Shown piece after piece: positions 1 to 64,000 of a DNA stretch of 64,000 nt. This DNA comes from Streptomyces sp. Je 1-369 (lineage in GTDB: Bacteria > Actinomycetota > Actinomycetes > Streptomycetales > Streptomycetaceae). Made by a program: the position numbers and the translations under genes. Location: positions 4,059,254 to 4,123,253 of the forward strand of contig NZ_CP101750.1 of assembly GCF_026810505.1 (NCBI RefSeq), written 5' to 3'. Every line of letters begins with the position of its first letter. Within the stretch, counting starts at the first letter, position 1. The notes beneath the pieces were generated by a model that was not told the origin of the DNA, ran no database searches, and saw nothing but the letters and a program-made list of their open reading frames with translations.

Positions 1-2
1 AC

Positions 3-530
3 CGCGGCGCCACCGTGATCGGCCTGGCGGGCGGCCCGGAGAAGACGGCCCGCGTCCGCGCGAACGGCGCCGACCTCGCCGTGGACTACACCGACCCGAA
101 GTGGCCCGACGAGGTCCGCACGTACCTCGCGGAGCAGCTCGACGGCCGCGCGGCCACCGTCGTCTTCGACGGCGTGGGCGGCGACGCGGGACGGCACGCG
201 GTGGACCTGCTCGGCCCCGGCGGCACGCACATCGTCTTCGGCTGGTCGGGCAAGGGGCCACAGGCCGACGACGACGGCGAGGATCTCGAGTTCACCGAGG
301 AGGAGCTCGCCGCGCGCGGCATCACGCAGCTCAACGTGCTCGGCCCGGCGATGATGCGGAAGGCGGACGGCGACAACCCGGTCCGCACGCTGGAGCTCGC
401 CGCCCTCACCGCCGCGTCGCTGGGCCACTTCACTCCGGCCGTGCAGCGCTTCCCCCTCGCGGAGGCCGCCGCCGCACACCGCGCCCTGGAGTCCCGCGCC
501 ACGATGGGCAAGGTCGTCCTCGTCCCCTGA
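3..530 (+). CDS. NADPH:quinone oxidoreductase / zinc-type alcohol dehydrogenase-like protein (5' partial)
   Basis: This is the C-terminal ~175 residues of a medium-chain dehydrogenase/reductase, and the reading frame is open to the left edge, so the start lies outside the window. The visible part begins inside the Rossmann fold (RGATVIGLAGGPEK), continues through the NADP-binding strand VVFDGVGGDAG and the glycine turn LLGPGGTHIVFGWSG, and ends with the usual MDR tail (PLAEAAAAHRALESR...GKVVLVP). Members reduce quinones or enones with NADPH in the cytoplasm. The N-terminal GroES-like catalytic domain is missing, so zinc dependence and substrate cannot be judged. Confidence 0.85.
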   Translation, partial: RGATVIGLAGGPEKTARVRANGADLAVDYTDPKWPDEVRTYLAEQLDGRAATVVFDGVGGDAGRHAVDLLGPGGTHIVFGWSGKGPQADDDGEDLEFTEEELAARGITQLNVLGPAMMRKADGDNPVRTLELAALTAASLGHFTPAVQRFPLAEAAAAHRALESRATMGKVVLVP

Positions 531-603
531 CCCCGACGGCCCGCCCCGCCTGACGGCGAAAACCCGGGTGCCCGCGCGGCATGCGGGAACTACCGTCCGT
601 TAT

Positions 604-1833
604 ATGGGCATGGAATCCGTCCAGTTCCGCGACATCCCCGAGGCCGGGATCGACCGCGCGCTCTCCCTCTCCTACCTCGTCTTCCACGAGAACCCGGAGG
701 ACGAGAAGCGCAAACACCACCACGACCTGCTGCGCGGCTGCACCCGCGTCGGGGCGTACGAGGGAGACGAACTCGTCGGACTCGTCGCGGCGTTCCCCTT
801 CACCGTGTCCGTGCCGGGCGGCGAGCTGCCCTGCCCCTGCCTGACGTTCGTCTCCGTGGCACCGACGCACCGGCGGCGCGGCGTGCTCTCCGGCATGCTC
901 GCGGAGCTGTTCGCGCGGGCGTCGGCGGACGGCGCGCCGATCGCGGCCCTGTGGGCGTCGGAGGACGCGATCTACGGAAGGTTCGGCTTCGGCCCCGCCA
1001 CCCACGGCCACACCGTGGAGATCGACTCCCGGCGCCCGCTCGCCCTGCGCATCACCCCGGACGACCGCCCGCTGCGCCTGATCGCCCCCTCCGAGGCGTA
1101 CGGCGTGCTCGGGGAGTACTACGACCGCACACGCGCCGACCGCGCAGGCCGCATCGCCCGCGGTGAGGCGTGGTGGCGCGAGGAGTGGCTGGTGGAGGAG
1201 GACGAGGAGGACGACGAGCTGTCACCACCCCGGGTGGTCGTCCTCGGCGCCACTGACGACACTGTCGCCGGTTACGCGATCTACCGCACCAGGACCCGCG
1301 ACGACGCCCCCGGTCTCGTCCGCCTGGACGAGCTGGAGGCGGACACACCCGCCGCCGCGGCCGCCCTCTGGCGCTACCTCGCGTCGATCGACCTGACGGG
1401 CCTCATCCGCGCGTGGGGACGGCCCGTCGACGACCCGCTGCACCTCTTCTCCGCCGACCGCGACCAGGTGCGCGTGACCGGCGAGTTCCCGGCGCTCTGG
1501 GTCCGCCTCGTCGACGTGCGCGGAGCACTGGAGGCCCGCTCCTGGGCGGCCCCGGTGGACGTGGTCCTCGACGTACGCGACGACCGCCTCCCGGCCAACG
1601 AGGGCCGCCACCGCCTGACGGCGTCCGCCGAGGGCTGTACGTACGAGAGGACGGGGGACCCCGCGGACCTCACCCTCGACGTGCGCGACCTGGCGGCCTG
1701 CTACCTGGGCGGCACGACGACGGACGCCCTGGTCCGCGCGGGCCTCGCCACGGAGCACACCCCGGGCACGGCGGCGGCGCTGGACGCGGCCCTGCGCACG
1801 CCGCTGCTGCCGCACACGGTGGACGAGTTCTGA
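604..1833 (+). CDS. Eis-family GNAT N-acetyltransferase
   Basis: A 409-residue protein of the Eis (enhanced intracellular survival) family, which acetylates amines including aminoglycosides using acetyl-CoA. The first GNAT domain has the acetyl-CoA pyrophosphate loop HRRRGVL near residues 89-95 and the family signature ASEDAIYGRFGFG near 118-131, whose tyrosine is the general acid in Mycobacterium Eis. A second GNAT-like domain and an SCP2-like C-terminal domain follow. It ends ...DEF, so a C-terminal phenylalanine carboxylate, proposed as catalytic base in Eis, is preserved. ATG 604 was chosen because TACCGT lies exactly 7 nt upstream, fitting a leaderless transcript; GTG 568 would add residues unlike the family. 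The true substrate is unknown. Confidence 0.88.
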   Translation: MGMESVQFRDIPEAGIDRALSLSYLVFHENPEDEKRKHHHDLLRGCTRVGAYEGDELVGLVAAFPFTVSVPGGELPCPCLTFVSVAPTHRRRGVLSGMLAELFARASADGAPIAALWASEDAIYGRFGFGPATHGHTVEIDSRRPLALRITPDDRPLRLIAPSEAYGVLGEYYDRTRADRAGRIARGEAWWREEWLVEEDEEDDELSPPRVVVLGATDDTVAGYAIYRTRTRDDAPGLVRLDELEADTPAAAAALWRYLASIDLTGLIRAWGRPVDDPLHLFSADRDQVRVTGEFPALWVRLVDVRGALEARSWAAPVDVVLDVRDDRLPANEGRHRLTASAEGCTYERTGDPADLTLDVRDLAACYLGGTTTDALVRAGLATEHTPGTAAALDAALRTPLLPHTVDEF

Positions 1834-1870
1834 CCGGTTCCGCGGTGTCCTGGCCGCGGCCCGGCGCGCT

Positions 1871-2347
1871 CTATGAACGGCCGAGCGCGTCCAGCGCGCC
1901 GTCGGTCAGCCGGTACACGGTCCACTCGTCCTGGGGCAGCGCCCCCAGCGACCGGTAGAAGTCGATCGACGGCTCGTTCCAGTCGAGTACGGACCATTCG
2001 AGGCGCTCGTAGCCGCGCTCCACGCAGATCCGCGCGAGCTCGGTGAGGAGCGCCCTGCCGTGCCCGCCGCCGCGCGCCTCGGGACGTACGTACAGGTCCT
2101 CCAGGTAGATGCCGTGCACACCGCGCCACGTCGAGAAGTTGAGGAACCACAGCGCGAACCCGACCACGTCGCCGGACGCGTCGTCCTCGGCGATGTGCGC
2201 GAAGGCGGCGGGACGCTCCCCGAAGAGCGCCTCGCGCAGTTGCTCCTCGGTGGCCTTCGCCTCGTCGGGCACCTTCTCGTACGTGGCGAGGTCACGGACC
2301 AGGGCGTGGATGACGGGGACATCTGCGGGCGTGGCGGTACGAATCAT
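1871..2347 (-). CDS. GNAT N-acetyltransferase, SAT1/diamine acetyltransferase-like
   Basis: A single-domain GNAT enzyme of 158 residues. The N-terminus MIRTATPADVPVIHALVRDL and the segment YEKVPDEAKATEEQL resemble spermidine/spermine acetyltransferase-type proteins; the acetyl-CoA loop is RPEARGGGHGRALL in the middle, and the C-terminal half has the typical LEWSVLDWNEPSIDFYRSLGA. It probably acetylates a small amine, but the substrate cannot be deduced. It is convergent with the Eis-like gene (37 bp apart) with no obvious hairpin between them. Confidence 0.85.
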   Translation of the reverse strand: MIRTATPADVPVIHALVRDLATYEKVPDEAKATEEQLREALFGERPAAFAHIAEDDASGDVVGFALWFLNFSTWRGVHGIYLEDLYVRPEARGGGHGRALLTELARICVERGYERLEWSVLDWNEPSIDFYRSLGALPQDEWTVYRLTDGALDALGRS

Positions 2348-2404
2348 GGGGGCAGCAAGCCACGCGCCCCGCGCCGAGTCAACGCCGTCTCGCCTGCCGA
2401 GCGG

Positions 2405-3292
2405 TTACCGGCCCAGCAACCGCCGCGCGATCTCCATGTCGTCGGCCACCATCGGCCGCCCGTCCTCGGCCTCCCACAACGCGTTCTGCAGGACCCGCCC
2501 GAGCGTCCAGGCCCGCGCCCTCTCACGGTCGAGGGCAAGGACCTCCGTCATCGCGTCGAACCGCCACAGCACGTCGTCCGCGTCGAACTTGTTGTCGAGG
2601 GCGGGCCAGAGGTCGAAGCCGGGGTCGCCCGCGAGCGGCTTCGGGTCGATGGCGAGCCACGGTTCGCGGTCGCTCGCCAGGACGTTCTCGAAGTGCAGGT
2701 CCCAGTGCAGCATCCGGTCGCCGGGCTCCCCCATGACCTCGCGCACCGCGCCCCCGCACCGCTCGACGAGGGCACGCTCGCCGGGGTCCGCGATCGCCTT
2801 CAGCGCCTTCGGCAGGCCGTCGACCATCTCGGCGGCGATGTCGCCGAGCCCGCGCATGCCTTCGGGGGCGGGCGTCGCGGTGAGCCGGGCGAGGAGTTCG
2901 GCGAGGACGAGGACGGCCTTGCGGGTGTCGGCCATCGTGGACAACATCCGCCCGGAGTCGAGCCGTTCGAGCAGCATCGTGCCGGTGGCGGCGTCGTGGT
3001 CGAGGAGGCGCACCGCCCCGTCGCCGTCCCACACGCGCAGCGCGACCGGCTCGCCCTCGGTCTCCTCGTCCAGGAGCTGGAACTTGACCGCGGCGGGCGT
3101 ACCGTCCGCGCGCACCACGGGCAGCACGAGCGCCGCCATGCCGTGCATCGGGTCGCCGTCGACGGTCAGGTCCCAGCGCTCCACGAACTCCCGTACGCGC
3201 GCGGGGAGCGCGGCGATGAAGGCACGCCCCGGCTCTCCCGCGTACAGGTGCTGCGACTCGACCAGCTCGTCCGGAATGCGAATATCGATCAC
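2405..3292 (-). CDS. aminoglycoside/hydroxyurea-type kinase, APH(6) family
   Basis: A kinase-fold protein of about 295 residues from the APH(6)/hydroxyurea phosphotransferase family, whose members inactivate streptomycin by 6-phosphorylation or phosphorylate hydroxyurea. The catalytic loop HWDLHFENVLA (H-x-D-x4-N) and the metal-binding stretch IDPKPLAGDPGFDLWP are both intact, with a nucleotide-binding lobe in front (AAVKFQLLDEETEGE). GTG 3292 is chosen as start because the family begins near IDIRIPDEL and TAGTGT lies 7 nt upstream (leaderless); an open frame reaches 3367 but its residues look non-coding. It need not be a streptomycin enzyme, since no streptomycin cluster is nearby. Confidence 0.82.
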   Translation of the reverse strand: MIDIRIPDELVESQHLYAGEPGRAFIAALPARVREFVERWDLTVDGDPMHGMAALVLPVVRADGTPAAVKFQLLDEETEGEPVALRVWDGDGAVRLLDHDAATGTMLLERLDSGRMLSTMADTRKAVLVLAELLARLTATPAPEGMRGLGDIAAEMVDGLPKALKAIADPGERALVERCGGAVREVMGEPGDRMLHWDLHFENVLASDREPWLAIDPKPLAGDPGFDLWPALDNKFDADDVLWRFDAMTEVLALDRERARAWTLGRVLQNALWEAEDGRPMVADDMEIARRLLGR

Positions 3293-3406
3293 GTCCGGGA
3301 CACTACCGACGGGCCTGTACGACCGCACGGGGATTTCCGCGCGGGGGGGGCGACCCCGAACCCGCACCCCGCCGCGCCCTGCCCCACCCCCGCCTCCGCC
3401 CCCAGG

Positions 3407-4183
3407 TCAGGAAATCCCTTTCGCCTTCAACTCCTTGGCGAACGCCGCCTGCTCGTACAGCGCGCCGCTGTCGGCCTTCTTGCCGTCGATGAAGACGGTC
3501 GGCGTGCCCTTGACGCCGTCGGCGCTGAAGGACTCCATCGCCTCGCCGACCCACTTCTTGTACGTCCCGTTGGTGACCGCCTTGTCGAAGGCGCCGCCAC
3601 GCAGCCCCTCGACCTTGTCGGCGATCTTCAGCAGGAACGCCGGGGTGTAGGCGTCGTCCGACTCCTCCGCGGCCTGGTTGGCGAAGACGGCGGCGTGGAA
3701 CTGCGGGAACTTGCCCGCCTCCACGGAGGCCCGCAGCGCGTTCGCCGCGTTCACCGAGCCGCTGCCGCCGAGGTTGTTGTCGAGGAACGAGGCGATCGTG
3801 TACTCGACCTTGACCTTGCCGTCGGCGACCGGCTTGACCAGCGCCTGCGCCCCGCCGTCCTCGAACTTCTTGCAGAACGGGCAGCGCGGGTCCTCGTAGA
3901 TCTTGACCGTATGCTTGGCCTTGGGATCGCCGACGGTGATCACGCCGCCCTTCACCGAGGCGGGCACATCGGCGAGTTGCGCGCCGGCGGCCGACGGGGC
4001 CTCGGCTTCCGGAGCACCGGCGTCCGGGGACTTGTCGCTACTGGACGCCGCGGGCTTCTCGCTGACGCGGCCGCCGCCCTTGGCGTCGTCGTCGCCGGGG
4101 CCACAGGCGGACGCGGCCACCGAGATCAGCGCCACCGCGGCAGCAACGCGCGCTGCCTTGTGCCCGGCCTTGTGTACGGCCAT
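3407..4183 (-). CDS. DsbA-like thioredoxin-fold lipoprotein
   Basis: A 258-residue extracytoplasmic thiol oxidoreductase. A short signal peptide ends at a lipobox-like AASAC, so Cys27 is the likely lipidation site, followed by a ~50-residue Asp/Ala/Ser/Pro-rich linker. The DsbA thioredoxin fold starts near residue 80 with active site CPFC at residues 101-104, an alpha-helical insertion, and the cis-proline loop GVKGTPTVFIDG near the C-terminus. It probably oxidises or isomerises disulfides in exported proteins. The start ATG is set by a strong ribosome-binding site (GGAGGGG, 6-7 nt upstream); a longer frame upstream is not supported. Confidence 0.88.
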   Translation of the reverse strand: MAVHKAGHKAARVAAAVALISVAASACGPGDDDAKGGGRVSEKPAASSSDKSPDAGAPEAEAPSAAGAQLADVPASVKGGVITVGDPKAKHTVKIYEDPRCPFCKKFEDGGAQALVKPVADGKVKVEYTIASFLDNNLGGSGSVNAANALRASVEAGKFPQFHAAVFANQAAEESDDAYTPAFLLKIADKVEGLRGGAFDKAVTNGTYKKWVGEAMESFSADGVKGTPTVFIDGKKADSGALYEQAAFAKELKAKGIS

Positions 4184-4346
4184 GAATGACCCCTCCATCG
4201 AATTCGACACGTACCGCTCAAAGTATCGGAATCTACCCCGCGCACCGACGGCCGAAGGACCCACCCCCAGGGACTTACGCCTCTCCGCGCGAAACGGCCG
4301 CACCGACCCCTGCCCACGGCCCCCACCTGCGCAGTAACGTCCGCCC

Positions 4347-5774
4347 ATGAGCAGCGCGAACGCGAACAACACGCACCACGGGCCCGGCACGGTCAACGGC
4401 GGCATATCGTTCTGGTACGCGGACCACGGCCTGCCCGCCGCCCGCGAGCCCCTGACATCCGACGCCACGGCGGACGTCTGCATCGTCGGCGGCGGTTACA
4501 CCGGCCTGTGGACGGCGTACTACTTGAAGAAGGCCGCCCCTTTCCTCCGCGTCACCGTCCTGGAGCAGAAGTTCTGCGGCTACGGCGCGAGCGGCCGCAA
4601 CGGCGGCTGGCTCTACAACGGCATCGCGGGCCGCGACCGCTACGCGAAACTGCACGGCCACGAGGCGGCAGTCCGCCTCCAGCGAGCCATGAACGAAACC
4701 GTCACCGAAGTGATCCGCGTAGCGAACGAGGAGTCGATCGACGCGGACATCCACCATGGCGGCGTACTGGAAATCGCCCACACACCGGCCCAGTTGGCCC
4801 GCCTGAAGGCGTTCCACGACACGGAACTGTCGTACGGCGAGAAGGACCGCACCCTGCACGGCGCCCGCGAGACGGCGGAGCGGGTGCGCGTGGCCGGAGC
4901 GGTGGGCTCGACGTGGACCCCGCACGGCGCCCGCCTGCACCCGGTCAAGCTGGTCCAGGGCCTGGCCGCGACCGTGGAGGCCCTGGGCGTCACCATCCAC
5001 GAGTCGACGCCGGTAACGGAGATCAACCCAAAACACGCGATCACCCCGTACGGAACGGTCCGCGCCCCCTACATCCTGCGCTGCACGGAGGGCTTCACGG
5101 CGTCCCTGAAGGGCCAACGCCGCACGTGGCTCCCCATGAACTCATCGATGATCGCCACAGCACCCCTGACCGAAGCCCAGTGGGCGGCGATCGGCTGGGA
5201 AGGCCGGGAAACACTCGGCGACATGGCGCACGCGTACATGTACGCCCAGCGCACCGCCGACGGCCGCATCGCGCTCGGCGGCCGCGGCGTCCCGTACCGC
5301 TACGGCTCGAAGACCGACAACGACGGCCGCACCCAGCCCGCCACGATCGACGCACTCCGCGCGATCCTCACCCGCTTCTTCCCCCAGCTCACCGGCGTCG
5401 GCATCGCCCACGCCTGGTCCGGCGTCCTCGGCGTCCCGCGCGACTGGTGCGCCACGGTCACCCTGGACCGCGCCACGGGCCTCGGCTGGGCGGGCGGCTA
5501 CGTGGGCTCGGGCGTCGCCACGACCAACCTGGCCGCCCGCACCCTGCGCGACCTGGTCCAACAGGACTCGGGCCAGGCGGGCCCCACAGACCTCACCACG
5601 CTCCCCTGGGTCAACCACAAGGTCCGCCGCTGGGAACCGGAACCGCTCCGCTGGCTCGGAGTCCACGCGATGTACGCGACGTACAACGCGGCCGACATCC
5701 GCGAACAGACCACCCACACGGCGGAGTCCTCGCGCCTGGCCCAATGGGCGGACAGGGTGGCGGGCCGCCACTGA
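4347..5774 (+). CDS. FAD-dependent amine oxidoreductase (DadA / PuuB-like)
   Basis: A 475-residue DAO-family flavoprotein. The dinucleotide-binding motif ADVCIVGGGYTGLWTAYYL is at residues 42-60, preceded by an N-terminal SFWYADHGLP segment common in gamma-glutamylputrescine oxidoreductase-like proteins. The second FAD segment near YGASGRNGGWLYNG fits a covalent or tight FAD site of this family, and the C-terminal GWAGGYVGSGVATTNLAART closes the FAD fold. It likely oxidises an amine or D-amino acid; the substrate is not determinable. TAACGT exactly 6 nt before the ATG suggests a leaderless mRNA. The tRNA-Thr gene is convergent 7 bp downstream. Confidence 0.85.
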   Translation: MSSANANNTHHGPGTVNGGISFWYADHGLPAAREPLTSDATADVCIVGGGYTGLWTAYYLKKAAPFLRVTVLEQKFCGYGASGRNGGWLYNGIAGRDRYAKLHGHEAAVRLQRAMNETVTEVIRVANEESIDADIHHGGVLEIAHTPAQLARLKAFHDTELSYGEKDRTLHGARETAERVRVAGAVGSTWTPHGARLHPVKLVQGLAATVEALGVTIHESTPVTEINPKHAITPYGTVRAPYILRCTEGFTASLKGQRRTWLPMNSSMIATAPLTEAQWAAIGWEGRETLGDMAHAYMYAQRTADGRIALGGRGVPYRYGSKTDNDGRTQPATIDALRAILTRFFPQLTGVGIAHAWSGVLGVPRDWCATVTLDRATGLGWAGGYVGSGVATTNLAARTLRDLVQQDSGQAGPTDLTTLPWVNHKVRRWEPEPLRWLGVHAMYATYNAADIREQTTHTAESSRLAQWADRVAGRH

Positions 5775-5781
5775 AAGAGAG

Positions 5782-5855
5782 AGCCCCCTGTCGGATTCGA
5801 ACCGACGACCTACGCATTACAAGTGCGTTGCTCTGGCCATCTGAGCTAAGGAGGC
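5782..5855 (-). tRNA. tRNA-Thr (anticodon UGU)
   Basis: A 74-nt tRNA read on the minus strand. The acceptor arms GCCTCCT and AGGGGGC pair over seven positions (one T-G pair), the anticodon stem is ACGCA/TGCGT with loop CTTGTAA giving anticodon TGT, and the T arm contains GGTTCGAATCC. Anticodon UGU reads ACA, a rare threonine codon in this GC-rich genome. CCA is not encoded. A TACACT hexamer about 40 nt upstream could be its -10 box. Confidence 0.95.
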
Positions 5856-5955
5856 ACACCGCACGCCCGGCGCAGCCGCACGTGCCCGTGCAGTGTAACC
5901 AACACCGCCCCCACCCCCGTCGAAAATTTCCTCGAAGGTCACAGCGCCGCGACTG

Positions 5956-5985
5956 CTGACAGACCGCTGACCCCCGGGGTACGGT
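5956..5985 (+). promoter_or_regulatory. candidate promoter of msiK
   Basis: CTGACA at 5956-5961 and TACGGT at 5980-5985 are separated by 18 nt, matching a housekeeping (HrdB-type) promoter at 5 of 6 positions in the -35 and the TANNNT -10 form. Transcription would begin near 5992, giving a leader of about 80 nt before msiK. This is a pattern match only. Confidence 0.5.
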
Positions 5986-6002
5986 CACGAGCAGTTCACT
6001 CA

Positions 6003-6018
6003 GGTGGACTACACCACT
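6003..6018 (-). promoter_or_regulatory. candidate DasR operator (dre) in the msiK leader
   Basis: On the minus strand the 16 bases read AGTGGTGTAGTCCACC, matching 13 of 16 positions of the DasR consensus (A-G/C-TGGTCTAGACCA-G/C-T). The site is just downstream of the predicted start point of msiK, where a GntR-type repressor would block transcription. DasR senses glucosamine-6-phosphate; control of a sugar-importer ATPase by it is biologically sensible but is inferred from sequence here. Confidence 0.5.
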
Positions 6019-6070
6019 CCCTCTACTCGGATCGTCCGGCACGTTCCTGCCGGTGAAGGGGGCCCTCACC

Positions 6071-7207
<1,137 letters not shown>

Positions 7208-7224
7208 CGGGCTCCAAGTCCCGT

Positions 7225-7253
7225 AGGGCCCCGCACCACGCGTGCGGGGCCCT
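7225..7253 (+). terminator. hairpin terminator after msiK
   Basis: A perfect 12-bp stem (AGGGCCCCGCAC / GTGCGGGGCCCT) with a 5-nt loop begins 18 nt after the msiK stop. There is no U-tract, which is normal for streptomycete terminators. Confidence 0.8.
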
Positions 7254-7426
7254 TCGCGTACGCCCGTCCGGCCCGCCCCGCCCCGAACCCGTTGTCGACA
7301 AATACCCCGGCACAACGGTCATTTCACCGGAGCGGCGTCAACACCGGTCCAGAGAAACCTGATTCCCTGTCGCTCGACCGGGTGACTAAATGTCGCCAAA
7401 TCATCACCTAGCGCTACGCTCCTCGC

Positions 7427-7888
7427 GTGACGCACTCCGCCAACTACACCCAGAAGTCGCGCCGAGCCCACCGGGGCCCCGCCCGCCGCATCGGCCGCAC
7501 GCTCGCTCTCGTCCTGCCCGTGATGCTGGTGCTTTCCGGGACCCTCGCGGTCACCAGCGTCAACTGGTCGGGGAACGCCTCGGACTCGATGCTCACCGCA
7601 TCCGCCGACAACCTCTCCAAGCCCGCCAAGTCCCGCGCCCCGCAGGACGTCCTGCGCGACCGGCTCCTCCTGGAACTCCAGGAGAAGAACCCGGGCGTGG
7701 CGCTCACACACCTCCAGCAGGAGGTGAACCGCCACCCCTCGCTCGCCCGGCACTGTGCCGCGCTGGCCCGCGCGCTCGGCCGTGCCGCCGTGCGCGTCTA
7801 CGGCCCGACGCGCGCCCAGTCCTACGCCAGGCCCGTCTGCGACACGTCCTTCGCCACGGGCGTGGCCGCGGCCCATCAGAAGGGCTGA
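7427..7888 (+). CDS. small secreted or membrane-anchored protein of unknown function
   Basis: A 153-residue protein I do not assign to a family. A basic N-terminus (KSRRAHRGPARRIGR) precedes one hydrophobic segment (TLALVLPVMLVLSGTLAV, about residues 26-43), then a soluble region with a predicted amphipathic helix (DVLRDRLLLELQEKNPG) and two cysteines (in LARHCAAL and RPVCDTSF) that could pair outside the cell. The layout fits an exported protein with an uncleaved or cleavable signal. The GTG start has TACGCT exactly 6 nt upstream, suggesting a leaderless mRNA. The next gene starts 36 bp later and may also have its own promoter. Confidence 0.7.
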   Translation: MTHSANYTQKSRRAHRGPARRIGRTLALVLPVMLVLSGTLAVTSVNWSGNASDSMLTASADNLSKPAKSRAPQDVLRDRLLLELQEKNPGVALTHLQQEVNRHPSLARHCAALARALGRAAVRVYGPTRAQSYARPVCDTSFATGVAAAHQKG

Positions 7889-7924
7889 GCGGGCCGCCGC
7901 ACAGCGCCGCGTAGGGTTTCCGGC

Positions 7925-8644
7925 ATGACCACGCTGAAGCCCACGCAGGCTGTCGTCCTGGCCGGTGGCCAGGGCTCCCGGCTCCGCCCGTACACCGACG
8001 ACCGGCCCAAGCCGATGGTCGAGATCCCCGGCACGGGGACCCCGATCATCGGCCATCAACTTGCCTGGCTCGCCGAGGAAGGCGTGACGGACGCCGTCGT
8101 CTCCTGCGGCCACCTCGCCGAGGTGCTCCAGGAGTGGCTCGACTCCGCCGACCTGCCGCTGAACGTCAGCACGGTCGTCGAGAAGGAACCCCTGGGCCGC
8201 GGCGGCGGCCTCAAGTACGCCGCCCGGCACCTGCCGCACGCGGACCAGCCCTGGTACGCGACGAACGGCGACATCTGGACCCGTTTCTCGCTGCGCGAGA
8301 TGGCGGCCTTCCACGCCGAGCGCGACGCCACCGCGACCCTCGCCCTGGCCCGCCCCCGCATCCCGTGGGGCGCCGTCGAGACCGACGCGTTCGGCCACAT
8401 CACGGACTTCGTCGAGGCGCCGCCGTCCCCGTACCTCATCAACGCGGGTGTGTACGTCTTCGCGGCCGACTTCACCTCGCTCCTGCCGGACCTCGGCGAC
8501 CACGAGCGCACCACGTTCCCGCGGCTTGCCCGCGCGAAGCGCCTCGCGGGCTTCCCGCTGCCGCAGGGCGCCTACTGGCGCGCGATCGACACCGCGAAGG
8601 ACCTCACCGAGGCCGCCAAGGAGCTTGCCGCACAGGGGCGTTGA
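7925..8644 (+). CDS. NDP-sugar nucleotidyltransferase
   Basis: A 239-residue nucleotidyltransferase of the glucose-1-phosphate thymidylyl-/mannose-1-phosphate guanylyl-transferase superfamily, making an NDP-sugar from a sugar phosphate and NTP. The signature AGGQGSRLRPYTDDRPKPMVEI covers the G-x-G-x-R nucleotide loop and the PKP motif at the N-terminus; the metal-binding NGDIW is near residue 118. There is no C-terminal left-handed beta-helix domain, so it is the short form. TAGGGT lies 7 nt before the ATG (leaderless candidate). No glycosyltransferase is adjacent, so the sugar product is unknown. Confidence 0.85.
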   Translation: MTTLKPTQAVVLAGGQGSRLRPYTDDRPKPMVEIPGTGTPIIGHQLAWLAEEGVTDAVVSCGHLAEVLQEWLDSADLPLNVSTVVEKEPLGRGGGLKYAARHLPHADQPWYATNGDIWTRFSLREMAAFHAERDATATLALARPRIPWGAVETDAFGHITDFVEAPPSPYLINAGVYVFAADFTSLLPDLGDHERTTFPRLARAKRLAGFPLPQGAYWRAIDTAKDLTEAAKELAAQGR

Positions 8645-8676
8645 CCCCCCGGCCCCCCGCTACCTCTACGGCTCCG

Positions 8677-8725
8677 GTACGCCGATGGGCCCCGCACACT
8701 CGCTGTGCGGGGCCCATCGGCGTAC
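8677..8725. terminator. bidirectional hairpin terminator
   Basis: A perfect 21-bp inverted repeat (GTACGCCGATGGGCCCCGCAC and its complement) with a 7-nt loop lies between two convergent genes, so it can end transcription from both sides. Confidence 0.85.
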
Positions 8726-8758
8726 GTGCGTACGACGTCCTCAGAACGTAGCGCGTCC

Positions 8759-10420
8759 TCAGCGGCCCAGCACACCGCCCAGCAGGCCGCGGGGCTGCTC
8801 GCCGCCCGAACCGCCGCCGGAACCGCCGGACGCACCGGCACCGCCCGTACCGCCGCCCGAACCGCCGCTGGACGAGGGCCCCGCGGTCGTTCCCGCGGCC
8901 GGCTGCTGCGGCGCCGACTGCTGCGGCGGTGCCTGGCCCGCCGTGCTGCTGCCCTGCGTCTGGCTGGGCCGTCCGCCCGAACCGACCGTGCCCGTCTCAC
9001 GGGCCGTGCCCGGAGCCGTGGCGCCCTGCGTGGGGCTCGCGGTGCCGCGGCCCCGCGTCGGCGAACTCGACGACGCGGACGGGCTCTGCGACTGCTTCTT
9101 CTGCCGCTTCTTCGCCGGGTCCTGGGGGAGCGCGGAGCCGGGCAGTTCGTTGCGCGGGGCCTCGCCGGGGCCGGGCACGGTGACACGGTCCGCGTCCCGC
9201 ACCGCGCCGCCCAGCATGGAGCCGATGAGCAGCGTCAGGCCGATGACGACCCCGCCGATCAGACCGCCCCGCCGCAGCACGCGCCGCCGCAGGTCCCAGA
9301 TGTCGGAGCGCGGCCCGAGCGTGCGCCACGCCTCACCGGCGAGACGTCCGTCGATGGAGTAGACGGGCGCGCCCGCGATGATCAGCGGCGACCACGCGGC
9401 GAGGTAGATGATGTCGGGCGCGTCGTAGGCGGGGACGGTCTTCCAGCTCACGGTGACGATGAGCGCCGCCGACAGGAGCACGCCGACCGACGCGGCGATC
9501 CGCTGCCAGAGGCCGAGGACCGTCAGGACGCCGACGACGACCTGGAGGAAGGCGATGCACAGGCCGGCGCCCACGGGGTGCTGGAGGGCGAAGTCGCGCA
9601 GTGGCTCGGCGAGCGCCCAGGGGTGCAGCGAGTTCAGCCACTTGACCATGGAGCCGCGCTGGCCGCCGTCGAAGTAGACGGGGTCGCAGAGCTTGCCCAT
9701 GCCGGCGTAGATGGAGATGAACCCGAGGAAGACGCGCATCGGGAGCAGGACCACGCCGAGGTTCATGCGGCGGCCCGGGTAATAGGCGTGCCGGACCGGG
9801 TCCGAGCCGTGCCTGCGTGGCCGCTCCGTGCCGTCGTCGTACGTGTCGTCGGCGTCGTCGTACGCGTCTTCGTAGTCGCGGTCGGCGTACTCCTGCTCGA
9901 GCCGCTCGTCGTAGTCGCTGCCGGGCAGCCGCATCTGCGGCAGCATCCGGGTGCCGGGTTCGGGGGCCCGCGGGCCGATCACGGCGGGCGTCTCGACGGT
10001 CTCGGGGCCGTCGTCGACGCGGGGGATGACCTGGGTGGCGCCCGCGTCCTCCCCGCCGCCGTACGGACCGGCCTCCGCGGCCGAACGGCGTACGCCGCCG
10101 CCGCGCACGGCTTGCAGCAATCTGATGGCGCCCGTGTCGTCCGGCGCGGACTTCCCGCTCCAGACGACGGGCGCACGGCGCTTGGCGGCCGCACCGGCGG
10201 CGGGCATGCGCGCCGTCTCGTCGGACGTGCCCAAGTGCCGTGAGATGCGCGGGGATTGAGTGCGCCCAGCGGCGGGAAGCTGCACGCGGAAACTCGCGTG
10301 ATTGACGATGACCTGCGCCGGGTCGCTCGGCACCTTCACCATGCTCAGCGCGGGAGCATCGTCAAAACCTGACGAGCTTCCCCCAGTGGGAGTGCGGGGT
10401 GTTCTGGTGTCCACACTCAT
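8759..10420 (-). CDS. DoxX-family membrane protein with long disordered tails
   Basis: A 553-residue protein. Residues ~1-215 are polar and low in predicted structure, with an acidic tyrosine/aspartate stretch (DYDERLEQEYADRDYEDAYDD). A DoxX-like four-helix membrane domain follows (LGVVLLPMRVFLGFISIYAGMGKL, then hydrophobic segments around GLCIAFLQVVVGVLTVLGL and VLLSAALIVTVSW), then another hydrophobic segment GGLIGGVVIGLTLLIGSMLGG, and an external tail very rich in Ser, Gly, Pro and Gln. DoxX proteins are linked to thiosulfate:quinone oxidation or redox homeostasis, but here the function is unproven. The gene is monocistronic, with a terminator on its 3' side. Confidence 0.82.
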   Translation of the reverse strand: MSVDTRTPRTPTGGSSSGFDDAPALSMVKVPSDPAQVIVNHASFRVQLPAAGRTQSPRISRHLGTSDETARMPAAGAAAKRRAPVVWSGKSAPDDTGAIRLLQAVRGGGVRRSAAEAGPYGGGEDAGATQVIPRVDDGPETVETPAVIGPRAPEPGTRMLPQMRLPGSDYDERLEQEYADRDYEDAYDDADDTYDDGTERPRRHGSDPVRHAYYPGRRMNLGVVLLPMRVFLGFISIYAGMGKLCDPVYFDGGQRGSMVKWLNSLHPWALAEPLRDFALQHPVGAGLCIAFLQVVVGVLTVLGLWQRIAASVGVLLSAALIVTVSWKTVPAYDAPDIIYLAAWSPLIIAGAPVYSIDGRLAGEAWRTLGPRSDIWDLRRRVLRRGGLIGGVVIGLTLLIGSMLGGAVRDADRVTVPGPGEAPRNELPGSALPQDPAKKRQKKQSQSPSASSSSPTRGRGTASPTQGATAPGTARETGTVGSGGRPSQTQGSSTAGQAPPQQSAPQQPAAGTTAGPSSSGGSGGGTGGAGASGGSGGGSGGEQPRGLLGGVLGR

Positions 10421-10466
10421 CTAACCGAGTGATGTGTGTTTAGGACACTGCCTTGACCATGGAGAA

Positions 10467-10518
10467 ATGTCCGGACCGCGTCAAGAGATCACCGCGACCA
10501 CCACCGCGGCCCGGACAT
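10467..10518 (-). terminator. hairpin terminator after rlmB
   Basis: ATGTCCGGACCGCG and CCGCGGCCCGGACAT pair over 14 positions with one mismatch, around a 22-nt loop, starting 10 nt past the rlmB stop codon. Confidence 0.65.
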
Positions 10519-10527
10519 CACAGTCGA

Positions 10528-11478
10528 TCAGGCGCGACGCCGCGCCGCCTCGTACAGCACGACACCCGCTGCGACACCGGCGTTGAGGGACTCCGCGCCA
10601 CCGGGCATCGGAATCCGCACGCGGTAGTCGCAGGTCTCGCCGACGAGACGCGAGAGGCCCTTGCCCTCGCTGCCGACGACGATGACGACCGGGCCCGCGA
10701 GGGCCTCCAGGTCACCGACCTCGTGCTCGCCGTCGGCGGCGAGGCCGACCACGGCGACGCCCGCCTTCTTGTACTGCTCCAGGGCGCGCGTCAGGTTCGT
10801 GGCGCGCGCGACCGGCGTCCGCGCGGCGGTGCCCGCGGACGTCTTCCACGCACCGGCCGTCATACCGGCGGCGCGCCGCTCGGGCACGAGCACGCCGTGG
10901 CCGCCGAACGCGCAGACGGAGCGGACGACCGCGCCGAGGTTGCGCGGGTCCGTCACGCCGTCGAGGGCGACGATCAGCGGGTCCTTGCCCTCGTCGAACG
11001 CGGCGGCGACGAGGTCCTCCGGGTGCGCGTACTCGTACGGCGGGACCTGGAGCACGAGGCCCTGGTGGTTGAGGCCGTTCGTCATGCGGTCGAGCTCGGG
11101 GCGGGGCGCCTCCATCAGGTGGATGCCGCCGCGCTCGGCCGCGAGCTGCAGCGCCTCGCGGACCCGCTCGTCGTTGTCGATGAACTGCTGGACGTAGAGC
11201 GTGGAAGCGGGCACGCCGTCGCGCAGCGCCTCGAAGACCGGGTTGCGGCCGACGACCATCTCGGACGTGCCCTTGCCGCCGCGCCCCTTGAGCGTGGCGG
11301 GACGGCGTCCGCCCGCGGCCTTCTTGGCCTTGGCGTTGGCGATGCGGTTCTTCACGTGCCCCTTGCGGGCCTCGGCGGGCGGCGTCGGGCCCTTGCCCTC
11401 CAGGCCGCGGCGCCGATTGCCGCCGCTGCCGACCTGCGCGCCCTTCTTGCCGGACATGCGGCGGTTGTTAGCGGCCAT
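10528..11478 (-). CDS. rlmB: 23S rRNA (guanosine-2'-O)-methyltransferase RlmB
   Basis: A 316-residue SpoU/TrmH-family knotted methyltransferase, which methylates the 2'-OH of G2251 (E. coli numbering) in 23S rRNA using SAM. The first ~70 residues are a Lys/Arg/Gly-rich tail typical of actinobacterial RlmB; the substrate-binding domain begins [14 protein letters not shown]; the SPOUT domain carries the three motifs [30 protein letters not shown] and [22 protein letters not shown]. An AGGTAGG Shine-Dalgarno precedes ATG 11478. It lies downstream of cysS on the same strand, the usual actinobacterial order, separated by 158 bp with a tandem repeat. Confidence 0.93.
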
Positions 11479-11530
11479 GACCTACCTGTCTGTTGTGATG
11501 CGTGGGCGCGTACGTGCGTACGCGCGCGGG

Positions 11531-11580
11531 TGTGCGTCTGTGTACCTCGGTGTACGTCTGCGTACCTCGGTGTACGTCTA
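11531..11580. repeat. 20-bp tandem repeat between cysS and rlmB
   Basis: Two and a half copies of a 20-bp unit, TGTACGTCTGCGTACCTCGG with two substitutions in the first copy. The unit is rich in GTAC and sits in the 158-bp gap between two translation-related genes. It may affect message stability or be neutral slippage. Confidence 0.75.
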
Positions 11581-11636
11581 TGAAGTGTGCCGCCCGGAAG
11601 GCCGAGAGGCACATCCGGGCGCACATCGACTGTGGC

Positions 11637-13040
<1,404 letters not shown>

Positions 13041-13110
13041 CACTCCAGAGTAGTGGGCGCGGGACAGTGCCCCACGCCCCCTGGCCCCACCGTGCACGGA
13101 CTGTGACGTG

Positions 13111-13148
13111 AGGCCCGTCCTCAGATGCGGAGGCCCGTCCTCAGATGC
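13111..13148. repeat. 20-bp tandem duplication at the 3' end of the PPOX gene
   Basis: AGGCCCGTCCTCAGATGC occurs twice with a 20-bp period (13111-13128 and 13131-13148). The second copy contains the stop codon of the neighbouring minus-strand gene, so the first copy is a duplicated 3' end that now lies outside the gene. Confidence 0.75.
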
Positions 13149-13545
13149 TGCCGACGACCTTCCGCGCGCTCACCCTCACCACGACCCGCTGGGTGTCGTC
13201 CTTCGAGGACGGGTTGAACTCCGCGTACTTCTTGCCCGTGTACTTCATCGACAGCTCGTCGATGAGCTCCTGCCCGCCCTCCGTCGTCATCTCCGCCGTC
13301 CCCCGGATCTCCGCGTACGTGTACGGCGCGTCGGCGGGCTGCACCAGCACCGTCACCCGCGGATCCCGCCGCAGGTTCTTCTCCTTGCGCCGGTCGACCG
13401 TCGTCGAGAACAACACGTCGTCCCCGTCCCGCTTCACCCAGACCGGGGACACCTGCGGGCTGCCGTCGGGCTGGATCGTCGCGACATTGATGAAGACCGG
13501 GCTGTCGAGGAGGTCTTTCAGGGCGTCGGAGAGCTGGGCGGACAT
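13141..13545 (-). CDS. PPOX-class F420/flavin-dependent protein
   Basis: A 134-residue split beta-barrel protein of the pyridoxamine 5'-phosphate oxidase-like superfamily, actinobacterial class, which typically binds F420 or FMN. Recognisable segments are NVATIQPDGSPQVSPVWVKRDGDDVLFST near the N-terminus, the cofactor-loop RRKEKNLRRDPRVTVLV, and AEIRGTAEMTTEGG. AAGGAG lies 7 nt before the ATG. Most relatives reduce or protect against small oxidised molecules; the substrate is not known. Confidence 0.85.
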   Translation of the reverse strand: MSAQLSDALKDLLDSPVFINVATIQPDGSPQVSPVWVKRDGDDVLFSTTVDRRKEKNLRRDPRVTVLVQPADAPYTYAEIRGTAEMTTEGGQELIDELSMKYTGKKYAEFNPSSKDDTQRVVVRVSARKVVGSI

Positions 13546-13618
13546 GGCTCACTCCTTCGTGCGGTGTGCGTACGGGGCATTCGCCTGTACGAGGCCTACG
13601 AATACCCCATTGCCCGCC

Positions 13619-14134
13619 CTACGACGACGTACGTACGACCAACGCGGTGGCGATCGCCGCCAGACCGTCGCCGCGGCCCGGGAAACCCAGGCCGTCGGTG
13701 GTGGCCCCCGAGACGGAGACCGGTGCGCCCGCCGCCTCGGAGAGCACCTTCTGGGCCTCGTCCCTGCGCTTGCCGATCTTCGGGCGGTCGCCGATGACCT
13801 GGACGGCGACGTTGCCGATGGTGAAGCCGGCGTCCCTGACGATGCGGGCGGCCTCGGTGAGCAGGGTCAGGCCGGAGGCGCCGGACCACTCGGGGCGGCC
13901 GGTGCCGAAGTGGGCGCCGAGGTCGCCGAGGCCCGCCGCGGAGAACAGCGCGTTGCACGCGGCGTGCGCGACGACGTCGGCGTCGGAGTGCCCGGCGAGA
14001 CCGGGTCCCTGGTCCTCCCACTTCAGGCCCGCGCACCACAGCTCGCGGCCCTCTTCGAAGGCGTGGATGTCGGTGCCGATGCCCACCTGGGGAAGGAGGA
14101 CGGCGTGGGCGGCGGCCGGGGTCTCAGAAGCCAT
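13619..14134 (-). CDS. ispF: 2-C-methyl-D-erythritol 2,4-cyclodiphosphate synthase
   Basis: A 171-residue enzyme of the MEP isoprenoid pathway, converting CDP-ME 2-phosphate to the cyclodiphosphate with loss of CMP. The metal-binding G-T-D-I-H-A near residues 20-25 and [12 protein letters not shown] are present, with [11 protein letters not shown] in the C-terminal half. It starts 11 nt inside the end of ispD, so the two are co-translated. Confidence 0.95.
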
Positions 14135-14855
14135 CGTTCGCCCTCCTGCGGGCCAGGACCGCCTCCGCGAGGACCAGATCCAGGGGACGCGTCACCTTGA
14201 ACGCCTCCTCGTGGCCGGGCACGCACACGACCGGCAGCCCCAGCTGCTCGACCATGCCCGCGTCGTCCGTCACCTGTCCCGTCACGCTCTCGTGGGCGCG
14301 TACGAGCGTCGCGCGGTCGAAGCCCTGCGGGGTCTGCACGGCGCGCAGCCGAGCGCGCTCGGGCGTGTCGACGACCGGCTCGGGCGCGCCCTGCTCCGCC
14401 GCGGGCTCGACCTGCTTGACCGTGTCGGCCAGCGGGAGCGCGGGGACCACGGCGGGGGCGCCGTCGCGTACGGCCTCGATGACGCCGTCGACCGTGTCGA
14501 CCGGCACCAGCGGGCGGGCCGCGTCGTGCACGAGCACGATGTCGAAACCGGGCGGCAGCGCGTCGAGACCGGCCCGCACGGACTCCTGGCGGCTCTCCCC
14601 ACCGGGCACGACGAGGAAGTCGGTCCGCTCGGGCAGCGAGTGGTCGTCGAGGAGTGTCTTGACCCCGGCGGCGCCGTCCGGGGGCGCCACCACGACGACG
14701 AGGGAGACCGCGCGGGACTCAGCCATGGCGCGCACGGCATGAATCAGCATCGGGGTGCCGTTCAGCGCGCGAAGCGCTTTGGGGGCGCCCGGGCCGAGGC
14801 GCACGCCCCGCCCAGCCGCGGGAATGACCACCGCGGTACGGGATTCGCTAGACAT
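14124..14855 (-). CDS. ispD: 2-C-methyl-D-erythritol 4-phosphate cytidylyltransferase
   Basis: A 243-residue MEP-pathway enzyme making CDP-ME from MEP and CTP. The N-terminal nucleotide loop [18 protein letters not shown], the DAARPLV segment and the TPQGF motif in [18 protein letters not shown] identify it. It overlaps ispF by 11 nt and lies downstream of carD on the same strand, the common streptomycete order carD-ispD-ispF, although 299 bp separate carD from ispD, so a separate promoter is possible. Confidence 0.95.
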
Positions 14856-15019
14856 CGGTTCCGTTCAGGTTTGTGTGCTCGGCCGACGTGGGTATGGCCA
14901 CACCGTGCCGGGCGGGACGGACGCCTTGACCGGACCCTTCCGTGACATTCGGTCGAGTCAGCCGCACGAGCCCGGCACGCCAGCAACGGCCCTTCGGGGT
15001 CGCCCCACCACATCGGCCC

Positions 15020-15044
15020 GGGTACGAAACAGCCTGGGTACGAA
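15020..15044. repeat. direct repeat GGGTACGAA, 16-bp period
   Basis: GGGTACGAA occurs at 15020-15028 and 15036-15044 in the gap between ispD and carD. On the minus strand it reads TTCGTACCC twice. It could be a pair of binding half-sites upstream of ispD, or chance. Confidence 0.35.
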
Positions 15045-15154
15045 CATGCCGCAGCGCCCGGCGACTCCATGAAGGGTCAGCGGGCACCGCGGCATTGCTG
15101 CGCCTGGTCGACGCGGGAGCGCCGAGGCATGTCCTGCACCTCGGGGCGTCCGCG

Positions 15155-15637
15155 TCAGGACGCGAGGACCTCGTCCAGCAGGGCCTCGGCCTTGTCCTCG
15201 TTCGTGTTCTCCGCGAGGGCGAGCTCGCTCACCAGGATCTGGCGGGCCTTGGCGAGCATGCGCTTCTCACCGGCCGACAGTCCACGCTCGCGCTCCCGAC
15301 GCCACAGGTCACGGACGACTTCCGCGACCTTGATGACATCGCCGGAGGCGAGCTTCTCGAGATTTGCCTTGTAGCGGCGCGACCAGTTCGTGGGCTCTTC
15401 TGCGTACGGCGCGCGCAGTACTTCGAAGACCCGGTCGAGGCCGTCCTGCCCGACCACATCACGCACGCCGACGAACTCCGCATTGTCCGCTGGCACACGC
15501 ACCGTCAGGTCGCCCTGGGCGACCTTCAGCACCAAGTAGGTCTTGTCCACGCCTTTGATCTGGCGAGTTTCGATGGCCTCGATCAGCGCGGCCCCGTGAT
15601 GGGGATAGACCACGGTGTCGCCAACCTTGAACGTCAT
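15155..15637 (-). CDS. carD: CarD-family RNA polymerase-binding regulator
   Basis: A 160-residue CarD/CdnL-type protein that binds the RNA polymerase beta subunit and stabilises open promoter complexes, essential for rRNA expression in mycobacteria. The N-terminal RNAP-interacting domain begins [19 protein letters not shown]; the helical DNA-binding domain contains [15 protein letters not shown] and [15 protein letters not shown] with the conserved tryptophan. ATG 15637 has GGAAGGGG about 10 nt upstream; an in-frame ATG ten codons earlier is less well placed. Confidence 0.93.
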
Positions 15638-16320
15638 GTGACAGGTACCCCTTCCGTGGCTATCCATCCTAACACGAGAACCGCCTCTTCTGAATGGCGT
15701 TTTCGCAGGTCAGGGCATATCTCGGGGCTTGACAACAGCAACAAGAACGTGCTTCGCAGGGCCTCCGGAACGGGGTATTCGCAGGTCGGAGCGGCTCTCC
15801 GGGGAGCCGGAAACACCCCCGTCACGCACCCCCCGAGGGGCCCCGAAGAGGCTGAACGTCCCGGTTTGCGCGGTTCCAAGCGGTGAACTTCCGATACTCC
15901 GTTCGGTGGCCGGAGAGATGTGCTGAGTGACGCCCGACGCGATTCCTGAATTGATCAAGATTGACCAAGTGACGCGATGATCAATTCCCCGCACTCCTCG
16001 CCGTACCCACCTCCGTACTCCCGCGCATTCCTTACGGGAAATCCGCAAGGCGTGACACCCGGACTCTTGACCGCGCTTATGCGAGAACGGACCGAGGAGC
16101 GTCTCGTGCGACGACCGCGGCCCGCCGCGCGCGGCGCCTGGCCCTCCTCCCGCCGCGACCGTCCCGGGTGCCCGTGCGTGGTCCGGCGCCCTAAGGGGCG
16201 GGTCGGGTGCGACTGCGCGGGAACGGCTCGGTAACCTAAGCGCGCTGACACATACTTAGGACGGCTTTACGGCCGCCCGCCCCGTCCTGTACCGCCCACG
16301 TTCAAGGAGTTGCCGCCGCC
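15638..16320. other. 683-bp intergenic region between divergent carD and a lipoprotein gene
   Basis: I see no convincing gene here. On the carD side, TAGGAT about 36 nt upstream of the start is a possible -10 box. The middle holds an AT-rich perfect inverted repeat (listed separately) that stands out from the GC-rich surroundings. Near the right end CCTAAG (16235-16240) and CTTAGG (16255-16260) form an inverted pair 14 nt apart just before the lipoprotein promoter area. Confidence 0.6.
15948..15987. repeat. AT-rich perfect inverted repeat
   Basis: GAATTGATCA (15948-15957) and TGATCAATTC (15978-15987) are exact complements separated by 20 nt. Overlapping the left arm is a 10-bp direct repeat, TTGATCAAGA then TTGACCAAGT. 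It could be an operator or a hairpin in a long leader; no family is recognised. Confidence 0.6.
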
Positions 16321-17067
16321 GTGAGCCGCAGCCTTCGACGCGGCGCCCTCGCCGCCACCGCCCTCGCGTTCTCGCTCGCCTCGCTCACCGCGTGCGCCGC
16401 AGGCAACAACGCACAGACGATGGAGGTCAAGCCGGACAACGCCGCGATCTCCGTCGGCGACATCAAGATCCAGAACGCCATGGTCATCACGCAGCCCGAC
16501 CTGGAGTCGAAGGGACCCGCCGTGGTCTCCGCGACGATCTTCAACGCCGGTGACAAGGCCCAGACCCTGAACTCCATCTCGGTCGACGGCACCGACAAGA
16601 AGGCCAAGCTCACGCGTGGCAAGGACGACAAGGACTCCAAGCCGAACGGTCCGCTGACCATTCCGGCCGGCGGCTCCATCGTCATCGGTGGCAAGGACAA
16701 CGCCTCGGCGGTCCTGTCCGGCAGCCGCGAGGCGGTCAAGGACGGCAACGCGCAGCCCGTCACCTTCGCCTTCAGCAGGACCGGCAACGTGAAGATGGAA
16801 GCGTTCGTCGTGCCGGCCGACAGCTACTTCTCCAAGTGGGGCCCGAGCCAGCTCCCGCAGTCCCCGGACGGCAAGCCGTCCAAGCCGGGTAAGTCCGGCA
16901 AGCCGCAGGAGCCCGACACGGGCGCCTCCGGGTCCGCCACCAACCCGTCCGGCAAGCCTTCGGGCAAGCCGTCGGGCAACCCCTCCGGCAACGCGGACCC
17001 GTCCTCGGACGCCGCGGACCACGGTGCGGGTACGGAGAACGGCACCGGGACCGGCGCCGAGCACTGA
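16321..17067 (+). CDS. DUF461-type lipoprotein
   Basis: A 248-residue exported lipoprotein. The signal peptide ends at lipobox LTAC (lipid Cys at about residue 25). A beta-rich domain like the DUF461/PCuAC copper-chaperone fold spans roughly residues 35-180 (AAISVGDIKIQNAMVI..., VSATIFNAGDKAQTL), but the H-x-M copper ligands of true PCuAC proteins are not evident, so copper binding is doubtful. The C-terminal ~65 residues are a Ser/Gly/Pro/Lys-rich tail with GKPSGKPSGNPSGN repeats. GTG start with AAGGAG about 11 nt upstream. A bidirectional terminator separates it from convergent phoP. Confidence 0.8.
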   Translation: MSRSLRRGALAATALAFSLASLTACAAGNNAQTMEVKPDNAAISVGDIKIQNAMVITQPDLESKGPAVVSATIFNAGDKAQTLNSISVDGTDKKAKLTRGKDDKDSKPNGPLTIPAGGSIVIGGKDNASAVLSGSREAVKDGNAQPVTFAFSRTGNVKMEAFVVPADSYFSKWGPSQLPQSPDGKPSKPGKSGKPQEPDTGASGSATNPSGKPSGKPSGNPSGNADPSSDAADHGAGTENGTGTGAEH

Positions 17068-17079
17068 TCGACGTACGAG

Positions 17080-17124
17080 CACGGGGAAGGGCGGGACCTC
17101 ACCGAGGTCCCGCCCTTCCCCGTG
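17080..17124. terminator. bidirectional terminator between the DUF461 gene and phoP
   Basis: A perfect 21-bp stem (CACGGGGAAGGGCGGGACCTC with its complement) around a 3-nt loop, positioned between convergent stop codons. Confidence 0.88.
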
Positions 17125-17140
17125 TCATGCGTACCGCGGT

Positions 17141-17821
17141 TTACGGCTCGAACTTGTAGCCCAGACCGCGGACCGTCACCAGGTAGCGCGGCGCCCCCGG
17201 GTCCGGCTCGATCTTGGCGCGCAGGCGCTTCACGTGAACGTCGAGGGTCTTGGTGTCCCCCACGTAGTCCGCGCCCCAGACGCGGTCGATGAGCTGCATA
17301 CGGGTCAGTACGCGGCCCGCGTTGCGCAGCAGCATCTCCAAGAGGTCGAACTCCTTCAGCGGCAAGTCGACCTTGGAGCCGGAGACCGTGACCACGTGGC
17401 GGTCGACGTCCATCCGGACCGGTCCGGCCTCCAGCGCCTGCGGGGTGACCTCCTCCGGCTCGCCGCGGCGGCGCAGCACCGCGCGGATGCGGGCGACCAG
17501 CTCGCGGGAGGAGAAGGGCTTCGTTACGTAGTCATCGGCTCCTATTTCCAGGCCGACGACCTTGTCGATCTCGCTGTCCTTGGCGGTCACCATGATCACC
17601 GGGACGTTGGAGCGGCTGCGCAGCTGGCGGCAGACCTCGGTACCGGGCAGGCCCGGCAGCATCAGGTCGAGCAGGACGAGGTCGGCGCCGTTGCGCTCGA
17701 ATTCGTCGAGTCCGTCCGGGCCTGTCGCCGCGATGGCGACTTCGAAGCCCTCCTTGCGGAGCATGTAGGACAGGGCGTCGCTGAAGGATTCCTCGTCCTC
17801 GACGACGAGCACTCGGGTCAC
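17141..17821 (-). CDS. phoP: phosphate-response regulator PhoP
   Basis: A 226-residue OmpR-type regulator that binds PHO boxes when phosphorylated by PhoR under phosphate limitation, controlling phosphate scavenging and, in Streptomyces, antibiotic production. The receiver has acidic residues E8/D9, phosphoacceptor D52 in LVLLDLMLPGLPG, and the lysine in YVTKPF; the winged-helix domain contains LPLKEFDLLEMLLRNAGRVLTR and TLDVHVKRLRAKIEPDP. GTG 17821 overlaps the phoR stop as GTGA, so translation is coupled. A 652-codon open frame through phoR is an artefact of GC-rich antisense/out-of-phase reading. Confidence 0.96.
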   Translation of the reverse strand: MTRVLVVEDEESFSDALSYMLRKEGFEVAIAATGPDGLDEFERNGADLVLLDLMLPGLPGTEVCRQLRSRSNVPVIMVTAKDSEIDKVVGLEIGADDYVTKPFSSRELVARIRAVLRRRGEPEEVTPQALEAGPVRMDVDRHVVTVSGSKVDLPLKEFDLLEMLLRNAGRVLTRMQLIDRVWGADYVGDTKTLDVHVKRLRAKIEPDPGAPRYLVTVRGLGYKFEP

Positions 17822-19092
17822 GGAAGGACCTCCGGGGCAGGAATGGGTTCGTACGTGGTGGTTGCGGCGGTTCCGGCGCTGTCGCCTGATGAGGTGGCCC
17901 CGTCGTCGGGTCCGCCGCCGTGACCTGATCCGCGGTCGCGGTGCGCGGCCGCCTCGGGCAGCCGCAGGGTGAACGTGGAGCCCTGACCCTCGGAGCTCCA
18001 CACGGTGACCTCCCCGCCGTGCGAGGCGGCCACGTGCTTGACGATGGCGAGACCGAGACCGGTGCCGCCGGTGGCCCGCGAGCGGGCCGGGTCGACGCGG
18101 TAGAAGCGCTCGAAGATGCGCTCCTTGTCCTTGTCGGAGATGCCGATGCCCTGGTCGGTGACCGCGACCTCGATGAGGTCCCCGCCGGGAGCGGAGACCC
18201 GGCGGGCGGCGATGCCCACGCGGGTGCGGGCGGGCGAGTAGTTCACGGCGTTCTCGACGAGATTGCCGAGGGCCGCCGCGAGCTGCCCGCGGTTGCCCCA
18301 TATCTGGAGGTCGGCGGTGCCGCCCGAGGCCATGGTGATCTGCTTGTGGGAGGCCTGGTGGCGGCTGCGGTCGATCGCCTCCGCCACCAGTTCGTCGACA
18401 CGGACGGGCTCGGCGTCCTCCAGGGGGTCGTCGTTCTGTACCCGGGAGAGGTCGATGAGTTCCTGGACGAGGCTGGTCAGGCGGGTCGCCTCGATCTGCA
18501 TGCGGCCCGCGAAGCGCTCGACGGCCTCCGGGTCGTCCGAGGCGTCCATGACGGCTTCGGAGAGGAGCGAGAGCGCCCCCACGGGGGTCTTCAGCTCGTG
18601 GCTCACGTTCGCGACGAAGTCGCGTCGTACGGCCTCGATGCGGCGGGCCTCGGTGAGGTCCTCCACGAGGAGCAGCACGAGCCGCGAGCCCAGCGGCGCC
18701 ACCCGCGCGGAGACCGCGAGGGCCTCTCCGCGGCCGGTGCCGCGCCGCGGCAGGTCCAGCTCGACCTGGCGTATCTCGCCGTCGCGGCGGGTGTCGCGGG
18801 CCATCTGCAGCATCGGCTCGACGGCGAGCTTCCCGCCGCGTACGAGTCCGAGTGCGTACGCCGCCGAGCTCGCCTTGACCACGCTGTCGGCCTCGTCGAG
18901 GACGACGGCTGAGGAGCGGAGCACGGAAAGCACCGTGTCCACGCCGGGTGGCAGTACGGGATCGGTGTGCAGGGAGGTCCGGGTGGGGCGTTTCTGGTCG
19001 CGCTCGCTCCATCGGAACGCCAGCATGGCGATGACACCGGTGCACACCCCGGCGATCGCTGCCGCTGCGGCGACCGCCGCGTTCACGTCCAT
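17818..19092 (-). CDS. phoR: phosphate sensor histidine kinase PhoR
   Basis: A 424-residue membrane-anchored kinase partner of PhoP. One N-terminal transmembrane segment (VAAAAAIAGVCTGVIAMLAF) is followed by a PAS-like domain, the H-box VSHELKTP with His165, and the catalytic ATPase motifs (NLVENAVNYS, VTDQGIGIS, GTGLGLAIVKH). The C-terminal ~45 residues are disordered and rich in Gly/Asp/Ala. It overlaps phoP by four bases. The divergent promoter region to phoU carries two PHO boxes, so the operon is likely self-controlled by PhoP. Confidence 0.95.
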   Translation of the reverse strand: MDVNAAVAAAAAIAGVCTGVIAMLAFRWSERDQKRPTRTSLHTDPVLPPGVDTVLSVLRSSAVVLDEADSVVKASSAAYALGLVRGGKLAVEPMLQMARDTRRDGEIRQVELDLPRRGTGRGEALAVSARVAPLGSRLVLLLVEDLTEARRIEAVRRDFVANVSHELKTPVGALSLLSEAVMDASDDPEAVERFAGRMQIEATRLTSLVQELIDLSRVQNDDPLEDAEPVRVDELVAEAIDRSRHQASHKQITMASGGTADLQIWGNRGQLAAALGNLVENAVNYSPARTRVGIAARRVSAPGGDLIEVAVTDQGIGISDKDKERIFERFYRVDPARSRATGGTGLGLAIVKHVAASHGGEVTVWSSEGQGSTFTLRLPEAAAHRDRGSGHGGGPDDGATSSGDSAGTAATTTYEPIPAPEVLP

Positions 19093-19165
19093 GCCTCAAG
19101 GTTATGCGCCGAGTAAGAGCCGGTCACAGCCGTACGGGTGCTCGCTCGAACACTCGTCGCCCAGA

Positions 19166-19198
19166 GTTCACCGTGGGGACGGTGCCGGTTCACTTCCT
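19166..19198. promoter_or_regulatory. PHO box 1 (PhoP binding site)
   Basis: Three contiguous 11-bp direct-repeat units: GTTCACCGTGG, GGACGGTGCCG, GTTCACTTCCT. The outer units carry the GTTCAC core of the Streptomyces PHO box. It lies 74 bp upstream of the phoR start. Confidence 0.85.
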
Positions 19199-19250
19199 CC
19201 GGCCGGTCCGGGGCGCGGGTGATCAAGGATGCGGTGACGCGTCGCCCACA

Positions 19251-19283
19251 GTTCACCTTGATGACGGTGGTCATTCATGTGGG
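19251..19283. promoter_or_regulatory. PHO box 2 (PhoP binding site)
   Basis: Three contiguous 11-bp units: GTTCACCTTGA, TGACGGTGGTC, ATTCATGTGGG. It is in the same orientation as box 1 and 84 bp before phoU, so it probably serves the phoU promoter. The third unit is the most degenerate. Confidence 0.82.
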
Positions 19284-19366
19284 GTGCCGGAAACGGACGC
19301 GTCCGGGCCGCACCGTGGGAGCGTAGGGGCCAGCCCCCTGAGACGTACCGAGAGAGGGACAGCCAC

Positions 19367-20050
19367 ATGCGGGACGCGTACCACGAGGAACTTGACTCGA
19401 TCGGCGACAGCCTGGTCGAGATGGCCCGCCTCGTCGGGTCCGCGATCGGGCGCGCCACGACGGCCATGCTCGACGCCGACCTGAAGATGGCGGAGAGCGT
19501 GATCGCCGCCGACCAGAAGGTCGACGATCTGCAGCACGACCTGGAGGCGCGTGCGATAGCCCTGCTGGCGCGCCAGCAGCCGGTCGCCACGGATCTGCGC
19601 ATCGTGGTCACCTCGCTGCGCATGAGCGCCGATCTGGAGCGCTCGGGCGACCTCGCCCAGCACGTCGCGAAGCTGGCGAGGCTCCGCTTCCCCGACTCGG
19701 CGGTGCCGCGGGACCTGCACGCCACGATCCTGGAGATGGGCCAGCTCGCGCAGCGCCTGATGGCGAAGGCGGCGGAGGTCATCATCACCAAGGACGTCGA
19801 CCTGGCGCTCCAGCTGGAGCAGGACGACGACGAGATGGACCATTTGCACCGCACGCTGTTCCAGCACCTGATGGACGACCGTTGGAAGCACGGCATCGAG
19901 ACGGCCGTGGACGTGACGCTCCTCGGCCGCTACTACGAGCGCTTCGCGGACCACGCGGTGTCGGTCGCGAAGCGGGTCGTGTACCTGGTCACGGGCGAGC
20001 ACGCGGACGAGATACAGCCGGTGGGGCAGGCGCCGGTGGAGGGGGCGTAG
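19367..20050 (+). CDS. phoU: phosphate transport system regulator PhoU
   Basis: A 227-residue all-helical protein with two PhoU three-helix repeats. Metal-binding motifs appear as SLRMSADLERSGDLAQHV in the first and RYYERFADHAVSVAKRV in the second. PhoU dampens PhoR signalling when phosphate is plentiful. ATG 19367 has GAGAGGGA upstream. It is divergent from phoRP across two PHO boxes and is followed by a 13-bp hairpin. Confidence 0.95.
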   Translation: MRDAYHEELDSIGDSLVEMARLVGSAIGRATTAMLDADLKMAESVIAADQKVDDLQHDLEARAIALLARQQPVATDLRIVVTSLRMSADLERSGDLAQHVAKLARLRFPDSAVPRDLHATILEMGQLAQRLMAKAAEVIITKDVDLALQLEQDDDEMDHLHRTLFQHLMDDRWKHGIETAVDVTLLGRYYERFADHAVSVAKRVVYLVTGEHADEIQPVGQAPVEGA

Positions 20051-20068
20051 GTCCTTTGTCGGCCGTGT

Positions 20069-20104
20069 GTGCCCCGCGCGATGTCAGGTTGTCGCGCGGG
20101 GCAC
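20069..20104. terminator. hairpin terminator after phoU
   Basis: GTGCCCCGCGCGA and TCGCGCGGGGCAC form a perfect 13-bp stem with a 10-nt loop between the convergent phoU and Cys-rich peptide genes. Confidence 0.82.
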
Positions 20105-20132
20105 GACGCTGTCCGGCCGCGGTGTCAGCGGG

Positions 20133-20258
20133 TCAACCGCAGCCGCCGCCGCACTGGCAGGAACCGCCCGACTGGCAGCCGCAGCTGCACCCCGGGCCGC
20201 ATCCGCAGGACGCCAGCGGGACTTCGGGAACGTGTATGCGCGTGGGGGACTCTGCCAT
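20133..20258 (-). CDS. 41-aa cysteine-rich (metallothionein-like) peptide
   Basis: A very small protein of 41 residues. The first 17 (MAESPTRIHVPEVPLAS) contain no cysteine; the last 24 hold eight cysteines in CGCG, CSCGC and CQCG groupings with only Gly, Ser, Gln and Pro between them. Such density of CxC pairs is typical of metal-thiolate clusters, so zinc or copper binding is a reasonable inference; a short N-terminal leader followed by a Cys/Ser/Gly core also leaves a modified peptide possible. ATG 20258 has a near-perfect GGAGGAG site with correct spacing, the strongest evidence that it is real. It is convergent with phoU and divergent from the HNH gene. Confidence 0.78.
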   Translation of the reverse strand: MAESPTRIHVPEVPLASCGCGPGCSCGCQSGGSCQCGGGCG

Positions 20259-20410
20259 GGTCTCCTCCTCGTAGGCGTACGACGTACTGCCTGTTTCCCA
20301 TTCCATGCCCACGGGGACGGGGCGCATCAACGGCGCACGCGTGCGCGGGCATGCCGGGATCTTTGCTGGAACCCGCGTGCGACACGGCGGGCACGCGCGA
20401 ACATCCCCTC

Positions 20411-21523
20411 ATGCCCAAGAAGAAACAACGAAGCAGGAAGAGCCAGAAGGCGAGTACCGGCAGACGCCCGTCCCGCCCGTCCCGCCCGTCCCGCCCGTCC
20501 CGCCCGTCCCGCCCGGCCGGGCCGGCCGGCCCGGCCGGCGAGAAGGCGATCCTGCTGTGCCACGACATGGCGGTGTACGAGAACTTCGAACGCTGCGCCC
20601 GGCGCATCTTCGAGGTCCTCCGGAACGCGGAAGACCGGATGCCCGGCAAGCCCCGTCACCTCTTCCTCAAGGTGCAGGGCCACCGCAACGACGCCGGCGG
20701 CTACGACCGCGACGCCATCGAGATCATCCGGGAGTTCGGCATGGGGTACCTGCTCCCGTACCTGACGGAGCTGACGACGCCGTTCCACAGGCTCGGGAAC
20801 CCCGACGGGCAGCGCGACGACGTGCCGGACGAACTGCGGATCGCGTACCCCGAGGACGCTGGGTCGGATGCGGGCTTCTGGTACGACGTGAATCTCCTCC
20901 CGCTGCGCCCGCGCGGGACGACGGAGAACGCGAGGAAGACGCCGCCGAAGCTCGCGGCGATAGCCGACTACCTGGGGATGGACCCGGCGTGCCTGATCTG
21001 CTGGGGCACCCCGGTCGACCGGGCGCACGCCGTGCCGACGTCGCTCGGCGGCTCGATGGACGTCCGTAACTTCGCCCTGCTCTGCCCGGACCACCACCGC
21101 CAGGCACCCGACATCGCCGACGCGGAGGCGTTCTGGGCGTGGGTGGACTACGCGGAGATCAGGGACTCGGGCAGCAAGTGGAACGGGGCGGCGCCGGAGG
21201 TCCAGGAGTGGGTGCGCGCGCACGGCGGCAGGACGGAGCCGAAGGACCGCGGGGACATGGAGTTCCTGGCCGCCGTACGGTTCGAGCTCCAGCACCTGTA
21301 CGGCTGGGCCGACGCGGACTTCGAGAACATGTCCTGGGACCTTCTCCAGGAGTACCACCAGGTCCTGGAGGCGGCGACGGGCAAACACTTCGGCGTGGAG
21401 AAGAAGGTCGCCACGCACGCGTGGGCGTACCACATCGCGAGGCGCCGCCTGGCGAAGCGCAGGGGCGAGACGGGCCCCATGCCGTCCGACCACCCGTGGA
21501 CGGGAATCTGGCCGGTCCCCTGA
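20411..21523 (+). CDS. HNH-endonuclease-like protein with (RPS)n N-terminal tail
   Basis: A 370-residue protein. The first ~45 residues are basic and repetitive: KKKQRSRKSQKASTGR, then RPS about five times and PAG repeats. A large unrecognised domain follows (AILLCHDMAVYENFERC..., KPRHLFLKVQGHRNDAGGYDRD). A zinc-finger HNH-like module is at ~195-235: CLIC, then RAHAVPTSLGGSMDVRNFALLCPDHHRQ, with the CxxC...C-x2-HH layout of HNH nucleases. The C-terminal ~120 residues look helical. It may be a nuclease acting on DNA, but no restriction or toxin partner is next to it. The repetitive tail could bind nucleic acid. The function is not established. Confidence 0.75.
   Translation: MPKKKQRSRKSQKASTGRRPSRPSRPSRPSRPSRPAGPAGPAGEKAILLCHDMAVYENFERCARRIFEVLRNAEDRMPGKPRHLFLKVQGHRNDAGGYDRDAIEIIREFGMGYLLPYLTELTTPFHRLGNPDGQRDDVPDELRIAYPEDAGSDAGFWYDVNLLPLRPRGTTENARKTPPKLAAIADYLGMDPACLICWGTPVDRAHAVPTSLGGSMDVRNFALLCPDHHRQAPDIADAEAFWAWVDYAEIRDSGSKWNGAAPEVQEWVRAHGGRTEPKDRGDMEFLAAVRFELQHLYGWADADFENMSWDLLQEYHQVLEAATGKHFGVEKKVATHAWAYHIARRRLAKRRGETGPMPSDHPWTGIWPVP
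20467..20511. repeat. 9-bp coding tandem repeat (RPS)5
   Basis: Five perfect copies of CCCGTCCCG inside the HNH-like gene, followed by GGCCGGCCC-type repeats. Perfect copies suggest recent slippage and copy-number variation in frame. Confidence 0.85.
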
Positions 21524-21712
21524 TCACCGGTCCGGCCAACGCACCGATCCAGCTTCGCCCCAGTCCGACCTGCGAATCGCTTGAGCCGCGCATCGATTCG
21601 GCCCCCAGGGAGCACATTGTTGCCAACCACAGGTAATCGGGCGGCCACGGCGCGGAGTTCTGGGTTAAACAGGAAGGCCGGGACGTCACTTCACGTGCAG
21701 GGGGCCTGGCCG

Positions 21713-21928
21713 ATGGTGCTGACGATCAACGTAGCGGTGCTCCTGGCCGTCATCCTCTTCTTCCTGCTGCGCCGCAAGGTGCAGGCCAGGAGCCGGAGCG
21801 ACCAGATGGTCACGATGGCGCTCGCGGTGGCGTTCGGAGTGGTGGTGGCCCCCACGGACTTCGGCCAGAGCATCCTGAACGCGGTGGGCCAACTCGCGGA
21901 GGGCATCACGGATTCGGGGTCGCCGTGA
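21713..21928 (+). CDS. 71-aa single-span membrane protein
   Basis: A small protein with an N-terminal hydrophobic helix (MVLTINVAVLLAVILFFLLRR), a basic stop-transfer segment KVQARSRSDQ, a second moderately hydrophobic stretch (MVTMALAVAFGVVVAPTDFG) and a polar end. ATG 21713 was selected because the hydrophobic helix starts there and GCAGGGGG is upstream; the frame continues 132 bp further upstream without typical coding composition. Function unknown. Confidence 0.6.
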   Translation: MVLTINVAVLLAVILFFLLRRKVQARSRSDQMVTMALAVAFGVVVAPTDFGQSILNAVGQLAEGITDSGSP

Positions 21929-21942
21929 GGCGCCCCGCTCCC

Positions 21943-22467
21943 CTACGGGCTCTCGCCGAGGTCCTTGACCATGACCGCGTACACCGGTGAATCGGCGAAC
22001 GGCTGCTGCTCGCCGACTCTGGCGTAACCCCATATCTCGTAGAGCGCCTGCACCTTGGGGTGCGTGACGTCGACCAGCAGCACGGCGATGTCTTCGGTGC
22101 GTTCCTCAACCAGCGCCTCGTGCAGTCGATCGGCGATCCCCCGCTTGCGCCAAGCCGGGCGCACCATCACCTCGGACACGGCGTAGGTGGAGGAGCAGTT
22201 GTCGCTCGGCTTGTAGGGGGTTGAGCGCCACCACTCCCGGCCCGGTACGAGCGGAGCGCCGTAGGCGAAGCCGGCCGGTTCATCTCCCTCGTACGCCACC
22301 ACACAGGAGAAGCCGTCCATGGCGGTCCAGTGGTCGACGAACCAGGCGAAGCGCTGGTGGAAAGGGTCATCCATCTGGTCGGCGTAGGCGTCGGTGTGGA
22401 CGTCGATGAGCATCTGCCGGAAGCCTTCGGGGAGGCTTCCGCGCTGGAAGTGCTTCAGGTCGGTCAC
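21943..22467 (-). CDS. GNAT N-acetyltransferase coupled to the XRE regulator
   Basis: A 174-residue GNAT-family protein with acetyl-CoA loop RPAWRKRGIADRLHEALVEER and the C-terminal VQALYEIWGYARVG. Start GTG 22467 overlaps the XRE regulator stop as GTGA, giving tight translational coupling, so the two proteins are likely used together. It sits at the edge of the graspetide operon, divergent from it. It could acetylate a product or be unrelated; nothing in the sequence decides. Confidence 0.8.
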   Translation of the reverse strand: MTDLKHFQRGSLPEGFRQMLIDVHTDAYADQMDDPFHQRFAWFVDHWTAMDGFSCVVAYEGDEPAGFAYGAPLVPGREWWRSTPYKPSDNCSSTYAVSEVMVRPAWRKRGIADRLHEALVEERTEDIAVLLVDVTHPKVQALYEIWGYARVGEQQPFADSPVYAVMVKDLGESP

Positions 22468-23717
22468 GCCCGGCTCCATTCGGTCCGCATGCGGTCTGCC
22501 CAGTCTCGTGCGTAGGAAGTGGAAGGGGCCATGACGAACAGGCTTCGGTGGAAGTCGCCCATGAGAGTACGCATACGGCCGGGCATCGGGTCCCCACTCA
22601 TGATCGTGAAAACGTCGTTGGCCGAGGCTGTGGCCTGTTCGGCCTCGCCCTGGTGGAGTTGCGCCAGGGCAAGCTGGGCGGTCGCGAGGGCCCGGTTGCG
22701 CCGGAACGCGGCCGGGATCCTGGCCAGGGCGTGGTGCGCCATCGCTTCGGCTTGAGGGTGGCGTCCGGTGTTGTACTGCACGACTGCGGCGAGGTGGTCG
22801 AGTTCGGCCCGTCCGTAGAAAGCCGTCCAACGTGGTCGCTCGTGTTCCGCCGCCTTCGTGAAGGTGTCCTGGGCCGATCCCAGTGAGCGCAGGCCCGCAC
22901 GGCCGTCACCCAGCGCTGCGTAGGCCAGAGCGACACGGACCCGGCCCAGCGAACCGAAGAACGGATCGCGACGCGCTGCGGAGGAGGCTTGTGCGGCCTG
23001 AGCTGCCGCGAGTGCGTCGGGCCAGTTTTGCCGCTGGTAGGCGAGCATCGAAAGGTTGACCCACACCCGCATCGCTGTAAGGGCGTCTTGCGAAAGTCCG
23101 GCGTACGTCGCCGCTTCGTTCAGGTAGCCCTGGGCCCGGTCGAGGTTGCGGGCGTCGATGCAGGACCACGCGGCGATGGTGGTGTACTCGGCAGCCAGTG
23201 CGTACAACGACCGGCGGACGCGTTCGCCGGCGTTGCGCTGCTGGAGTTCCAGGACCCTGTTGCGTCCCCGGGCGGCGGCCGTTTCCAGTTCCACGTGTCC
23301 GCCCTGGCGGTCGTCAGCGTCGACGAGGGCGCCCATACCGGCGGCGACTCGGGCCACGTCAGGCATACCGACTGTCCGGCGCTGGGCCACCATGGGTATG
23401 GCGGCAGCCGCGCTCCCGGTTGTCGAGGCGAGGAAAGAGCGACGCCGCACGCGGGCCTCCTGCGAATGCTGCATGGTGCGTGGTGCGCTGAACCCCAAAT
23501 CCTCGACGGGGCAACCGAACACGCGCTCCAGGGCTGCACACGTGCGTCCGATCGGGCGTCTGGTGACGCCATTCAGCAGATTGCGGATCGAGCGGTCGGA
23601 TACGTCACCGGGCCTGCCGGTGATCTCTGCCAGCGCAGAGTTCATCCGACCGGCCAATTCTTCCTGGGTGAGCCCGAGTTCCTCCATCCGGCGTTTGAGG
23701 ACGGCGTTCACTGCCAT
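22464..23717 (-). CDS. XRE-type regulator with TPR-like C-terminal region
   Basis: A 417-residue regulator. The N-terminal helix-turn-helix spans about residues 5-75 (KRRMEELGLTQEELAGRMN...DVSDRSIRNLLNG), followed by RRRSFLASTTGSAAAAIPM, a TAT-like stretch common at this place in this family, and an alpha-helical repeat region to the end (ALAAEYTTIAAW..., LSMLAYQRQNWPDALAAAQAAQ). The layout is typical of streptomycete XRE/TPR regulators that sit beside small peptide and antimicrobial loci. It faces the ATPase-precursor-ATP-grasp operon across 250 bp, so it is the best candidate for its regulator. Confidence 0.82.
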   Translation of the reverse strand: MAVNAVLKRRMEELGLTQEELAGRMNSALAEITGRPGDVSDRSIRNLLNGVTRRPIGRTCAALERVFGCPVEDLGFSAPRTMQHSQEARVRRRSFLASTTGSAAAAIPMVAQRRTVGMPDVARVAAGMGALVDADDRQGGHVELETAAARGRNRVLELQQRNAGERVRRSLYALAAEYTTIAAWSCIDARNLDRAQGYLNEAATYAGLSQDALTAMRVWVNLSMLAYQRQNWPDALAAAQAAQASSAARRDPFFGSLGRVRVALAYAALGDGRAGLRSLGSAQDTFTKAAEHERPRWTAFYGRAELDHLAAVVQYNTGRHPQAEAMAHHALARIPAAFRRNRALATAQLALAQLHQGEAEQATASANDVFTIMSGDPMPGRMRTLMGDFHRSLFVMAPSTSYARDWADRMRTEWSRA

Positions 23718-23967
23718 CGCCCGACCGTAACCCTGCGGTCACTCGACGAACCAGCTCCGGGGTCACGGGAGCGCAAAGTCTTCCGGCTTGTGGCGGAGCG
23801 CCCAGGCGCGACCTTTCCTGTTCGTCGTCGGCCAGGAGCCGTTCACTCGGTACAAGCCATCGAGCAGGCGGGCCGGGCCCCCTTCCTGCCTCTCGACGGC
23901 GTGGAGGAGAGCCCGCCCCGACGTATCCGTCGAAGCGTGGGCCCTCCAGCCTCGGAGGGACGACCCC

Positions 23968-24378
23968 GTGACGACAACCGACGCCGACCCAAGCACGACC
24001 GATGCTCCGGGCTTCAGCGAGACGGTGCCGTGCGAGCCGGAATCCGCACGCCGTGCACGCCTGCTTGTCTGCGCAGCTCTGGACACGTGGGACATAGGCG
24101 AGTTGGCCGAGTCAGGCGCGCTGATTGTTTCCGAGCTGATCAGTAATGCCGTCAGCCACACGCGATGTCGCGTGATTCGTGTGGTGGTTCAGCGCGAGAC
24201 GGCCGAAGTCATCCGGATCGGCGTGGCCGACAAGGGCCGGGGCACTCCCGAACCGGGTTGGCCGGACGACCGTTCCGAGGGTGGCCGTGGCCTACTCCTC
24301 GTGCAGTCGCTGAGCTGGCGGTGGGGCTACGACCTGCACCACAGGGGGAAGCTCGTCTGGGCCGAGCTGCGGCTGTAG
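23968..24378 (+). CDS. RsbW-like ATP-binding protein (putative anti-sigma factor)
   Basis: A 136-residue GHKL ATPase-fold protein of the streptomycete RsbW-like class. Motifs are the N-box ESGALIVSELISNAVSHT and the G-boxes VADKGRGTPEPG and GGRGLLLVQSLSWRWGYD, with the WGY ending seen in the family. GTG 23968 has GGAGGGA 8 nt upstream; an open frame extends to 23788 but with unrelated residues. It is the first gene of the putative graspetide operon, 51 bp before the precursor. It may act as a protein kinase/anti-sigma switch or as an accessory; its partner is not visible. Confidence 0.85.
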   Translation: MTTTDADPSTTDAPGFSETVPCEPESARRARLLVCAALDTWDIGELAESGALIVSELISNAVSHTRCRVIRVVVQRETAEVIRIGVADKGRGTPEPGWPDDRSEGGRGLLLVQSLSWRWGYDLHHRGKLVWAELRL

Positions 24379-24429
24379 ACCGCATGCCGATAGTGCGCCG
24401 GACCAAGACATCCGACAGGAGGGAAGACC

Positions 24430-24732
24430 GTGTTCAACCACATGGATCGCTTTCCCACAGGCAGTCCGCTGCCCCAGGGACAACTGACCGCAACCCCATG
24501 GGGCCTACGTCGCATCGCCCCCTACCCGCCCACAGAGGAGGCCGCCTACGCGACAGTGAAACTGGACCCGGAGACACAGACCGCCCGGTACTTCGATACC
24601 TCCGGGGCACCCACCATGGCCCCGGGCCACGGCACGTCCTCCGGCACGAACCCCGCGACCGGCACCACGGGCCAGGGCGACCGCAACAGCGACTCCCCGG
24701 ACAGCGACACAGGGAACGACACCGACCAGTGA
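24430..24732 (+). CDS. tgmA: graspetide precursor peptide
   Basis: A 100-residue precursor of the ATP-grasp-modified RiPP family. The leader contains TATPWGLRRIAPYP and KLDPETQTARYFD, the conserved segments of the actinobacterial ATP-grasp target family. The last ~42 residues (from GAPTMAPGHG) form the likely core: eight Thr, five Ser and six Asp but no Lys or Glu, so only ester (Ser/Thr to Asp) links are possible. GTG 24430 has GGAGGG with good spacing; ATG 24442 is the alternative. Its stop overlaps the GTG of the ATP-grasp gene. Ring pattern cannot be assigned from sequence. Confidence 0.88.
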   Translation: MFNHMDRFPTGSPLPQGQLTATPWGLRRIAPYPPTEEAAYATVKLDPETQTARYFDTSGAPTMAPGHGTSSGTNPATGTTGQGDRNSDSPDSDTGNDTDQ

Positions 24733-25703
24733 CTCCGGTGACGCATGACGATCGCCCGGTCCTGGTCATCACCAATCTCGACGACCCGACCGCGGACTTC
24801 GTGATCGCCGAACTGCACGGCCGGGGTGTACCGGTCGTGCGGTTCGACTCCGGCGACTTCCCCGCCACCCTGTCGTGTTCGGTCGCGATCGGCGGCACCG
24901 ACAGGTGGTGGCAGGGAAGCCTGGAGACCCCGAGCCGCCGTGCCGACGTGAGCGCCGTACGTTCTGTGTACTACCGGCGCCCCGCTGGATTCGCCTTCCC
25001 CCACCTCGACAAGCAGGACGAGCGGTTCGCTGTGGCACAGGCGCGTTACGGGCTCGGCGGCATCCTGACCTCTCTGCCTCACTGCCTGTACGTCAACCAT
25101 CCGAACCGCATCGGCGATGCCGAGTACAAGCCGGCCGGGCTCGCGGCAGCGGCGGCGTGCGGCTTCATGGTTCCGCCCACGATGATCACGAACGTTCCCG
25201 ACGACGCACGATTCTTCATCGAGGAGTGCGGCGCGGTCATCTTCAAGCCGATCGCGGTCCCGCTCTACGTGGTCGACGGCCGGGCTCAGACCGTCTCCGT
25301 GACGGAGGTGACCGCCGACCAGATCGACCATTCGGTGTCCGGCACCATGCACCTTTTCCAGAAACGGGTGGACAAGATCGCCGACATCCGGGCGACGGTG
25401 ATCGGCGGGCAGACCTTCGCGGTACGCATCGACTCCGGCCTCCTCGACTGGCGTACGGATTACGGCACGCACACGTACACGCCGCTTGCCACGCCACCCG
25501 CGGTCGAACAGTCAATGCGCGCCTATCTGCAGCACTTCGGACTCGTCTTCGGTGCGTTCGACTTCGCCCTGACCGAACGCGGGGAGTGGATCTTCATCGA
25601 GTGCAACCCTTCCGGACAGTGGGCATGGATGGAACCACCGACCGGCCTGCCCATGACTGCCGCACTCGCGGACCTCTTGGAAGGAGGACTCCGTGGCCGA
25701 TGA
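24729..25703 (+). CDS. tgmB: ATP-grasp ribosomal peptide maturase (omega-ester ligase)
   Basis: A 324-residue ATP-grasp ligase that activates Asp/Glu side chains as acyl-phosphates and joins them to Ser/Thr hydroxyls of the precursor. The pre-ATP-grasp domain begins PVLVITNLDDPTADFVIAEL; the central ATP-binding part has VIFKPIAVPLYVVDG; the C-terminal catalytic segment includes GAFDFALTERGEWIFIECNPSGQW, with metal-binding E and N in ECNPSG. The start GTG 24729 overlaps the precursor stop (GTGA); a second GTG lies 9 nt on. The methyltransferase gene overlaps its last 11 nt. Confidence 0.9.
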   Translation: MTPVTHDDRPVLVITNLDDPTADFVIAELHGRGVPVVRFDSGDFPATLSCSVAIGGTDRWWQGSLETPSRRADVSAVRSVYYRRPAGFAFPHLDKQDERFAVAQARYGLGGILTSLPHCLYVNHPNRIGDAEYKPAGLAAAAACGFMVPPTMITNVPDDARFFIEECGAVIFKPIAVPLYVVDGRAQTVSVTEVTADQIDHSVSGTMHLFQKRVDKIADIRATVIGGQTFAVRIDSGLLDWRTDYGTHTYTPLATPPAVEQSMRAYLQHFGLVFGAFDFALTERGEWIFIECNPSGQWAWMEPPTGLPMTAALADLLEGGLRGR

Positions 25704-26880
25704 GATCGACGTCGAGACGGTCGCGGCCGATCTCCGACGCAGGCTCGCCCGACAACTGGCGACGGACGGACGGCTGCACTCACCGCAGTGGCGGGCCGCG
25801 GTGGAAGCCGTGCCCCGCCATGCATTTCTCCCCCACTTCTACCGGGAGAGTGATGCCCCCGGCGTCACCACCTGGGAACCGGTCATGCCGGAGACAACCG
25901 GCAAGGCGAAGTGGCTCGGGCTCGTCTACAGCGACGAGACATGGGTGACCCAGTTCAACGGCCATGACATCGACTGGGCCGACCCGCAACCGATCAGCAA
26001 CGCGACCCCGACGTCTTCATCGACCATGCCGAGCCTCGTAGTGCGGATGCTCGAAGACTTGGGCGTGCAGGACGGCATGAAGGTGCTGGAGATCGGCACC
26101 GGAACCGGCTATTCGACAGCGCTGCTGTGCCACCGGCTCGGCAGCGGAAGCGTGACCTCGATCGAGACGGATGACGGCGTGGCCCGACGAGCCCGGCAAG
26201 CGCTCACCGGCTCCGGTCACTTCCCCGATGTGCTGGTGGGGGACGGCCGCGTAGGCCACGCCGACGGAGCCCCGTACGACCGGCTGATCGCCACGTGCGG
26301 GTTCCGTGGCATCCCGCCCTTCTGGCTGGAACAGGTCCGGCCGGGCGGTGTCATCGTCACCACCCTCCGTGGCTGGATGCGCTCTCTCGGCCTGGTCAAA
26401 CTCATCGTCACCGATGAGAGCGCGAGCGGCTGGTTCAGCGACGGCGACCCCAGCTTCATGATCGCCCGCCAACAGGACGCACCGACGAGCCTTGGCATGC
26501 TGCCCGGCCTCGACGACGGGACGGCACGTAAAGCGGCATACGGGCCAGAGATCCTGTCCCGCTCCGGGCCGGCCTTCATGGCACAGCTCGCGGCACCGGA
26601 CGCCCGGTTCTTCTCGACAGCGATCGACGGCGGCCCAGTCAGTACGTTCGTGCTGGACAGCATCACCCAGTCGTTCGCCGTCCTCGCCCCCACGGAGAGC
26701 GGTTGGCAGGTCCGCCAGGGCGGTACTCGCCGTCTGTGGGACGCGATCGAGTCGGCGGCGGCTACCTGGGAGGAGCACGGCTCACCGAGCACGGGGGCGT
26801 TCGGCGTAACGGTCTCCCGCGATCAGCAGACCGTCTGGCTCGGAAACCCAAACGGCCCGCAGTGGGCGCTGTCCTCCTGA
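25693..26880 (+). CDS. tgmC: PIMT-like methyltransferase of the ATP-grasp peptide system
   Basis: A 395-residue protein with a protein-L-isoaspartate O-methyltransferase core: SAM-binding motif I VLEIGTGTGYSTALLCHRLG near residue 120 and motif II SIETDDGVARRARQAL, followed by a long C-terminal region (RQDAPTSLGMLPG..., QTVWLGNPNGPQW) specific to the graspetide-associated subfamily. In characterised relatives the enzyme methylates an Asp of the cross-linked precursor, which then closes to an aspartimide. GTG 25693 has AAGGAGGA and overlaps tgmB. It ends the operon; a long hairpin lies just beyond. Confidence 0.88.
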   Translation: MADEIDVETVAADLRRRLARQLATDGRLHSPQWRAAVEAVPRHAFLPHFYRESDAPGVTTWEPVMPETTGKAKWLGLVYSDETWVTQFNGHDIDWADPQPISNATPTSSSTMPSLVVRMLEDLGVQDGMKVLEIGTGTGYSTALLCHRLGSGSVTSIETDDGVARRARQALTGSGHFPDVLVGDGRVGHADGAPYDRLIATCGFRGIPPFWLEQVRPGGVIVTTLRGWMRSLGLVKLIVTDESASGWFSDGDPSFMIARQQDAPTSLGMLPGLDDGTARKAAYGPEILSRSGPAFMAQLAAPDARFFSTAIDGGPVSTFVLDSITQSFAVLAPTESGWQVRQGGTRRLWDAIESAAATWEEHGSPSTGAFGVTVSRDQQTVWLGNPNGPQWALSS

Positions 26881-26913
26881 GAACGACCGTCCTACCGCGG
26901 TCCAATACAGCAA

Positions 26914-26956
26914 CAGGCCCCCCTACCCGCGGAGAACCCGCAGGTAGGGGGGCCTG
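26914..26956. terminator. bidirectional hairpin between the graspetide operon and gpmA
   Basis: CAGGCCCCCCTACC and GGTAGGGGGGCCTG pair perfectly over 14 bp around a 15-nt loop, between convergent genes. Confidence 0.85.
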
Positions 26957-26967
26957 CAGCGTCGGGG

Positions 26968-27729
26968 CTACTTCTTCTTGCCCTGGTTCTTGACCGCCTC
27001 GATCGCCGCCTTCGCGGCCTCCGGGTCGAGGTAGGTGCCGCCCGGGTTCAGGGGCTTGAAGTCGGCGTCCAGCTCGTACGAGAGCGGGATGCCCGTGGGG
27101 ATGTTCAGGCCCGCGATGTCGGCGTCGGAGATGCCGTCCAGGTGCTTGACCAGGGCGCGGAGGCTGTTGCCGTGGGCGGCGACCAGGACCGTCCTGCCCG
27201 TCAGGAGGTCGGGGACGATGCCGTCGAACCAGTACGGGAGCATGCGGACGACGACGTCCTTCAGGCACTCCGTCTGGGGGCGCAGCTCCGGGGGGAGCGT
27301 GGCGTAGCGCGGGTCCGAGAACTGGGAGTACTCCGCGTCGCGGTCGAGCGCCGGCGGCGGGGTGTCGTACGAGCGGCGCCACAGCATGAACTGCTCCTCG
27401 CCGAACTCGGCGAGCGTCTGGGCCTTGTCCTTGCCCTGGAGGGCGCCGTAGTGGCGCTCGTTCAGGCGCCAGCTGCGGTGGACCGGGATCCAGTGGCGGT
27501 CAGCCGATTCGAGGGCGAGCTGGGCGGTGCGGATAGCTCGCTTCTGGAGCGACGTGTGGACCACGTCGGGGAGCAGGCCGGCGTCCTTGAGCAGCTCACC
27601 GCCGCGGACCGCCTCCTTCTCGCCCTTCTCGTTGAGGTTGACGTCCACCCAGCCGGTGAACAGGTTCTTCGCGTTCCATTCGCTCTCGCCGTGGCGGAGG
27701 AGGATCAGCTTGTACGGTGCGTCGGCCAT
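26968..27729 (-). CDS. gpmA: 2,3-bisphosphoglycerate-dependent phosphoglycerate mutase
   Basis: A 253-residue glycolytic/gluconeogenic mutase interconverting 3- and 2-phosphoglycerate. The catalytic histidine is in [12 protein letters not shown] near residue 13, ETLAF-type acid appears as ERHYGALQG, and the second histidine in [17 protein letters not shown]. The Lys-rich tail KNQGKKK is normal for the actinobacterial enzyme. TACGCT lies 7 nt upstream of the ATG and AGAGG could also serve as a ribosome site. Monocistronic. Confidence 0.96.
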
Positions 27730-27957
27730 GCCTCTGAGCGTAATCGAACCCCAGGGCGCCCCGCGCGCGCGGACGAGGGGTGGGATGGAGGGGCCGGGCG
27801 GGGAGGTGGGGGTGGCCGTGCCGTGCTGGTCGGGACGGGACGGGACAGTTGACGGGGGTTGTCAATTGAGTGGCGGGGTCGGGTGAGCGGCTCGTAATTT
27901 GTGCGTGCCGCCAGAGCCACTTACGCCTCTGCCGCTTGCACCTCCGGGGGGACTTCC

Positions 27958-29313
27958 ATGCCGTACGCCACCAAAGGACGAATGAGACGCGCCGTCAGCG
28001 AGAGCGTCTCCGGGCTGCCCCGCGCCTTCTGGTGGCTGTGGATCAGCACCCTGGTCAACCGGCTCGGCGCCTTCGTCGCCACCTTCATGGCGCTGTATCT
28101 GACCCTTGAGCGCGGCTACTCCGCCTCGTACGCCGGGCTCGTCGCCGCCCTGCACGGGCTCGGCGGCGTCGTGTCCTCGCTCGGTGCGGGCGTGATGACC
28201 GACCGGCTCGGGCGGCGGCCCACGCTGCTGATCGCGCAGGCCTCCACGGCCGTGTCGGTGGCCGTTCTCGGGTTCATGGAGCACCCCGTCGCCATCGCGG
28301 GCGTCGCCTTCCTCGTCGGCATGGCGAGCAACGCGTCCCGGCCCGCCGTGCAGGCGATGATGGCGGACATCGTGCGCCCGGAGGACCGGGTGCGCGCCTT
28401 CTCCTTGAACTATTGGGCCATCAATCTCGGGTTCGCGATCTCGTCCGCGGGTGCCGGGTTCATCGCCTCTTACAGCTATCGGGCCGGGTTCCTGATCGAG
28501 GCCGCCATGACGATGGTCTGCGCCATCGTCGTCTTCGCCAAGCTTCCGGAGTCGCGGCCCGTGCGGACGGAGGTGGAGAAGGCCGCCGAGCCGGTGGTGG
28601 GGCTCGGGACCGTGCTGCGGGACGGGCGGTTCATGGGTGTGGTCGGGCTGAGCTTTGTCGTCGCGCTGATCTTCCAGCAGGGGTCCGTGGGGCTGCCCGT
28701 CGCGATGGGCGAGGCGGGGTTCACGCCCGCCGACTACGGGCTCGCCATCGCCGTGAACGGCGTGCTCATCGTCGTCATGCAGATCCCCGTCACCCGCTAC
28801 ATCGAGCACCGCGATCCGCGCCGGCTGCTCGTGATCTCCTCGGTCGTCGCCGGGTACGGCTTCGGGCTCACCGCGTTCGCCGGGTCGCTCGGCGTCTTCG
28901 CCCTGACGGTGTGCGTGTGGACGCTCGCCGAGATCGTCAACGCGCCGACCCAGACGGGTCTTGTCGTCCGCCTGTCCCCTGTTCATGGACGCGGGCGGTA
29001 CCAGGGCATGTACACGATGTCCTGGTCCGTGGCCGCGCTGGTCGCTCCCCTGATGTCCGGCTTCATGATCGACCGGTTCGGTGCGGAGTGGCTGTGGGGC
29101 ACGTGTGCGGTGCTCGGGACGGGGGCCGCGCTGGGGTACTGGGGGCTGATGCGGGGGCTGCCCGAGGAGGGGGCGGGGGCGGAGACCCCCGGGGAGGTCG
29201 CTCCGGGTGGGGTGGCCCCGGGCGTCGCGGATGCTCCCGGTGCCGTCGAGGTCACTGTCGCGGCAGAAGCCGTCGCGCCTCGTGCAGATTCCGTGGCCGC
29301 ACCGCGCACGTAG
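27958..29313 (+). CDS. MFS transporter
   Basis: A 451-residue major facilitator with about twelve membrane helices, probably a proton-driven exporter. The family motif A appears as GAGVMTDRLGRRPTLL between helices 2 and 3 and again near YIEHRDPRRLLV. ATG 27958 was chosen for GGGGGA just upstream and the basic start MPYATKGRMRR before the first helix. The C-terminal ~50 residues are a Gly/Ala/Val/Pro-rich cytoplasmic tail. The substrate is unknown; the gene stands alone. Confidence 0.88.
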   Translation: MPYATKGRMRRAVSESVSGLPRAFWWLWISTLVNRLGAFVATFMALYLTLERGYSASYAGLVAALHGLGGVVSSLGAGVMTDRLGRRPTLLIAQASTAVSVAVLGFMEHPVAIAGVAFLVGMASNASRPAVQAMMADIVRPEDRVRAFSLNYWAINLGFAISSAGAGFIASYSYRAGFLIEAAMTMVCAIVVFAKLPESRPVRTEVEKAAEPVVGLGTVLRDGRFMGVVGLSFVVALIFQQGSVGLPVAMGEAGFTPADYGLAIAVNGVLIVVMQIPVTRYIEHRDPRRLLVISSVVAGYGFGLTAFAGSLGVFALTVCVWTLAEIVNAPTQTGLVVRLSPVHGRGRYQGMYTMSWSVAALVAPLMSGFMIDRFGAEWLWGTCAVLGTGAALGYWGLMRGLPEEGAGAETPGEVAPGGVAPGVADAPGAVEVTVAAEAVAPRADSVAAPRT

Positions 29314-29378
29314 TGCCCCGCGCGCCCCGAGGTTGTCACCGGTCCCGGCCTGCGCGCGCTCGCCGGGATCGTCGGCCC

Positions 29379-29437
29379 GGACGCGTAGAGAATCGGACGC
29401 ATAGAGAACCGGACGCGTAGAGAATCGGACGCGCAGG
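29379..29437. repeat. 16-bp tandem repeat between convergent genes
   Basis: GGACGCGTAGAGAATC, then GGACGCATAGAGAACC, then the first form again, and a partial fourth copy: 3.6 units in all. It lies between the MFS transporter and the YbjN gene, which converge. Confidence 0.8.
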
Positions 29438-29454
29438 GGAAGCGTCGGGGCAGG

Positions 29455-29973
29455 TCAGCTCGGCTGAGTCAGATGCTTGAACGCTTCGAGGTTCCGCGTG
29501 GACTCGCCGCGGGAGACCCGCCACTCGTACTCCTTGCGGATCGCCGACGCGAAGCCCAGCTCCAGGAGCGTGTTGAAGGAGTCGTCCGAGGCGGAGAGGA
29601 CCGAGCCGAGGAGGCGGTCCAGTTCGGCGGGGGTGACCGCGGAGAGCGGCAGCTTGCCCGCGAGGTAGATGTCGCCGAGCGAGTCGATCGCGTAACTGAC
29701 GCCGTAGAGGCGGAGGTTCCGCTCCAGGAGCCAGCGGTGTACCGCCTCATGGTTCTCGTCGGGATGACGGATCACGAAGGCGTTCAGGGAGAGCGCGTGG
29801 TTGCCGACCCGCAGCGAGAGCGTCGTGGAGAGCTTCCGGGTGCCGGGCAGCTTCACGACGTACGAACCGGGCTCGGGGGACTCCCATTCGAGCTCGGCGT
29901 CGTTCAGCGTTCCTTCGATGACCGACGCGGTGTCCGTAGTCGTGGCCCTCGCCTGTTCAGCCCGCTCAACCAT
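29455..29973 (-). CDS. YbjN-domain protein
   Basis: A 172-residue actinobacterial YbjN-family protein, fold related to type III secretion chaperones, role unclear. Typical segments are [41 protein letters not shown] and the C-terminal [26 protein letters not shown] 29973 overlaps the end of mshA by 8 nt, so it is co-translated with it; a YbjN gene next to mshA is common in Streptomyces. An open frame upstream of this ATG lies within mshA and is not coding. Confidence 0.85.
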
Positions 29974-31321
29974 GGTGCGAGCGTACGTGACGGCGCGACG
30001 TGCGGAAGTCGTGCATCGCCGCGGTGTAGACGTCCGCCGTCGCGGACGCCGCCGTGTCCCAGCCGAAGGACTGCGCGTGCGCGGTGGCAGCCGCGCCCAT
30101 ACGGTCCACAAGTTGGGGACGGTCGGCGAAATCGCGGAGCACGCGCGCGTAGAGGGCCGGTTCGTGGCCGGGGACGAGGAATCCGCTGACCTCGTCGCGT
30201 ACGGCGACGGGCAGCCCGCCCACCGCGGCCGCGAGGACCGGTGTGCCCGCGGCCTGCGCCTCGATGGCGACGAGACCGAAGGACTCGCTGTAGGAGGGCA
30301 TCACCAGGACCGAGGCCGCCCTGAACCAGTCCGCCAACTGCTCCTGCCCGACGGGCGGCTGGAAGCGGACGACGTCCGCGATCCCCAGCTTCGCCGCCAG
30401 CTTCTGCAGCCCCTCGGGCTTCGCGAGGCCGCTGCCGCTCGGGCCGCCGACTATGGGGACGACGATGTTCGAGCGCAGCGCCGGACGCTCGTCCAGCAGG
30501 ACGGCGACGGCGCGCAGCAGCAGGTCGGGGGCCTTGAGGGGCTGGATGCGGCCCGCGAAGAGCGGTACGAGGGCGTTCTGCGGCAGGCCCAGGCGGTGCC
30601 GGGCGGCGGCGCGTCCGTCGGCGGGGCGGAACCGTTCGAGGTTGACGCCGGGGTGGACGACGGCGACCTTGCCGGGCTCGGCCTCGTAGTGGCGTACGAG
30701 CTCGTCGGCCTCTTCGGAGGTGTTGGCGATGAGGCGGTCGGCGGCCCGGACGACCTGCGTCTCGCCGATGACGCGGGCGGCGGGCTCGGGGGTGTCACCG
30801 GCGGCCAGTGCCGCGTTCTTGACCTTCGCCATGGTGTGCATGGCGTGGACGAGGGGGACGCCCCAGCGTTCGGCGGCGAGCCAGCCGACGTGGCCGGAGA
30901 GCCAGTAGTGGGAGTGGACCAGGTCGTAGTAGCCGGGCCGGTGGCCCGCCCAGGCCTGCATGACGCCGTGCGTGAAGGCGCAGAGCTGGGCAGGCAGCTC
31001 TTCCTTGGCGAGTCCTTCGTAGGGGCCCGCGTCGACGTGGCGCACGAGGACGCCGGGCGCGAGTTCCACGGTGGGCTGGAGCCCTCCGGTGGTGGCGCGC
31101 GTGAAGATCTCGATCTCGATGTTGATCGCGGCGAGGCGTTTGGCGAGCTCCACGATGTAGACGTTCATGCCGCCCGCGTCGCCCGTACCGGGCTGGTGCA
31201 GGGGTGAGGTGTGCACGCTCAGCATCGCCACGCGGCGCGGCCGCCGCTGGGAGCCGGGCATACGGAGTCTTGGGGGTGCCGCCTGGGAGCGACGCCCGAG
31301 CCTGGACACGTACTGGCTCAC
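29966..31321 (-). CDS. mshA: D-inositol-3-phosphate glycosyltransferase MshA
   Basis: A 451-residue GT4 glycosyltransferase, the first step of mycothiol synthesis, moving GlcNAc from UDP-GlcNAc to inositol 3-phosphate. The N-terminal GT-B half has [31 protein letters not shown], the acceptor region [17 protein letters not shown], and the C-terminal half [17 protein letters not shown] and [25 protein letters not shown] with the E-x7-E motif. GTG 31321 is set by GGAGG 8 nt upstream; upstream residues in the open frame are not homologous. A candidate sigma-R promoter lies about 100 bp upstream. Confidence 0.94.
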
Positions 31322-31343
31322 GTGACGGTCCTCCTTGCGTACG

Positions 31344-31385
31344 TGCATGGCTACGGGCACAGGTCTTGCATGGCTACGGGCACAG
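31344..31385. repeat. 19-bp direct repeat, 23-bp period
   Basis: TGCATGGCTACGGGCACAG occurs exactly at 31344-31362 and 31367-31385, inside the leader region of mshA. It could be a regulatory direct repeat or slippage product. Confidence 0.7.
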
Positions 31386-31418
31386 CTTTGGGGAGGGCGT
31401 ACGTTCCTCCAGAGGGAG

Positions 31419-31445
31419 AACACCGGAGCCCGCTGCTCCATTTCC
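31419..31445 (-). promoter_or_regulatory. candidate sigma-R promoter of mshA
   Basis: Read on the minus strand: GGAAA, 19 nt, GTT, close to the sigma-R consensus GGAAT-N18/19-GTT. In S. coelicolor mshA is a known member of the thiol-stress regulon of sigma-R, so the placement is sensible. One mismatch is present in the -35. Confidence 0.5.
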
Positions 31446-31513
31446 GACCTGTCCGTTTTTACCAAAGCATTACGTAGCGTTCCTCGCCCGCCATCGCCGC
31501 ATACCCTTCTCCC

Positions 31514-32350
31514 ATGGCCCCACGCACCTCCTCCCGCCCCGTGGGAACGGTGACGCGCGGGACCACGAACCCGAACCGGCTGCGCCGCATGGACCGCTGG
31601 ATCGCGGCCGTCCACGGCGCCGCGCTGCGCCGCTCCGCGGACCCCGTCGCCGTCGACCTCGGATACGGCGCCTCTCCCTGGACGGCCGTCGAGCTGCTGC
31701 TGCGGCTGCGTACCGTCGCTCCACGCGCGCGTGTCGTCGGCATCGAGATCGACCCGGCGCGGGTCGCGGCCGCCGCGCCCTACGCGCGCGAGGGGCTCAC
31801 CTTCCGGCACGGCGGGTTCGAGGTCCCGCTGCCGGGGCCGGGCGGTGCCGGCGGGGGTCCGCAGGCTTACGGCACGGGGCCGGACCTGATCCGGGCCGCC
31901 AACGTCCTTCGACAGTACGACGAGGAGCAGGTCGCCGCCGTCTGGGAGCGGCTGTGCGCCCGCCTCTCCCCCGGCGGGCTGCTGGTCGAGGGCACCTGCG
32001 ACGAGATCGGGCGTCGGCACGTGTGGGTCGCGCTCGGGCCCGAGGGTCCACGCACGGTGACCTTCGCGACGCGGCTCGGTTCCCTGGAGCAGCCGTCCGA
32101 CCTCGCCGAGCGGCTGCCGAAGGCGCTGATCCACCGGAACGTGCCGGGCGAGCCGGTCCACGCGTTCCTGCGCGACTTCGACCGGGCCTGGGCGGCGGCG
32201 GCGCCCTACGCGTCGTACGGGGCGCGGCAGCGGTGGATCCGGGCGGTGCGGGAGCTGACCGCCGACTGGCCCGTTCTTGACGGCACGTCACGGTGGCGGC
32301 AGGGCGAAGTGACGGTGCGGTGGGAGGCGTTGGCGCCCCGGCCGGGGTGA
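31514..32350 (+). CDS. class I SAM-dependent methyltransferase
   Basis: A 278-residue protein with a Rossmann-type SAM fold: motif [17 protein letters not shown] around residue 48, acidic motif [16 protein letters not shown], and a post-core FRHGGFEVP. The central [25 protein letters not shown] is conserved in actinobacterial relatives. A Gly/Pro-rich insertion ([10 protein letters not shown]) sits between motifs. TACCCT exactly 6 nt before the ATG suggests a leaderless mRNA. Substrate unknown; divergent from mshA. Confidence 0.82.
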
Positions 32351-32597
32351 CCTCGGGCCTTTTCGAGCCTGGCCGTCGGGGTGAACCCCCCAGGCCGCTC
32401 CGGGGCTACCCGGACGCGACCCGGAGATGTTCCGGTGAACGCGGCGGGCGGGAACGAACGCCGCGTGCGGTACGTCACATGGGGCGTATGGGGGTTGGAG
32501 TTGCTGTCGGACTCTGTCGTATCGAGCGCTGACATGGCACTATCCCGATGTCGACCGGAAGTTACTGACGGTAAATCAGCTTTGGGGGTGGCGGGGC

Positions 32598-33680
32598 TTG
32601 ACTGGGAAGCGATACCCGACGGTGGCGGCCGTGGCACTGGTCTGCGCGGCGACGGTGCTGGCCGCACCGGGGACGGCCTTTGCGAACCCGAGCCCGACAC
32701 CCGGCACGAGTCCGACGCCCCGCACGAGCCCGATACCTCGCACGGACACATCCCTCGAACAGGTCCGCGAGGAGATCGACGAGCTCTATCACGACGCGGG
32801 CGTGGCCACGGATGCGTACAACGCGGCCGAGGAGAAGGCCGAGAAACAGTCCGAGCAGATCGTGGAGCTGGCCAAGGACATCGCCAAGGGCCAGGCGAAA
32901 CTCAAGAAGCTGAAGGCCCGCGCGGGCGCCGCGGCCCGCGCGCAGTACCGCGGCGGTGGCATGCCCTCCGAGGCCAAGCTGATGCTCAGCGACGACCCGG
33001 GCCAGTTCCTGGACGGCGCGAGGCGCATGCGACAGGGCGAGAAGGCCACCAAGGGCATGCTGACCGAGCTGGAGAGAACCCAGGACGACCTGCGGATCTA
33101 CGCGAAGGACGCGACCGCCCGCTGGACGAAGCTGGAAGCCAACCGCAAGTCGAAGGCCGCCGCGAAGAAGAAGATCAAGAGGAAGATCGCGGCCGCCGAG
33201 AAGATCGAGTCGACGCTGGAGAAGAAGGAGCAGGAGCGGCTGCGCAAGCTGGAGGAGGCGGCCGCCCGCAAGAAGCAGTCGGCGTGGGTGAGTTCGGGTG
33301 TCCTGAAGGACATCGACGGCAAGTCGTCGGCCCGGGGCAAGAAGGCCGTCGAGTTCGCCACCGCCCAGATCGGCAAGCCGTACGTGTGGGGCGCCGAAGG
33401 CCCGGGGTCGTACGACTGCTCGGGGCTCACCTCCCAGGCGTGGGCCGCCGCGGGGCGGGGCATTCCGCGGACGTCGCAGGAGCAGTGGAAGCAGCTGCCG
33501 CGCGTCGACGTCAAGAACATGCGCCCCGGTGACCTGATCATCTACCACTCGGACGCGAGCCACGTCGGCATGTATCTGGGCGACGGCGCGATCGTGCACG
33601 CGCCGCGGCCGGGCCGGAACGTGACGATCGCGGGCGCGGGCTCGATGCAGATACTCGGGGTCGTGCGCCCCGACACGTAG
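32598..33680 (+). CDS. secreted NlpC/P60 peptidoglycan endopeptidase
   Basis: A 360-residue exported cell-wall hydrolase. An N-terminal signal peptide ends near AFA (about residue 29); a Pro/Thr/Ser linker follows; residues ~50-235 are a Lys/Glu/Ala-rich coiled coil; the NlpC/P60 domain occupies ~245-360 with catalytic Cys274 in SYDCSGL, His322 in ASHVGMYL and His334 in IVHAPR. It cleaves peptide stems in peptidoglycan, like RipA/RpfB-associated enzymes used in septum separation. The start is TTG 32598, matched to a Lys/Arg n-region. No c-di-AMP riboswitch motif was recognised in the leader. Confidence 0.9.
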   Translation: MTGKRYPTVAAVALVCAATVLAAPGTAFANPSPTPGTSPTPRTSPIPRTDTSLEQVREEIDELYHDAGVATDAYNAAEEKAEKQSEQIVELAKDIAKGQAKLKKLKARAGAAARAQYRGGGMPSEAKLMLSDDPGQFLDGARRMRQGEKATKGMLTELERTQDDLRIYAKDATARWTKLEANRKSKAAAKKKIKRKIAAAEKIESTLEKKEQERLRKLEEAAARKKQSAWVSSGVLKDIDGKSSARGKKAVEFATAQIGKPYVWGAEGPGSYDCSGLTSQAWAAAGRGIPRTSQEQWKQLPRVDVKNMRPGDLIIYHSDASHVGMYLGDGAIVHAPRPGRNVTIAGAGSMQILGVVRPDT

Positions 33681-34018
33681 CCGGGCTCGCCACACCCTCT
33701 CCCCAGCCACGCCCCCTTCCCTTCCCTTCCCTTCCCTTCCCTTTCCTTCTCGCCCCTCCCCTCCCCTCCCCTCCCCTCGCCGAGCAGGGCTATGTGACCC
33801 AGGGCACGCCGCGGCGGCTCGCTCAACCCTCACGGCGTGATGTTCGTCATCTCCCGAGGGACCGTGCCGTGCCCAATTGCGTTCCTGGATGCGGCATATG
33901 ACGGTGGCTGTTTGCCGCGCGGCATTCCAATGGAGGCGCGGCTACCGCTATGGTCCCCGTCGGTGCTGCGTCGACCTGCGCGGCACCATGCCCTCGGGGG
34001 GAGGGAAGGAACCAGACG
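33681..34018. other. 338-bp intergenic region with polypyrimidine tract
   Basis: No gene seen. The left third is a long polypyrimidine tract (listed separately). The right part holds TATGGT near 33953 as a possible -10 box for the phosphatase gene and a ribosome site GGAAGGA just before it. Confidence 0.6.
33712..33779. repeat. polypyrimidine (CCCTT)n(CCCCT)n tract
   Basis: About 68 bp with almost no purine on the + strand: first five-base CCCTT units, then CCCCT units. The complementary strand has runs of three to four G every five bases, able to fold as a G-quadruplex or to form triplex DNA. It follows the NlpC/P60 gene directly, where it may aid transcription termination. Confidence 0.85.
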
Positions 34019-35443
34019 ATGCCCGTACCCATACCGCGGCAGAGAGCGATACCGGCCGCGGAAGGCGGTCAGGCTCATGCGGCGCCCCCGCACGACACGA
34101 CGGCGCCGACCCACCAAGGCCCCCGCACCAACGGCCACAGCAGCGCCATGGACACCGACGCCATCACCGGCACCGGCACCGGCACCGGCAGCAACGGCAC
34201 CAGCGGCCACGGCACCAGCGGCAACGGCTCCGGCCTCACCCTGCTGGTGATCGAGGACGACCCCGCGGGCTCGCTCAGCGTTCCCGAGCTCCTCGACTCC
34301 GCGGGCAAGCCCATCCGTATCCGCACCGCCCGCAACCTCACCGAGGCCGAGCGGCTGCTCACGGACGACGTGCACTGCATCCTGCTCGACCTCGCCCTGC
34401 CGGCCCCCGGCACCAGCGCTGGCACCGGCACCGGCACCGGCACCGGCACCGACGAGGACGAGGACGAGCTCGTCGCGCTCAAGCACGTGCTGCGCCTCGC
34501 GCCCCGGCACGCCGTCCTCGCGCTCACCGCGAACGACGACTCCGAGCGCGGCGCCGAGGCCGTGCGCGTCGGCGCGCAGGACTACCTGTTCCGGGACGAG
34601 CTGGACGGCAGGCTCCTGAGCCGCGCCATCCGGTACGCGGTCGAGCGCAAGCGCGCCGACGCCGCCCAGCGCCAGCTGACCGAGTCGCGGCTGCGCGCGC
34701 AGGAGAACGCCCGCCTGGAGCGCGGTCTGCTGCCGACCCCGCTCCTGGAGGGCTCACCGCTGCGCTTCGCCGCCCGCTACCGTCCCGGCCGCTCCCGCGC
34801 GCTGCTCGGCGGCGACTTCTACGACACCGTGCGCACGCCCGACGGCGCCGTGCACGTCATGATCGGCGACGTCTGCGGACACGGCCCCGACGAGGCGGCA
34901 CTCGGCGTGGAGCTGCGCATAGCCTGGCGCGCGCTGACCTTCGCGGGCCTGTGCGGCGACGAGCTGCTCTCCACGCTCCAGAAGGTCCTGGAGCACGAGC
35001 GCGCGGACGACGAGATCTTCGCGACCCTCTGCACGGTCGACATCGCCCCGGACGGCCGCAGGGCCGGTCTCTGCCTCGCCGGGCACCCGGCGCCGCTGAT
35101 CGCACGCGAGGGACGGCTCGCCGAGCTGCTGCCGTACGAGGACGGGGGCCCCGCCCTGGGCCTCCTGCCGCGCGCCCGCTGGCCGCGCCGCCAGGTGGAG
35201 CTGGGCGGCAAGTGGAGCCTGATGCTCTACACGGACGGCCTGATCGAGGGCCGCATCGGCCAGGGCAACCAGCGCCTGGGCCAGGAGGGCATGGTGGAGA
35301 TGGTCCGCCGCCAGATCGCGGCGGGGTTGCAGGGCGACGAGCTGCTGGAGGCGGCGGTGAACGAGGTCCGCGACCTCAACGGCGGAGACCTGACGGACGA
35401 CGTGGCGATACTGCTCCTGGACCGGGCGCCGGGCGCACGCTGA
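34019..35443 (+). CDS. receiver-SpoIIE (PP2C) phosphatase
   Basis: A 474-residue response regulator fused to a SpoIIE-type serine phosphatase. After a ~70-residue disordered head with a Gly-Thr run, the receiver spans ~72-205 with acidic D80/D81 and phosphoacceptor D124 in ILLDLALP; the usual conserved lysine appears replaced by arginine (YLFRD, R192). A linker helix leads to the phosphatase domain (LLGGDFYDTVRTPDG, MIGDVCGHGPDEAA, DDVAILLL). Such proteins dephosphorylate anti-sigma-factor antagonists. A Gly-Thr and Asp/Glu repeat lies inside the receiver right after D124. The start ATG has GGAAGGA. Confidence 0.88.
   Translation: MPVPIPRQRAIPAAEGGQAHAAPPHDTTAPTHQGPRTNGHSSAMDTDAITGTGTGTGSNGTSGHGTSGNGSGLTLLVIEDDPAGSLSVPELLDSAGKPIRIRTARNLTEAERLLTDDVHCILLDLALPAPGTSAGTGTGTGTGTDEDEDELVALKHVLRLAPRHAVLALTANDDSERGAEAVRVGAQDYLFRDELDGRLLSRAIRYAVERKRADAAQRQLTESRLRAQENARLERGLLPTPLLEGSPLRFAARYRPGRSRALLGGDFYDTVRTPDGAVHVMIGDVCGHGPDEAALGVELRIAWRALTFAGLCGDELLSTLQKVLEHERADDEIFATLCTVDIAPDGRRAGLCLAGHPAPLIAREGRLAELLPYEDGGPALGLLPRARWPRRQVELGGKWSLMLYTDGLIEGRIGQGNQRLGQEGMVEMVRRQIAAGLQGDELLEAAVNEVRDLNGGDLTDDVAILLLDRAPGAR
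34421..34450. repeat. 6-bp coding repeat (GGCACC)5
   Basis: Five perfect copies of GGCACC encode Gly-Thr repeats in the beta3-alpha3 loop of the receiver domain; a similar array at 34165-34190 encodes the Gly-Thr run in the N-terminal head. Confidence 0.85.
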
Positions 35444-35479
35444 GCAGCCGGGCCATGCGCCGGGCCATGCGCCCTACCG

Positions 35480-35827
35480 CTACCGACCGCCGTTGTACGG
35501 CCCGTAAGGCCCGTCGCTGCTGGAGCCGCCGCGGCGGCCGCCGCCCGTGATCTGCCGGATCGCAGGGCGCACGTCGACCATGTACACGATCGTGGCAACG
35601 AGCCCGATGATCGGCAGGAACGACAGGATCGGGAAGAGCAGGTTCACCACGAAGGCGATGCCGAGGATGATCAGCCAGAACGGCTTGGTCTTCTTGTCCG
35701 CCGCGCGATAGGCGTCCTCGCGCCGGATCGCGGCGTCGATGAGCGCGAATCCGCTGAAGACGATCAGGGCCAGCGACAGCAGCCACATGAAGTTCGCGAA
35801 CCCTTGCATCAGCACAACGTCCACCAC
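35480..35827 (-). CDS. DUF2516-family membrane protein
   Basis: A 115-residue (or 109 if ATG 35809 is used) protein with three hydrophobic segments: FMWLLSLALIVFSGFALIDA, FWLIILGIAFVVNLLFPIL and IIGLVATIVYMVDVRPA, then a Gly/Arg/Tyr tail. It fits the actinobacterial DUF2516 family. Function unknown. It lies downstream of the HbhA-like gene on the same strand with 95 bp between them. Confidence 0.82.
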   Translation of the reverse strand: MVDVVLMQGFANFMWLLSLALIVFSGFALIDAAIRREDAYRAADKKTKPFWLIILGIAFVVNLLFPILSFLPIIGLVATIVYMVDVRPAIRQITGGGRRGGSSSDGPYGPYNGGR

Positions 35828-35922
35828 CAGTCTCGGCTCATCGATTACGCGGCCACGGTACCCGCTACCCAGTCAACGGGGCGGACACTCGGTGAGTGCC
35901 CGCCCCGGCGCTTGGCTTGTCC

Positions 35923-36534
35923 CTACTTGGCGGGCGGCGTCGTCTTCTTCGCGGCCGGCTTCTTGGCCGGGGCCTTCTTCGCCGCGGGCTTCTTCACCGG
36001 GGCGGCGGCCGCGCTCTTCGGCGCGACGGCGACGGGCCCCTTGGGCTCGGCGGACGTCGCCGAGGCGGGCTTCGGCTCGTCGTCGGGCTCGACGGTCTCG
36101 GCCAGGTCGAGGATCTCCTCGGCGGCCTCGCCGCGCCACGACTTCACGGCCTGCTCACCGTGCTCGGCGACCTCGTCGTACTTCTCGCGCGCCTTGACCG
36201 CGAGCTCGGCGGCGACACCGACACCGCGCAGCGCGAGGTCCTGAGCGGTCTCGCCGAGCTTCTTCAGGTCGGTGTCGATCGTGCCCAGCACCTCGGTGAC
36301 CTTGGCCTGGAGGACCTCCTGCGCCTCCTTGGCGCGGGCACCGGCCTTGTCCTGGACGGTCTTCGGGTCGGTGTTGCGCACCGCGTCGATGCGGGACGGG
36401 GCCTCCGCGATCAGCTGCTCGACGAGCCCCGGAACCTTCTTCGCCTGCTGGAAGGCGAGGTCCGCGGACCCGGCGACGAAGTACGCGGGGGTGGGGTTGC
36501 TCAGGGTCTTGCGCAGGTCATCGGTGATGGCCAT
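35923..36534 (-). CDS. HbhA-like helical protein with Lys/Pro/Ala-rich tail
   Basis: A 203-residue protein: an N-terminal helical region (MAITDDLRKTLSNPTPAYFVAGSADLAF), coiled-coil-like middle (VQDKAGARAKEAQEVLQAKVTEVLG), and a C-terminal tail of KKPAAKKAPAKKP repeats. This resembles heparin-binding hemagglutinin of mycobacteria, in which the Lys-rich tail binds polyanions; in Streptomyces the role is unclear, possibly nucleoid, membrane or lipid-body binding. ATG 36534 has GGGAGGA 8 nt upstream. The XRE regulator is upstream on the same strand. Confidence 0.8.
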   Translation of the reverse strand: MAITDDLRKTLSNPTPAYFVAGSADLAFQQAKKVPGLVEQLIAEAPSRIDAVRNTDPKTVQDKAGARAKEAQEVLQAKVTEVLGTIDTDLKKLGETAQDLALRGVGVAAELAVKAREKYDEVAEHGEQAVKSWRGEAAEEILDLAETVEPDDEPKPASATSAEPKGPVAVAPKSAAAAPVKKPAAKKAPAKKPAAKKTTPPAK

Positions 36535-36634
36535 GACGAGGGTCCTCCCGGATTCGCGTCGGCGTGTGAGGCGTATGAGGCGTATGAAACGTGAAACGTG
36601 AAACGTATGGAACGCGTAGAACGCTTGAAGGCGT

Positions 36635-37081
36635 TCAGCTTGTGAGTGCTTGCTCGGGACCGGCATCACTGCCGTCGTCGCTCGCATCCGCATCCGTATC
36701 CGTATCCGCGTCCGCGTCCGCGTGCGACGGCGTCTCGAAGCCGTTCTCCTTGCGGAACGACTCGTAGATCTGCAACAGCACTTGCTTCTGGCGCTCGTTG
36801 ATGGACGGGTCGGCGAGGATGACGGCGCGCGTCTCCAGCTCGTCCCGCTCCTTCTCGTCGAGGATCCCGGCCCGCACGTACAGCGTCTCGGCGGAGATCC
36901 GCAGGGCCTTGGCGACCTGCTGCAGAACCTCGGCGCTCGGCTTGCGAAGGCCGCGCTCGATCTGGCTCAGATACGGATTGGACACTCCGGTGGCGTCGGC
37001 GAGCTGCCGCAGCGACAGCTGCGCACTGCGCCGCTGTTCGCGCAGATACTCGCCGAGGTTGCCAACGTTGAGTGATGCCAT
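36635..37081 (-). CDS. XRE-family regulator
   Basis: A 148-residue regulator. The helix-turn-helix is at residues ~8-65 (LREQRRSAQLSLRQLADATGVSNPYLSQIERGLRKPS), followed by a short helical part (LYVRAGILDEKERDELETRAVILAD) and an acidic Asp/Ala/Thr tail from a 6-bp coding repeat (36685-36726). ATG 37081 is chosen because the HTH begins shortly after it; no clear ribosome site. A perfect 11-bp inverted repeat lies 27 nt upstream, a likely self-operator. The HbhA-like gene downstream may be its target. Confidence 0.85.
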   Translation of the reverse strand: MASLNVGNLGEYLREQRRSAQLSLRQLADATGVSNPYLSQIERGLRKPSAEVLQQVAKALRISAETLYVRAGILDEKERDELETRAVILADPSINERQKQVLLQIYESFRKENGFETPSHADADADTDTDADASDDGSDAGPEQALTS

Positions 37082-37107
37082 ACGCCGATGGTGCAGCACC
37101 CCCGCTA

Positions 37108-37135
37108 ACTTTTGCAAGCATCCGCTTGCAAAAGT
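37108..37135. promoter_or_regulatory. perfect palindrome upstream of the XRE gene (operator candidate)
   Basis: ACTTTTGCAAG, 6 nt, CTTGCAAAAGT: eleven-base arms that match exactly and are AT-rich in a GC-rich context. The position, 27 nt upstream of the start codon, suits autoregulation by the XRE protein. Confidence 0.65.
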
Positions 37136-37178
37136 GCGCCACGCCACTCCGGCCGCCGCGCGGCTGTCCCGACCCGAG

Positions 37179-37697
37179 TCACGCATTCACCGTCCGCAGC
37201 GGGTCCGCGGCGAGTTGGACCGGTGCTGTGAGCGCGGCTTCGTAGGCGGGGCGGTCGAAGACGTAGGGGCCCATGGGGAGTTCGCCCCACTCCTTGCGGA
37301 AGGGCTGGCGGAAGGAGGACCAGGTGACGGTGTCGGGGGTCGTGGTGATGAGGGACCGCAGGGGCCAGCAGGCCCAGATGCCGCACTGACAGCCCAGCAG
37401 CGGAGTGGTGTTGTCGGAAGGGGCGGCGAAATCCGGGGCCGGGTCGCCGAGGAAGTGGCGTGCGGGGTCACCCACTTCGTCCAGGGTGAGGCCGTCGTGC
37501 TGGCCGAGCAGGAAGCGTTCCTCGGCGGCCGGGTCGCCCTCCCCGTCCCCCTCGCGCTCCTGGCGCTCCTGGCGCCAGAGGTCGCGGGTGGCGTCGGCGG
37601 CGTACACGCGCAGATCGGTGCCGTCGATGCGGTAACCCCACTGCAGGGTGGGCACTTGGTCGCCGATGGGGTAGTTCAGGAACTCTATGCGCTGCAT
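37179..37697 (-). CDS. conserved hypothetical protein
   Basis: A 172-residue soluble protein I do not recognise. It begins MQRIEFLNYPIGDQVPTLQWG, has a charged middle (RQERQEREGDGEGDPAAEE) and a cysteine-containing segment (LLGCQCGIWACWPL) followed by aromatic-rich WSSFRQPFRKEWGELPMGPYVFD. The three cysteines could bind metal. ATG 37697 has GGGAGG 9 nt upstream; two in-frame ATG codons nearby fit less well. It is between two unrelated minus-strand genes. Confidence 0.72.
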   Translation of the reverse strand: MQRIEFLNYPIGDQVPTLQWGYRIDGTDLRVYAADATRDLWRQERQEREGDGEGDPAAEERFLLGQHDGLTLDEVGDPARHFLGDPAPDFAAPSDNTTPLLGCQCGIWACWPLRSLITTTPDTVTWSSFRQPFRKEWGELPMGPYVFDRPAYEAALTAPVQLAADPLRTVNA

Positions 37698-37750
37698 GGC
37701 TGCCATCCTCCCTTGTCGTCTCCCACGCGGCCCCGCCGTCGACTTCGGCC

Positions 37751-38623
37751 TCACGTGTCCCTGTAGCGGTCCCGTGTCTCCGTGCGGCGTTCAAAGCCCG
37801 CCGACTCGTACGTCGCCACAGCGGCCGTGTTCGAGGACGGGGTGGCGACGAGTGCGCTTGACGCGCCCATCGCTCGGAGTGCGGCTGCCGCGGCGAGGGT
37901 GATCTGTTCGCCGTGGCCGCGGCGGCGGTGGTCACGGTGTACGCCCATCGGTTCCAGGAGTCCCGGCCTGCCCGGTCCCGCCGACCAGACCGTCACCGCC
38001 GCCACCGCGTCGCCCCCGTCGTCGTACGCGAGCAGGCAGCGTGCGTCGGTGTACGGCAGGCCGGACGCCATCGCCTGCCAGCGGTCGACCGTGAACTTCG
38101 AACCGTCGAACGCCGCCCCGAGTACGGCCGCGTACGTGTGCGCCTGTGCGGGGCCGACCTCCTCGACGCGCAAGTCCGGGAGCCGGACCGGGGCGGTGAG
38201 GTCGCGGCGCAGGGGCGTCCAGGGGTCGTCGGCAGGCCAGCCCTCCTCGTCGGCCAGGAGGGCCGGGAAGAGGGTGTCGGGTGGGGCCTCGATGTTCACC
38301 CGGCCCGAGGGCGGCAGTACGCCGCGCGTCGTATCTGTCACGTCGGCGACCAACCGCCGTGCCAGTTCCTCGTCCTGGTGGACGTCCGGTGCGGTCGTCA
38401 GCCGCAGCAGGTCCGGGCCGTCCAGCAGGCCGATCGCCAGGATCCGTCCGGCCCTGCTCCACGTCCTGACCGCCGCGGCCGTCGCCTCCGCGCCCGAGCG
38501 CCAGAACCAGCCCAGGTCACCCGGATGCAACTGCGGAGGCGCTCCCTCGTACTGCCACTCCCGCAGTACGTTCACCGCCTCGGCCAGCCCGTCAACTCCC
38601 GGAGTGCTCAGCGCGATAGCCAT
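37751..38623 (-). CDS. GNAT N-acetyltransferase (two-domain)
   Basis: A 290-residue protein whose C-terminal half is a GNAT domain (VHRDHRRRGHGEQITLAAAAAL as acetyl-CoA loop; TAAVATYESAGFERR at the end). The N-terminal half (ADVTDTTRGVLPP, LFPALLADEEGWPADDPWTPLRRDL) is likely a degenerate GNAT copy, as in mycothiol-synthase-like tandem acetyltransferases. ATG 38623 gives a sensible N-terminus. Substrate unknown. Confidence 0.82.
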   Translation of the reverse strand: MAIALSTPGVDGLAEAVNVLREWQYEGAPPQLHPGDLGWFWRSGAEATAAAVRTWSRAGRILAIGLLDGPDLLRLTTAPDVHQDEELARRLVADVTDTTRGVLPPSGRVNIEAPPDTLFPALLADEEGWPADDPWTPLRRDLTAPVRLPDLRVEEVGPAQAHTYAAVLGAAFDGSKFTVDRWQAMASGLPYTDARCLLAYDDGGDAVAAVTVWSAGPGRPGLLEPMGVHRDHRRRGHGEQITLAAAAALRAMGASSALVATPSSNTAAVATYESAGFERRTETRDRYRDT

Positions 38624-38721
38624 GGAGCGATCACACCTCATCGTGTCGGGCGGCCGCATCCCGTTTGTTCCGGGTGGCCAGCGTCTGGATCTGCCAGTGC
38701 GGGCTGCATATCGTCACCGCC

Positions 38722-39483
38722 ATGGCTCTGCGACCCGTGAACGTGAACATGAAGGCTCTGGACGACGCCGCGATCGGCGGGTTCTGGGCGGAGGCGCTCG
38801 GCTGGGAGCTTGCCAGTGAGGCGCCCGGTGTGACCAACGTCGAGCCGGGCGGCGGATTCGTCTGGCCGGGCGCCGCCGCCGTCTGCGTCGACGTCGTCAG
38901 CGTTCCGGAGGCCAAGACGGCGACGAAGAACCGTACGCACATCGATCTCGCCACCACCTCCGAGGCGCACCGGGCGGAGCTGGTCGCACGGCTGCGGGCC
39001 CTTGGTGCGAAGCCCGTCGACATCGGGCAGGGCGACGTGCCGTGGACGGTGCTCGCCGACCCCGAGGGCAACGAGTTCTGTGTCCTTGAGCCGCGGGAGA
39101 TCTACCGGGACACCGGCCCCGTCGCCGCCATCGTGGTCGACTGCGTGGATCCGCGGGCCATGGCGCGGTTCTGGGGCGATGCGACGGACTGGACCGTGCA
39201 CGAGGTGACCGACGAGCGGGCGGTGCTGCGGTCCGCGCAGCAGGGGGTCGGGCCGTACCTCGAGTTCCTGCGCGAGCCCGGCGCTGGCGGGAAGACCGTG
39301 CCGGACCGCGTCCACATCGACCTCATGCCGTACGCCGGTGAGGACCAGGCGGCCGAGGTCGCCCGGCTGCGGGGCCTCGGCGCCGTCGACCTCGACCTCG
39401 GACAGGGCGACGTCCCGTGGAAGTGCCTGGAGGACCCGGAGGGGCACGAGTTCTGTGTGCTCAGGCCGCGCGGCACGGCCTGA
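38722..39483 (+). CDS. tandem VOC (glyoxalase-fold) protein
   Basis: A 253-residue protein with two vicinal-oxygen-chelate domains of about 120 residues each, both with the DPEGNEFCVLE / DPEGHEFCVLR ending that supplies a metal-binding or structural Glu. Actinobacterial relatives are often called glyoxalase-like and may bind or degrade small hydrophobic molecules; no substrate is known. TATCGT 7 nt before ATG 38722 suggests a leaderless mRNA. It is divergent from the GNAT gene. Confidence 0.85.
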   Translation: MALRPVNVNMKALDDAAIGGFWAEALGWELASEAPGVTNVEPGGGFVWPGAAAVCVDVVSVPEAKTATKNRTHIDLATTSEAHRAELVARLRALGAKPVDIGQGDVPWTVLADPEGNEFCVLEPREIYRDTGPVAAIVVDCVDPRAMARFWGDATDWTVHEVTDERAVLRSAQQGVGPYLEFLREPGAGGKTVPDRVHIDLMPYAGEDQAAEVARLRGLGAVDLDLGQGDVPWKCLEDPEGHEFCVLRPRGTA

Positions 39484-39544
39484 GCGGGCCGGTCGCGCTG
39501 GTTGGAGCGCGCGCCCGGGAGTGCGTCTCTGGGAGCGCCACTCT

Positions 39545-39582
39545 GGGAGCGCGCCTCCCGGGCCCCCTGGCGGCGCGCTCCC
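39545..39582. terminator. hairpin between VOC gene and rox
   Basis: GGGAGCGCGC and GCGCGCTCCC pair over 10 bp with an 18-nt loop between convergent genes. The area holds several GGGAGCGC copies, so slippage may have built it. Confidence 0.55.
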
Positions 39583-39587
39583 GCCCG

Positions 39588-41207
<1,620 letters not shown>

Positions 41208-41305
41208 TCAGACCCCCCGGCTAGCGTGACCAAGAGCACTGCTTTCACGCCAACTCCCTCCCGTACGACGCCACGTACGGGACTCGCTGCCCCGCGGAGA
41301 CAACG

Positions 41306-43771
<2,466 letters not shown>

Positions 43772-44045
43772 CCGGCCGCCTTGGCGGGTAGCCGCTGCGG
43801 ACGACGGGGACGTGACGGCCGGGAAGTGTCAGTCGCTGAGAGCCCCCCCCCCCCGAAGGCGCGTTGCCGGGGCCCGGGGACGGGGCCGCGGCGGCGCACC
43901 AGTGGCGGGGGGCCACGCCCCGCGCCAGTGGCGAGGGGCCACACCCCGGCCCCCGCCGCTGTGGCCCCCGCCCACCTCGTCACCCCCTCCGCGCCCCGCG
44001 CAGAATGGCGGCCCCCACACGCCCGCCCGGTTCCCGGAGGTTCGC

Positions 44046-45164
<1,119 letters not shown>

Positions 45165-45338
45165 CGACGCGACCGTCGACGTACAGGCCGCGGCGATAGA
45201 CCACCGACCACCGACAGACCGCCGACGACCGCCGACAGACCGCCGCCCGGCGATAGATCACCGGATTTCCCCCCGTTCTCCCGTCGCAGCGGCGAGGATG
45301 GGCGGGAACGATTCGTCGGCACCCGGGGGGAGCCACTC

Positions 45339-46814
45339 ATGAACCGTCCGCTGCGGCACATAGCCGTCTTCTGCGGGATCCTCACTCTCGCCCTGCTTCT
45401 GCGGGCGAACTGGGTGCAGTTCGCGCAGAACGACGACCTGGCGAACCACGAGAAGAACCGCCGCGTGCAGATCGAGGCGTTCTCCCACCCCCGTGGCGAC
45501 ATCATCGTCGGCGGCAAGTCCATCACCGGTTCGAAGGAGACCCCCGGGTCCGACTTCAAGTTCAAGCGGGTCTTCAAGGAGGGCCCGATGTACGCGCCGG
45601 TGACGGGCTACTTCTCGCAGGCCCAGGGTGCCACCTTCCTGGAGGGCGTCCACAACGGCGTCCTCAGCGGCAACGACGACCGGCTCTTCATCAAGCGCAC
45701 CCTCGACATGCTGACCGGCAAGAAGCAGCAGGGCGGCGACGTCGTCACGACCATCGACCCCAAGGCGCAGAAGGCGGCCTACGAGGGCCTGGTCGATCTG
45801 AACGCCAAGGGCGCGGTCGTCGCCCTGGACCCGCGCAGCGGCAAGGTGCTCGCGATGGCCAGCACCCCGTCGTACGACCCCTCGGCCTTCTCGGGCATCT
45901 CGCTCGCCGAGGGCAAGAAGTTCAAGGCGCTCAGCGACCGCGAGGACAAGCCGCTCAGCAACCGCGCACTGCGCGAGATCTACCCTCCCGGCTCCACCTT
46001 CAAGATCCTCACCGCGGCCGCCGCCCTGGAGCACGGTGTCGTGACGGACGTCGACAAGCCGACCGGCGCGGAGACCCCGTACAAACTCCCCCTCAGCTCC
46101 ACCCGCATCGGCAACGACGTGCCGGACTCCAACTGCGACAAGGTCTCCGTGAAGACCGGCATGCAGTGGTCCTGCAACAACGTCTTCCTCGACCTCGCGG
46201 ACAAGCTCGGCAAGGACAAGATGCGCGAGACGGCCGAGAAGTTCGGCTTCAACGAGGAGCAGTTCATTCCCGTACGTGCCGCCGCGAGCAGCTATCCGGA
46301 GAAGCTCGACAAGCCGCAGACCGCGCTGACCGGCATGGGCCAGGGCAGCCTGACCAGCACGCCGCTGCAGATGGCGATGGTCACGGCGGGCCTCGCCAAC
46401 GACGGCAAGGTCATGAAGCCGTACCTGGTCGAGGAGTTGCGCGGCCCCGACCTCTCCACGATCGAGAAGGGCGAGCCGCACGAGCTGAACCAGGCCGTCT
46501 CCGAGAAGACCGCGAAGTCCGTCCAGGACATGATGGAGAACACCGTCGAGAACGGCACCGCGAACAAGGCGCGGATCGACGGCGTCACGGTCGGCGGCAA
46601 GACCGGCACGGCCCAGCACGGCGCGGACGTCAACGACGAGCGGCCGTTCGCGTGGTTCGTCTCGTACGCGAAGAACAGCGACGGCGAGACGCCCGTCGCC
46701 GTCGCCGTGTTCGTCGACCCCTCCAACATGGACATCCCGCGCTCGGAGATCGCGGGCGGCAAGCTGGGCGCGCCGATCGCGAAGGCGGTCATGGAGGCGG
46801 TCCTGGAACGCTGA
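45339..46814 (+). CDS. pbpA: class B penicillin-binding protein (PbpA-like transpeptidase)
   Basis: A 491-residue peptidoglycan DD-transpeptidase of the actinobacterial PbpA type. One N-terminal membrane anchor (HIAVFCGILTLALLLRANWV), a short dimerisation domain, then the transpeptidase with STFK at 219-222 (serine nucleophile), SCN at 278-280 and KTG at 421-423. The gene stands alone, convergent with the HelR-like gene, not in the rodA operon seen in many actinobacteria, so this may be an additional PBP. The leader (45185-45255) has short CGACAGACCGC-type repeats. Confidence 0.9.
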   Translation: MNRPLRHIAVFCGILTLALLLRANWVQFAQNDDLANHEKNRRVQIEAFSHPRGDIIVGGKSITGSKETPGSDFKFKRVFKEGPMYAPVTGYFSQAQGATFLEGVHNGVLSGNDDRLFIKRTLDMLTGKKQQGGDVVTTIDPKAQKAAYEGLVDLNAKGAVVALDPRSGKVLAMASTPSYDPSAFSGISLAEGKKFKALSDREDKPLSNRALREIYPPGSTFKILTAAAALEHGVVTDVDKPTGAETPYKLPLSSTRIGNDVPDSNCDKVSVKTGMQWSCNNVFLDLADKLGKDKMRETAEKFGFNEEQFIPVRAAASSYPEKLDKPQTALTGMGQGSLTSTPLQMAMVTAGLANDGKVMKPYLVEELRGPDLSTIEKGEPHELNQAVSEKTAKSVQDMMENTVENGTANKARIDGVTVGGKTGTAQHGADVNDERPFAWFVSYAKNSDGETPVAVAVFVDPSNMDIPRSEIAGGKLGAPIAKAVMEAVLER

Positions 46815-46820
46815 GGTCCC

Positions 46821-48938
46821 TCAGGCGGACCACGGCAGGGGCTTGCTGTGCAGTACGTCGAGACGTGACACGGCGCGGGTCAGCACCACGTACAGCCGGT
46901 GGAGCCCGCGCGCTTCCGCCTCCGCGATGTCCGCCGGTTCGGCGGCTACGACGTGGTCGTACTCCAGGCCCTTGGCGACGGACGCCGGGAGCACGGTGAC
47001 GGGCGCGCCCAGCTCGTCGGGGCCCGCGCTCGCGACACCGGCCGCGTCCAGCGCCGCCCGCAGCCGTTCGACGTCATGGTCGGCGGCGATGACCCCGATC
47101 GACCCCTCCCGCCCGAGCGCGTCCCGCACCGCGCCCACGACCCCGGCCGCCACGTCCGCGACCTCGCGCACCCGCAGCTCCCCGTCCCCGCGCAGCGACC
47201 GGGCGGGCGGTACGTCCACGTCGAGCCGTCCCAGCAGCTCGTTGGCGAGCCCGACAACGGCACGCGGCACCCGGAACCCCGTGGTCAGCGGCGTCACCGT
47301 GGCGTCCGGCTTGCCCAGATGGGCCAGCACCTCATCCCAACTCCCGGCCGCCCAGGGCGTGGTGGCCTGCGCGAGGTCGCCCAGGACCGTCAGCGAGCCG
47401 AAGTCCGAACGGCGCGCGATGACCCGGCACTCCATGGGGGACAGGTCCTGCGCCTCGTCGACGACGATGTGCCCGTACCCGGCGGGCCGTTCGAGGAGCC
47501 CCTCGATCTCGTCGAGCAGCACCAGGTCGGCGGCGCTCCACTTCGCGGACTTGTGGGAGCGGGTCGGCTTGTACGAGCGGGCTGACTCGTACGAGCGGGG
47601 CGGCCTGCCCCAGAGGATCGCCCGCTGCTCCGCGTCCCCGAGAATCCCGTCGGCCGCCGCAGCGAGCGCCTCCGCGTCCCCCAGCACCTCCGCGAGCACC
47701 TCGTCCGCCCGCACCCGGGGCCAGACCGCGTCGAGGAAGCCACTGACGGACCTGGCCCGCCCCACCTTCTGCACCCACGTGTTGTTCTGCGGCCCCGCGC
47801 GACGCTCGGCCTGCTCCTGGACGGCCCGCACGACCCGGCTGCGCACCCGCTCACGCCCGACGCCGTACGGCGGCTCCTCACTCCGTACGTCCGCCACGAT
47901 CCGCGCCAGCTCGTCGAGCGGGACCCGCCACCTGTACGCACCGTCGGGCACCGCGACCTCCGCGTCCGCGGGCGGCGCGACGACGCGCGCGTAGAGCGCC
48001 CGGCGCAGCACCTCGGCCATCCGGGCGTCGTGCTTGACGACGGCGGCGGCCTCGTCGTCGTGGGCGCGGACGGAATAGCGCCCGCCGATCTCGTCGCTCA
48101 CCGTGGACTGCCGTACGCCGGTCTCGCCGAGCGAGGGGAGGACCTCGGCGATGTAGCGGAGGAAGGTGCGGTTGGGGCCGAGGATGAGCAGTCCGGAGCG
48201 CTGGACGCGCTGGGGGTGCGTGTAGAGGAGGTACGCGGCGCGGTGCAGCCCGACGGCGGTCTTGCCGGTGCCGGGCGCTCCCTGCACGCAGACGGAGGCG
48301 GTGAGTTCGCCCCGTACGAGGTCGTCCTGTTCTGGCTGGATGGTGGCGGCGATGTCGCGCATGGGTCCGACGCGCGGCCGCTCGACTTCCCCGGCAACGA
48401 TGCGACTCCCCAAGCTGTCGGAACGGCCACTCCCACCTTCCCCCTCTCCCTCCCCCAGGGGCTCGTCCTCCATCCCGGTGAGGTCGGCCGAGTCCCCTTT
48501 GCTGCCGGGCGCCCAGCCGAACCGCCGCCGGACGGCGACGCCCTGCGGGTCACGGGCGCCCGCCTGGTAGAAGGCGCGGGAGACGGGGGCGCGCCAGTCG
48601 ACGACGAGGGGCGGGGCGGAGGGGTGCTCGCTGACGCGCAGCCGCCCGACGTAGTACCGCTGCCCGCGATGATCACCGGCCCCGGCATCTTCTTCCTCGG
48701 CGAAGTCGAGGCGCCCGAAGAACAGTGGCGCCCGCGGCAGCTCGCGCATGGCTTTGGCGTGGCTGCGGAACTGGTACCCGAGCACTTCGGCGTCGGCACC
48801 GGACGCGGACACGTCCGCCCCTCCGACGACCCGCTCCTCGGCGCCTTCGACCATGCGGGCCAGGGCGGCGCGGCAGGCGTCGTGGTGGCGGCGTTCCTGG
48901 GCGAGGGCGTCTGCGACCGCGGTCGGTGGTGTCGTCAT
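46821..48938 (-). CDS. helR: HelR/HelD-like RNA polymerase recycling motor ATPase
   Basis: A 705-residue UvrD/Rep-like SF1 protein. Walker A GAPGTGKTAVGLHRAAYLL is at ~220-238 and Walker B VVDEAQDLSPME in the second half, with helicase motifs SVAKGLEYDHVVA and YVVLTRAVSRLDVL at the C-terminus. The N-terminal coiled coil (ADALAQERRHHDACRAALARM) and FGRLDFAEEEDAG...YYVGRLRVS are the HelD/HelR RNA polymerase-binding parts. Such proteins release stalled polymerase; HelR protects it from rifamycins. Here no RAE is upstream; instead a TetR gene diverges. TATCCT lies 6 nt before ATG 48938 (leaderless). Confidence 0.85.
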   Translation of the reverse strand: MTTPPTAVADALAQERRHHDACRAALARMVEGAEERVVGGADVSASGADAEVLGYQFRSHAKAMRELPRAPLFFGRLDFAEEEDAGAGDHRGQRYYVGRLRVSEHPSAPPLVVDWRAPVSRAFYQAGARDPQGVAVRRRFGWAPGSKGDSADLTGMEDEPLGEGEGEGGSGRSDSLGSRIVAGEVERPRVGPMRDIAATIQPEQDDLVRGELTASVCVQGAPGTGKTAVGLHRAAYLLYTHPQRVQRSGLLILGPNRTFLRYIAEVLPSLGETGVRQSTVSDEIGGRYSVRAHDDEAAAVVKHDARMAEVLRRALYARVVAPPADAEVAVPDGAYRWRVPLDELARIVADVRSEEPPYGVGRERVRSRVVRAVQEQAERRAGPQNNTWVQKVGRARSVSGFLDAVWPRVRADEVLAEVLGDAEALAAAADGILGDAEQRAILWGRPPRSYESARSYKPTRSHKSAKWSAADLVLLDEIEGLLERPAGYGHIVVDEAQDLSPMECRVIARRSDFGSLTVLGDLAQATTPWAAGSWDEVLAHLGKPDATVTPLTTGFRVPRAVVGLANELLGRLDVDVPPARSLRGDGELRVREVADVAAGVVGAVRDALGREGSIGVIAADHDVERLRAALDAAGVASAGPDELGAPVTVLPASVAKGLEYDHVVAAEPADIAEAEARGLHRLYVVLTRAVSRLDVLHSKPLPWSA

Positions 48939-48950
48939 ACGACGAGGATA

Positions 48951-48975
48951 ATGTAACCGAGTTAAAGATGTAACC
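48951..48975. promoter_or_regulatory. candidate TetR operator between helR-like gene and tetR
   Basis: ATGTAACC occurs twice (48951-48958 and 48968-48975), and the dyad TAAC-CGA-GTTA spans 48954-48964. The AT-rich symmetric element lies about 12 bp upstream of one start codon and ~47 bp from the other, suitable for a TetR controlling both genes. Confidence 0.6.
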
Positions 48976-49021
48976 AGGGCACATACATGCCCGAGTCTCA
49001 CCAGCCCGCTAGACTCTGCCC

Positions 49022-49729
49022 ATGCCCCCAGCCACCGAGAGCACGAGCCCCACGAGCACGAACCCCACGAGCACGAACCCCACGAGCACGAGCGCCTCCG
49101 GGATCCAGCCCGGCCTCCGCGCCCGCAAGAAGCAGCGCCGCTTCGAGGAGATCTCCGAGACTGCGATCACCCTCTTCCTGGAGAAGGGGTTCGAGAAGGT
49201 GTCGGTGGCGGAGGTGGCGGCGGCAGCGGAGATCTCCAAGCCGACCCTGTTCCGCTACTTCGCCTCGAAGGAGGACCTGGTCCTCCACCGCTTCGCCGAC
49301 CACGAGGACGAAGCGGCCCGCACGGTCGCCGCCCGCCCCGCCGGACTCACCGCGCTCGACGCCCTCCACCGCCACTTCCTGGACGGCCTGGAACGCCACG
49401 ACCCGGTGACGGGCCTCAACGACGCCGAAGGAGTCCTGGCCTTCCACCGCCTGCTCTACGGCACCCCGTCCCTGGTCGCCCGCCTCCACGGCTACCAGAA
49501 CCGCTCCGAACAGGCCCTGGCCACAGCCCTCCGCGCCGCCCACGGAGGCACCCCCCTGGACGCCCGCCTGGCCGCGGCCCAGATCATCGCCGTCCAGCGC
49601 GTCCTGGCGGAGGACAACTGGCAGCGCGTCGCGGCGGGCGAGCCCGTGCCACGGGTCCACGAGGACGCGGTCACCGACGCGAACGGGGCGTACGCCCAAC
49701 TGCGTACGGGCCTCACCCGCTACGCGTGA
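49022..49729 (+). CDS. TetR-family repressor
   Basis: A 235-residue regulator. After a ~30-residue repetitive Ser/Thr/Pro head (from a 15-bp coding repeat), the TetR HTH spans ~45-90 (ISETAITLFLEKGFEKVSVAEVAAAAEISKPTLFRYFASKEDLV). The C-terminal ligand domain is helical (LHRHFLDGLERHDPV..., LLYGTPSLVARLHGY). TAGACT lies exactly 6 nt before the ATG (leaderless). Divergent from helR-like, it most likely represses both; its inducer is unknown. Confidence 0.87.
   Translation: MPPATESTSPTSTNPTSTNPTSTSASGIQPGLRARKKQRRFEEISETAITLFLEKGFEKVSVAEVAAAAEISKPTLFRYFASKEDLVLHRFADHEDEAARTVAARPAGLTALDALHRHFLDGLERHDPVTGLNDAEGVLAFHRLLYGTPSLVARLHGYQNRSEQALATALRAAHGGTPLDARLAAAQIIAVQRVLAEDNWQRVAAGEPVPRVHEDAVTDANGAYAQLRTGLTRYA
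49051..49093. repeat. 15-bp coding repeat in the TetR N-terminus
   Basis: CACGAGCACGAACCC is repeated about 2.9 times, encoding STNPT units ahead of the HTH domain. Confidence 0.8.
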
Positions 49730-49833
49730 CCGGGCGGCGGCCCGCGCACTGAGCCCTCAAGCGCGCGCTCCGGCGGCACGGGAGTTGACGCCGTACTCGA
49801 CAGTGAAGGCCATGGTGCCCGTGCCGGGCGCCG

Positions 49834-50976
49834 TCAGGAAGAGCACCCCTGCCGCCCGCCCGGCCCCTCGTACCACTCCCGAAGCGCCCCCTCGACGACC
49901 CCCGCGTCCGGCACCGAGCTCAGCTTCAGGGGTTCCGCCGCCCGGCGTACCGCTCGGCAGACCCGGGCCGCCGCGCCCGCGTAGTCGGCGGGGGCCGGGG
50001 GGGCGGGCAGGGTGGTCAGGTCGAGGGCGGCACGCATGATGTCGGGGAAGACGGACTGGGCGTACTCGAAGTCCAGGTAGACCTGGAGGTCCGTGGTCAG
50101 GCCTGCCGTCATGTCGGCGTGGCCCGCCCGGTCCATCGCCTCGGCCCACAGTTCCTTGATGCGGATCTGCTCGTCCTTCTCGTAGTCCATGCGGACGACG
50201 TGGATGGCGAGGTCGTGCAGCGGGTCGCCGTACATGGCCAGCTCCCAGTCGATCACGGCCAGTTGTCTGCGGTCGACGACGACGTTCGCGCGGTGCACGT
50301 CGGTGTGGAGGAGGCAGAAGGGGCGCGGGGTCAGCCGTGGGCGGGTGGGGTCGTCACGGAAGGCGGCCAGGGCGTCGGGGCGTACGCCGACCGCCGAGAA
50401 GAGAGCGTCGAAGCGTTGGCGGTTCGGGGCGTGCACCCGGTGCTCGGTGAAGTCGATGAGCCAGTGGAGGAACTCCTCCGACCGGCCCGGCTCGGGCCAA
50501 CCGGGCGGGCGTGGCGGAAGCTCGTCCTCGGGGACCGCCGCGGAGCGGGCGAAGAACTCCGCGAAGGAGCGCAGCAGCGGTTCCCCGACGGGGCCTACCG
50601 GCACCACGTCGGAGAGCGCCTGGCCGGGACGGTAGGAGTGCAGTGACCAGTCGCCGAAGTCCCGCAGGCAGCGCGGGACTTCTGTGAGGTGGCGGCTGAC
50701 CACCGCGAGCAGCTCGGGCTCGCTCGGCCAGATGCGGGGCACCACCTCCACCGTCTCGCGCGGCATCCGGCACTTGACCCGGGCGCGGAAGGGCATCGTG
50801 CACAGCAGCAGGGCGAGGGTCCAGCCGAGCGGCACGACGTGGTTGATGTTGTGGTGGCCGGCCACGACCTGGCGCTTCGGGTGTTCCCGGTGCAGTTCGG
50901 CGAGGCGTCGGATCCACGTCTCGCGGAGCCCGGTCTTCGGCGCCTCGTGGGGGGTGCGAGGCGGAGGGGACGGCAT
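49834..50976 (-). CDS. APH-family phosphotransferase
   Basis: About 380 residues of the phosphotransferase-enzyme (APH/choline-kinase-like) fold. The catalytic loop LLHTDVHRANVVVDRRQLAVIDWELAMYGDPLHDLA has the Brenner H-x-D-x4-N and the DWE/D-type metal site. The N-terminal part (HREHPKRQVVAGHHNINHVVPLG, MPFRARVKCRMPRETVEVVPRIW) is unusual for drug kinases and matches uncharacterised streptomycete proteins. Start is uncertain: ATG 50976 is used, GTG 51000 is an alternative. Substrate unknown. Confidence 0.78.
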   Translation of the reverse strand: MPSPPPRTPHEAPKTGLRETWIRRLAELHREHPKRQVVAGHHNINHVVPLGWTLALLLCTMPFRARVKCRMPRETVEVVPRIWPSEPELLAVVSRHLTEVPRCLRDFGDWSLHSYRPGQALSDVVPVGPVGEPLLRSFAEFFARSAAVPEDELPPRPPGWPEPGRSEEFLHWLIDFTEHRVHAPNRQRFDALFSAVGVRPDALAAFRDDPTRPRLTPRPFCLLHTDVHRANVVVDRRQLAVIDWELAMYGDPLHDLAIHVVRMDYEKDEQIRIKELWAEAMDRAGHADMTAGLTTDLQVYLDFEYAQSVFPDIMRAALDLTTLPAPPAPADYAGAAARVCRAVRRAAEPLKLSSVPDAGVVEGALREWYEGPGGRQGCSS

Positions 50977-51067
50977 GAGCGCAGAGGGTACCGGGATCAC
51001 GGAACCGTTCCTGCCACATGCCACATAGTGGACATCGGCGTGGCGGTTGCTTGCTCCACCTGCTCCT

Positions 51068-51835
51068 TTACGGGGCCTTTATGTTCCCGTTGGCGTATAC
51101 AACCCTGGAGAGGCGTTCGAGAGAGCCGACCAGGTGTTCCGCGCCCGCCTCGCGCAGCAGCTGCGCCTTGCGTTCGTTGCGCGCGTAGCCGAGGAAGCGC
51201 ACGCCCGCCCGCCGTGCCGCCACGCAGTCGGACGGCGCGTCACCGATCATCAACGTCGCCCCCGGCTCCGCCCCCATGGCGCGCAGGGCCCGCTCGACGC
51301 AGTCCGGGTTCGGCTTGAGCAGGCTGAGGTCCTGGGTGCGGCCGTATATGTGGGGGGCGAAGCAGCCCAGGGTGCCGCGCCGCTCCAGGTACCTGCCCAC
51401 CGCGCACGGCGCGTTGTTGGTCGTCACCGCGAGCCGGGCGCCGACCGCCGCCCAGGTGCGGATCAGCGGGTCGACGAACGCGGTCGGCATGGCCGTCGTC
51501 ACGGCCTTCAGCTCCTGGCGGGTCAGCCACGCCTCCAGCTCCGCGACCAGGTCGCTGCGGGGGTGCCTGCGGTCGACCGCGCGCAGCACGACATAGGGGT
51601 CGGCCTCCCTCTTCTCGTCGGCGGTGAGCAGCCCGCGCAGCCCCTGCTCCTTCAGCCACTGGACCAGGTCCCGCGCCACGTCCGCCGCCGGCCGTCCGGC
51701 GAAGAGCCGGCAGATGGGTCCGTCGAAGTCGAAGAGCACGAAGCCGATGGAATCGACCACGCCCCGCAACCGCTCGGTCTCATCCGCCGCCGATTCGGTC
51801 GGCGTCGCGTCGGACTGCGTCGAATCAGATGTCAT
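51068..51835 (-). CDS. devB: HAD-family hydrolase DevB
   Basis: A 255-residue haloacid-dehalogenase-fold phosphatase. Motif I is FVLFDFDGPICRLFAG (nucleophile Asp), motif II VTTNNAP, motif III lysine in LLKPNPDCVERAL, and motif IV MIGDAPSDCVAAR. In S. coelicolor the gene after devA encodes the HAD protein DevB, required with DevA for normal aerial growth and septation. Here its ATG directly follows the devA stop (TAA-ATG), so they are co-translated. Its substrate is unknown. Confidence 0.9.
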   Translation of the reverse strand: MTSDSTQSDATPTESAADETERLRGVVDSIGFVLFDFDGPICRLFAGRPAADVARDLVQWLKEQGLRGLLTADEKREADPYVVLRAVDRRHPRSDLVAELEAWLTRQELKAVTTAMPTAFVDPLIRTWAAVGARLAVTTNNAPCAVGRYLERRGTLGCFAPHIYGRTQDLSLLKPNPDCVERALRAMGAEPGATLMIGDAPSDCVAARRAGVRFLGYARNERKAQLLREAGAEHLVGSLERLSRVVYANGNIKAP

Positions 51836-52735
51836 TTAAGAGAGTGTCAGGTCAGAAGTGATCGTTTCCCAGAGTGCGTCGAACCAGTTCTGCGACTCGT
51901 CGACGAAGACCGTGTCGCGCGAGGCGTCATCGGCCTTCTCGAAGGAGAAGACCGGGGCCTTGATCCCCCCCGCGTCCCAGATGTCCATCATCTCGGTCGC
52001 CCCGTCGGGCACGTCCAGCTCCACGGACATGGGCGCCAGCGTGTAGTACGCCAGCAGCGCCTCCCGCCCGTTCAGGAGATACAACTTGACCGGCGTCGTG
52101 AACGGCAGGGCGCGGAACGTGACGTCGACGTCGATGCCGTGCGAGGCGCGCAGGGCGCGCAGGTTGTGGCGGAGCACCTGGCCCTGCGCGTTGCGCTGCG
52201 TGTGCCAGCGCTGGTGGAGCCGCTCCCGGCCCGCCTCCCCGCCCTCCACCGGCACGGGGAACGCCAGCTGGATGTCGCTGCTGGGCAGCAGGATCCGCGC
52301 CGTGATCGACTGCGGACGAAGGCGGCCCTCATGGATCAGCCGTACCGGCTCGCCGAGCGCGATCATCAGGGTTTCCGCGGTGTACGAGACCACGTCGATC
52401 CGCACGTGCGGCTCGGCGAAAGCCGCCGCCAGGCGTGGGGCCAGGGCGACCATGGACGGCTGGGGTTCCTTGCCTGCGGGGGGCGGTGCCGACTGGGCCA
52501 CCCGGGGTGGACTTCCCTTGCTCACGTTGGACAGCAGACCCTCGGCCTGGAGCTTCTTCATCGCCTGGCGTACGGCGCCTCGTTCGACGCCGAACTCCTC
52601 GGCGAGTTCCGCCTGGGTCGGCAGGCGTTCTCCCGCTTTCAGTTCGCCCGCCCGGATGCGGTCGCGGAGGGTGTCGGCGATGTCCTGTGGGGTGAGTCTT
52701 CTGCTGCCGTTCACTGCCACGTTCTCCTGGGTCAC
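51836..52735 (-). CDS. devA: GntR-family developmental regulator DevA
   Basis: About 299 residues. The N-terminal winged helix has ADTLRDRIRAGELKAGERLPTQAELAEEFGVERGAVRQAMKKLQAEGLL; the C-terminal effector domain (ITARILLPSSDIQLAFPVP..., LRHNLRALRASHGIDVDVTFRALPF) is shared with the paralogue devE. DevA is needed for aerial development in S. coelicolor and represses its own gene. GTG 52735 is chosen because TATCGT lies exactly 6 nt upstream, the same arrangement as devE; TTG 52750 and downstream GTG codons are alternatives. It is coupled to devB. Confidence 0.88.
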   Translation of the reverse strand: MTQENVAVNGSRRLTPQDIADTLRDRIRAGELKAGERLPTQAELAEEFGVERGAVRQAMKKLQAEGLLSNVSKGSPPRVAQSAPPPAGKEPQPSMVALAPRLAAAFAEPHVRIDVVSYTAETLMIALGEPVRLIHEGRLRPQSITARILLPSSDIQLAFPVPVEGGEAGRERLHQRWHTQRNAQGQVLRHNLRALRASHGIDVDVTFRALPFTTPVKLYLLNGREALLAYYTLAPMSVELDVPDGATEMMDIWDAGGIKAPVFSFEKADDASRDTVFVDESQNWFDALWETITSDLTLS

Positions 52736-52822
52736 GACCAGACGATACAACTGACGGCCATCTCTGGGGAGTTGCAGGGAAGTTGTTTATGAGTTGCGGC
52801 CAAGTGGGGACAACTCAAGCAG

Positions 52823-52837
52823 AGTTGGTTGCCAACT
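52823..52837. promoter_or_regulatory. AGTTGG-N3-CCAACT palindrome before small membrane gene 1
   Basis: AGTTGG TTG CCAACT, 29 nt upstream of the small membrane gene. Additional AGTTG/CAACT half-sites (52749-52753, 52771-52775 and others) lie in the devA-facing part of the gap. Likely GntR operator. Confidence 0.65.
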
Positions 52838-52866
52838 GACTCAAGATGGCAGAAGGAGGAACCACC

Positions 52867-53055
52867 ATGCCCGCCATAGCCCTCCTCGCAGCCGTGGTCG
52901 CCGTCACCCTGGAACAGCTCGTGCAGTGGAAGTACGGCCCGATGGGCATCGTCGGCCTCCTTCTGCTGACCGTGGGTGTGAAAGCGAAGAACGCCACCTG
53001 CAGTTCCATCGGCGCCGTCGTCCTCGCCCTGATGGTGACGGGTCCGGCGGGCTGA
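52867..53055 (+). CDS. small membrane protein 1 of the dev locus
   Basis: A 62-residue protein with two hydrophobic helices: PAIALLAAVVAVTLEQLVQ and GIVGLLLLTVGV, then KAKNATCSSIGAVVLALMVTG. It is clearly paralogous to the 61-residue protein at 54121 (shared Q-L-x-Q-W-K-Y-G-P-x-G-I-V and L-T-x-G-x-K-A-K-N). ATG 52867 has AGAAGGAGG. Its stop abuts the devE stop (TGATCA shared by both). Function unknown; conserved position suggests a role with DevA/DevE. Confidence 0.8.
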   Translation: MPAIALLAAVVAVTLEQLVQWKYGPMGIVGLLLLTVGVKAKNATCSSIGAVVLALMVTGPAG

Positions 53056-53961
53056 TCAGCCCGCCGCCAGCTCCAGATCCTGACTGATCGTGTTCCAGAG
53101 CGCGTTGAACCACAGATGGGACTGTTCCACGAACGTCGTGTCCCGCAACCCGTCCCCTTCCTTGAACGGAAAGAGCATCGACTGCGTGCCCTGCGCGTCG
53201 TACATCTCCAGGGACTCCTTGCCGATCTCCTCGTCCCGCTTGGTCAGCGTGTAGTAGGCGAAGAGCGCCTCCGCGCCGTTGATCAGGTACAGCTTCACGG
53301 GCGGCGTGAACGGCAGCGCACGGAACTGCACCGATACGTCGATGCCGTGCGACGACCGCAGTGCGAGCAGGTTGTGGCGCAGCACCTGCCCCTGCGCGTT
53401 GCGCTGGTCGAGCCAGCGCCGGTGGACCTGGCCGCCCTGGTGGTCCCCGCCGTCGACCGGCGCGGGGAAGGCGAGGTCGATGTCGCGGCTGGGCAGCAGC
53501 ACCCGGACGTCCACCTTGGCCGGTTTCCGCCGCCCGGCGTGGATCTGGCGCAGCGGTTCGCCGATGGCCATGGTGAGCGAGATGGACGTGTGGCAGAGCG
53601 CGTCTATCTCCACGTGCGGCGCGTCGAAGGCGGCGGCGATGCGCGGGGCCAGGCCGACCATCGTGGGCTGCGGGCGCGCCTCGCCGGGACCGGCGGAAGC
53701 ACGGTCCGCGGCGTCCGCGACCGTGGCGGGGCTGCCCTTGGACACGTTGGACAGCAGATGCTCACGGTGCAGGATGCGCAGCGCTTCGCGCACCGCACCT
53801 CGCTCCACACCGAACTCGTCGGCCAGCTCGGCCTGCGTGGGCATGCGCTGGCCGGGCCGCAGCGACCCGCTCCTGATCCGGTCGCGCAGCGCGTCGGCTA
53901 CCTCTCGGTGGCTCCGCTGCGCTCGCTTGCGCCTATTGACGGCGGCGTGTTCGGTGCTCAC
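53056..53961 (-). CDS. devE: GntR-family regulator DevE (DevA paralogue)
   Basis: About 301 residues, the same architecture as DevA: winged helix ADALRDRIRSGSLRPGQRMPTQAELADEFGVERGAVREALRIL and a matching C-terminal effector domain (RVLLPSRDIDLAFPAPV, LRHNLLALRSSHGIDVSVQFRALPF). Published work on Streptomyces describes devA-like duplicates with distinct developmental roles. GTG 53961 has TACTGT exactly 6 nt upstream; TTG 53976 is the alternative. No devB copy follows, so only the regulator and small membrane gene were duplicated or retained. Confidence 0.86.
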   Translation of the reverse strand: MSTEHAAVNRRKRAQRSHREVADALRDRIRSGSLRPGQRMPTQAELADEFGVERGAVREALRILHREHLLSNVSKGSPATVADAADRASAGPGEARPQPTMVGLAPRIAAAFDAPHVEIDALCHTSISLTMAIGEPLRQIHAGRRKPAKVDVRVLLPSRDIDLAFPAPVDGGDHQGGQVHRRWLDQRNAQGQVLRHNLLALRSSHGIDVSVQFRALPFTPPVKLYLINGAEALFAYYTLTKRDEEIGKESLEMYDAQGTQSMLFPFKEGDGLRDTTFVEQSHLWFNALWNTISQDLELAAG

Positions 53962-54047
53962 AACCAAACAGTACAACTTCGCGCCATCTTAGGGGAGTTG
54001 CAGGAAAGGTGGTTATGAGTCGACTCCCAGCGGAGATAAGTCAGTTG

Positions 54048-54064
54048 AAGTTGGTAGCCAACTT
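54048..54064. promoter_or_regulatory. AAGTTGG-N3-CCAACTT palindrome before small membrane gene 2
   Basis: AAGTTGG TAG CCAACTT, seven-base arms, 56 nt upstream of the small membrane gene; CAACT (53974-53978) and AGTTG (53996-54000) half-sites spaced by 17 nt lie on the devE side, the same spacing as in the devA copy. Confidence 0.7.
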
Positions 54065-54120
54065 CGGCGACCTGGTCAGACCCTCCCGGGGTTGGCCACC
54101 AGCCCGAAAGAGGGAACGCC

Positions 54121-54306
54121 ATGCCGCTCATCGCCATAGTCGTCGCCGCCCTCGCCATCGCGTTCGAACAGCTCATCCAGTGGAAGTACGGACCGCTCGG
54201 CATCGTCGCCTTCGTCCTGCTGACCATCGGAATCAAGGCCAAGAACGTCAAGCTCAGCGGCGTCGGGGCCGGACTGCTGGTCCTGCTCCTCGCCCAGTCG
54301 GGCTGA
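54121..54306 (+). CDS. small membrane protein 2 of the dev locus
   Basis: A 61-residue protein with two hydrophobic helices (PLIAIVVAALAIAFEQLIQ; GIVAFVLLTIGI), ending VKLSGVGAGLLVLLLAQSG. Paralogue of the protein at 52867. ATG 54121 has GAGGGA upstream. Divergent from devE and followed by strong hairpins. Unknown function. Confidence 0.8.
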   Translation: MPLIAIVVAALAIAFEQLIQWKYGPLGIVAFVLLTIGIKAKNVKLSGVGAGLLVLLLAQSG

Positions 54307-54327
54307 CCCGCCCGGCCACAAGGCCCG

Positions 54328-54419
54328 GCTGACCGGGCTCCCATCCGGAGGGGAGCCGGGAGTCCGGTCAGCTGTATGGGGGCTGAGCCCCGGTCCTGCT
54401 ACGGATGGGCCGGGGCTCA
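54328..54419 (+). terminator. two tandem hairpins after small membrane gene 2
   Basis: First: GCTGACCGG...CCGGTCAGC (54328-54372) with an inner GGGCTCCC/GGGAGCC stem. Second: TGAGCCCCGG/CCGGGGCTCA (54384-54419). They separate the convergent small gene and rsiG. Confidence 0.75.
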
Positions 54420-54489
54420 GAACATGTCCGGGCACCATGGCCGCCCGGACGTGCGGAACGGGGCATCGGCACGGACCCGCTCCCCCCGC

Positions 54490-55110
54490 TCACAGCAGCA
54501 GGTCGTCGACCTGCGCCTCGCCCACCCGGTACCGCCGCGCGATCTCCGCCGAGCAGTCGTCCGCCGTGTGCTGCAACCCCTGTCTGCGCCGTGACACCTG
54601 CTGTTCGTAGCGGACGAGGCGGGCCATGGCCGCGTCCAGTTCGTCGTCGGTGCGCGCCGCCAGGTCGGAGAGTTCCACGTCGGCGAGCATCTCCGTGGCC
54701 AGGAGGCGGGACTCCTCGCCGAGCGGAATGCCGAGCGTGACGTGCCGGGCCGAGGAGCGGTGGCGGGCCGGTGCGTCCCTCAGGATCTCCGCGAGGCGGC
54801 CCACGACCGTCGTCTCCGGAGCAGGCGTCGGGGAGTCCGGTGAGCCGGGCGCGCCACGGAGCGCGATCTCGGCGCGCAGGATGTCGATGCGCCCCTGCAG
54901 CAGCCGCCGCACATAGCTGAGGTCGGCCTCGTCCTGCTGCGCCGACCTGCGCAGTTCACGGAGTTCGGGCAGGCGCAGCGCGGCCAGGTCGTGCTGGGGC
55001 ACCTCGGGCAGCAGCCGACTCCCCGTGCGCTGCGCCGGTGGCCGCGCGCTCTGCGTGCGCCGCAGCGAGATGCGCCCCGGTGTCTGCCCCGTACTCGATG
55101 TGCTCATCAT
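54490..55110 (-). CDS. rsiG: c-di-GMP-dependent anti-sigma factor RsiG
   Basis: A 206-residue protein (older name AmfC) that holds sigma-WhiG inactive when bound to c-di-GMP, delaying sporulation. Both E-x3-S-x2-R-x3-Q-x3-D ligand motifs are intact: E61/S65/R68/Q72/D76 and E169/S173/R176/Q180/D184, each on a long helix. An N-terminal basic segment and a Pro/Ala/Ser linker between the two helices are visible. The start could be ATG 55110 or 55107. Position beside devA/devE groups developmental regulators. Confidence 0.92.
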
Positions 55111-55272
55111 CTGGCTCTACCCGTCCCCTCGACCGGCCGACGCGGTCCACCGCGTGTGAGCATGGTGCCACCCCGAGTACCCGCTATGTGGCCGAGTGCC
55201 CGGAATCGGCCCCAGATGGGGGGATCCTGGGCCCGCCCCGGGCACCTCGTGCGGCACGGCATGATGGGCCGT

Positions 55273-55698
55273 ATGCGAGCTGTGGTGCAGAGGGTCGACG
55301 GCGCGAGCGTGGACGTCGACGGCGAGACGGTGGGCGAGATCAGCGGCGAGGGCCTGTGCGTCCTGGTGGGCGTGACCCACGACGACACCAAGGAGAAGGC
55401 GGCCCAACTGGCCCGCAAACTGTGGTCGGTGCGCATGCTGTCCGACGAGAAGTCGTGCAGCGACATCGACGCGCCGCTCCTGGTCATCAGCCAGTTCACG
55501 CTCTACGGAGACGCACGGAAGGGCCGCCGCCCCACATGGAACGCGGCGGCCCCGGGACCCGTGGCCGAGCCCCTGGTCGACGAGGTGGTGTCGCAGCTCC
55601 GCGCCCTGGGGGCGACGGTCGCGACGGGCCGGTTCGGGGCGAAGATGCGGGTGGGCCTGACCAACGACGGCCCGTTCACGGTGCTGATCGAGATGTGA
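55273..55698 (+). CDS. dtd: D-aminoacyl-tRNA deacylase
   Basis: A 141-residue DTD enzyme that hydrolyses D-amino acids (and glycine) from tRNA. The active-site segments are [19 protein letters not shown] (S-Q-x-x-L) and the C-terminal [19 protein letters not shown] (N-x-G-P-x-T). ATG 55273 gives [18 protein letters not shown], the family N-terminus; upstream open frame is ignored. Divergent from rsiG, stop 16 bp before the convergent ygfZ-like gene. Confidence 0.95.
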
Positions 55699-55714
55699 AC
55701 CCGGCCCCGGAGGC

Positions 55715-56680
55715 TTACGGCTCGACCACTACTTCCTGGGCCGCGGCGGTCTCCCCCGCCACGAGCCCCGCGTCCAGCGGCACGCTGCGCTTGACGAGGC
55801 CGAGCGCGATCGGCCCGAGCTCGTGGTGCCGTACGGCCGTGGTGATGAACCCGAGCTTGCGTCCCTCGGCGCCCTCGCTCGCGAGGTGCAGCGGCGTTCC
55901 GGCGGCCGGCAGGTGCACCTCGCTGCCGTCCAGGTGCAGGAAGACCAGGCGGCGCGGCGGCTTCCCCAGGTTCTGGACGCGGGCGACCGTCTCCTGGCCG
56001 CGGTAGCAGCCCTTCTGGAGGTGCACCGCGGAACCGATCCAGCCCAGCTCGTGCGGGATGGTGCGGTGGTCGGTCTCGAAGCCGAGGCGCGGCCGGTGGG
56101 TCTCGACGCGCAGCGCCTCGTACGCGAGGAGGCCGGCCGCGGGACCGTTCCCCTCGGCGTACGCCTCCAGGTCCGTGCGCGGCAGGAACAGGTCGCGGCC
56201 GTGCGCGGTCTCGCGTACGACGACGCCATCCGGGACCGGCGCGATGGAACCGGCGGGCAGGTGCACGACGGCGATGTCGGCGGTGCGGTCGGCGACCTCG
56301 ACGCGGTAGAAGAACTTCATGCTCTCCAGGTACGCGATGAGGGCGTCCTGCGTGCCGGGCTCGACGTGCGCCCAGACGGTCTCGCCGTCGTCGACGAGGG
56401 AGAGGTGGTGCTCGATGTGGCCGTTGGCGGAGAGGATCAGTGCTTCGGTGGCCTGTCCCGCGGGCAGCTCGCTGAGGTGCTGGGTCAGCAGCAGGTGCAG
56501 CCAGCTCAGCCGGTCGGCGCCGGTGACGGTGAGCACGCCGCGGTGCGAGAGGTCGACGAAACCGGTGCCGTCGGCGAGGGCGCGCTGCTCTCGGAACAGT
56601 TCGCCGTAGTGGGCGGCGACGCCTTCGTCCACGCCCTCGGCGGGGACGGCGCCGGGCAGGGACAACAGGGGGCTCTTCAT
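55715..56680 (-). CDS. folate-binding YgfZ/IBA57-like protein
   Basis: A 321-residue GcvT-fold protein with the signature KGCYRGQETVAR in the C-terminal part, which marks the YgfZ/IBA57 family that helps assemble or repair iron-sulfur clusters with folate. The N-terminal domain has LTVTGADRLSWLHLLLTQ and LILSANGHIEHHLSLV. ATG 56680 has TAGTCT 8 nt upstream, possibly leaderless. Convergent with dtd; downstream of nur on the same strand. Confidence 0.9.
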   Translation of the reverse strand: MKSPLLSLPGAVPAEGVDEGVAAHYGELFREQRALADGTGFVDLSHRGVLTVTGADRLSWLHLLLTQHLSELPAGQATEALILSANGHIEHHLSLVDDGETVWAHVEPGTQDALIAYLESMKFFYRVEVADRTADIAVVHLPAGSIAPVPDGVVVRETAHGRDLFLPRTDLEAYAEGNGPAAGLLAYEALRVETHRPRLGFETDHRTIPHELGWIGSAVHLQKGCYRGQETVARVQNLGKPPRRLVFLHLDGSEVHLPAAGTPLHLASEGAEGRKLGFITTAVRHHELGPIALGLVKRSVPLDAGLVAGETAAAQEVVVEP

Positions 56681-56727
56681 GTTCACAAAGACTACGACCA
56701 GCCCGAGCCCGCGCTTATTCCGCGCCC

Positions 56728-57162
56728 CTACTCCGTGTCCGCTCCCCGGCACTTCCCGCACTGCCCGAAGATCGCGAAGTGCTTCAGGTCGGTGTCGAAC
56801 CCGAAGGTCTCGCGCAGCTTGTCGGTGAACTCCGCGGCGATCCCGGTGTCGGCCTCGATGACGTCCGTGCAGTCCCGGCAGACCAGGTGGATGTGGTGGT
56901 GCCGGTCCGCGAGGTGGTAGGTCGGCGCGCCGTGCCCCAGGTGGGCGTGGCTGACCAGGCCCAGCTCCTCCAGGAGCTCCAGGGTGCGGTAGACCGTGGA
57001 GATGTTGACCCCCGACGCCGTCTTGCGCACTTGGCAGAGGATGTCGTCGGGGGTCGCGTGTTCCAGGGTGTCGACGGCTTCGAGGACAAGCTGTCGCTGC
57101 GGCGTCAGCCGGTAGCCGCGCTGACGCAGGTCGCTCTTCCAGTCGGAGTCGGTGCTCGCCAC
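56728..57162 (-). CDS. nur: Fur-family nickel-responsive regulator Nur
   Basis: A 144-residue Fur-type repressor: HTH RGYRLTPQRQLVLEAVDTL...SGVNISTVYRTLELLEELGLV, hinge GAPTYHLADRHHHIHLVCRDC, and zinc site CRDC...CGKC. Nur in S. coelicolor represses nickel uptake and Fe-SOD in response to nickel; the histidine-rich HHHIH and context (next to a ygfZ-like and nitrobindin-like gene) match that protein. GTG 57162 has TAGACT 7 nt upstream (leaderless). Zur or FurA are alternatives but fit the locus less well. Confidence 0.85.
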   Translation of the reverse strand: MASTDSDWKSDLRQRGYRLTPQRQLVLEAVDTLEHATPDDILCQVRKTASGVNISTVYRTLELLEELGLVSHAHLGHGAPTYHLADRHHHIHLVCRDCTDVIEADTGIAAEFTDKLRETFGFDTDLKHFAIFGQCGKCRGADTE

Positions 57163-57178
57163 ACCCGCAAGTCTAGGT

Positions 57179-57769
57179 CTACTTGAAGAAAGCGATGCCG
57201 TCGTCGGGCAGATCGCCGAGGTTGCGGGCCATGTCGGCGACCTCTTCGGGGGTGACGACCTTCTTCAGCTGGGCCGACATGTAGGGACGCAGCGGGACCT
57301 CGGGGGTCTGCTTCTCGCCGACCCACATCAGGTCGCCCTTCACGTAGCCGTAGAGGCGCTTGCCGCCGGTGTACGGGCCGGAGGCCGCGGTGCGGGCGAC
57401 GGCGTCGGTGGCCAGGTCGATCTGCGGCTTCTTGTCGGCCAGCTCGCCGTACCAGACCTCGACGACGCCCTCGTCGCGGACCATGACGACCTCGATCTTG
57501 CGGGGGCCTTTGTCACCTTCGGCGGCGGAGATGCGCCAGAAGCCGGACTCGGTCTCCAGGGGCTTCACCTTGTTGCCCTCGGAGTCAAGGATCCAGCTGT
57601 ACGAGCGGTACTCGATGAAGTCCCGGCCGTCATGGGTGAAGGAGACCTCCTGGCCGAAGTTCGCCTTCTCGGCGCCGGGGAAGTCGGTGACGCCCGCGCC
57701 CGCCCAGTTGCCGAGGAGCCAGGCGAGGGGGACGAGGTCGGGGTTCAGGTCGGACGGAATCTCGATCAT
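57179..57769 (-). CDS. nitrobindin/THAP4-like heme-binding beta-barrel protein
   Basis: A 196-residue FABP-like protein with the G-x-W-x-G-x-G motif in LLGNWAGAGVTDFPG that defines the nitrobindin family, which binds ferric heme and isomerises peroxynitrite. Further beta-strands (RDFIEYRSYSWILDSEGN, FWRISAAEG, IEVVMVRDEG) follow. The proximal histidine expected near the C-terminus is not obvious, so heme binding should be tested. Upstream of nur on the same strand with 16 bp between. Confidence 0.84.
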   Translation of the reverse strand: MIEIPSDLNPDLVPLAWLLGNWAGAGVTDFPGAEKANFGQEVSFTHDGRDFIEYRSYSWILDSEGNKVKPLETESGFWRISAAEGDKGPRKIEVVMVRDEGVVEVWYGELADKKPQIDLATDAVARTAASGPYTGGKRLYGYVKGDLMWVGEKQTPEVPLRPYMSAQLKKVVTPEEVADMARNLGDLPDDGIAFFK

Positions 57770-57809
57770 GGGAAGCTCAGGCGATCTGTGGAGGTGGCGG
57801 GGACGGGGA

Positions 57810-57911
57810 TCAGCGCTGGCCCTGGTACAGCTTCTTCACGGTCAGCCCGGCGAATGCGAGAACGCCGACGCAGACAAGAACCAGCAGGGCGGAGAAGAAG
57901 GCCTCAAGCAC
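57810..57911 (-). CDS. 33-aa single-helix membrane peptide
   Basis: Only 33 residues: MLEAFFSALLVLVCVGVLAFAGLTVKK followed by LYQGQR, i.e. one transmembrane helix with a basic, probably cytoplasmic, end. GTG 57911 has GAGGAG at a proper distance (5-6 nt). It is in front of the nitrobindin-like gene on the same strand, stop 40 bp before it. Composition and helix length argue it is real; function unknown. Confidence 0.6.
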   Translation of the reverse strand: MLEAFFSALLVLVCVGVLAFAGLTVKKLYQGQR

Positions 57912-58018
57912 GGGGTGCTCCTCGGTGAGCGGTCGGGGCAGGTATCAGAGCCGGTCCCACTGTAGTCGGGCGGCGCCCGTCCCTCTCTGTGAGGTCCCTC
58001 CGGACGTACGCTGGGTGT

Positions 58019-58282
58019 ATGTACGCGCGAAGGCGCCGTCTGTACTTCGCCATGATGGGGACCTGCGTCGGTCTGTTCGTCCTGGCCTGGGGTGTCGTAC
58101 GGCTCTGGTCGATGCCCGTGGCCGTCGGGATGTGCGTCGTGGCGATGGTGATCCCGCCGTTGGCCGCGATGACGGCGAACCGCCGGGGGCCGGACGACCG
58201 CTGGTGGGACGACCCCAGCGGGGACCGCACGTCCGACGAGTGGTGGGACGAGCTGGACGGCAAACGCAGACGCCAGCCGTAG
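58019..58282 (+). CDS. DUF3099-family membrane protein
   Basis: An 87-residue protein with two hydrophobic helices (LYFAMMGTCVGLFVLAWGVV; MPVAVGMCVVAMVIPPLAAM) and a polar tail with the DDRWWDDPSGDRTSDEWWDEL aromatic/acid pattern of DUF3099. ATG 58019 has TACGCT exactly 6 nt upstream; GTG 57989 is less likely. Function unknown. Confidence 0.82.
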   Translation: MYARRRRLYFAMMGTCVGLFVLAWGVVRLWSMPVAVGMCVVAMVIPPLAAMTANRRGPDDRWWDDPSGDRTSDEWWDELDGKRRRQP

Positions 58283-58284
58283 CC

Positions 58285-58337
58285 GAAGGGCCGCACCCCG
58301 TTCCAGTGGCGTCCAACCCCCTGGGGTGCGGCCCTTC
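58285..58337. terminator. bidirectional hairpin between DUF3099 and DUF1416 genes
   Basis: GAAGGGCCGCACCCC and GGGGTGCGGCCCTTC, a perfect 15-bp stem with a 23-nt loop, between convergent genes. Confidence 0.82.
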
Positions 58338-58362
58338 AGCCGTTCTCGGTGCGGTGAGTGAC

Positions 58363-58650
58363 TCAGACCGCGATCGCGACCTCCGCCAGACCGCCCGTCT
58401 GGGCGACGACCGTACGGTCCGCGGTGCCGCCGGGGATCAGCGCCCGGACGGTCCACGTGCCCTCGGCGGCGTAGAAGCGGAACTGTCCGGTGGCCGAGGT
58501 GGGGACCTCGGCGGTGAACTCGCCGGTCGAGTCGAGCAGGCGCACGTAACCGGTGACGGGCTCGCCGTCGCGGGTCACCTGGCCCTGGATCGTCGTCTCA
58601 CCGGGCTTGATCGTCGAAGCGTCGGGGCCGCCGGCCTTTGCTCCACACAT
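58363..58650 (-). CDS. DUF1416 protein downstream of cysA
   Basis: A 95-residue protein beginning MCGAKAGGPDASTIKPGETTIQG, then an Ig-like carboxypeptidase-regulatory fold (VTRDGEPVTGYVRLLDSTGEF, GQFRFYAAEGTWTVRAL). DUF1416 genes regularly follow the rhodanese cysA in actinobacteria, which points to sulfur metabolism; the conserved N-terminal Cys2 could carry or bind sulfur. AGGAG precedes the ATG. Separated from cysA by 35 bp, so same operon. Confidence 0.86.
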   Translation of the reverse strand: MCGAKAGGPDASTIKPGETTIQGQVTRDGEPVTGYVRLLDSTGEFTAEVPTSATGQFRFYAAEGTWTVRALIPGGTADRTVVAQTGGLAEVAIAV

Positions 58651-58685
58651 GGGTACTCCTGAGGGGAAGAGAAGGTCGGGAGGGG

Positions 58686-59531
58686 TTACTTGTTGGCGCC
58701 GAGCTCGATCGGCACGCCGACGAGCGAGCCGTACTCGGTCCAGGAGCCGTCGTAGTTCTTGACGTTGGTCTGGCCGAGCAGCTCGTGCAGCACGAACCAG
58801 GTCAGGGCCGAACGCTCACCGATGCGGCAGTACGCGATGGTGTCCTTCGCCAGGTCGACCTGCTCGTCCTCGTAGAGGGCCTTGAGCTCGTCGTCGGACT
58901 TGAACGTGCCGTCGTCGTTGGCGTTCTTCGACCACGGGATGTTGCGGGCGCTCGGCACGTGGCCGGGGCGCTGCGACTGCTCCTGCGGGAGGTGCGCCGG
59001 GGCGAGCAGCTTGCCGCTGAACTCGTCGGGCGAGCGCACGTCGACGAGGTTCTGCGCGCCGATGGCCGCCACGACGTCGTCGCGGAAGGCGCGGATCGAG
59101 GTGTCCTGGGGCTTGGCCTTGTACTGGGTGGCGGGGCGGTTCGGGACCTCGGCGCCGTCGACCAGGTCGCGGGAGTCGAGCTCCCACTTCTTGCGGCCGC
59201 CGTCGAGGAGCTTCACGTCCTGATGGCCGTAGAGCTTGAAGTACCAGAAGGCGTACGACGCGAACCAGTTGTTGTTGCCGCCGTAGAGGACGACGGTGGA
59301 GTCGTTGGCGATGCCCTTGCCGGAGAGGAGCTTCTCGAAGCCCTCCTGGTCGACGAAGTCACGGCGGACCGGGTCCTGGAGGTCCTTGGTCCAGTCGATG
59401 CGGATCGCGTTCTTGATGTGGTTCTTGTCGTACGCGGAGGTGTCCTCGTCGACCTCGACGATGACGACCTTCGGGTCCTCGATGTGGGCCTCGACCCAGT
59501 CGGCGTCTACCAGGACGTCGCTGCGGCTCAT
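58686..59531 (-). CDS. cysA: thiosulfate/3-mercaptopyruvate sulfurtransferase (rhodanese)
   Basis: A 281-residue enzyme with two rhodanese domains; the C-terminal one holds the active Cys in IAYCRIGERSALTWF (C-R-x-G-x-R loop, typical of thiosulfate sulfurtransferase). It moves sulfane sulfur from thiosulfate to acceptors. ATG 59531 has GGAGGAGA 5 nt upstream; the open frame continues far upstream but overlaps the leader. Upstream lies a short leader peptide with two Cys codons. Operon with DUF1416. Confidence 0.92.
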   Translation of the reverse strand: MSRSDVLVDADWVEAHIEDPKVVIVEVDEDTSAYDKNHIKNAIRIDWTKDLQDPVRRDFVDQEGFEKLLSGKGIANDSTVVLYGGNNNWFASYAFWYFKLYGHQDVKLLDGGRKKWELDSRDLVDGAEVPNRPATQYKAKPQDTSIRAFRDDVVAAIGAQNLVDVRSPDEFSGKLLAPAHLPQEQSQRPGHVPSARNIPWSKNANDDGTFKSDDELKALYEDEQVDLAKDTIAYCRIGERSALTWFVLHELLGQTNVKNYDGSWTEYGSLVGVPIELGANK

Positions 59532-59677
59532 GCTTCTCTCCTCCGGGGCAGTTACGGCGGTGCAAAGGGGCGTGCGCGGTACGGAAGGTGCGGGGAGGCA
59601 CGGCGTACGTACGCACGGGGGAGGCCCTGACGGATGACGTCGACAGGCCGGGGGAAACGCGGGGATGGGGCGTCCCG

Positions 59678-59758
59678 CTAGAAGGTGCGACAGAGCATGG
59701 CGGCGACGCGGCACAGGTCCACTGCCCGCCGCTTCGTGAGGTCCGCCTGTCGGTGCAT
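59678..59758 (-). CDS. cysteine-containing leader peptide upstream of cysA
   Basis: A 26-residue peptide: MHRQADLTKRRAVDLCRVAA then MLCRTF. Two cysteines, one encoded by the rare TGT. The KRRAVDLCR part resembles leader peptides placed before sulfur-assimilation genes in streptomycetes. It lies 146 bp upstream of the rhodanese gene. TACGAT and GTGACA upstream form a good promoter and the ATG would be within a few nt of the transcript start, so it is leaderless. Probable role: translation-dependent attenuation sensing charged tRNA-Cys. Confidence 0.8.
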   Translation of the reverse strand: MHRQADLTKRRAVDLCRVAAMLCRTF

Positions 59759-59765
59759 GGGTCCG

Positions 59766-59795
59766 ATCGTAGGGACGGAGGGGTGGCCGTGTCAC
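59766..59795 (-). promoter_or_regulatory. promoter of the leader peptide-cysA transcript
   Basis: On the minus strand GTGACA (59790-59795), 18 nt, TACGAT (59766-59771): five of six in the -35 and TANNNT in the -10. The start codon of the leader peptide is 7 nt beyond the -10. Confidence 0.65.
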
Positions 59796-59975
59796 CGGCG
59801 CTCCGCATACTGAGACACGATCGTCCAGGATGTGGGAATCGTTGAAGCCCGCGGCCGCCCCGGTGGCGCCGCGGACTGCTCCGCACCCTTGCCGCATCCG
59901 CCCCCCGGACGCGTCCGTCTCGTACTGCGGACGAGGTCCCTGTGGGCCGGGATTCTCGTTCTGCCGCGGGGCGGG

Positions 59976-60728
59976 TCAGCCCGCCAGGCGCACGTGGGAG
60001 CCGGACACCGACATGTCGACGCCGTCCGGGGCCGCCTCGACCTTCTCCAGCTTGATGCCGGCGGGCAGGTCCTCGACCTTCTGGTCGAAGTCGGTGACGT
60101 TGCGGGCCGTGCCCTCGGGCAGCGGGATGGAGACGCCGAGGACGTTCAGGCTCTTCGGGATCTCGTCGGCGTGGACGCGGATGTTGTCGCCCTCGACGCG
60201 GACCGAGCTGAGCACGTGGACGGGCTTGGGGAGCTTCGCGCCGCCCTTGCTGACCTCGACCTCGACCTTGATCTTGCCGTTGCCGCCGTCGGAGAGGCCG
60301 ACGACCCGGCCGGTCGCGCCGAGCGGCAGCTCGACGGGCTCGGACTTGCTGGCCTTCAGGAGCTCGTCGTACGAGACGTGGGCGGTGCCCGTGGCGGTCG
60401 CGGCCGTCGCCGAGCTGTAGTCGCCCGAGAACTCGACGCCCTTCATGTGGGCGGTGAGGTCGGCGATGCGGATGGTGTCGGAGCCGGACTTGGCGTCGTA
60501 GTTCTTGATGCCGACCTCCACGTCGTCGAGCTCACCGCCCATCACCTGGGTGAGGAAGGGGAAGCCCTTGATGGAGACGTCGGGCGTCTCGCTCAGCCCC
60601 TCGCTGGTGCGCATCTTGTCCGCCGCCTCGCCCTCGGCGAAGTTCACGGCGAGCCGGTCGGCCGCCACGAAGAGGCCGCCGAGGATCACGACGACGATCA
60701 GAAGTATGCGTATGGCGCGCTTGCTCAT
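59976..60728 (-). CDS. DUF2993 (LmeA-like) lipid-binding protein
   Basis: A 250-residue exported protein. One N-terminal hydrophobic segment (AIRILLIVVVILGGLFVAADRLA) anchors or exports it; the rest is a tubular lipid-binding-type beta/alpha fold of DUF2993 (ETPDVSIKGFPFLTQVMGGELDDVEVG is the conserved core). The mycobacterial relative LmeA binds phospholipids and helps lipomannan maturation. GGGGGAA lies 8 nt before ATG 60728. It is downstream of the Q/Y-rich membrane gene on the same strand. Confidence 0.85.
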   Translation of the reverse strand: MSKRAIRILLIVVVILGGLFVAADRLAVNFAEGEAADKMRTSEGLSETPDVSIKGFPFLTQVMGGELDDVEVGIKNYDAKSGSDTIRIADLTAHMKGVEFSGDYSSATAATATGTAHVSYDELLKASKSEPVELPLGATGRVVGLSDGGNGKIKVEVEVSKGGAKLPKPVHVLSSVRVEGDNIRVHADEIPKSLNVLGVSIPLPEGTARNVTDFDQKVEDLPAGIKLEKVEAAPDGVDMSVSGSHVRLAG

Positions 60729-60875
60729 GTCCGGTGTTCCCCCACCTGGTCCCCCGAGTCAACTGTCGTTTCCGCGAGCCTAAAGGACAGGTCCCCGGCC
60801 GGAGCGCCCGGCGGGGGACCTGTCGATCAGCTGTGACGATCGCCCGGGCGGTCGCCGGGGCGGTCGGCCGGGCCG

Positions 60876-62147
60876 TCAGCCGATGGCACGTCCGAGGACG
60901 TAGACGGCCGGGGCGGCGGCCGCGAGCGGCAGCGCGACGCCCGCCGTCATGTGCACGAAGCGCGACGGGTAGTCGTAGCTGGCCACACGGTGCCCGATCA
61001 GCGCGCAGACCCCGGCACCGAGCGCGAGCAGCGCCCCCTCGTTGCCGTAGTCCGTCGTCCCGCCGACCGCGATCCCCGCGCCCGCGGCCGCGAGCAGCGC
61101 GACGACCACGGAGGCGGCGGTGGGCAGCGGCAGCGCGCGGGCGAGGATCGCGACGGCGACGGCGATGCCGCCCACGGTCACGGCGTCGGCCGCGGCCGCG
61201 AGGTGCCCGGCCGCGACGATCGCGAGCGCCGACGAGGCGACCGTGGCCATCAGCCCGTACATCCGCTCGTCGGCCCCCGCGTGGCTGCGCAGCTGCAGCA
61301 CGAGGACGAGCAGCACCCACACGCCGAGCGTGCCGAGGACGGCGGCGGGCGCGTTCTCCTTGCCGACGGCGAGCAGCGCGACGTCCGCGACGACACCGCC
61401 GAGGAACGCGAGCGCGATGCCCTGCCGCGCGGGCCACATGCCGTTGAGCCGGAACCATCCGGCGGCGGTCACGGCCTGCAGCAGCACGAGCGGTACGAGC
61501 AGCGCGTACTGCCCGACGGCGGCGCCCGCGGCGAGCAGCAGGCCGAGCACGGCGGTCAGCGCGGCGGGCTGCATCCCCGGCTCGATGATCGGCGACCGGC
61601 CCTCGGCGCGGGCGCGCTGGGCGTCCGTGATGCGGGGGTTGCCGGTGGTGGTGGCGGGGCCGTAGGAGGAGGGGTCGGTGGGGGCGGGGGCTTCAGCCTG
61701 GGCCGGTTGCGGCATGGGCGCGGGTGCGGGTGCCTGAGCTGCGTTCTGCGGGGGCAGGTACGCCGTCTCCGTCACGTCCACCGCGGCGGGCGGCTGGTGA
61801 CCCACCTGTGTCTCCCAGGTCTGCCCCTGCCACTGCTGGGTGTGCTGCTCCTGGCCGTACTGCTGCTGGGGCTCGGCGTAGTACTGCTGCTGAGGGTGCG
61901 GCTGGGGGTACGGCTGACCGTATTGGTCCTGACCGTATTGGTCCTGGCCATACTGGCCCTGGCCGTACTGGCCCTGGCCCTGCCCGTACTGCTGCTGTTG
62001 CTGCTGCGCGTAGTACTGCTGCTGGTCCGGGTACGGCTGCTGCTGCTGGTGCTGCTGCTCCGGATACGGCTGCTGTCCGGGGTACTGCTGCGGATACGGC
62101 TCGTACCCCTCGTACCCCTCGTACCCCTCATAGGGCTGATCGGACAT
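60876..62147 (-). CDS. Q/Y/G-rich disordered head fused to a multi-span membrane domain
   Basis: A 423-residue protein. The first ~110 residues are almost only Gln, Tyr, Pro, Gly and Glu with repeats such as EGYEGYEGYE and QYGQGQYGQDQYGQD, a prion-like composition; a Pro/Ala linker follows; from ~190 on there are about eight hydrophobic helices (ALTAVLGLLLAAGAAVGQYALLVPLVLLQ and others). ATG 62147 is chosen because AGGAGG lies 9 nt upstream; ATG 62156 overlaps the MoaD-like stop (ATGA). Coupled to that gene. Function unknown. Confidence 0.82.
   Translation of the reverse strand: MSDQPYEGYEGYEGYEPYPQQYPGQQPYPEQQHQQQQPYPDQQQYYAQQQQQQYGQGQGQYGQGQYGQDQYGQDQYGQPYPQPHPQQQYYAEPQQQYGQEQHTQQWQGQTWETQVGHQPPAAVDVTETAYLPPQNAAQAPAPAPMPQPAQAEAPAPTDPSSYGPATTTGNPRITDAQRARAEGRSPIIEPGMQPAALTAVLGLLLAAGAAVGQYALLVPLVLLQAVTAAGWFRLNGMWPARQGIALAFLGGVVADVALLAVGKENAPAAVLGTLGVWVLLVLVLQLRSHAGADERMYGLMATVASSALAIVAAGHLAAAADAVTVGGIAVAVAILARALPLPTAASVVVALLAAAGAGIAVGGTTDYGNEGALLALGAGVCALIGHRVASYDYPSRFVHMTAGVALPLAAAAPAVYVLGRAIG
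61914..61980. repeat. 15-bp coding repeat (QYGQD/QYGQG)
   Basis: A tandem array of CTGACCGTATTGGTC-like units, later diverging to CTGGCCGTACTGGCC, encodes the repeated Q-Y-G-Q-D/G motif in the prion-like head of the membrane protein. On the + strand it looks like several -10-like TATTGG but is coding on the minus strand. Confidence 0.75.
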
Positions 62148-62152
62148 GGCGC

Positions 62153-62407
62153 TCATCCTCCTGCGAACGGCGGGAGCACCTCGACCGTGCCGCCCTCGGC
62201 CAGCCGTACGGTCTCATGCCTCCGGGTCCCGACGGGGGCCCCGTCGACCAGGAAGGAGCAGCGCTGCAGGACCCGGACGAGTTCACCGGGGTGCCGTTCG
62301 CGTACGGCGTCCAGCGCGTCGGCGAGCGTCACCGCGTCGTACGGCTCCTCGGCGACGCCCGCGGCCGCCTTGGCAGCGGCCCAGTAACGAATGGTGCCGT
62401 TCACCAT
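62153..62407 (-). CDS. MoaD/ThiS-type sulfur-carrier protein
   Basis: An 84-residue ubiquitin-like protein ending ...VEVLPPFAGG, the C-terminal di-glycine needed for thiocarboxylation by an E1-like enzyme. The beta-grasp pattern (TIRYWAAAKAAAGV, LADALDAVRERHP, LQRCSFLVDGAPVG) is clear. No moeB/thiF-like activator is in the window. Its stop overlaps the ATG 62156 of the Q/Y-rich membrane gene (ATGA), so the two are co-translated. Role likely molybdopterin or another sulfur transfer. Confidence 0.88.
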   Translation of the reverse strand: MVNGTIRYWAAAKAAAGVAEEPYDAVTLADALDAVRERHPGELVRVLQRCSFLVDGAPVGTRRHETVRLAEGGTVEVLPPFAGG

Positions 62408-62422
62408 GCGACTCCCTTCCTT

Positions 62423-63268
62423 TCAGTCGGCGGTTGCCGACGTCCATGATGCCGTGGCCCACGAGGCGATCCGCCCGACGAGCCCGTCCGTCGCCGCGTG
62501 CTCCGCGTGTCCCATGCCCTCTTCCAGCCACAACTCCGCCCCTCCGGCGGCCGCCGCGGCGAGCATCCGTGGATGGTCGAGCGGAAAGTACGGGTCACGG
62601 TCGCCGTGGACGATGAGGAGCGGCGTCGGGGCGATGAGCGGGACGGACTCGACGGGCGAAAGGGGGACGGGGTCCCACTCGTGCGGGTGGATTCGCGTCC
62701 GCAGCCCGAAGCGGCCGACGGCGCGTCCGGCGGGCCGGGTCACGACCCAGTGCAGCCGCCGCATCGGCGCCGTCCCCCGGTAGAACCACCGCGCGGGGGC
62801 ACTCACCGCGGCCACCGCGTCGGTCCGCGCTTCCGTGCGCCCCCTGTGCAACGCGGCGTGACGGAGTACGACCGAGCCGCCCATCGAGAAACCGACGGTG
62901 ACCACCCGCGCGTACCCGAGGCTCCGCGCCCACTCCACCGCCGCCGCCAGGTCCAGCACCTCGCGGTCGCCCACCGTGGAGTGCCCACCGGAGCCGCCGT
63001 GGCCCCGGAACGAGAAGGTGATCACGGCCGCACGCTGCGCGAGCCCACCCGCGATCCGGCGCACGTGCGGGCGCGCGAGGTCCCCCGAGAAGCCGTGCGC
63101 GACGACGATCGCGAGGTCTCCGGAGGGGTCGGGTCCGGGGTCGTGGGCGGCCTCGATGGCCACTCCGTCCTGTGTACGGAGCGTGGCCCTCTGCTGAACG
63201 CTGTGCTGACCGCGAGTGAGCGGAGGCACAGAAGATCGCGCCTCTTGACCTGCCGGACCGGAGTTCAT
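62423..63268 (-). CDS. alpha/beta-hydrolase
   Basis: A 281-residue hydrolase. The nucleophile elbow is VGFSMGGSVVLRHAALH (serine in G-x-S-x-G), the oxyanion region VAHGFSGDLARPHVRR, the acid near LLIVHGDRDPYF and His in GMGHAEH. The N-terminus is basic and polar. ATG 63268 is chosen; upstream frame residues are not hydrolase-like. Substrate unknown. It is upstream of the MoaD-like gene on the same strand with 15 bp between and may be in one operon with it. Confidence 0.85.
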   Translation of the reverse strand: MNSGPAGQEARSSVPPLTRGQHSVQQRATLRTQDGVAIEAAHDPGPDPSGDLAIVVAHGFSGDLARPHVRRIAGGLAQRAAVITFSFRGHGGSGGHSTVGDREVLDLAAAVEWARSLGYARVVTVGFSMGGSVVLRHAALHRGRTEARTDAVAAVSAPARWFYRGTAPMRRLHWVVTRPAGRAVGRFGLRTRIHPHEWDPVPLSPVESVPLIAPTPLLIVHGDRDPYFPLDHPRMLAAAAAGGAELWLEEGMGHAEHAATDGLVGRIASWATASWTSATAD

Positions 63269-63320
63269 GTGGGCTATTCTGCTGGGCAGAGGATCCGGGC
63301 AGCGCAGCCCCCGGGTCCTT

Positions 63321-63365
63321 TCGTGCTTTCCGGGACCCCGGGCGCGGGCCCCCGCGGAAGCACGA
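63321..63365. other. stem-loop in the glnR leader
   Basis: TCGTGCTT-T-CCG at the left and CGGAAGCACGA at the right pair with one bulged base, around a GC-rich loop that can fold further. It lies between the hydrolase and glnR and may be a terminator for upstream antisense transcription or a leader structure of glnR. Confidence 0.45.
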
Positions 63366-63457
63366 AAACCAAGTACGAAGCAGTGCCGTAAACGCCCCCG
63401 AGCTCCCATGAGCAAGGGGGACCCCCTCCCGCAGGGACCGAGGAGGAACCAGACGTT

Positions 63458-63514
63458 ATGGGCGAGCGAAACGTGCACGACAGTCGGACGACCCGGGCAG
63501 GTGGTCGGCGGTGA
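63458..63514 (+). CDS. 18-codon upstream ORF coupled to glnR
   Basis: ATG GGC GAG..., encoding [18 protein letters not shown], with GAGGAGGA about 10-11 nt upstream. Its TGA overlaps the GTG start of glnR (GTGA), the geometry of translational coupling. The peptide is basic and has no known relatives to me; it may only set glnR translation. Confidence 0.45.
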
Positions 63515-64000
63515 GCTCACTGCTGCTCCTGACCAATGCCCTCCAGCCGTCGACGGAGGTGCTCCCCGCTCTCGGCCTGCTCCTTCACAACGTGCGCGTC
63601 GCCCCCGCGGAGGGCCCCGCTCTCGTCGACACCCCCGGTGCCGACGTCATCCTGATCGACGGGCGCCGCGACCTCCCGCAGGTCCGCAGCCTCTGCCAGC
63701 TGCTCCGCTCCACGGGGCCCGGCTGTCCGCTGGTCCTCGTCGTGACGGAGGGCGGCCTCGCGGCCGTCACCGCGGACTGGGGCATCGACGACGTGCTCCT
63801 CGACACGGCGGGCCCCGCCGAGGTCGAGGCTCGGCTGCGGCTCGCGATGGGCCGCCAGCAGATCACCTCCGACGACTCCCCCATGGAGATCCGCAACGGC
63901 GATCTCTCCGTGGACGAGGCGACGTACAGCGCGAAGCTGAAGGGGCGGGTCCTCGACCTGACCTTCAAGGAGTTCGAGCTGCTCAAGTACCTGGCGCAGC
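63511..64000 (+). CDS. glnR: global nitrogen regulator GlnR (3' partial)
   Basis: The first 163 residues of an OmpR-type regulator, cut by the right edge. It begins [20 protein letters not shown], an atypical receiver domain that lacks the usual phosphorylation pocket ([13 protein letters not shown] in place of the strong acidic pocket), then enters the winged-helix domain ([33 protein letters not shown]). This matches the streptomycete GlnR, which controls glnA, amtB and other nitrogen genes. GTG 63511 overlaps the stop of the small upstream ORF. Confidence 0.93.

Follow-up and report, generated by a model that had tools for sequence, protein, structure and literature searches.

An intact group 13 graspetide locus in Streptomyces sp. 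Je 1-369 with a predicted five-ester stem and a predicted Asp-Arg aspartimide site

The window, a 64,000-nucleotide stretch of Streptomyces sp. Je 1-369 (NZ_CP101750.1, positions 4,059,254 to 4,123,253), carries an ordinary, intact member of a known and well-mined graspetide type. From its sequence, the locus very probably makes a group 13 graspetide (graspimiditide) in which five nested esters would form, followed by an aspartimide at Asp84. New here, as testable predictions, are a mirror register that assigns the putative esters residue by residue and Asp84-Arg85 as the predicted aspartimide site. With confidence a little short of even, we propose that connectivity across the family can be read from one fixed register, which in the window would give five rungs, the outermost to the peptide's own C-terminus, and an aspartimide at Asp-Arg.

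Genes of the locus

22464..23717, - strand: divergent NsdA-family TPR/helix-turn-helix regulator (NF053720, 295.7 bits against 75)
23968..24378, + strand: HATPase_c_2, an RsbW/anti-sigma-like ATPase (PF13581, 48.2 bits against a cut-off of 27.4)
24430..24732, + strand: precursor peptide, 100 aa, GTG start behind AGGAGG (TIGR04186, 7.7e-21, 74 bits against a cut-off of 25)
24738..25703, + strand: graspetide synthetase (ATP-grasp ligase), 321 aa, GTG start (TIGR04187, 1.1e-125, 419 bits against 350)
25693..26880, + strand: PIMT/PAMT-type O-methyltransferase with an extra C-terminal region, 395 aa (TIGR04188, 1.4e-129, 432.6 bits against 380)

An initial annotation, made from the letters alone, had described four gene types on the + strand, overlapping or nearly so. 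The reading frames and spacing agree with it: 51 nt separate HATPase and precursor, 5 nt separate precursor and ligase, and ligase and PIMT overlap by 11 nt. Its reading as a graspetide cluster with ester chemistry also stands, as all three NCBIfam models for a single known system (TIGR04186, TIGR04187 and TIGR04188) score above their cut-offs and far beyond chance. These dedicated models place the precursor, which also matches PF14408 (48.8 bits against 25) and has the leader and C-terminal core of that family, in group 13, a type for which more than 1,300 clusters are reported (1,326-1,432 in print; PMC13001092).

The precursor, ligase and methyltransferase matches are consecutive in 28 of 29 related loci. 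At the remaining locus (L029) the precursor is absent and the ligase is only a fragment; in some assemblies the ligase (L023, L025, L026) or methyltransferase (L006, L014) is split. An HATPase homologue lies upstream in 14 of the 29 loci (1e-10), and histidine-kinase-like ATPases are among the families associated with actinobacterial ATP-grasp loci (PMC8939145); the HATPase is a probable regulator. The NsdA-family gene, which has upstream matches of 8e-221 or better in 11 of the 29 loci and weaker ones in six more, is a possible cluster regulator.

The cluster had been called complete. This holds for the intact precursor, ligase and methyltransferase genes, but no protease was found among the neighboring ORFs searched (part of the window's ORFs), and a gene of ~115-120 aa that lies between HATPase and precursor in 12 of the 29 loci is missing. 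A search of the same genome for this gene at E 0.001 was without a match, an empty result that proves little. An MFS transporter gene occurs at 27901-29313, past a phosphoglyceromutase gene, and none was present within the examined flanks of the 29 related loci. The same genome has a second group 13 locus, which is decayed.

The ligase belongs to the SAV_5884/TIGR04187 family, and its solved sequence relatives (9bou, 5ig8, 7m4s, 5ig9, 7mgv and 7drm) are graspetide ligases. Since its model is weak (mean pLDDT 68.3, with residues 290-321 below 50), fold matches, all with TM below 0.5, hardly strengthen the case made by the sequence matches. The methyltransferase carries WEEHGSP, an instance of the WXXXGXP motif found in 26 of 29 methyltransferase sequences scanned, and the SAM motif EIGTGTG. 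Its model (pLDDT 89.7) best matches 1dl5 in the PDB (386 columns, rmsd 7.6, TM 0.50/0.61). By sequence and Foldseek together, the closest proteins to the two enzymes are graspetide macrocyclases and PIMTs. PIMT-type tailoring, with an aspartimide expected after cross-linking, had been proposed initially, and we share this expectation. A PDB search for fuscimiditide- or amycolimiditide-like chains, using the precursor, core peptides and a profile, returned nothing or two chance hits.

Precursor and predicted aspartimide site

24496..24513, + strand: leader motif PWGLRR, residues 23-28 (P23 invariant and W24 in at least 90% of an 18-row alignment)
24562..24579, + strand: leader motif LDPETQ, residues 45-50 (D46 and Q50 invariant in the 18 rows)
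24634..24666, + strand: donor strand, residues 69-79 (hydroxyls at indices 2, 4, 6, 10 and 12 in 99-100% of a class of 135 cores)
24667..24699, + strand: loop, residues 80-90, TGQGDRNSDSP (placed by its correspondence to the loop Asp in other classes)
24700..24729, + strand: acceptor strand, residues 91-100, DSDTGNDTDQ (register test in the window's class)

Both leader motifs had been noted initially, as had the composition of the ~42-residue core, and the counts were reproduced: the last 42 residues contain 8 Thr and 5 Ser (13 in all), 6 Asp and neither Lys nor Glu. PWGLRR is possibly a ligase recognition element, by analogy with RPFG, the recognition motif in the fuscimiditide leader (PMC13003496). 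Over the last 36 residues, 13 relatives differ from the window by 3-13 synonymous and 0-2 non-synonymous codons. As synonymous differences far exceed non-synonymous ones, this part of the core is under purifying selection.

The core has the donor strand T-x-[ST]-G-T-x-P-x-T-x-T and the acceptor strand D-x-D-x-G-x-D-x-D-Q-COOH. Pro occupies donor index 8 in 136 of 136 cores, and Pro75 would mark the empty rung. The NSDSPDSDTGNDTDQ tail, first described as an unusual Asp/Ser alternation, is instead the conserved stem/acceptor strand of the precursor family: of the 188 distinct cores analyzed, 136 have DQ at their end, 135 of them with the full set of four Asp.

The likely aspartimide site, judged by position, is Asp84 (24679-24681), which is followed by Arg85; Asp88 and Thr80 are the other conserved loop residues. 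The presence of Asp-Arg rather than Asp-Gly at this site had escaped the initial annotation. Aspartimides form less readily at Asp-Arg than at Asp-Gly. If the assignment is true, Asp-Arg would be the first characterized graspetide aspartimide site outside Asp-Gly, and the subclass would test if a less favorable site can be converted to aspartimide by the methyltransferase. In the four characterized relatives, Gly follows the modified Asp, and a review already lists Arg among the possible n+1 residues (PMC13001092); the Asp-Arg class may be named already in the papers that define amycolimiditide, the graspetide groups and fuscimiditide. When methyltransferases from Asp-Arg and Asp-Gly clusters were compared (18 versus 9 sequences; 29 of 30 sequences used, the split L014 omitted), no column separating the two met the criterion.

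Methylation at Asp88, which is followed by Ser, Ala or Thr, rather than at Asp84 would fit the presence of an Asp three residues ahead of the acceptor strand in 23 of 23 Asp-Arg cores, and Ser and Thr are also among the possible n+1 residues (PMC13001092). We consider this unlikely: it is Asp84 that shares its offset from the donor strand with Asp-Gly in the GNPSDG class, and one precursor (P0052, TGRNDGEV) has Asp-Gly at the Asp84 offset and lacks the second Asp.

Mirror register of the core

Gene identities, conservation and the mirror register in the window's class were computed. From 259 candidates we obtained 188 distinct cores, a survey biased toward the window in which one search contributed 120 of its 748 matching proteins. 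Three candidates were left out (P0109, whose precursor leader runs into an integrase, and P0040 and L087, which have no usable core anchor), and two cores were re-anchored. We selected the register from the window's class before extending it to the others. Its rule is that donor index plus acceptor index equals 12, which allows six rungs, of which each class would use a subset.

At slide 0, 886 of 895 acceptors in the 188 cores face Ser/Thr, compared to 397, 281, 543, 224, 358, 561, 231 and 475 at slides -4 to -1 and +1 to +4, respectively. Cores matched in full number 179 of 188 at slide 0 and 0-24 at the other slides. Within the window's class, a Ser/Thr lies opposite 674 of 675 acceptors and the fit is complete for 134 of 135 cores; no other slide gives a complete fit for any of the 135. 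Nine of the 895 acceptors misfit, four of them from a single class whose donor index 10 is Pro.

Rungs (8,4), (6,6) and (4,8) covary (Fisher 5e-35, 7e-11 and 5e-12, uncorrected for relatedness, so that the counts are not independent events). On a leader tree, which is weak because leaders are short and has 2-6 acceptor changes per rung, five double-sided changes of these rungs fell in register on single branches, versus none in 11 off-register controls, two of which (acceptor 10) could not change; for rung 2, same-direction changes numbered zero in register and one among the controls. Rung (10,2) is without covariation: Thr10 is kept in 37 of 38 cores missing acceptor 2, so that some conserved hydroxyls have no partner. 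Cores that lack acceptor 8 still carry Ser/Thr as donor 4 in 21 of 35 cases, and those that lack acceptor 6 still carry Thr as donor 6 in 6 of 15. Together, register and covariation lend support to the predicted nested stem-loop.

The DQG class (27 cores) does not fix the register, since slide +4 (105 of 108 acceptors, 24 of 27 cores in full) fits almost as well as slide 0 (108 of 108 and 27 of 27). A MAFFT alignment put this class in a different register. We prefer slide 0, as +4 strands the fully conserved Thr2 and Thr8 and requires a ring between a loop Ser and the Asp three residues on; slide 0 leaves the conserved Thr10 unpaired.

Because the register pairs T69 with the C-terminal carboxylate, the outermost ring is probably not a Ser/Thr-Asp ester. 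The initial claim that only Ser/Thr-Asp esters could form had overlooked this carboxylate, which is inferred to be esterified in SsfA of Streptomyces sp. F-3 (PMC10787088). Four Ser/Thr-Asp esters with a free C-terminus would match the four Asp of the stem and the four nested esters of amycolimiditide (PMC13003496), and a review terms the side-chain-to-C-terminus ester of SsfA postulated (PMC13001092). However, anchoring on the last Asp sets an acceptor against the invariant Pro75, with 407 of 543 acceptors fitting, versus 678 of 679 with the C-terminus as anchor. Moreover, SsfA showed a 90-Da loss and uptake of as many as five methanols (PMC10787088), and two Kribbella relatives (L027 and L028) have Asp at the position of the window's C-terminus. 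A four-ester product is thus decidedly improbable.

We give equally little credence to six esters, in which the Asp-Arg subclass would add T80-D88 inside the loop and leave a final loop of seven residues around Asp84-Arg85, near the 8-10 residues of SPDG-class loops. A Thr that directly follows the donor strand does co-occur with an Asp three positions ahead of the acceptor strand: of the 136 DQ-ending cores, 28 have both, 107 have neither and one has Thr alone. This co-occurrence may reflect common descent of one clade, and T80-D88 is off register (sum 10, not 12) and adjoins T79, while ThfB failed to close immediately adjacent cross-links (PMC12291112). A silent or decaying cluster that yields no mature peptide, to which the missing ~115-120 aa gene and the decayed second locus could point, is very hard to reconcile with intact reading frames, strong purifying selection on the core and the cross-linking of SsfA and amycolimiditide precursors in E. 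coli by the ligase alone (PMC10787088, PMC13003496).

Proposed product and known systems

The chemistry of the window peptide, all of which we infer, would start with binding of the leader by the ligase and phosphorylation of the carboxylates of the C-terminal strand. Ser and Thr of the N-terminal strand would attack these activated carboxylates to form five nested esters, predicted as T79-D91, T77-D93, T73-D97, S71-D99 and T69 with the C-terminal carboxylate of Q100, with a total mass change of about -90 Da. The methyltransferase would then recognize the cross-linked stem-loop and methylate Asp84, and the methyl ester would collapse into an aspartimide with the Arg85 amide, which may partly hydrolyze to isoAsp. 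A protease would remove the leader. Our working guess is that the product traps a target protein by acting as an electrophile, a role that a 2026 review suggests while calling the linking of such peptides to function the challenge. The side-chain-to-C-terminus ester in this prediction is unusual.

Microviridin- and plesiocin-type graspetides have ATP-grasp ligases (MdnC, 5ig9; PsnB, 7drm) homologous to the window's and, to our knowledge, lack a PIMT. They differ in their interlocked or repeated short-loop topologies and, in microviridins, in the presence of amides (PMC12291112).

Fuscimiditide (ThfA/B/M), compared by description, shares mirror-spaced Thr-Asp rungs (T3-D22 and T7-D18) and has its aspartimide in a 10-aa loop, but it has two esters and Gly after the modified Asp. 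A third ester formed when a pair was added two residues outward, and Glu was not accepted for Asp; ThfB formed no third ester within the existing stem, which counts against our reading (PMC12291112). Amycolimiditide (AmdA/B/M), also compared by description, shares the precursor, ATP-grasp ligase and PIMT, nested esters in a stem-loop and a loop aspartimide; it differs in having four esters, 29 aa and Gly after the modified Asp (PMC13003496, PMC13001092).

In its predicted ring pattern, the window peptide probably belongs with the SsfA type, which is described by mass. SsfA (97 aa) is reported to form five esters, with involvement of four Asp and the C-terminus inferred; its last 12 residues contain four Asp and no Glu, and its loop Asp81 is modified solely in the fully cyclized peptide (PMC10787088). 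We likened the window core to SsfA by residue numbering and printed residue facts (GluC fragment 63-97, G77-T78, D81-G82-N83 and S89; PMC10787088), and five esters are expected in both. Every tested SsfA residue fact, together with the window's strand layout, occurs in 23 of 167 precursors (one, P0093, has Ile at index 6). These 23 have a nine-residue SPDGN.. loop, whereas the window lacks the Asp-Gly-Asn loop and has an 11-residue one with Asp-Arg and a second Asp. The initial view that the ring pattern was undescribed is overstated: the pattern is probably that of SsfA, known with five esters by mass, although the SsfA study did not solve the connectivity (PMC10787088). Where the published five-ester peptide resisted assignment, the register yields a definite residue-by-residue prediction.

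The gene cluster and its family models

Four genes, for an HATPase, a precursor, an ATP-grasp ligase and a PIMT-like methyltransferase, form a block on the + strand at 23968-26880, confirming the arrangement described in the initial annotation. Three of them exceed the curated cut-offs of NCBI models made for one system.

Features of the cluster and its neighbours
21943-22830, -, GNAT acetyltransferase, upstream of the cluster
22464-23717, -, NsdA-family regulator, upstream of the cluster
23968-24378, +, HATPase reading frame
24430-24732, +, precursor peptide, 100 aa (TIGR04186, 74 bits; cut-off 25)
24738-25703, +, ATP-grasp ligase (TIGR04187, 419 bits; cut-off 350)
25693-26880, +, PIMT-like methyltransferase (TIGR04188, 432.6 bits; cut-off 380)
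within 26968-29313, -, phosphoglyceromutase, downstream of the cluster
within 26968-29313, +, MFS transporter, beyond the phosphoglyceromutase

The methyltransferase carries the motifs WEEHGSP and EIGTGTG, and the top PDB match of its confident structural model (pLDDT 89.7) is 1dl5, described in a 2026 review as a T. maritima PIMT extended at its C-terminus (PMC13001092). Solved relatives of the ligase are PruB (9bou), MdnB/MdnC, AMdnB, CdnC and PsnB. According to the same review, graspimiditides are graspetide group 13, with 1,326 to 1,432 clusters in print and four characterised products of two to five esters each; the aspartimide lies in the loop and forms after cross-linking, the methyltransferase has WXXXGXP in an extra domain, and their function is stated as unknown (PMC13001092). 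The graspetide cluster was soundly observed and is of a known kind; its novelty was over-rated.

Spread and genomic neighbours

Clusters of this kind are common in and around Streptomyces. In the host genus, TIGR04186 matched 214 of 295 drawn genomes at E 0.001 (211 above the cut-off); in the family, a precursor profile matched 56 of 150 drawn genomes, in 11 of 17 genera; and in a phylum-wide draw 11 of 396 genomes matched at 1e-6, every one from the host genus. By name, 27 of 29 related loci are from Streptomyces and two from Kribbella. The order precursor-ligase-methyltransferase is kept in 28 of the 29, with assembly breaks interrupting some of them; L029 carries just a methyltransferase and a ligase fragment. 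Across the last 36 precursor residues, 13 relatives differ from the window at 3-13 synonymous and 0-2 non-synonymous codons.

Within flanks of up to 4 kb, homologues of the GNAT, NsdA and HATPase genes occur at 14, 15 and 14 of the 29 loci, whereas phosphoglyceromutase, MFS, YbjN and PhoU genes occur at none. Thus, in the nearest relatives the upstream block accompanies the cluster and the downstream neighbours do not, and the window's downstream junction is unlike that of these relatives. PMC8939145 lists a histidine-kinase-like ATPase among the companions of actinobacterial loci. The HATPase-precursor gap is 51 nt in the window (24379-24429) and 477 nt in the related locus L001. In 12 of the 29 loci, near relatives, a gene of ~115-120 aa fills this gap; it is absent from the window's gap and had no match elsewhere in the genome, and the L001 copy (L001:3206-3571) matched no Pfam family.

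The host genome (8.82 Mb, single contig) holds one precursor above the TIGR04186 cut-off, that of the window. A second, decayed group 13 locus lies outside the window at ~4044-4047 kb, with a DUF5753 helix-turn-helix gene, only the C-terminal ~65 residues of a ligase, sharing 46% identity with the window's, and an ORF for a 385-aa methyltransferase (32% identity); two small neighbouring ORFs are presumably DUF397. At another locus, L011, two matches to the methyltransferase lie behind one cluster, together with a second, partial match to the ligase. In Streptomyces sp. SID5476, a precursor leader is fused straight to a tyrosine recombinase C-terminus (P0109), which suggests that a graspetide precursor gene has undergone an internal insertion or deletion.

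Further upstream in the window are two other ORFs. One (20136-20258, -) encodes a Cys-rich 41-aa protein, CGCGPGCSCGCQSGGSCQCGGGCG, with an AGGAGG site ahead; by eye it appears metallothionein-like, and a Pfam search gave no match. The other (20069-21523, +) has a PSR-repeat and GPAGPAGPAG stretch, then a weak HNH_2 match below cut-off.

A mirror register between predicted donor and acceptor strands

With the conserved His (H67) as index 0, donor strands of the window's class have hydroxyls at indices 2, 4, 6, 10 and 12, and index 8 is Pro. In the acceptor strand, DSDTGNDTDQ, positions 0, 2, 6 and 8 are Asp and position 4 is Gly, and the C-terminus takes the place of a position 10; the two lists mirror each other, with indices summing to 12. 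We set this register on the window's class, then used it on other classes, anchored on their last Asp. Among 188 distinct cores, a sample drawn from the matches listed and biased toward the window, 886 of 895 acceptors faced Ser/Thr at slide 0, compared to 397, 281, 543 and 224 at slides -4 to -1 and 358, 561, 231 and 475 at +1 to +4. Every acceptor was matched in 179 cores at slide 0, in none at slides -4 to -1 and in 1, 14, 0 and 24 at +1 to +4. For the window's class, slide 0 matches every acceptor in 134 of 135 cores, and no other slide does so in any of them. Anchoring this class on its last Asp instead was rejected: 407 of 543 acceptors then faced Ser/Thr, compared to 678 of 679, and an acceptor landed opposite the invariant Pro.

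These sequence patterns argue strongly for a mirror register in the window's class. The predicted esters would be T79-D91, T77-D93, T73-D97 and S71-D99, with T69 joined to the C-terminus as the outermost. This five-rung connectivity, including the C-terminal ester, is one of two cheaply testable predictions that give the locus its worth.

Other classes use the acceptor subsets D...D.D...D, D...D...D.D and D.D.....D.D. At rung (8,4) (donor index, acceptor index), a donor hydroxyl was present/absent in 42/0 cores with the acceptor and 7/139 without; the counts were 172/1 and 6/9 at (6,6), and 153/0 and 21/14 at (4,8). At (10,2) they were 146/4 and 37/1, showing no covariation. Cores lacking acceptor 6 carry Thr (6), Gly (4), Val (3), Arg (1) or Gln (1) at donor 6; those lacking acceptor 8 carry Ser (20), Lys (10), Arg (3), Thr (1) or Val (1) at donor 4. 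In a tree built from 227 leaders, rungs (8,4), (6,6) and (4,8) showed five same-direction, single-branch changes of both sides, while the 11 off-register controls gave none (two of them were unable to change). For (10,2), the single shared branch had opposite directions, and one control coincided. Two Kribbella loci end D-x-D-x-G-x-D-x-D-R-D, with Asp where the C-terminus would be. The DQG class (27 cores) counts against one code for all classes: its fit at slide +4 is only slightly poorer than at slide 0, and it has a conserved Thr10 that lacks a partner. The register is therefore only suggestive outside the window's class.

The loop and characterised graspimiditides

Among 136 DQ-ending cores, the residue after the first loop Asp is Gly in 104, Arg in 23, Thr in 4, Ser in 4 and Ala in 1; the window has Asp84-Arg85. 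The review gives Gly after the modified Asp in all four characterised products and, from motif analysis, names Arg among the possible residues, so the Asp-Arg subclass was already foreseen in print (PMC13001092). Our literature search, of sources seen in part, found no experimental test of it. An aspartimide at Asp-Arg is the other cheaply testable prediction that gives the locus its worth. All 23 Asp-Arg cores also have a second Asp three residues before the acceptor strand and a Thr right after the donor strand; across the 136 cores, 28 have both, 107 neither and one the Thr alone. This pairing could reflect a sixth ester between the two, or shared ancestry only, and the second Asp could instead be the true methylation site.

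Fuscimiditide has esters T3-D22 and T7-D18; a pair added two residues further out yielded a third ester, adjacent or in-stem pairs yielded none, and Glu was not taken (PMC12291112). These published results agree with the mirror register. SsfA, which appears to be the nearest characterised product, loses 90 Da with its ligase, and MS/MS assigned the carboxylates that form its rings to the final 12 residues. As these include four Asp, the study inferred that the C-terminus is esterified. Its ring connectivity was not obtained, and Asp81, followed by Gly82 and Asn83, became an isoAsp/Asp mixture (PMC10787088). When the printed SsfA residue facts, by which rather than by full sequence we know it, were used as a filter, 23 of 167 precursors passed, sharing the window's strand layout, though one (P0093) has Ile at index 6; SsfA and the window would thus fall in one class. 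They differ in the loop, where the modified Asp81 of SsfA precedes Gly, whereas Asp84 of the window precedes Arg.
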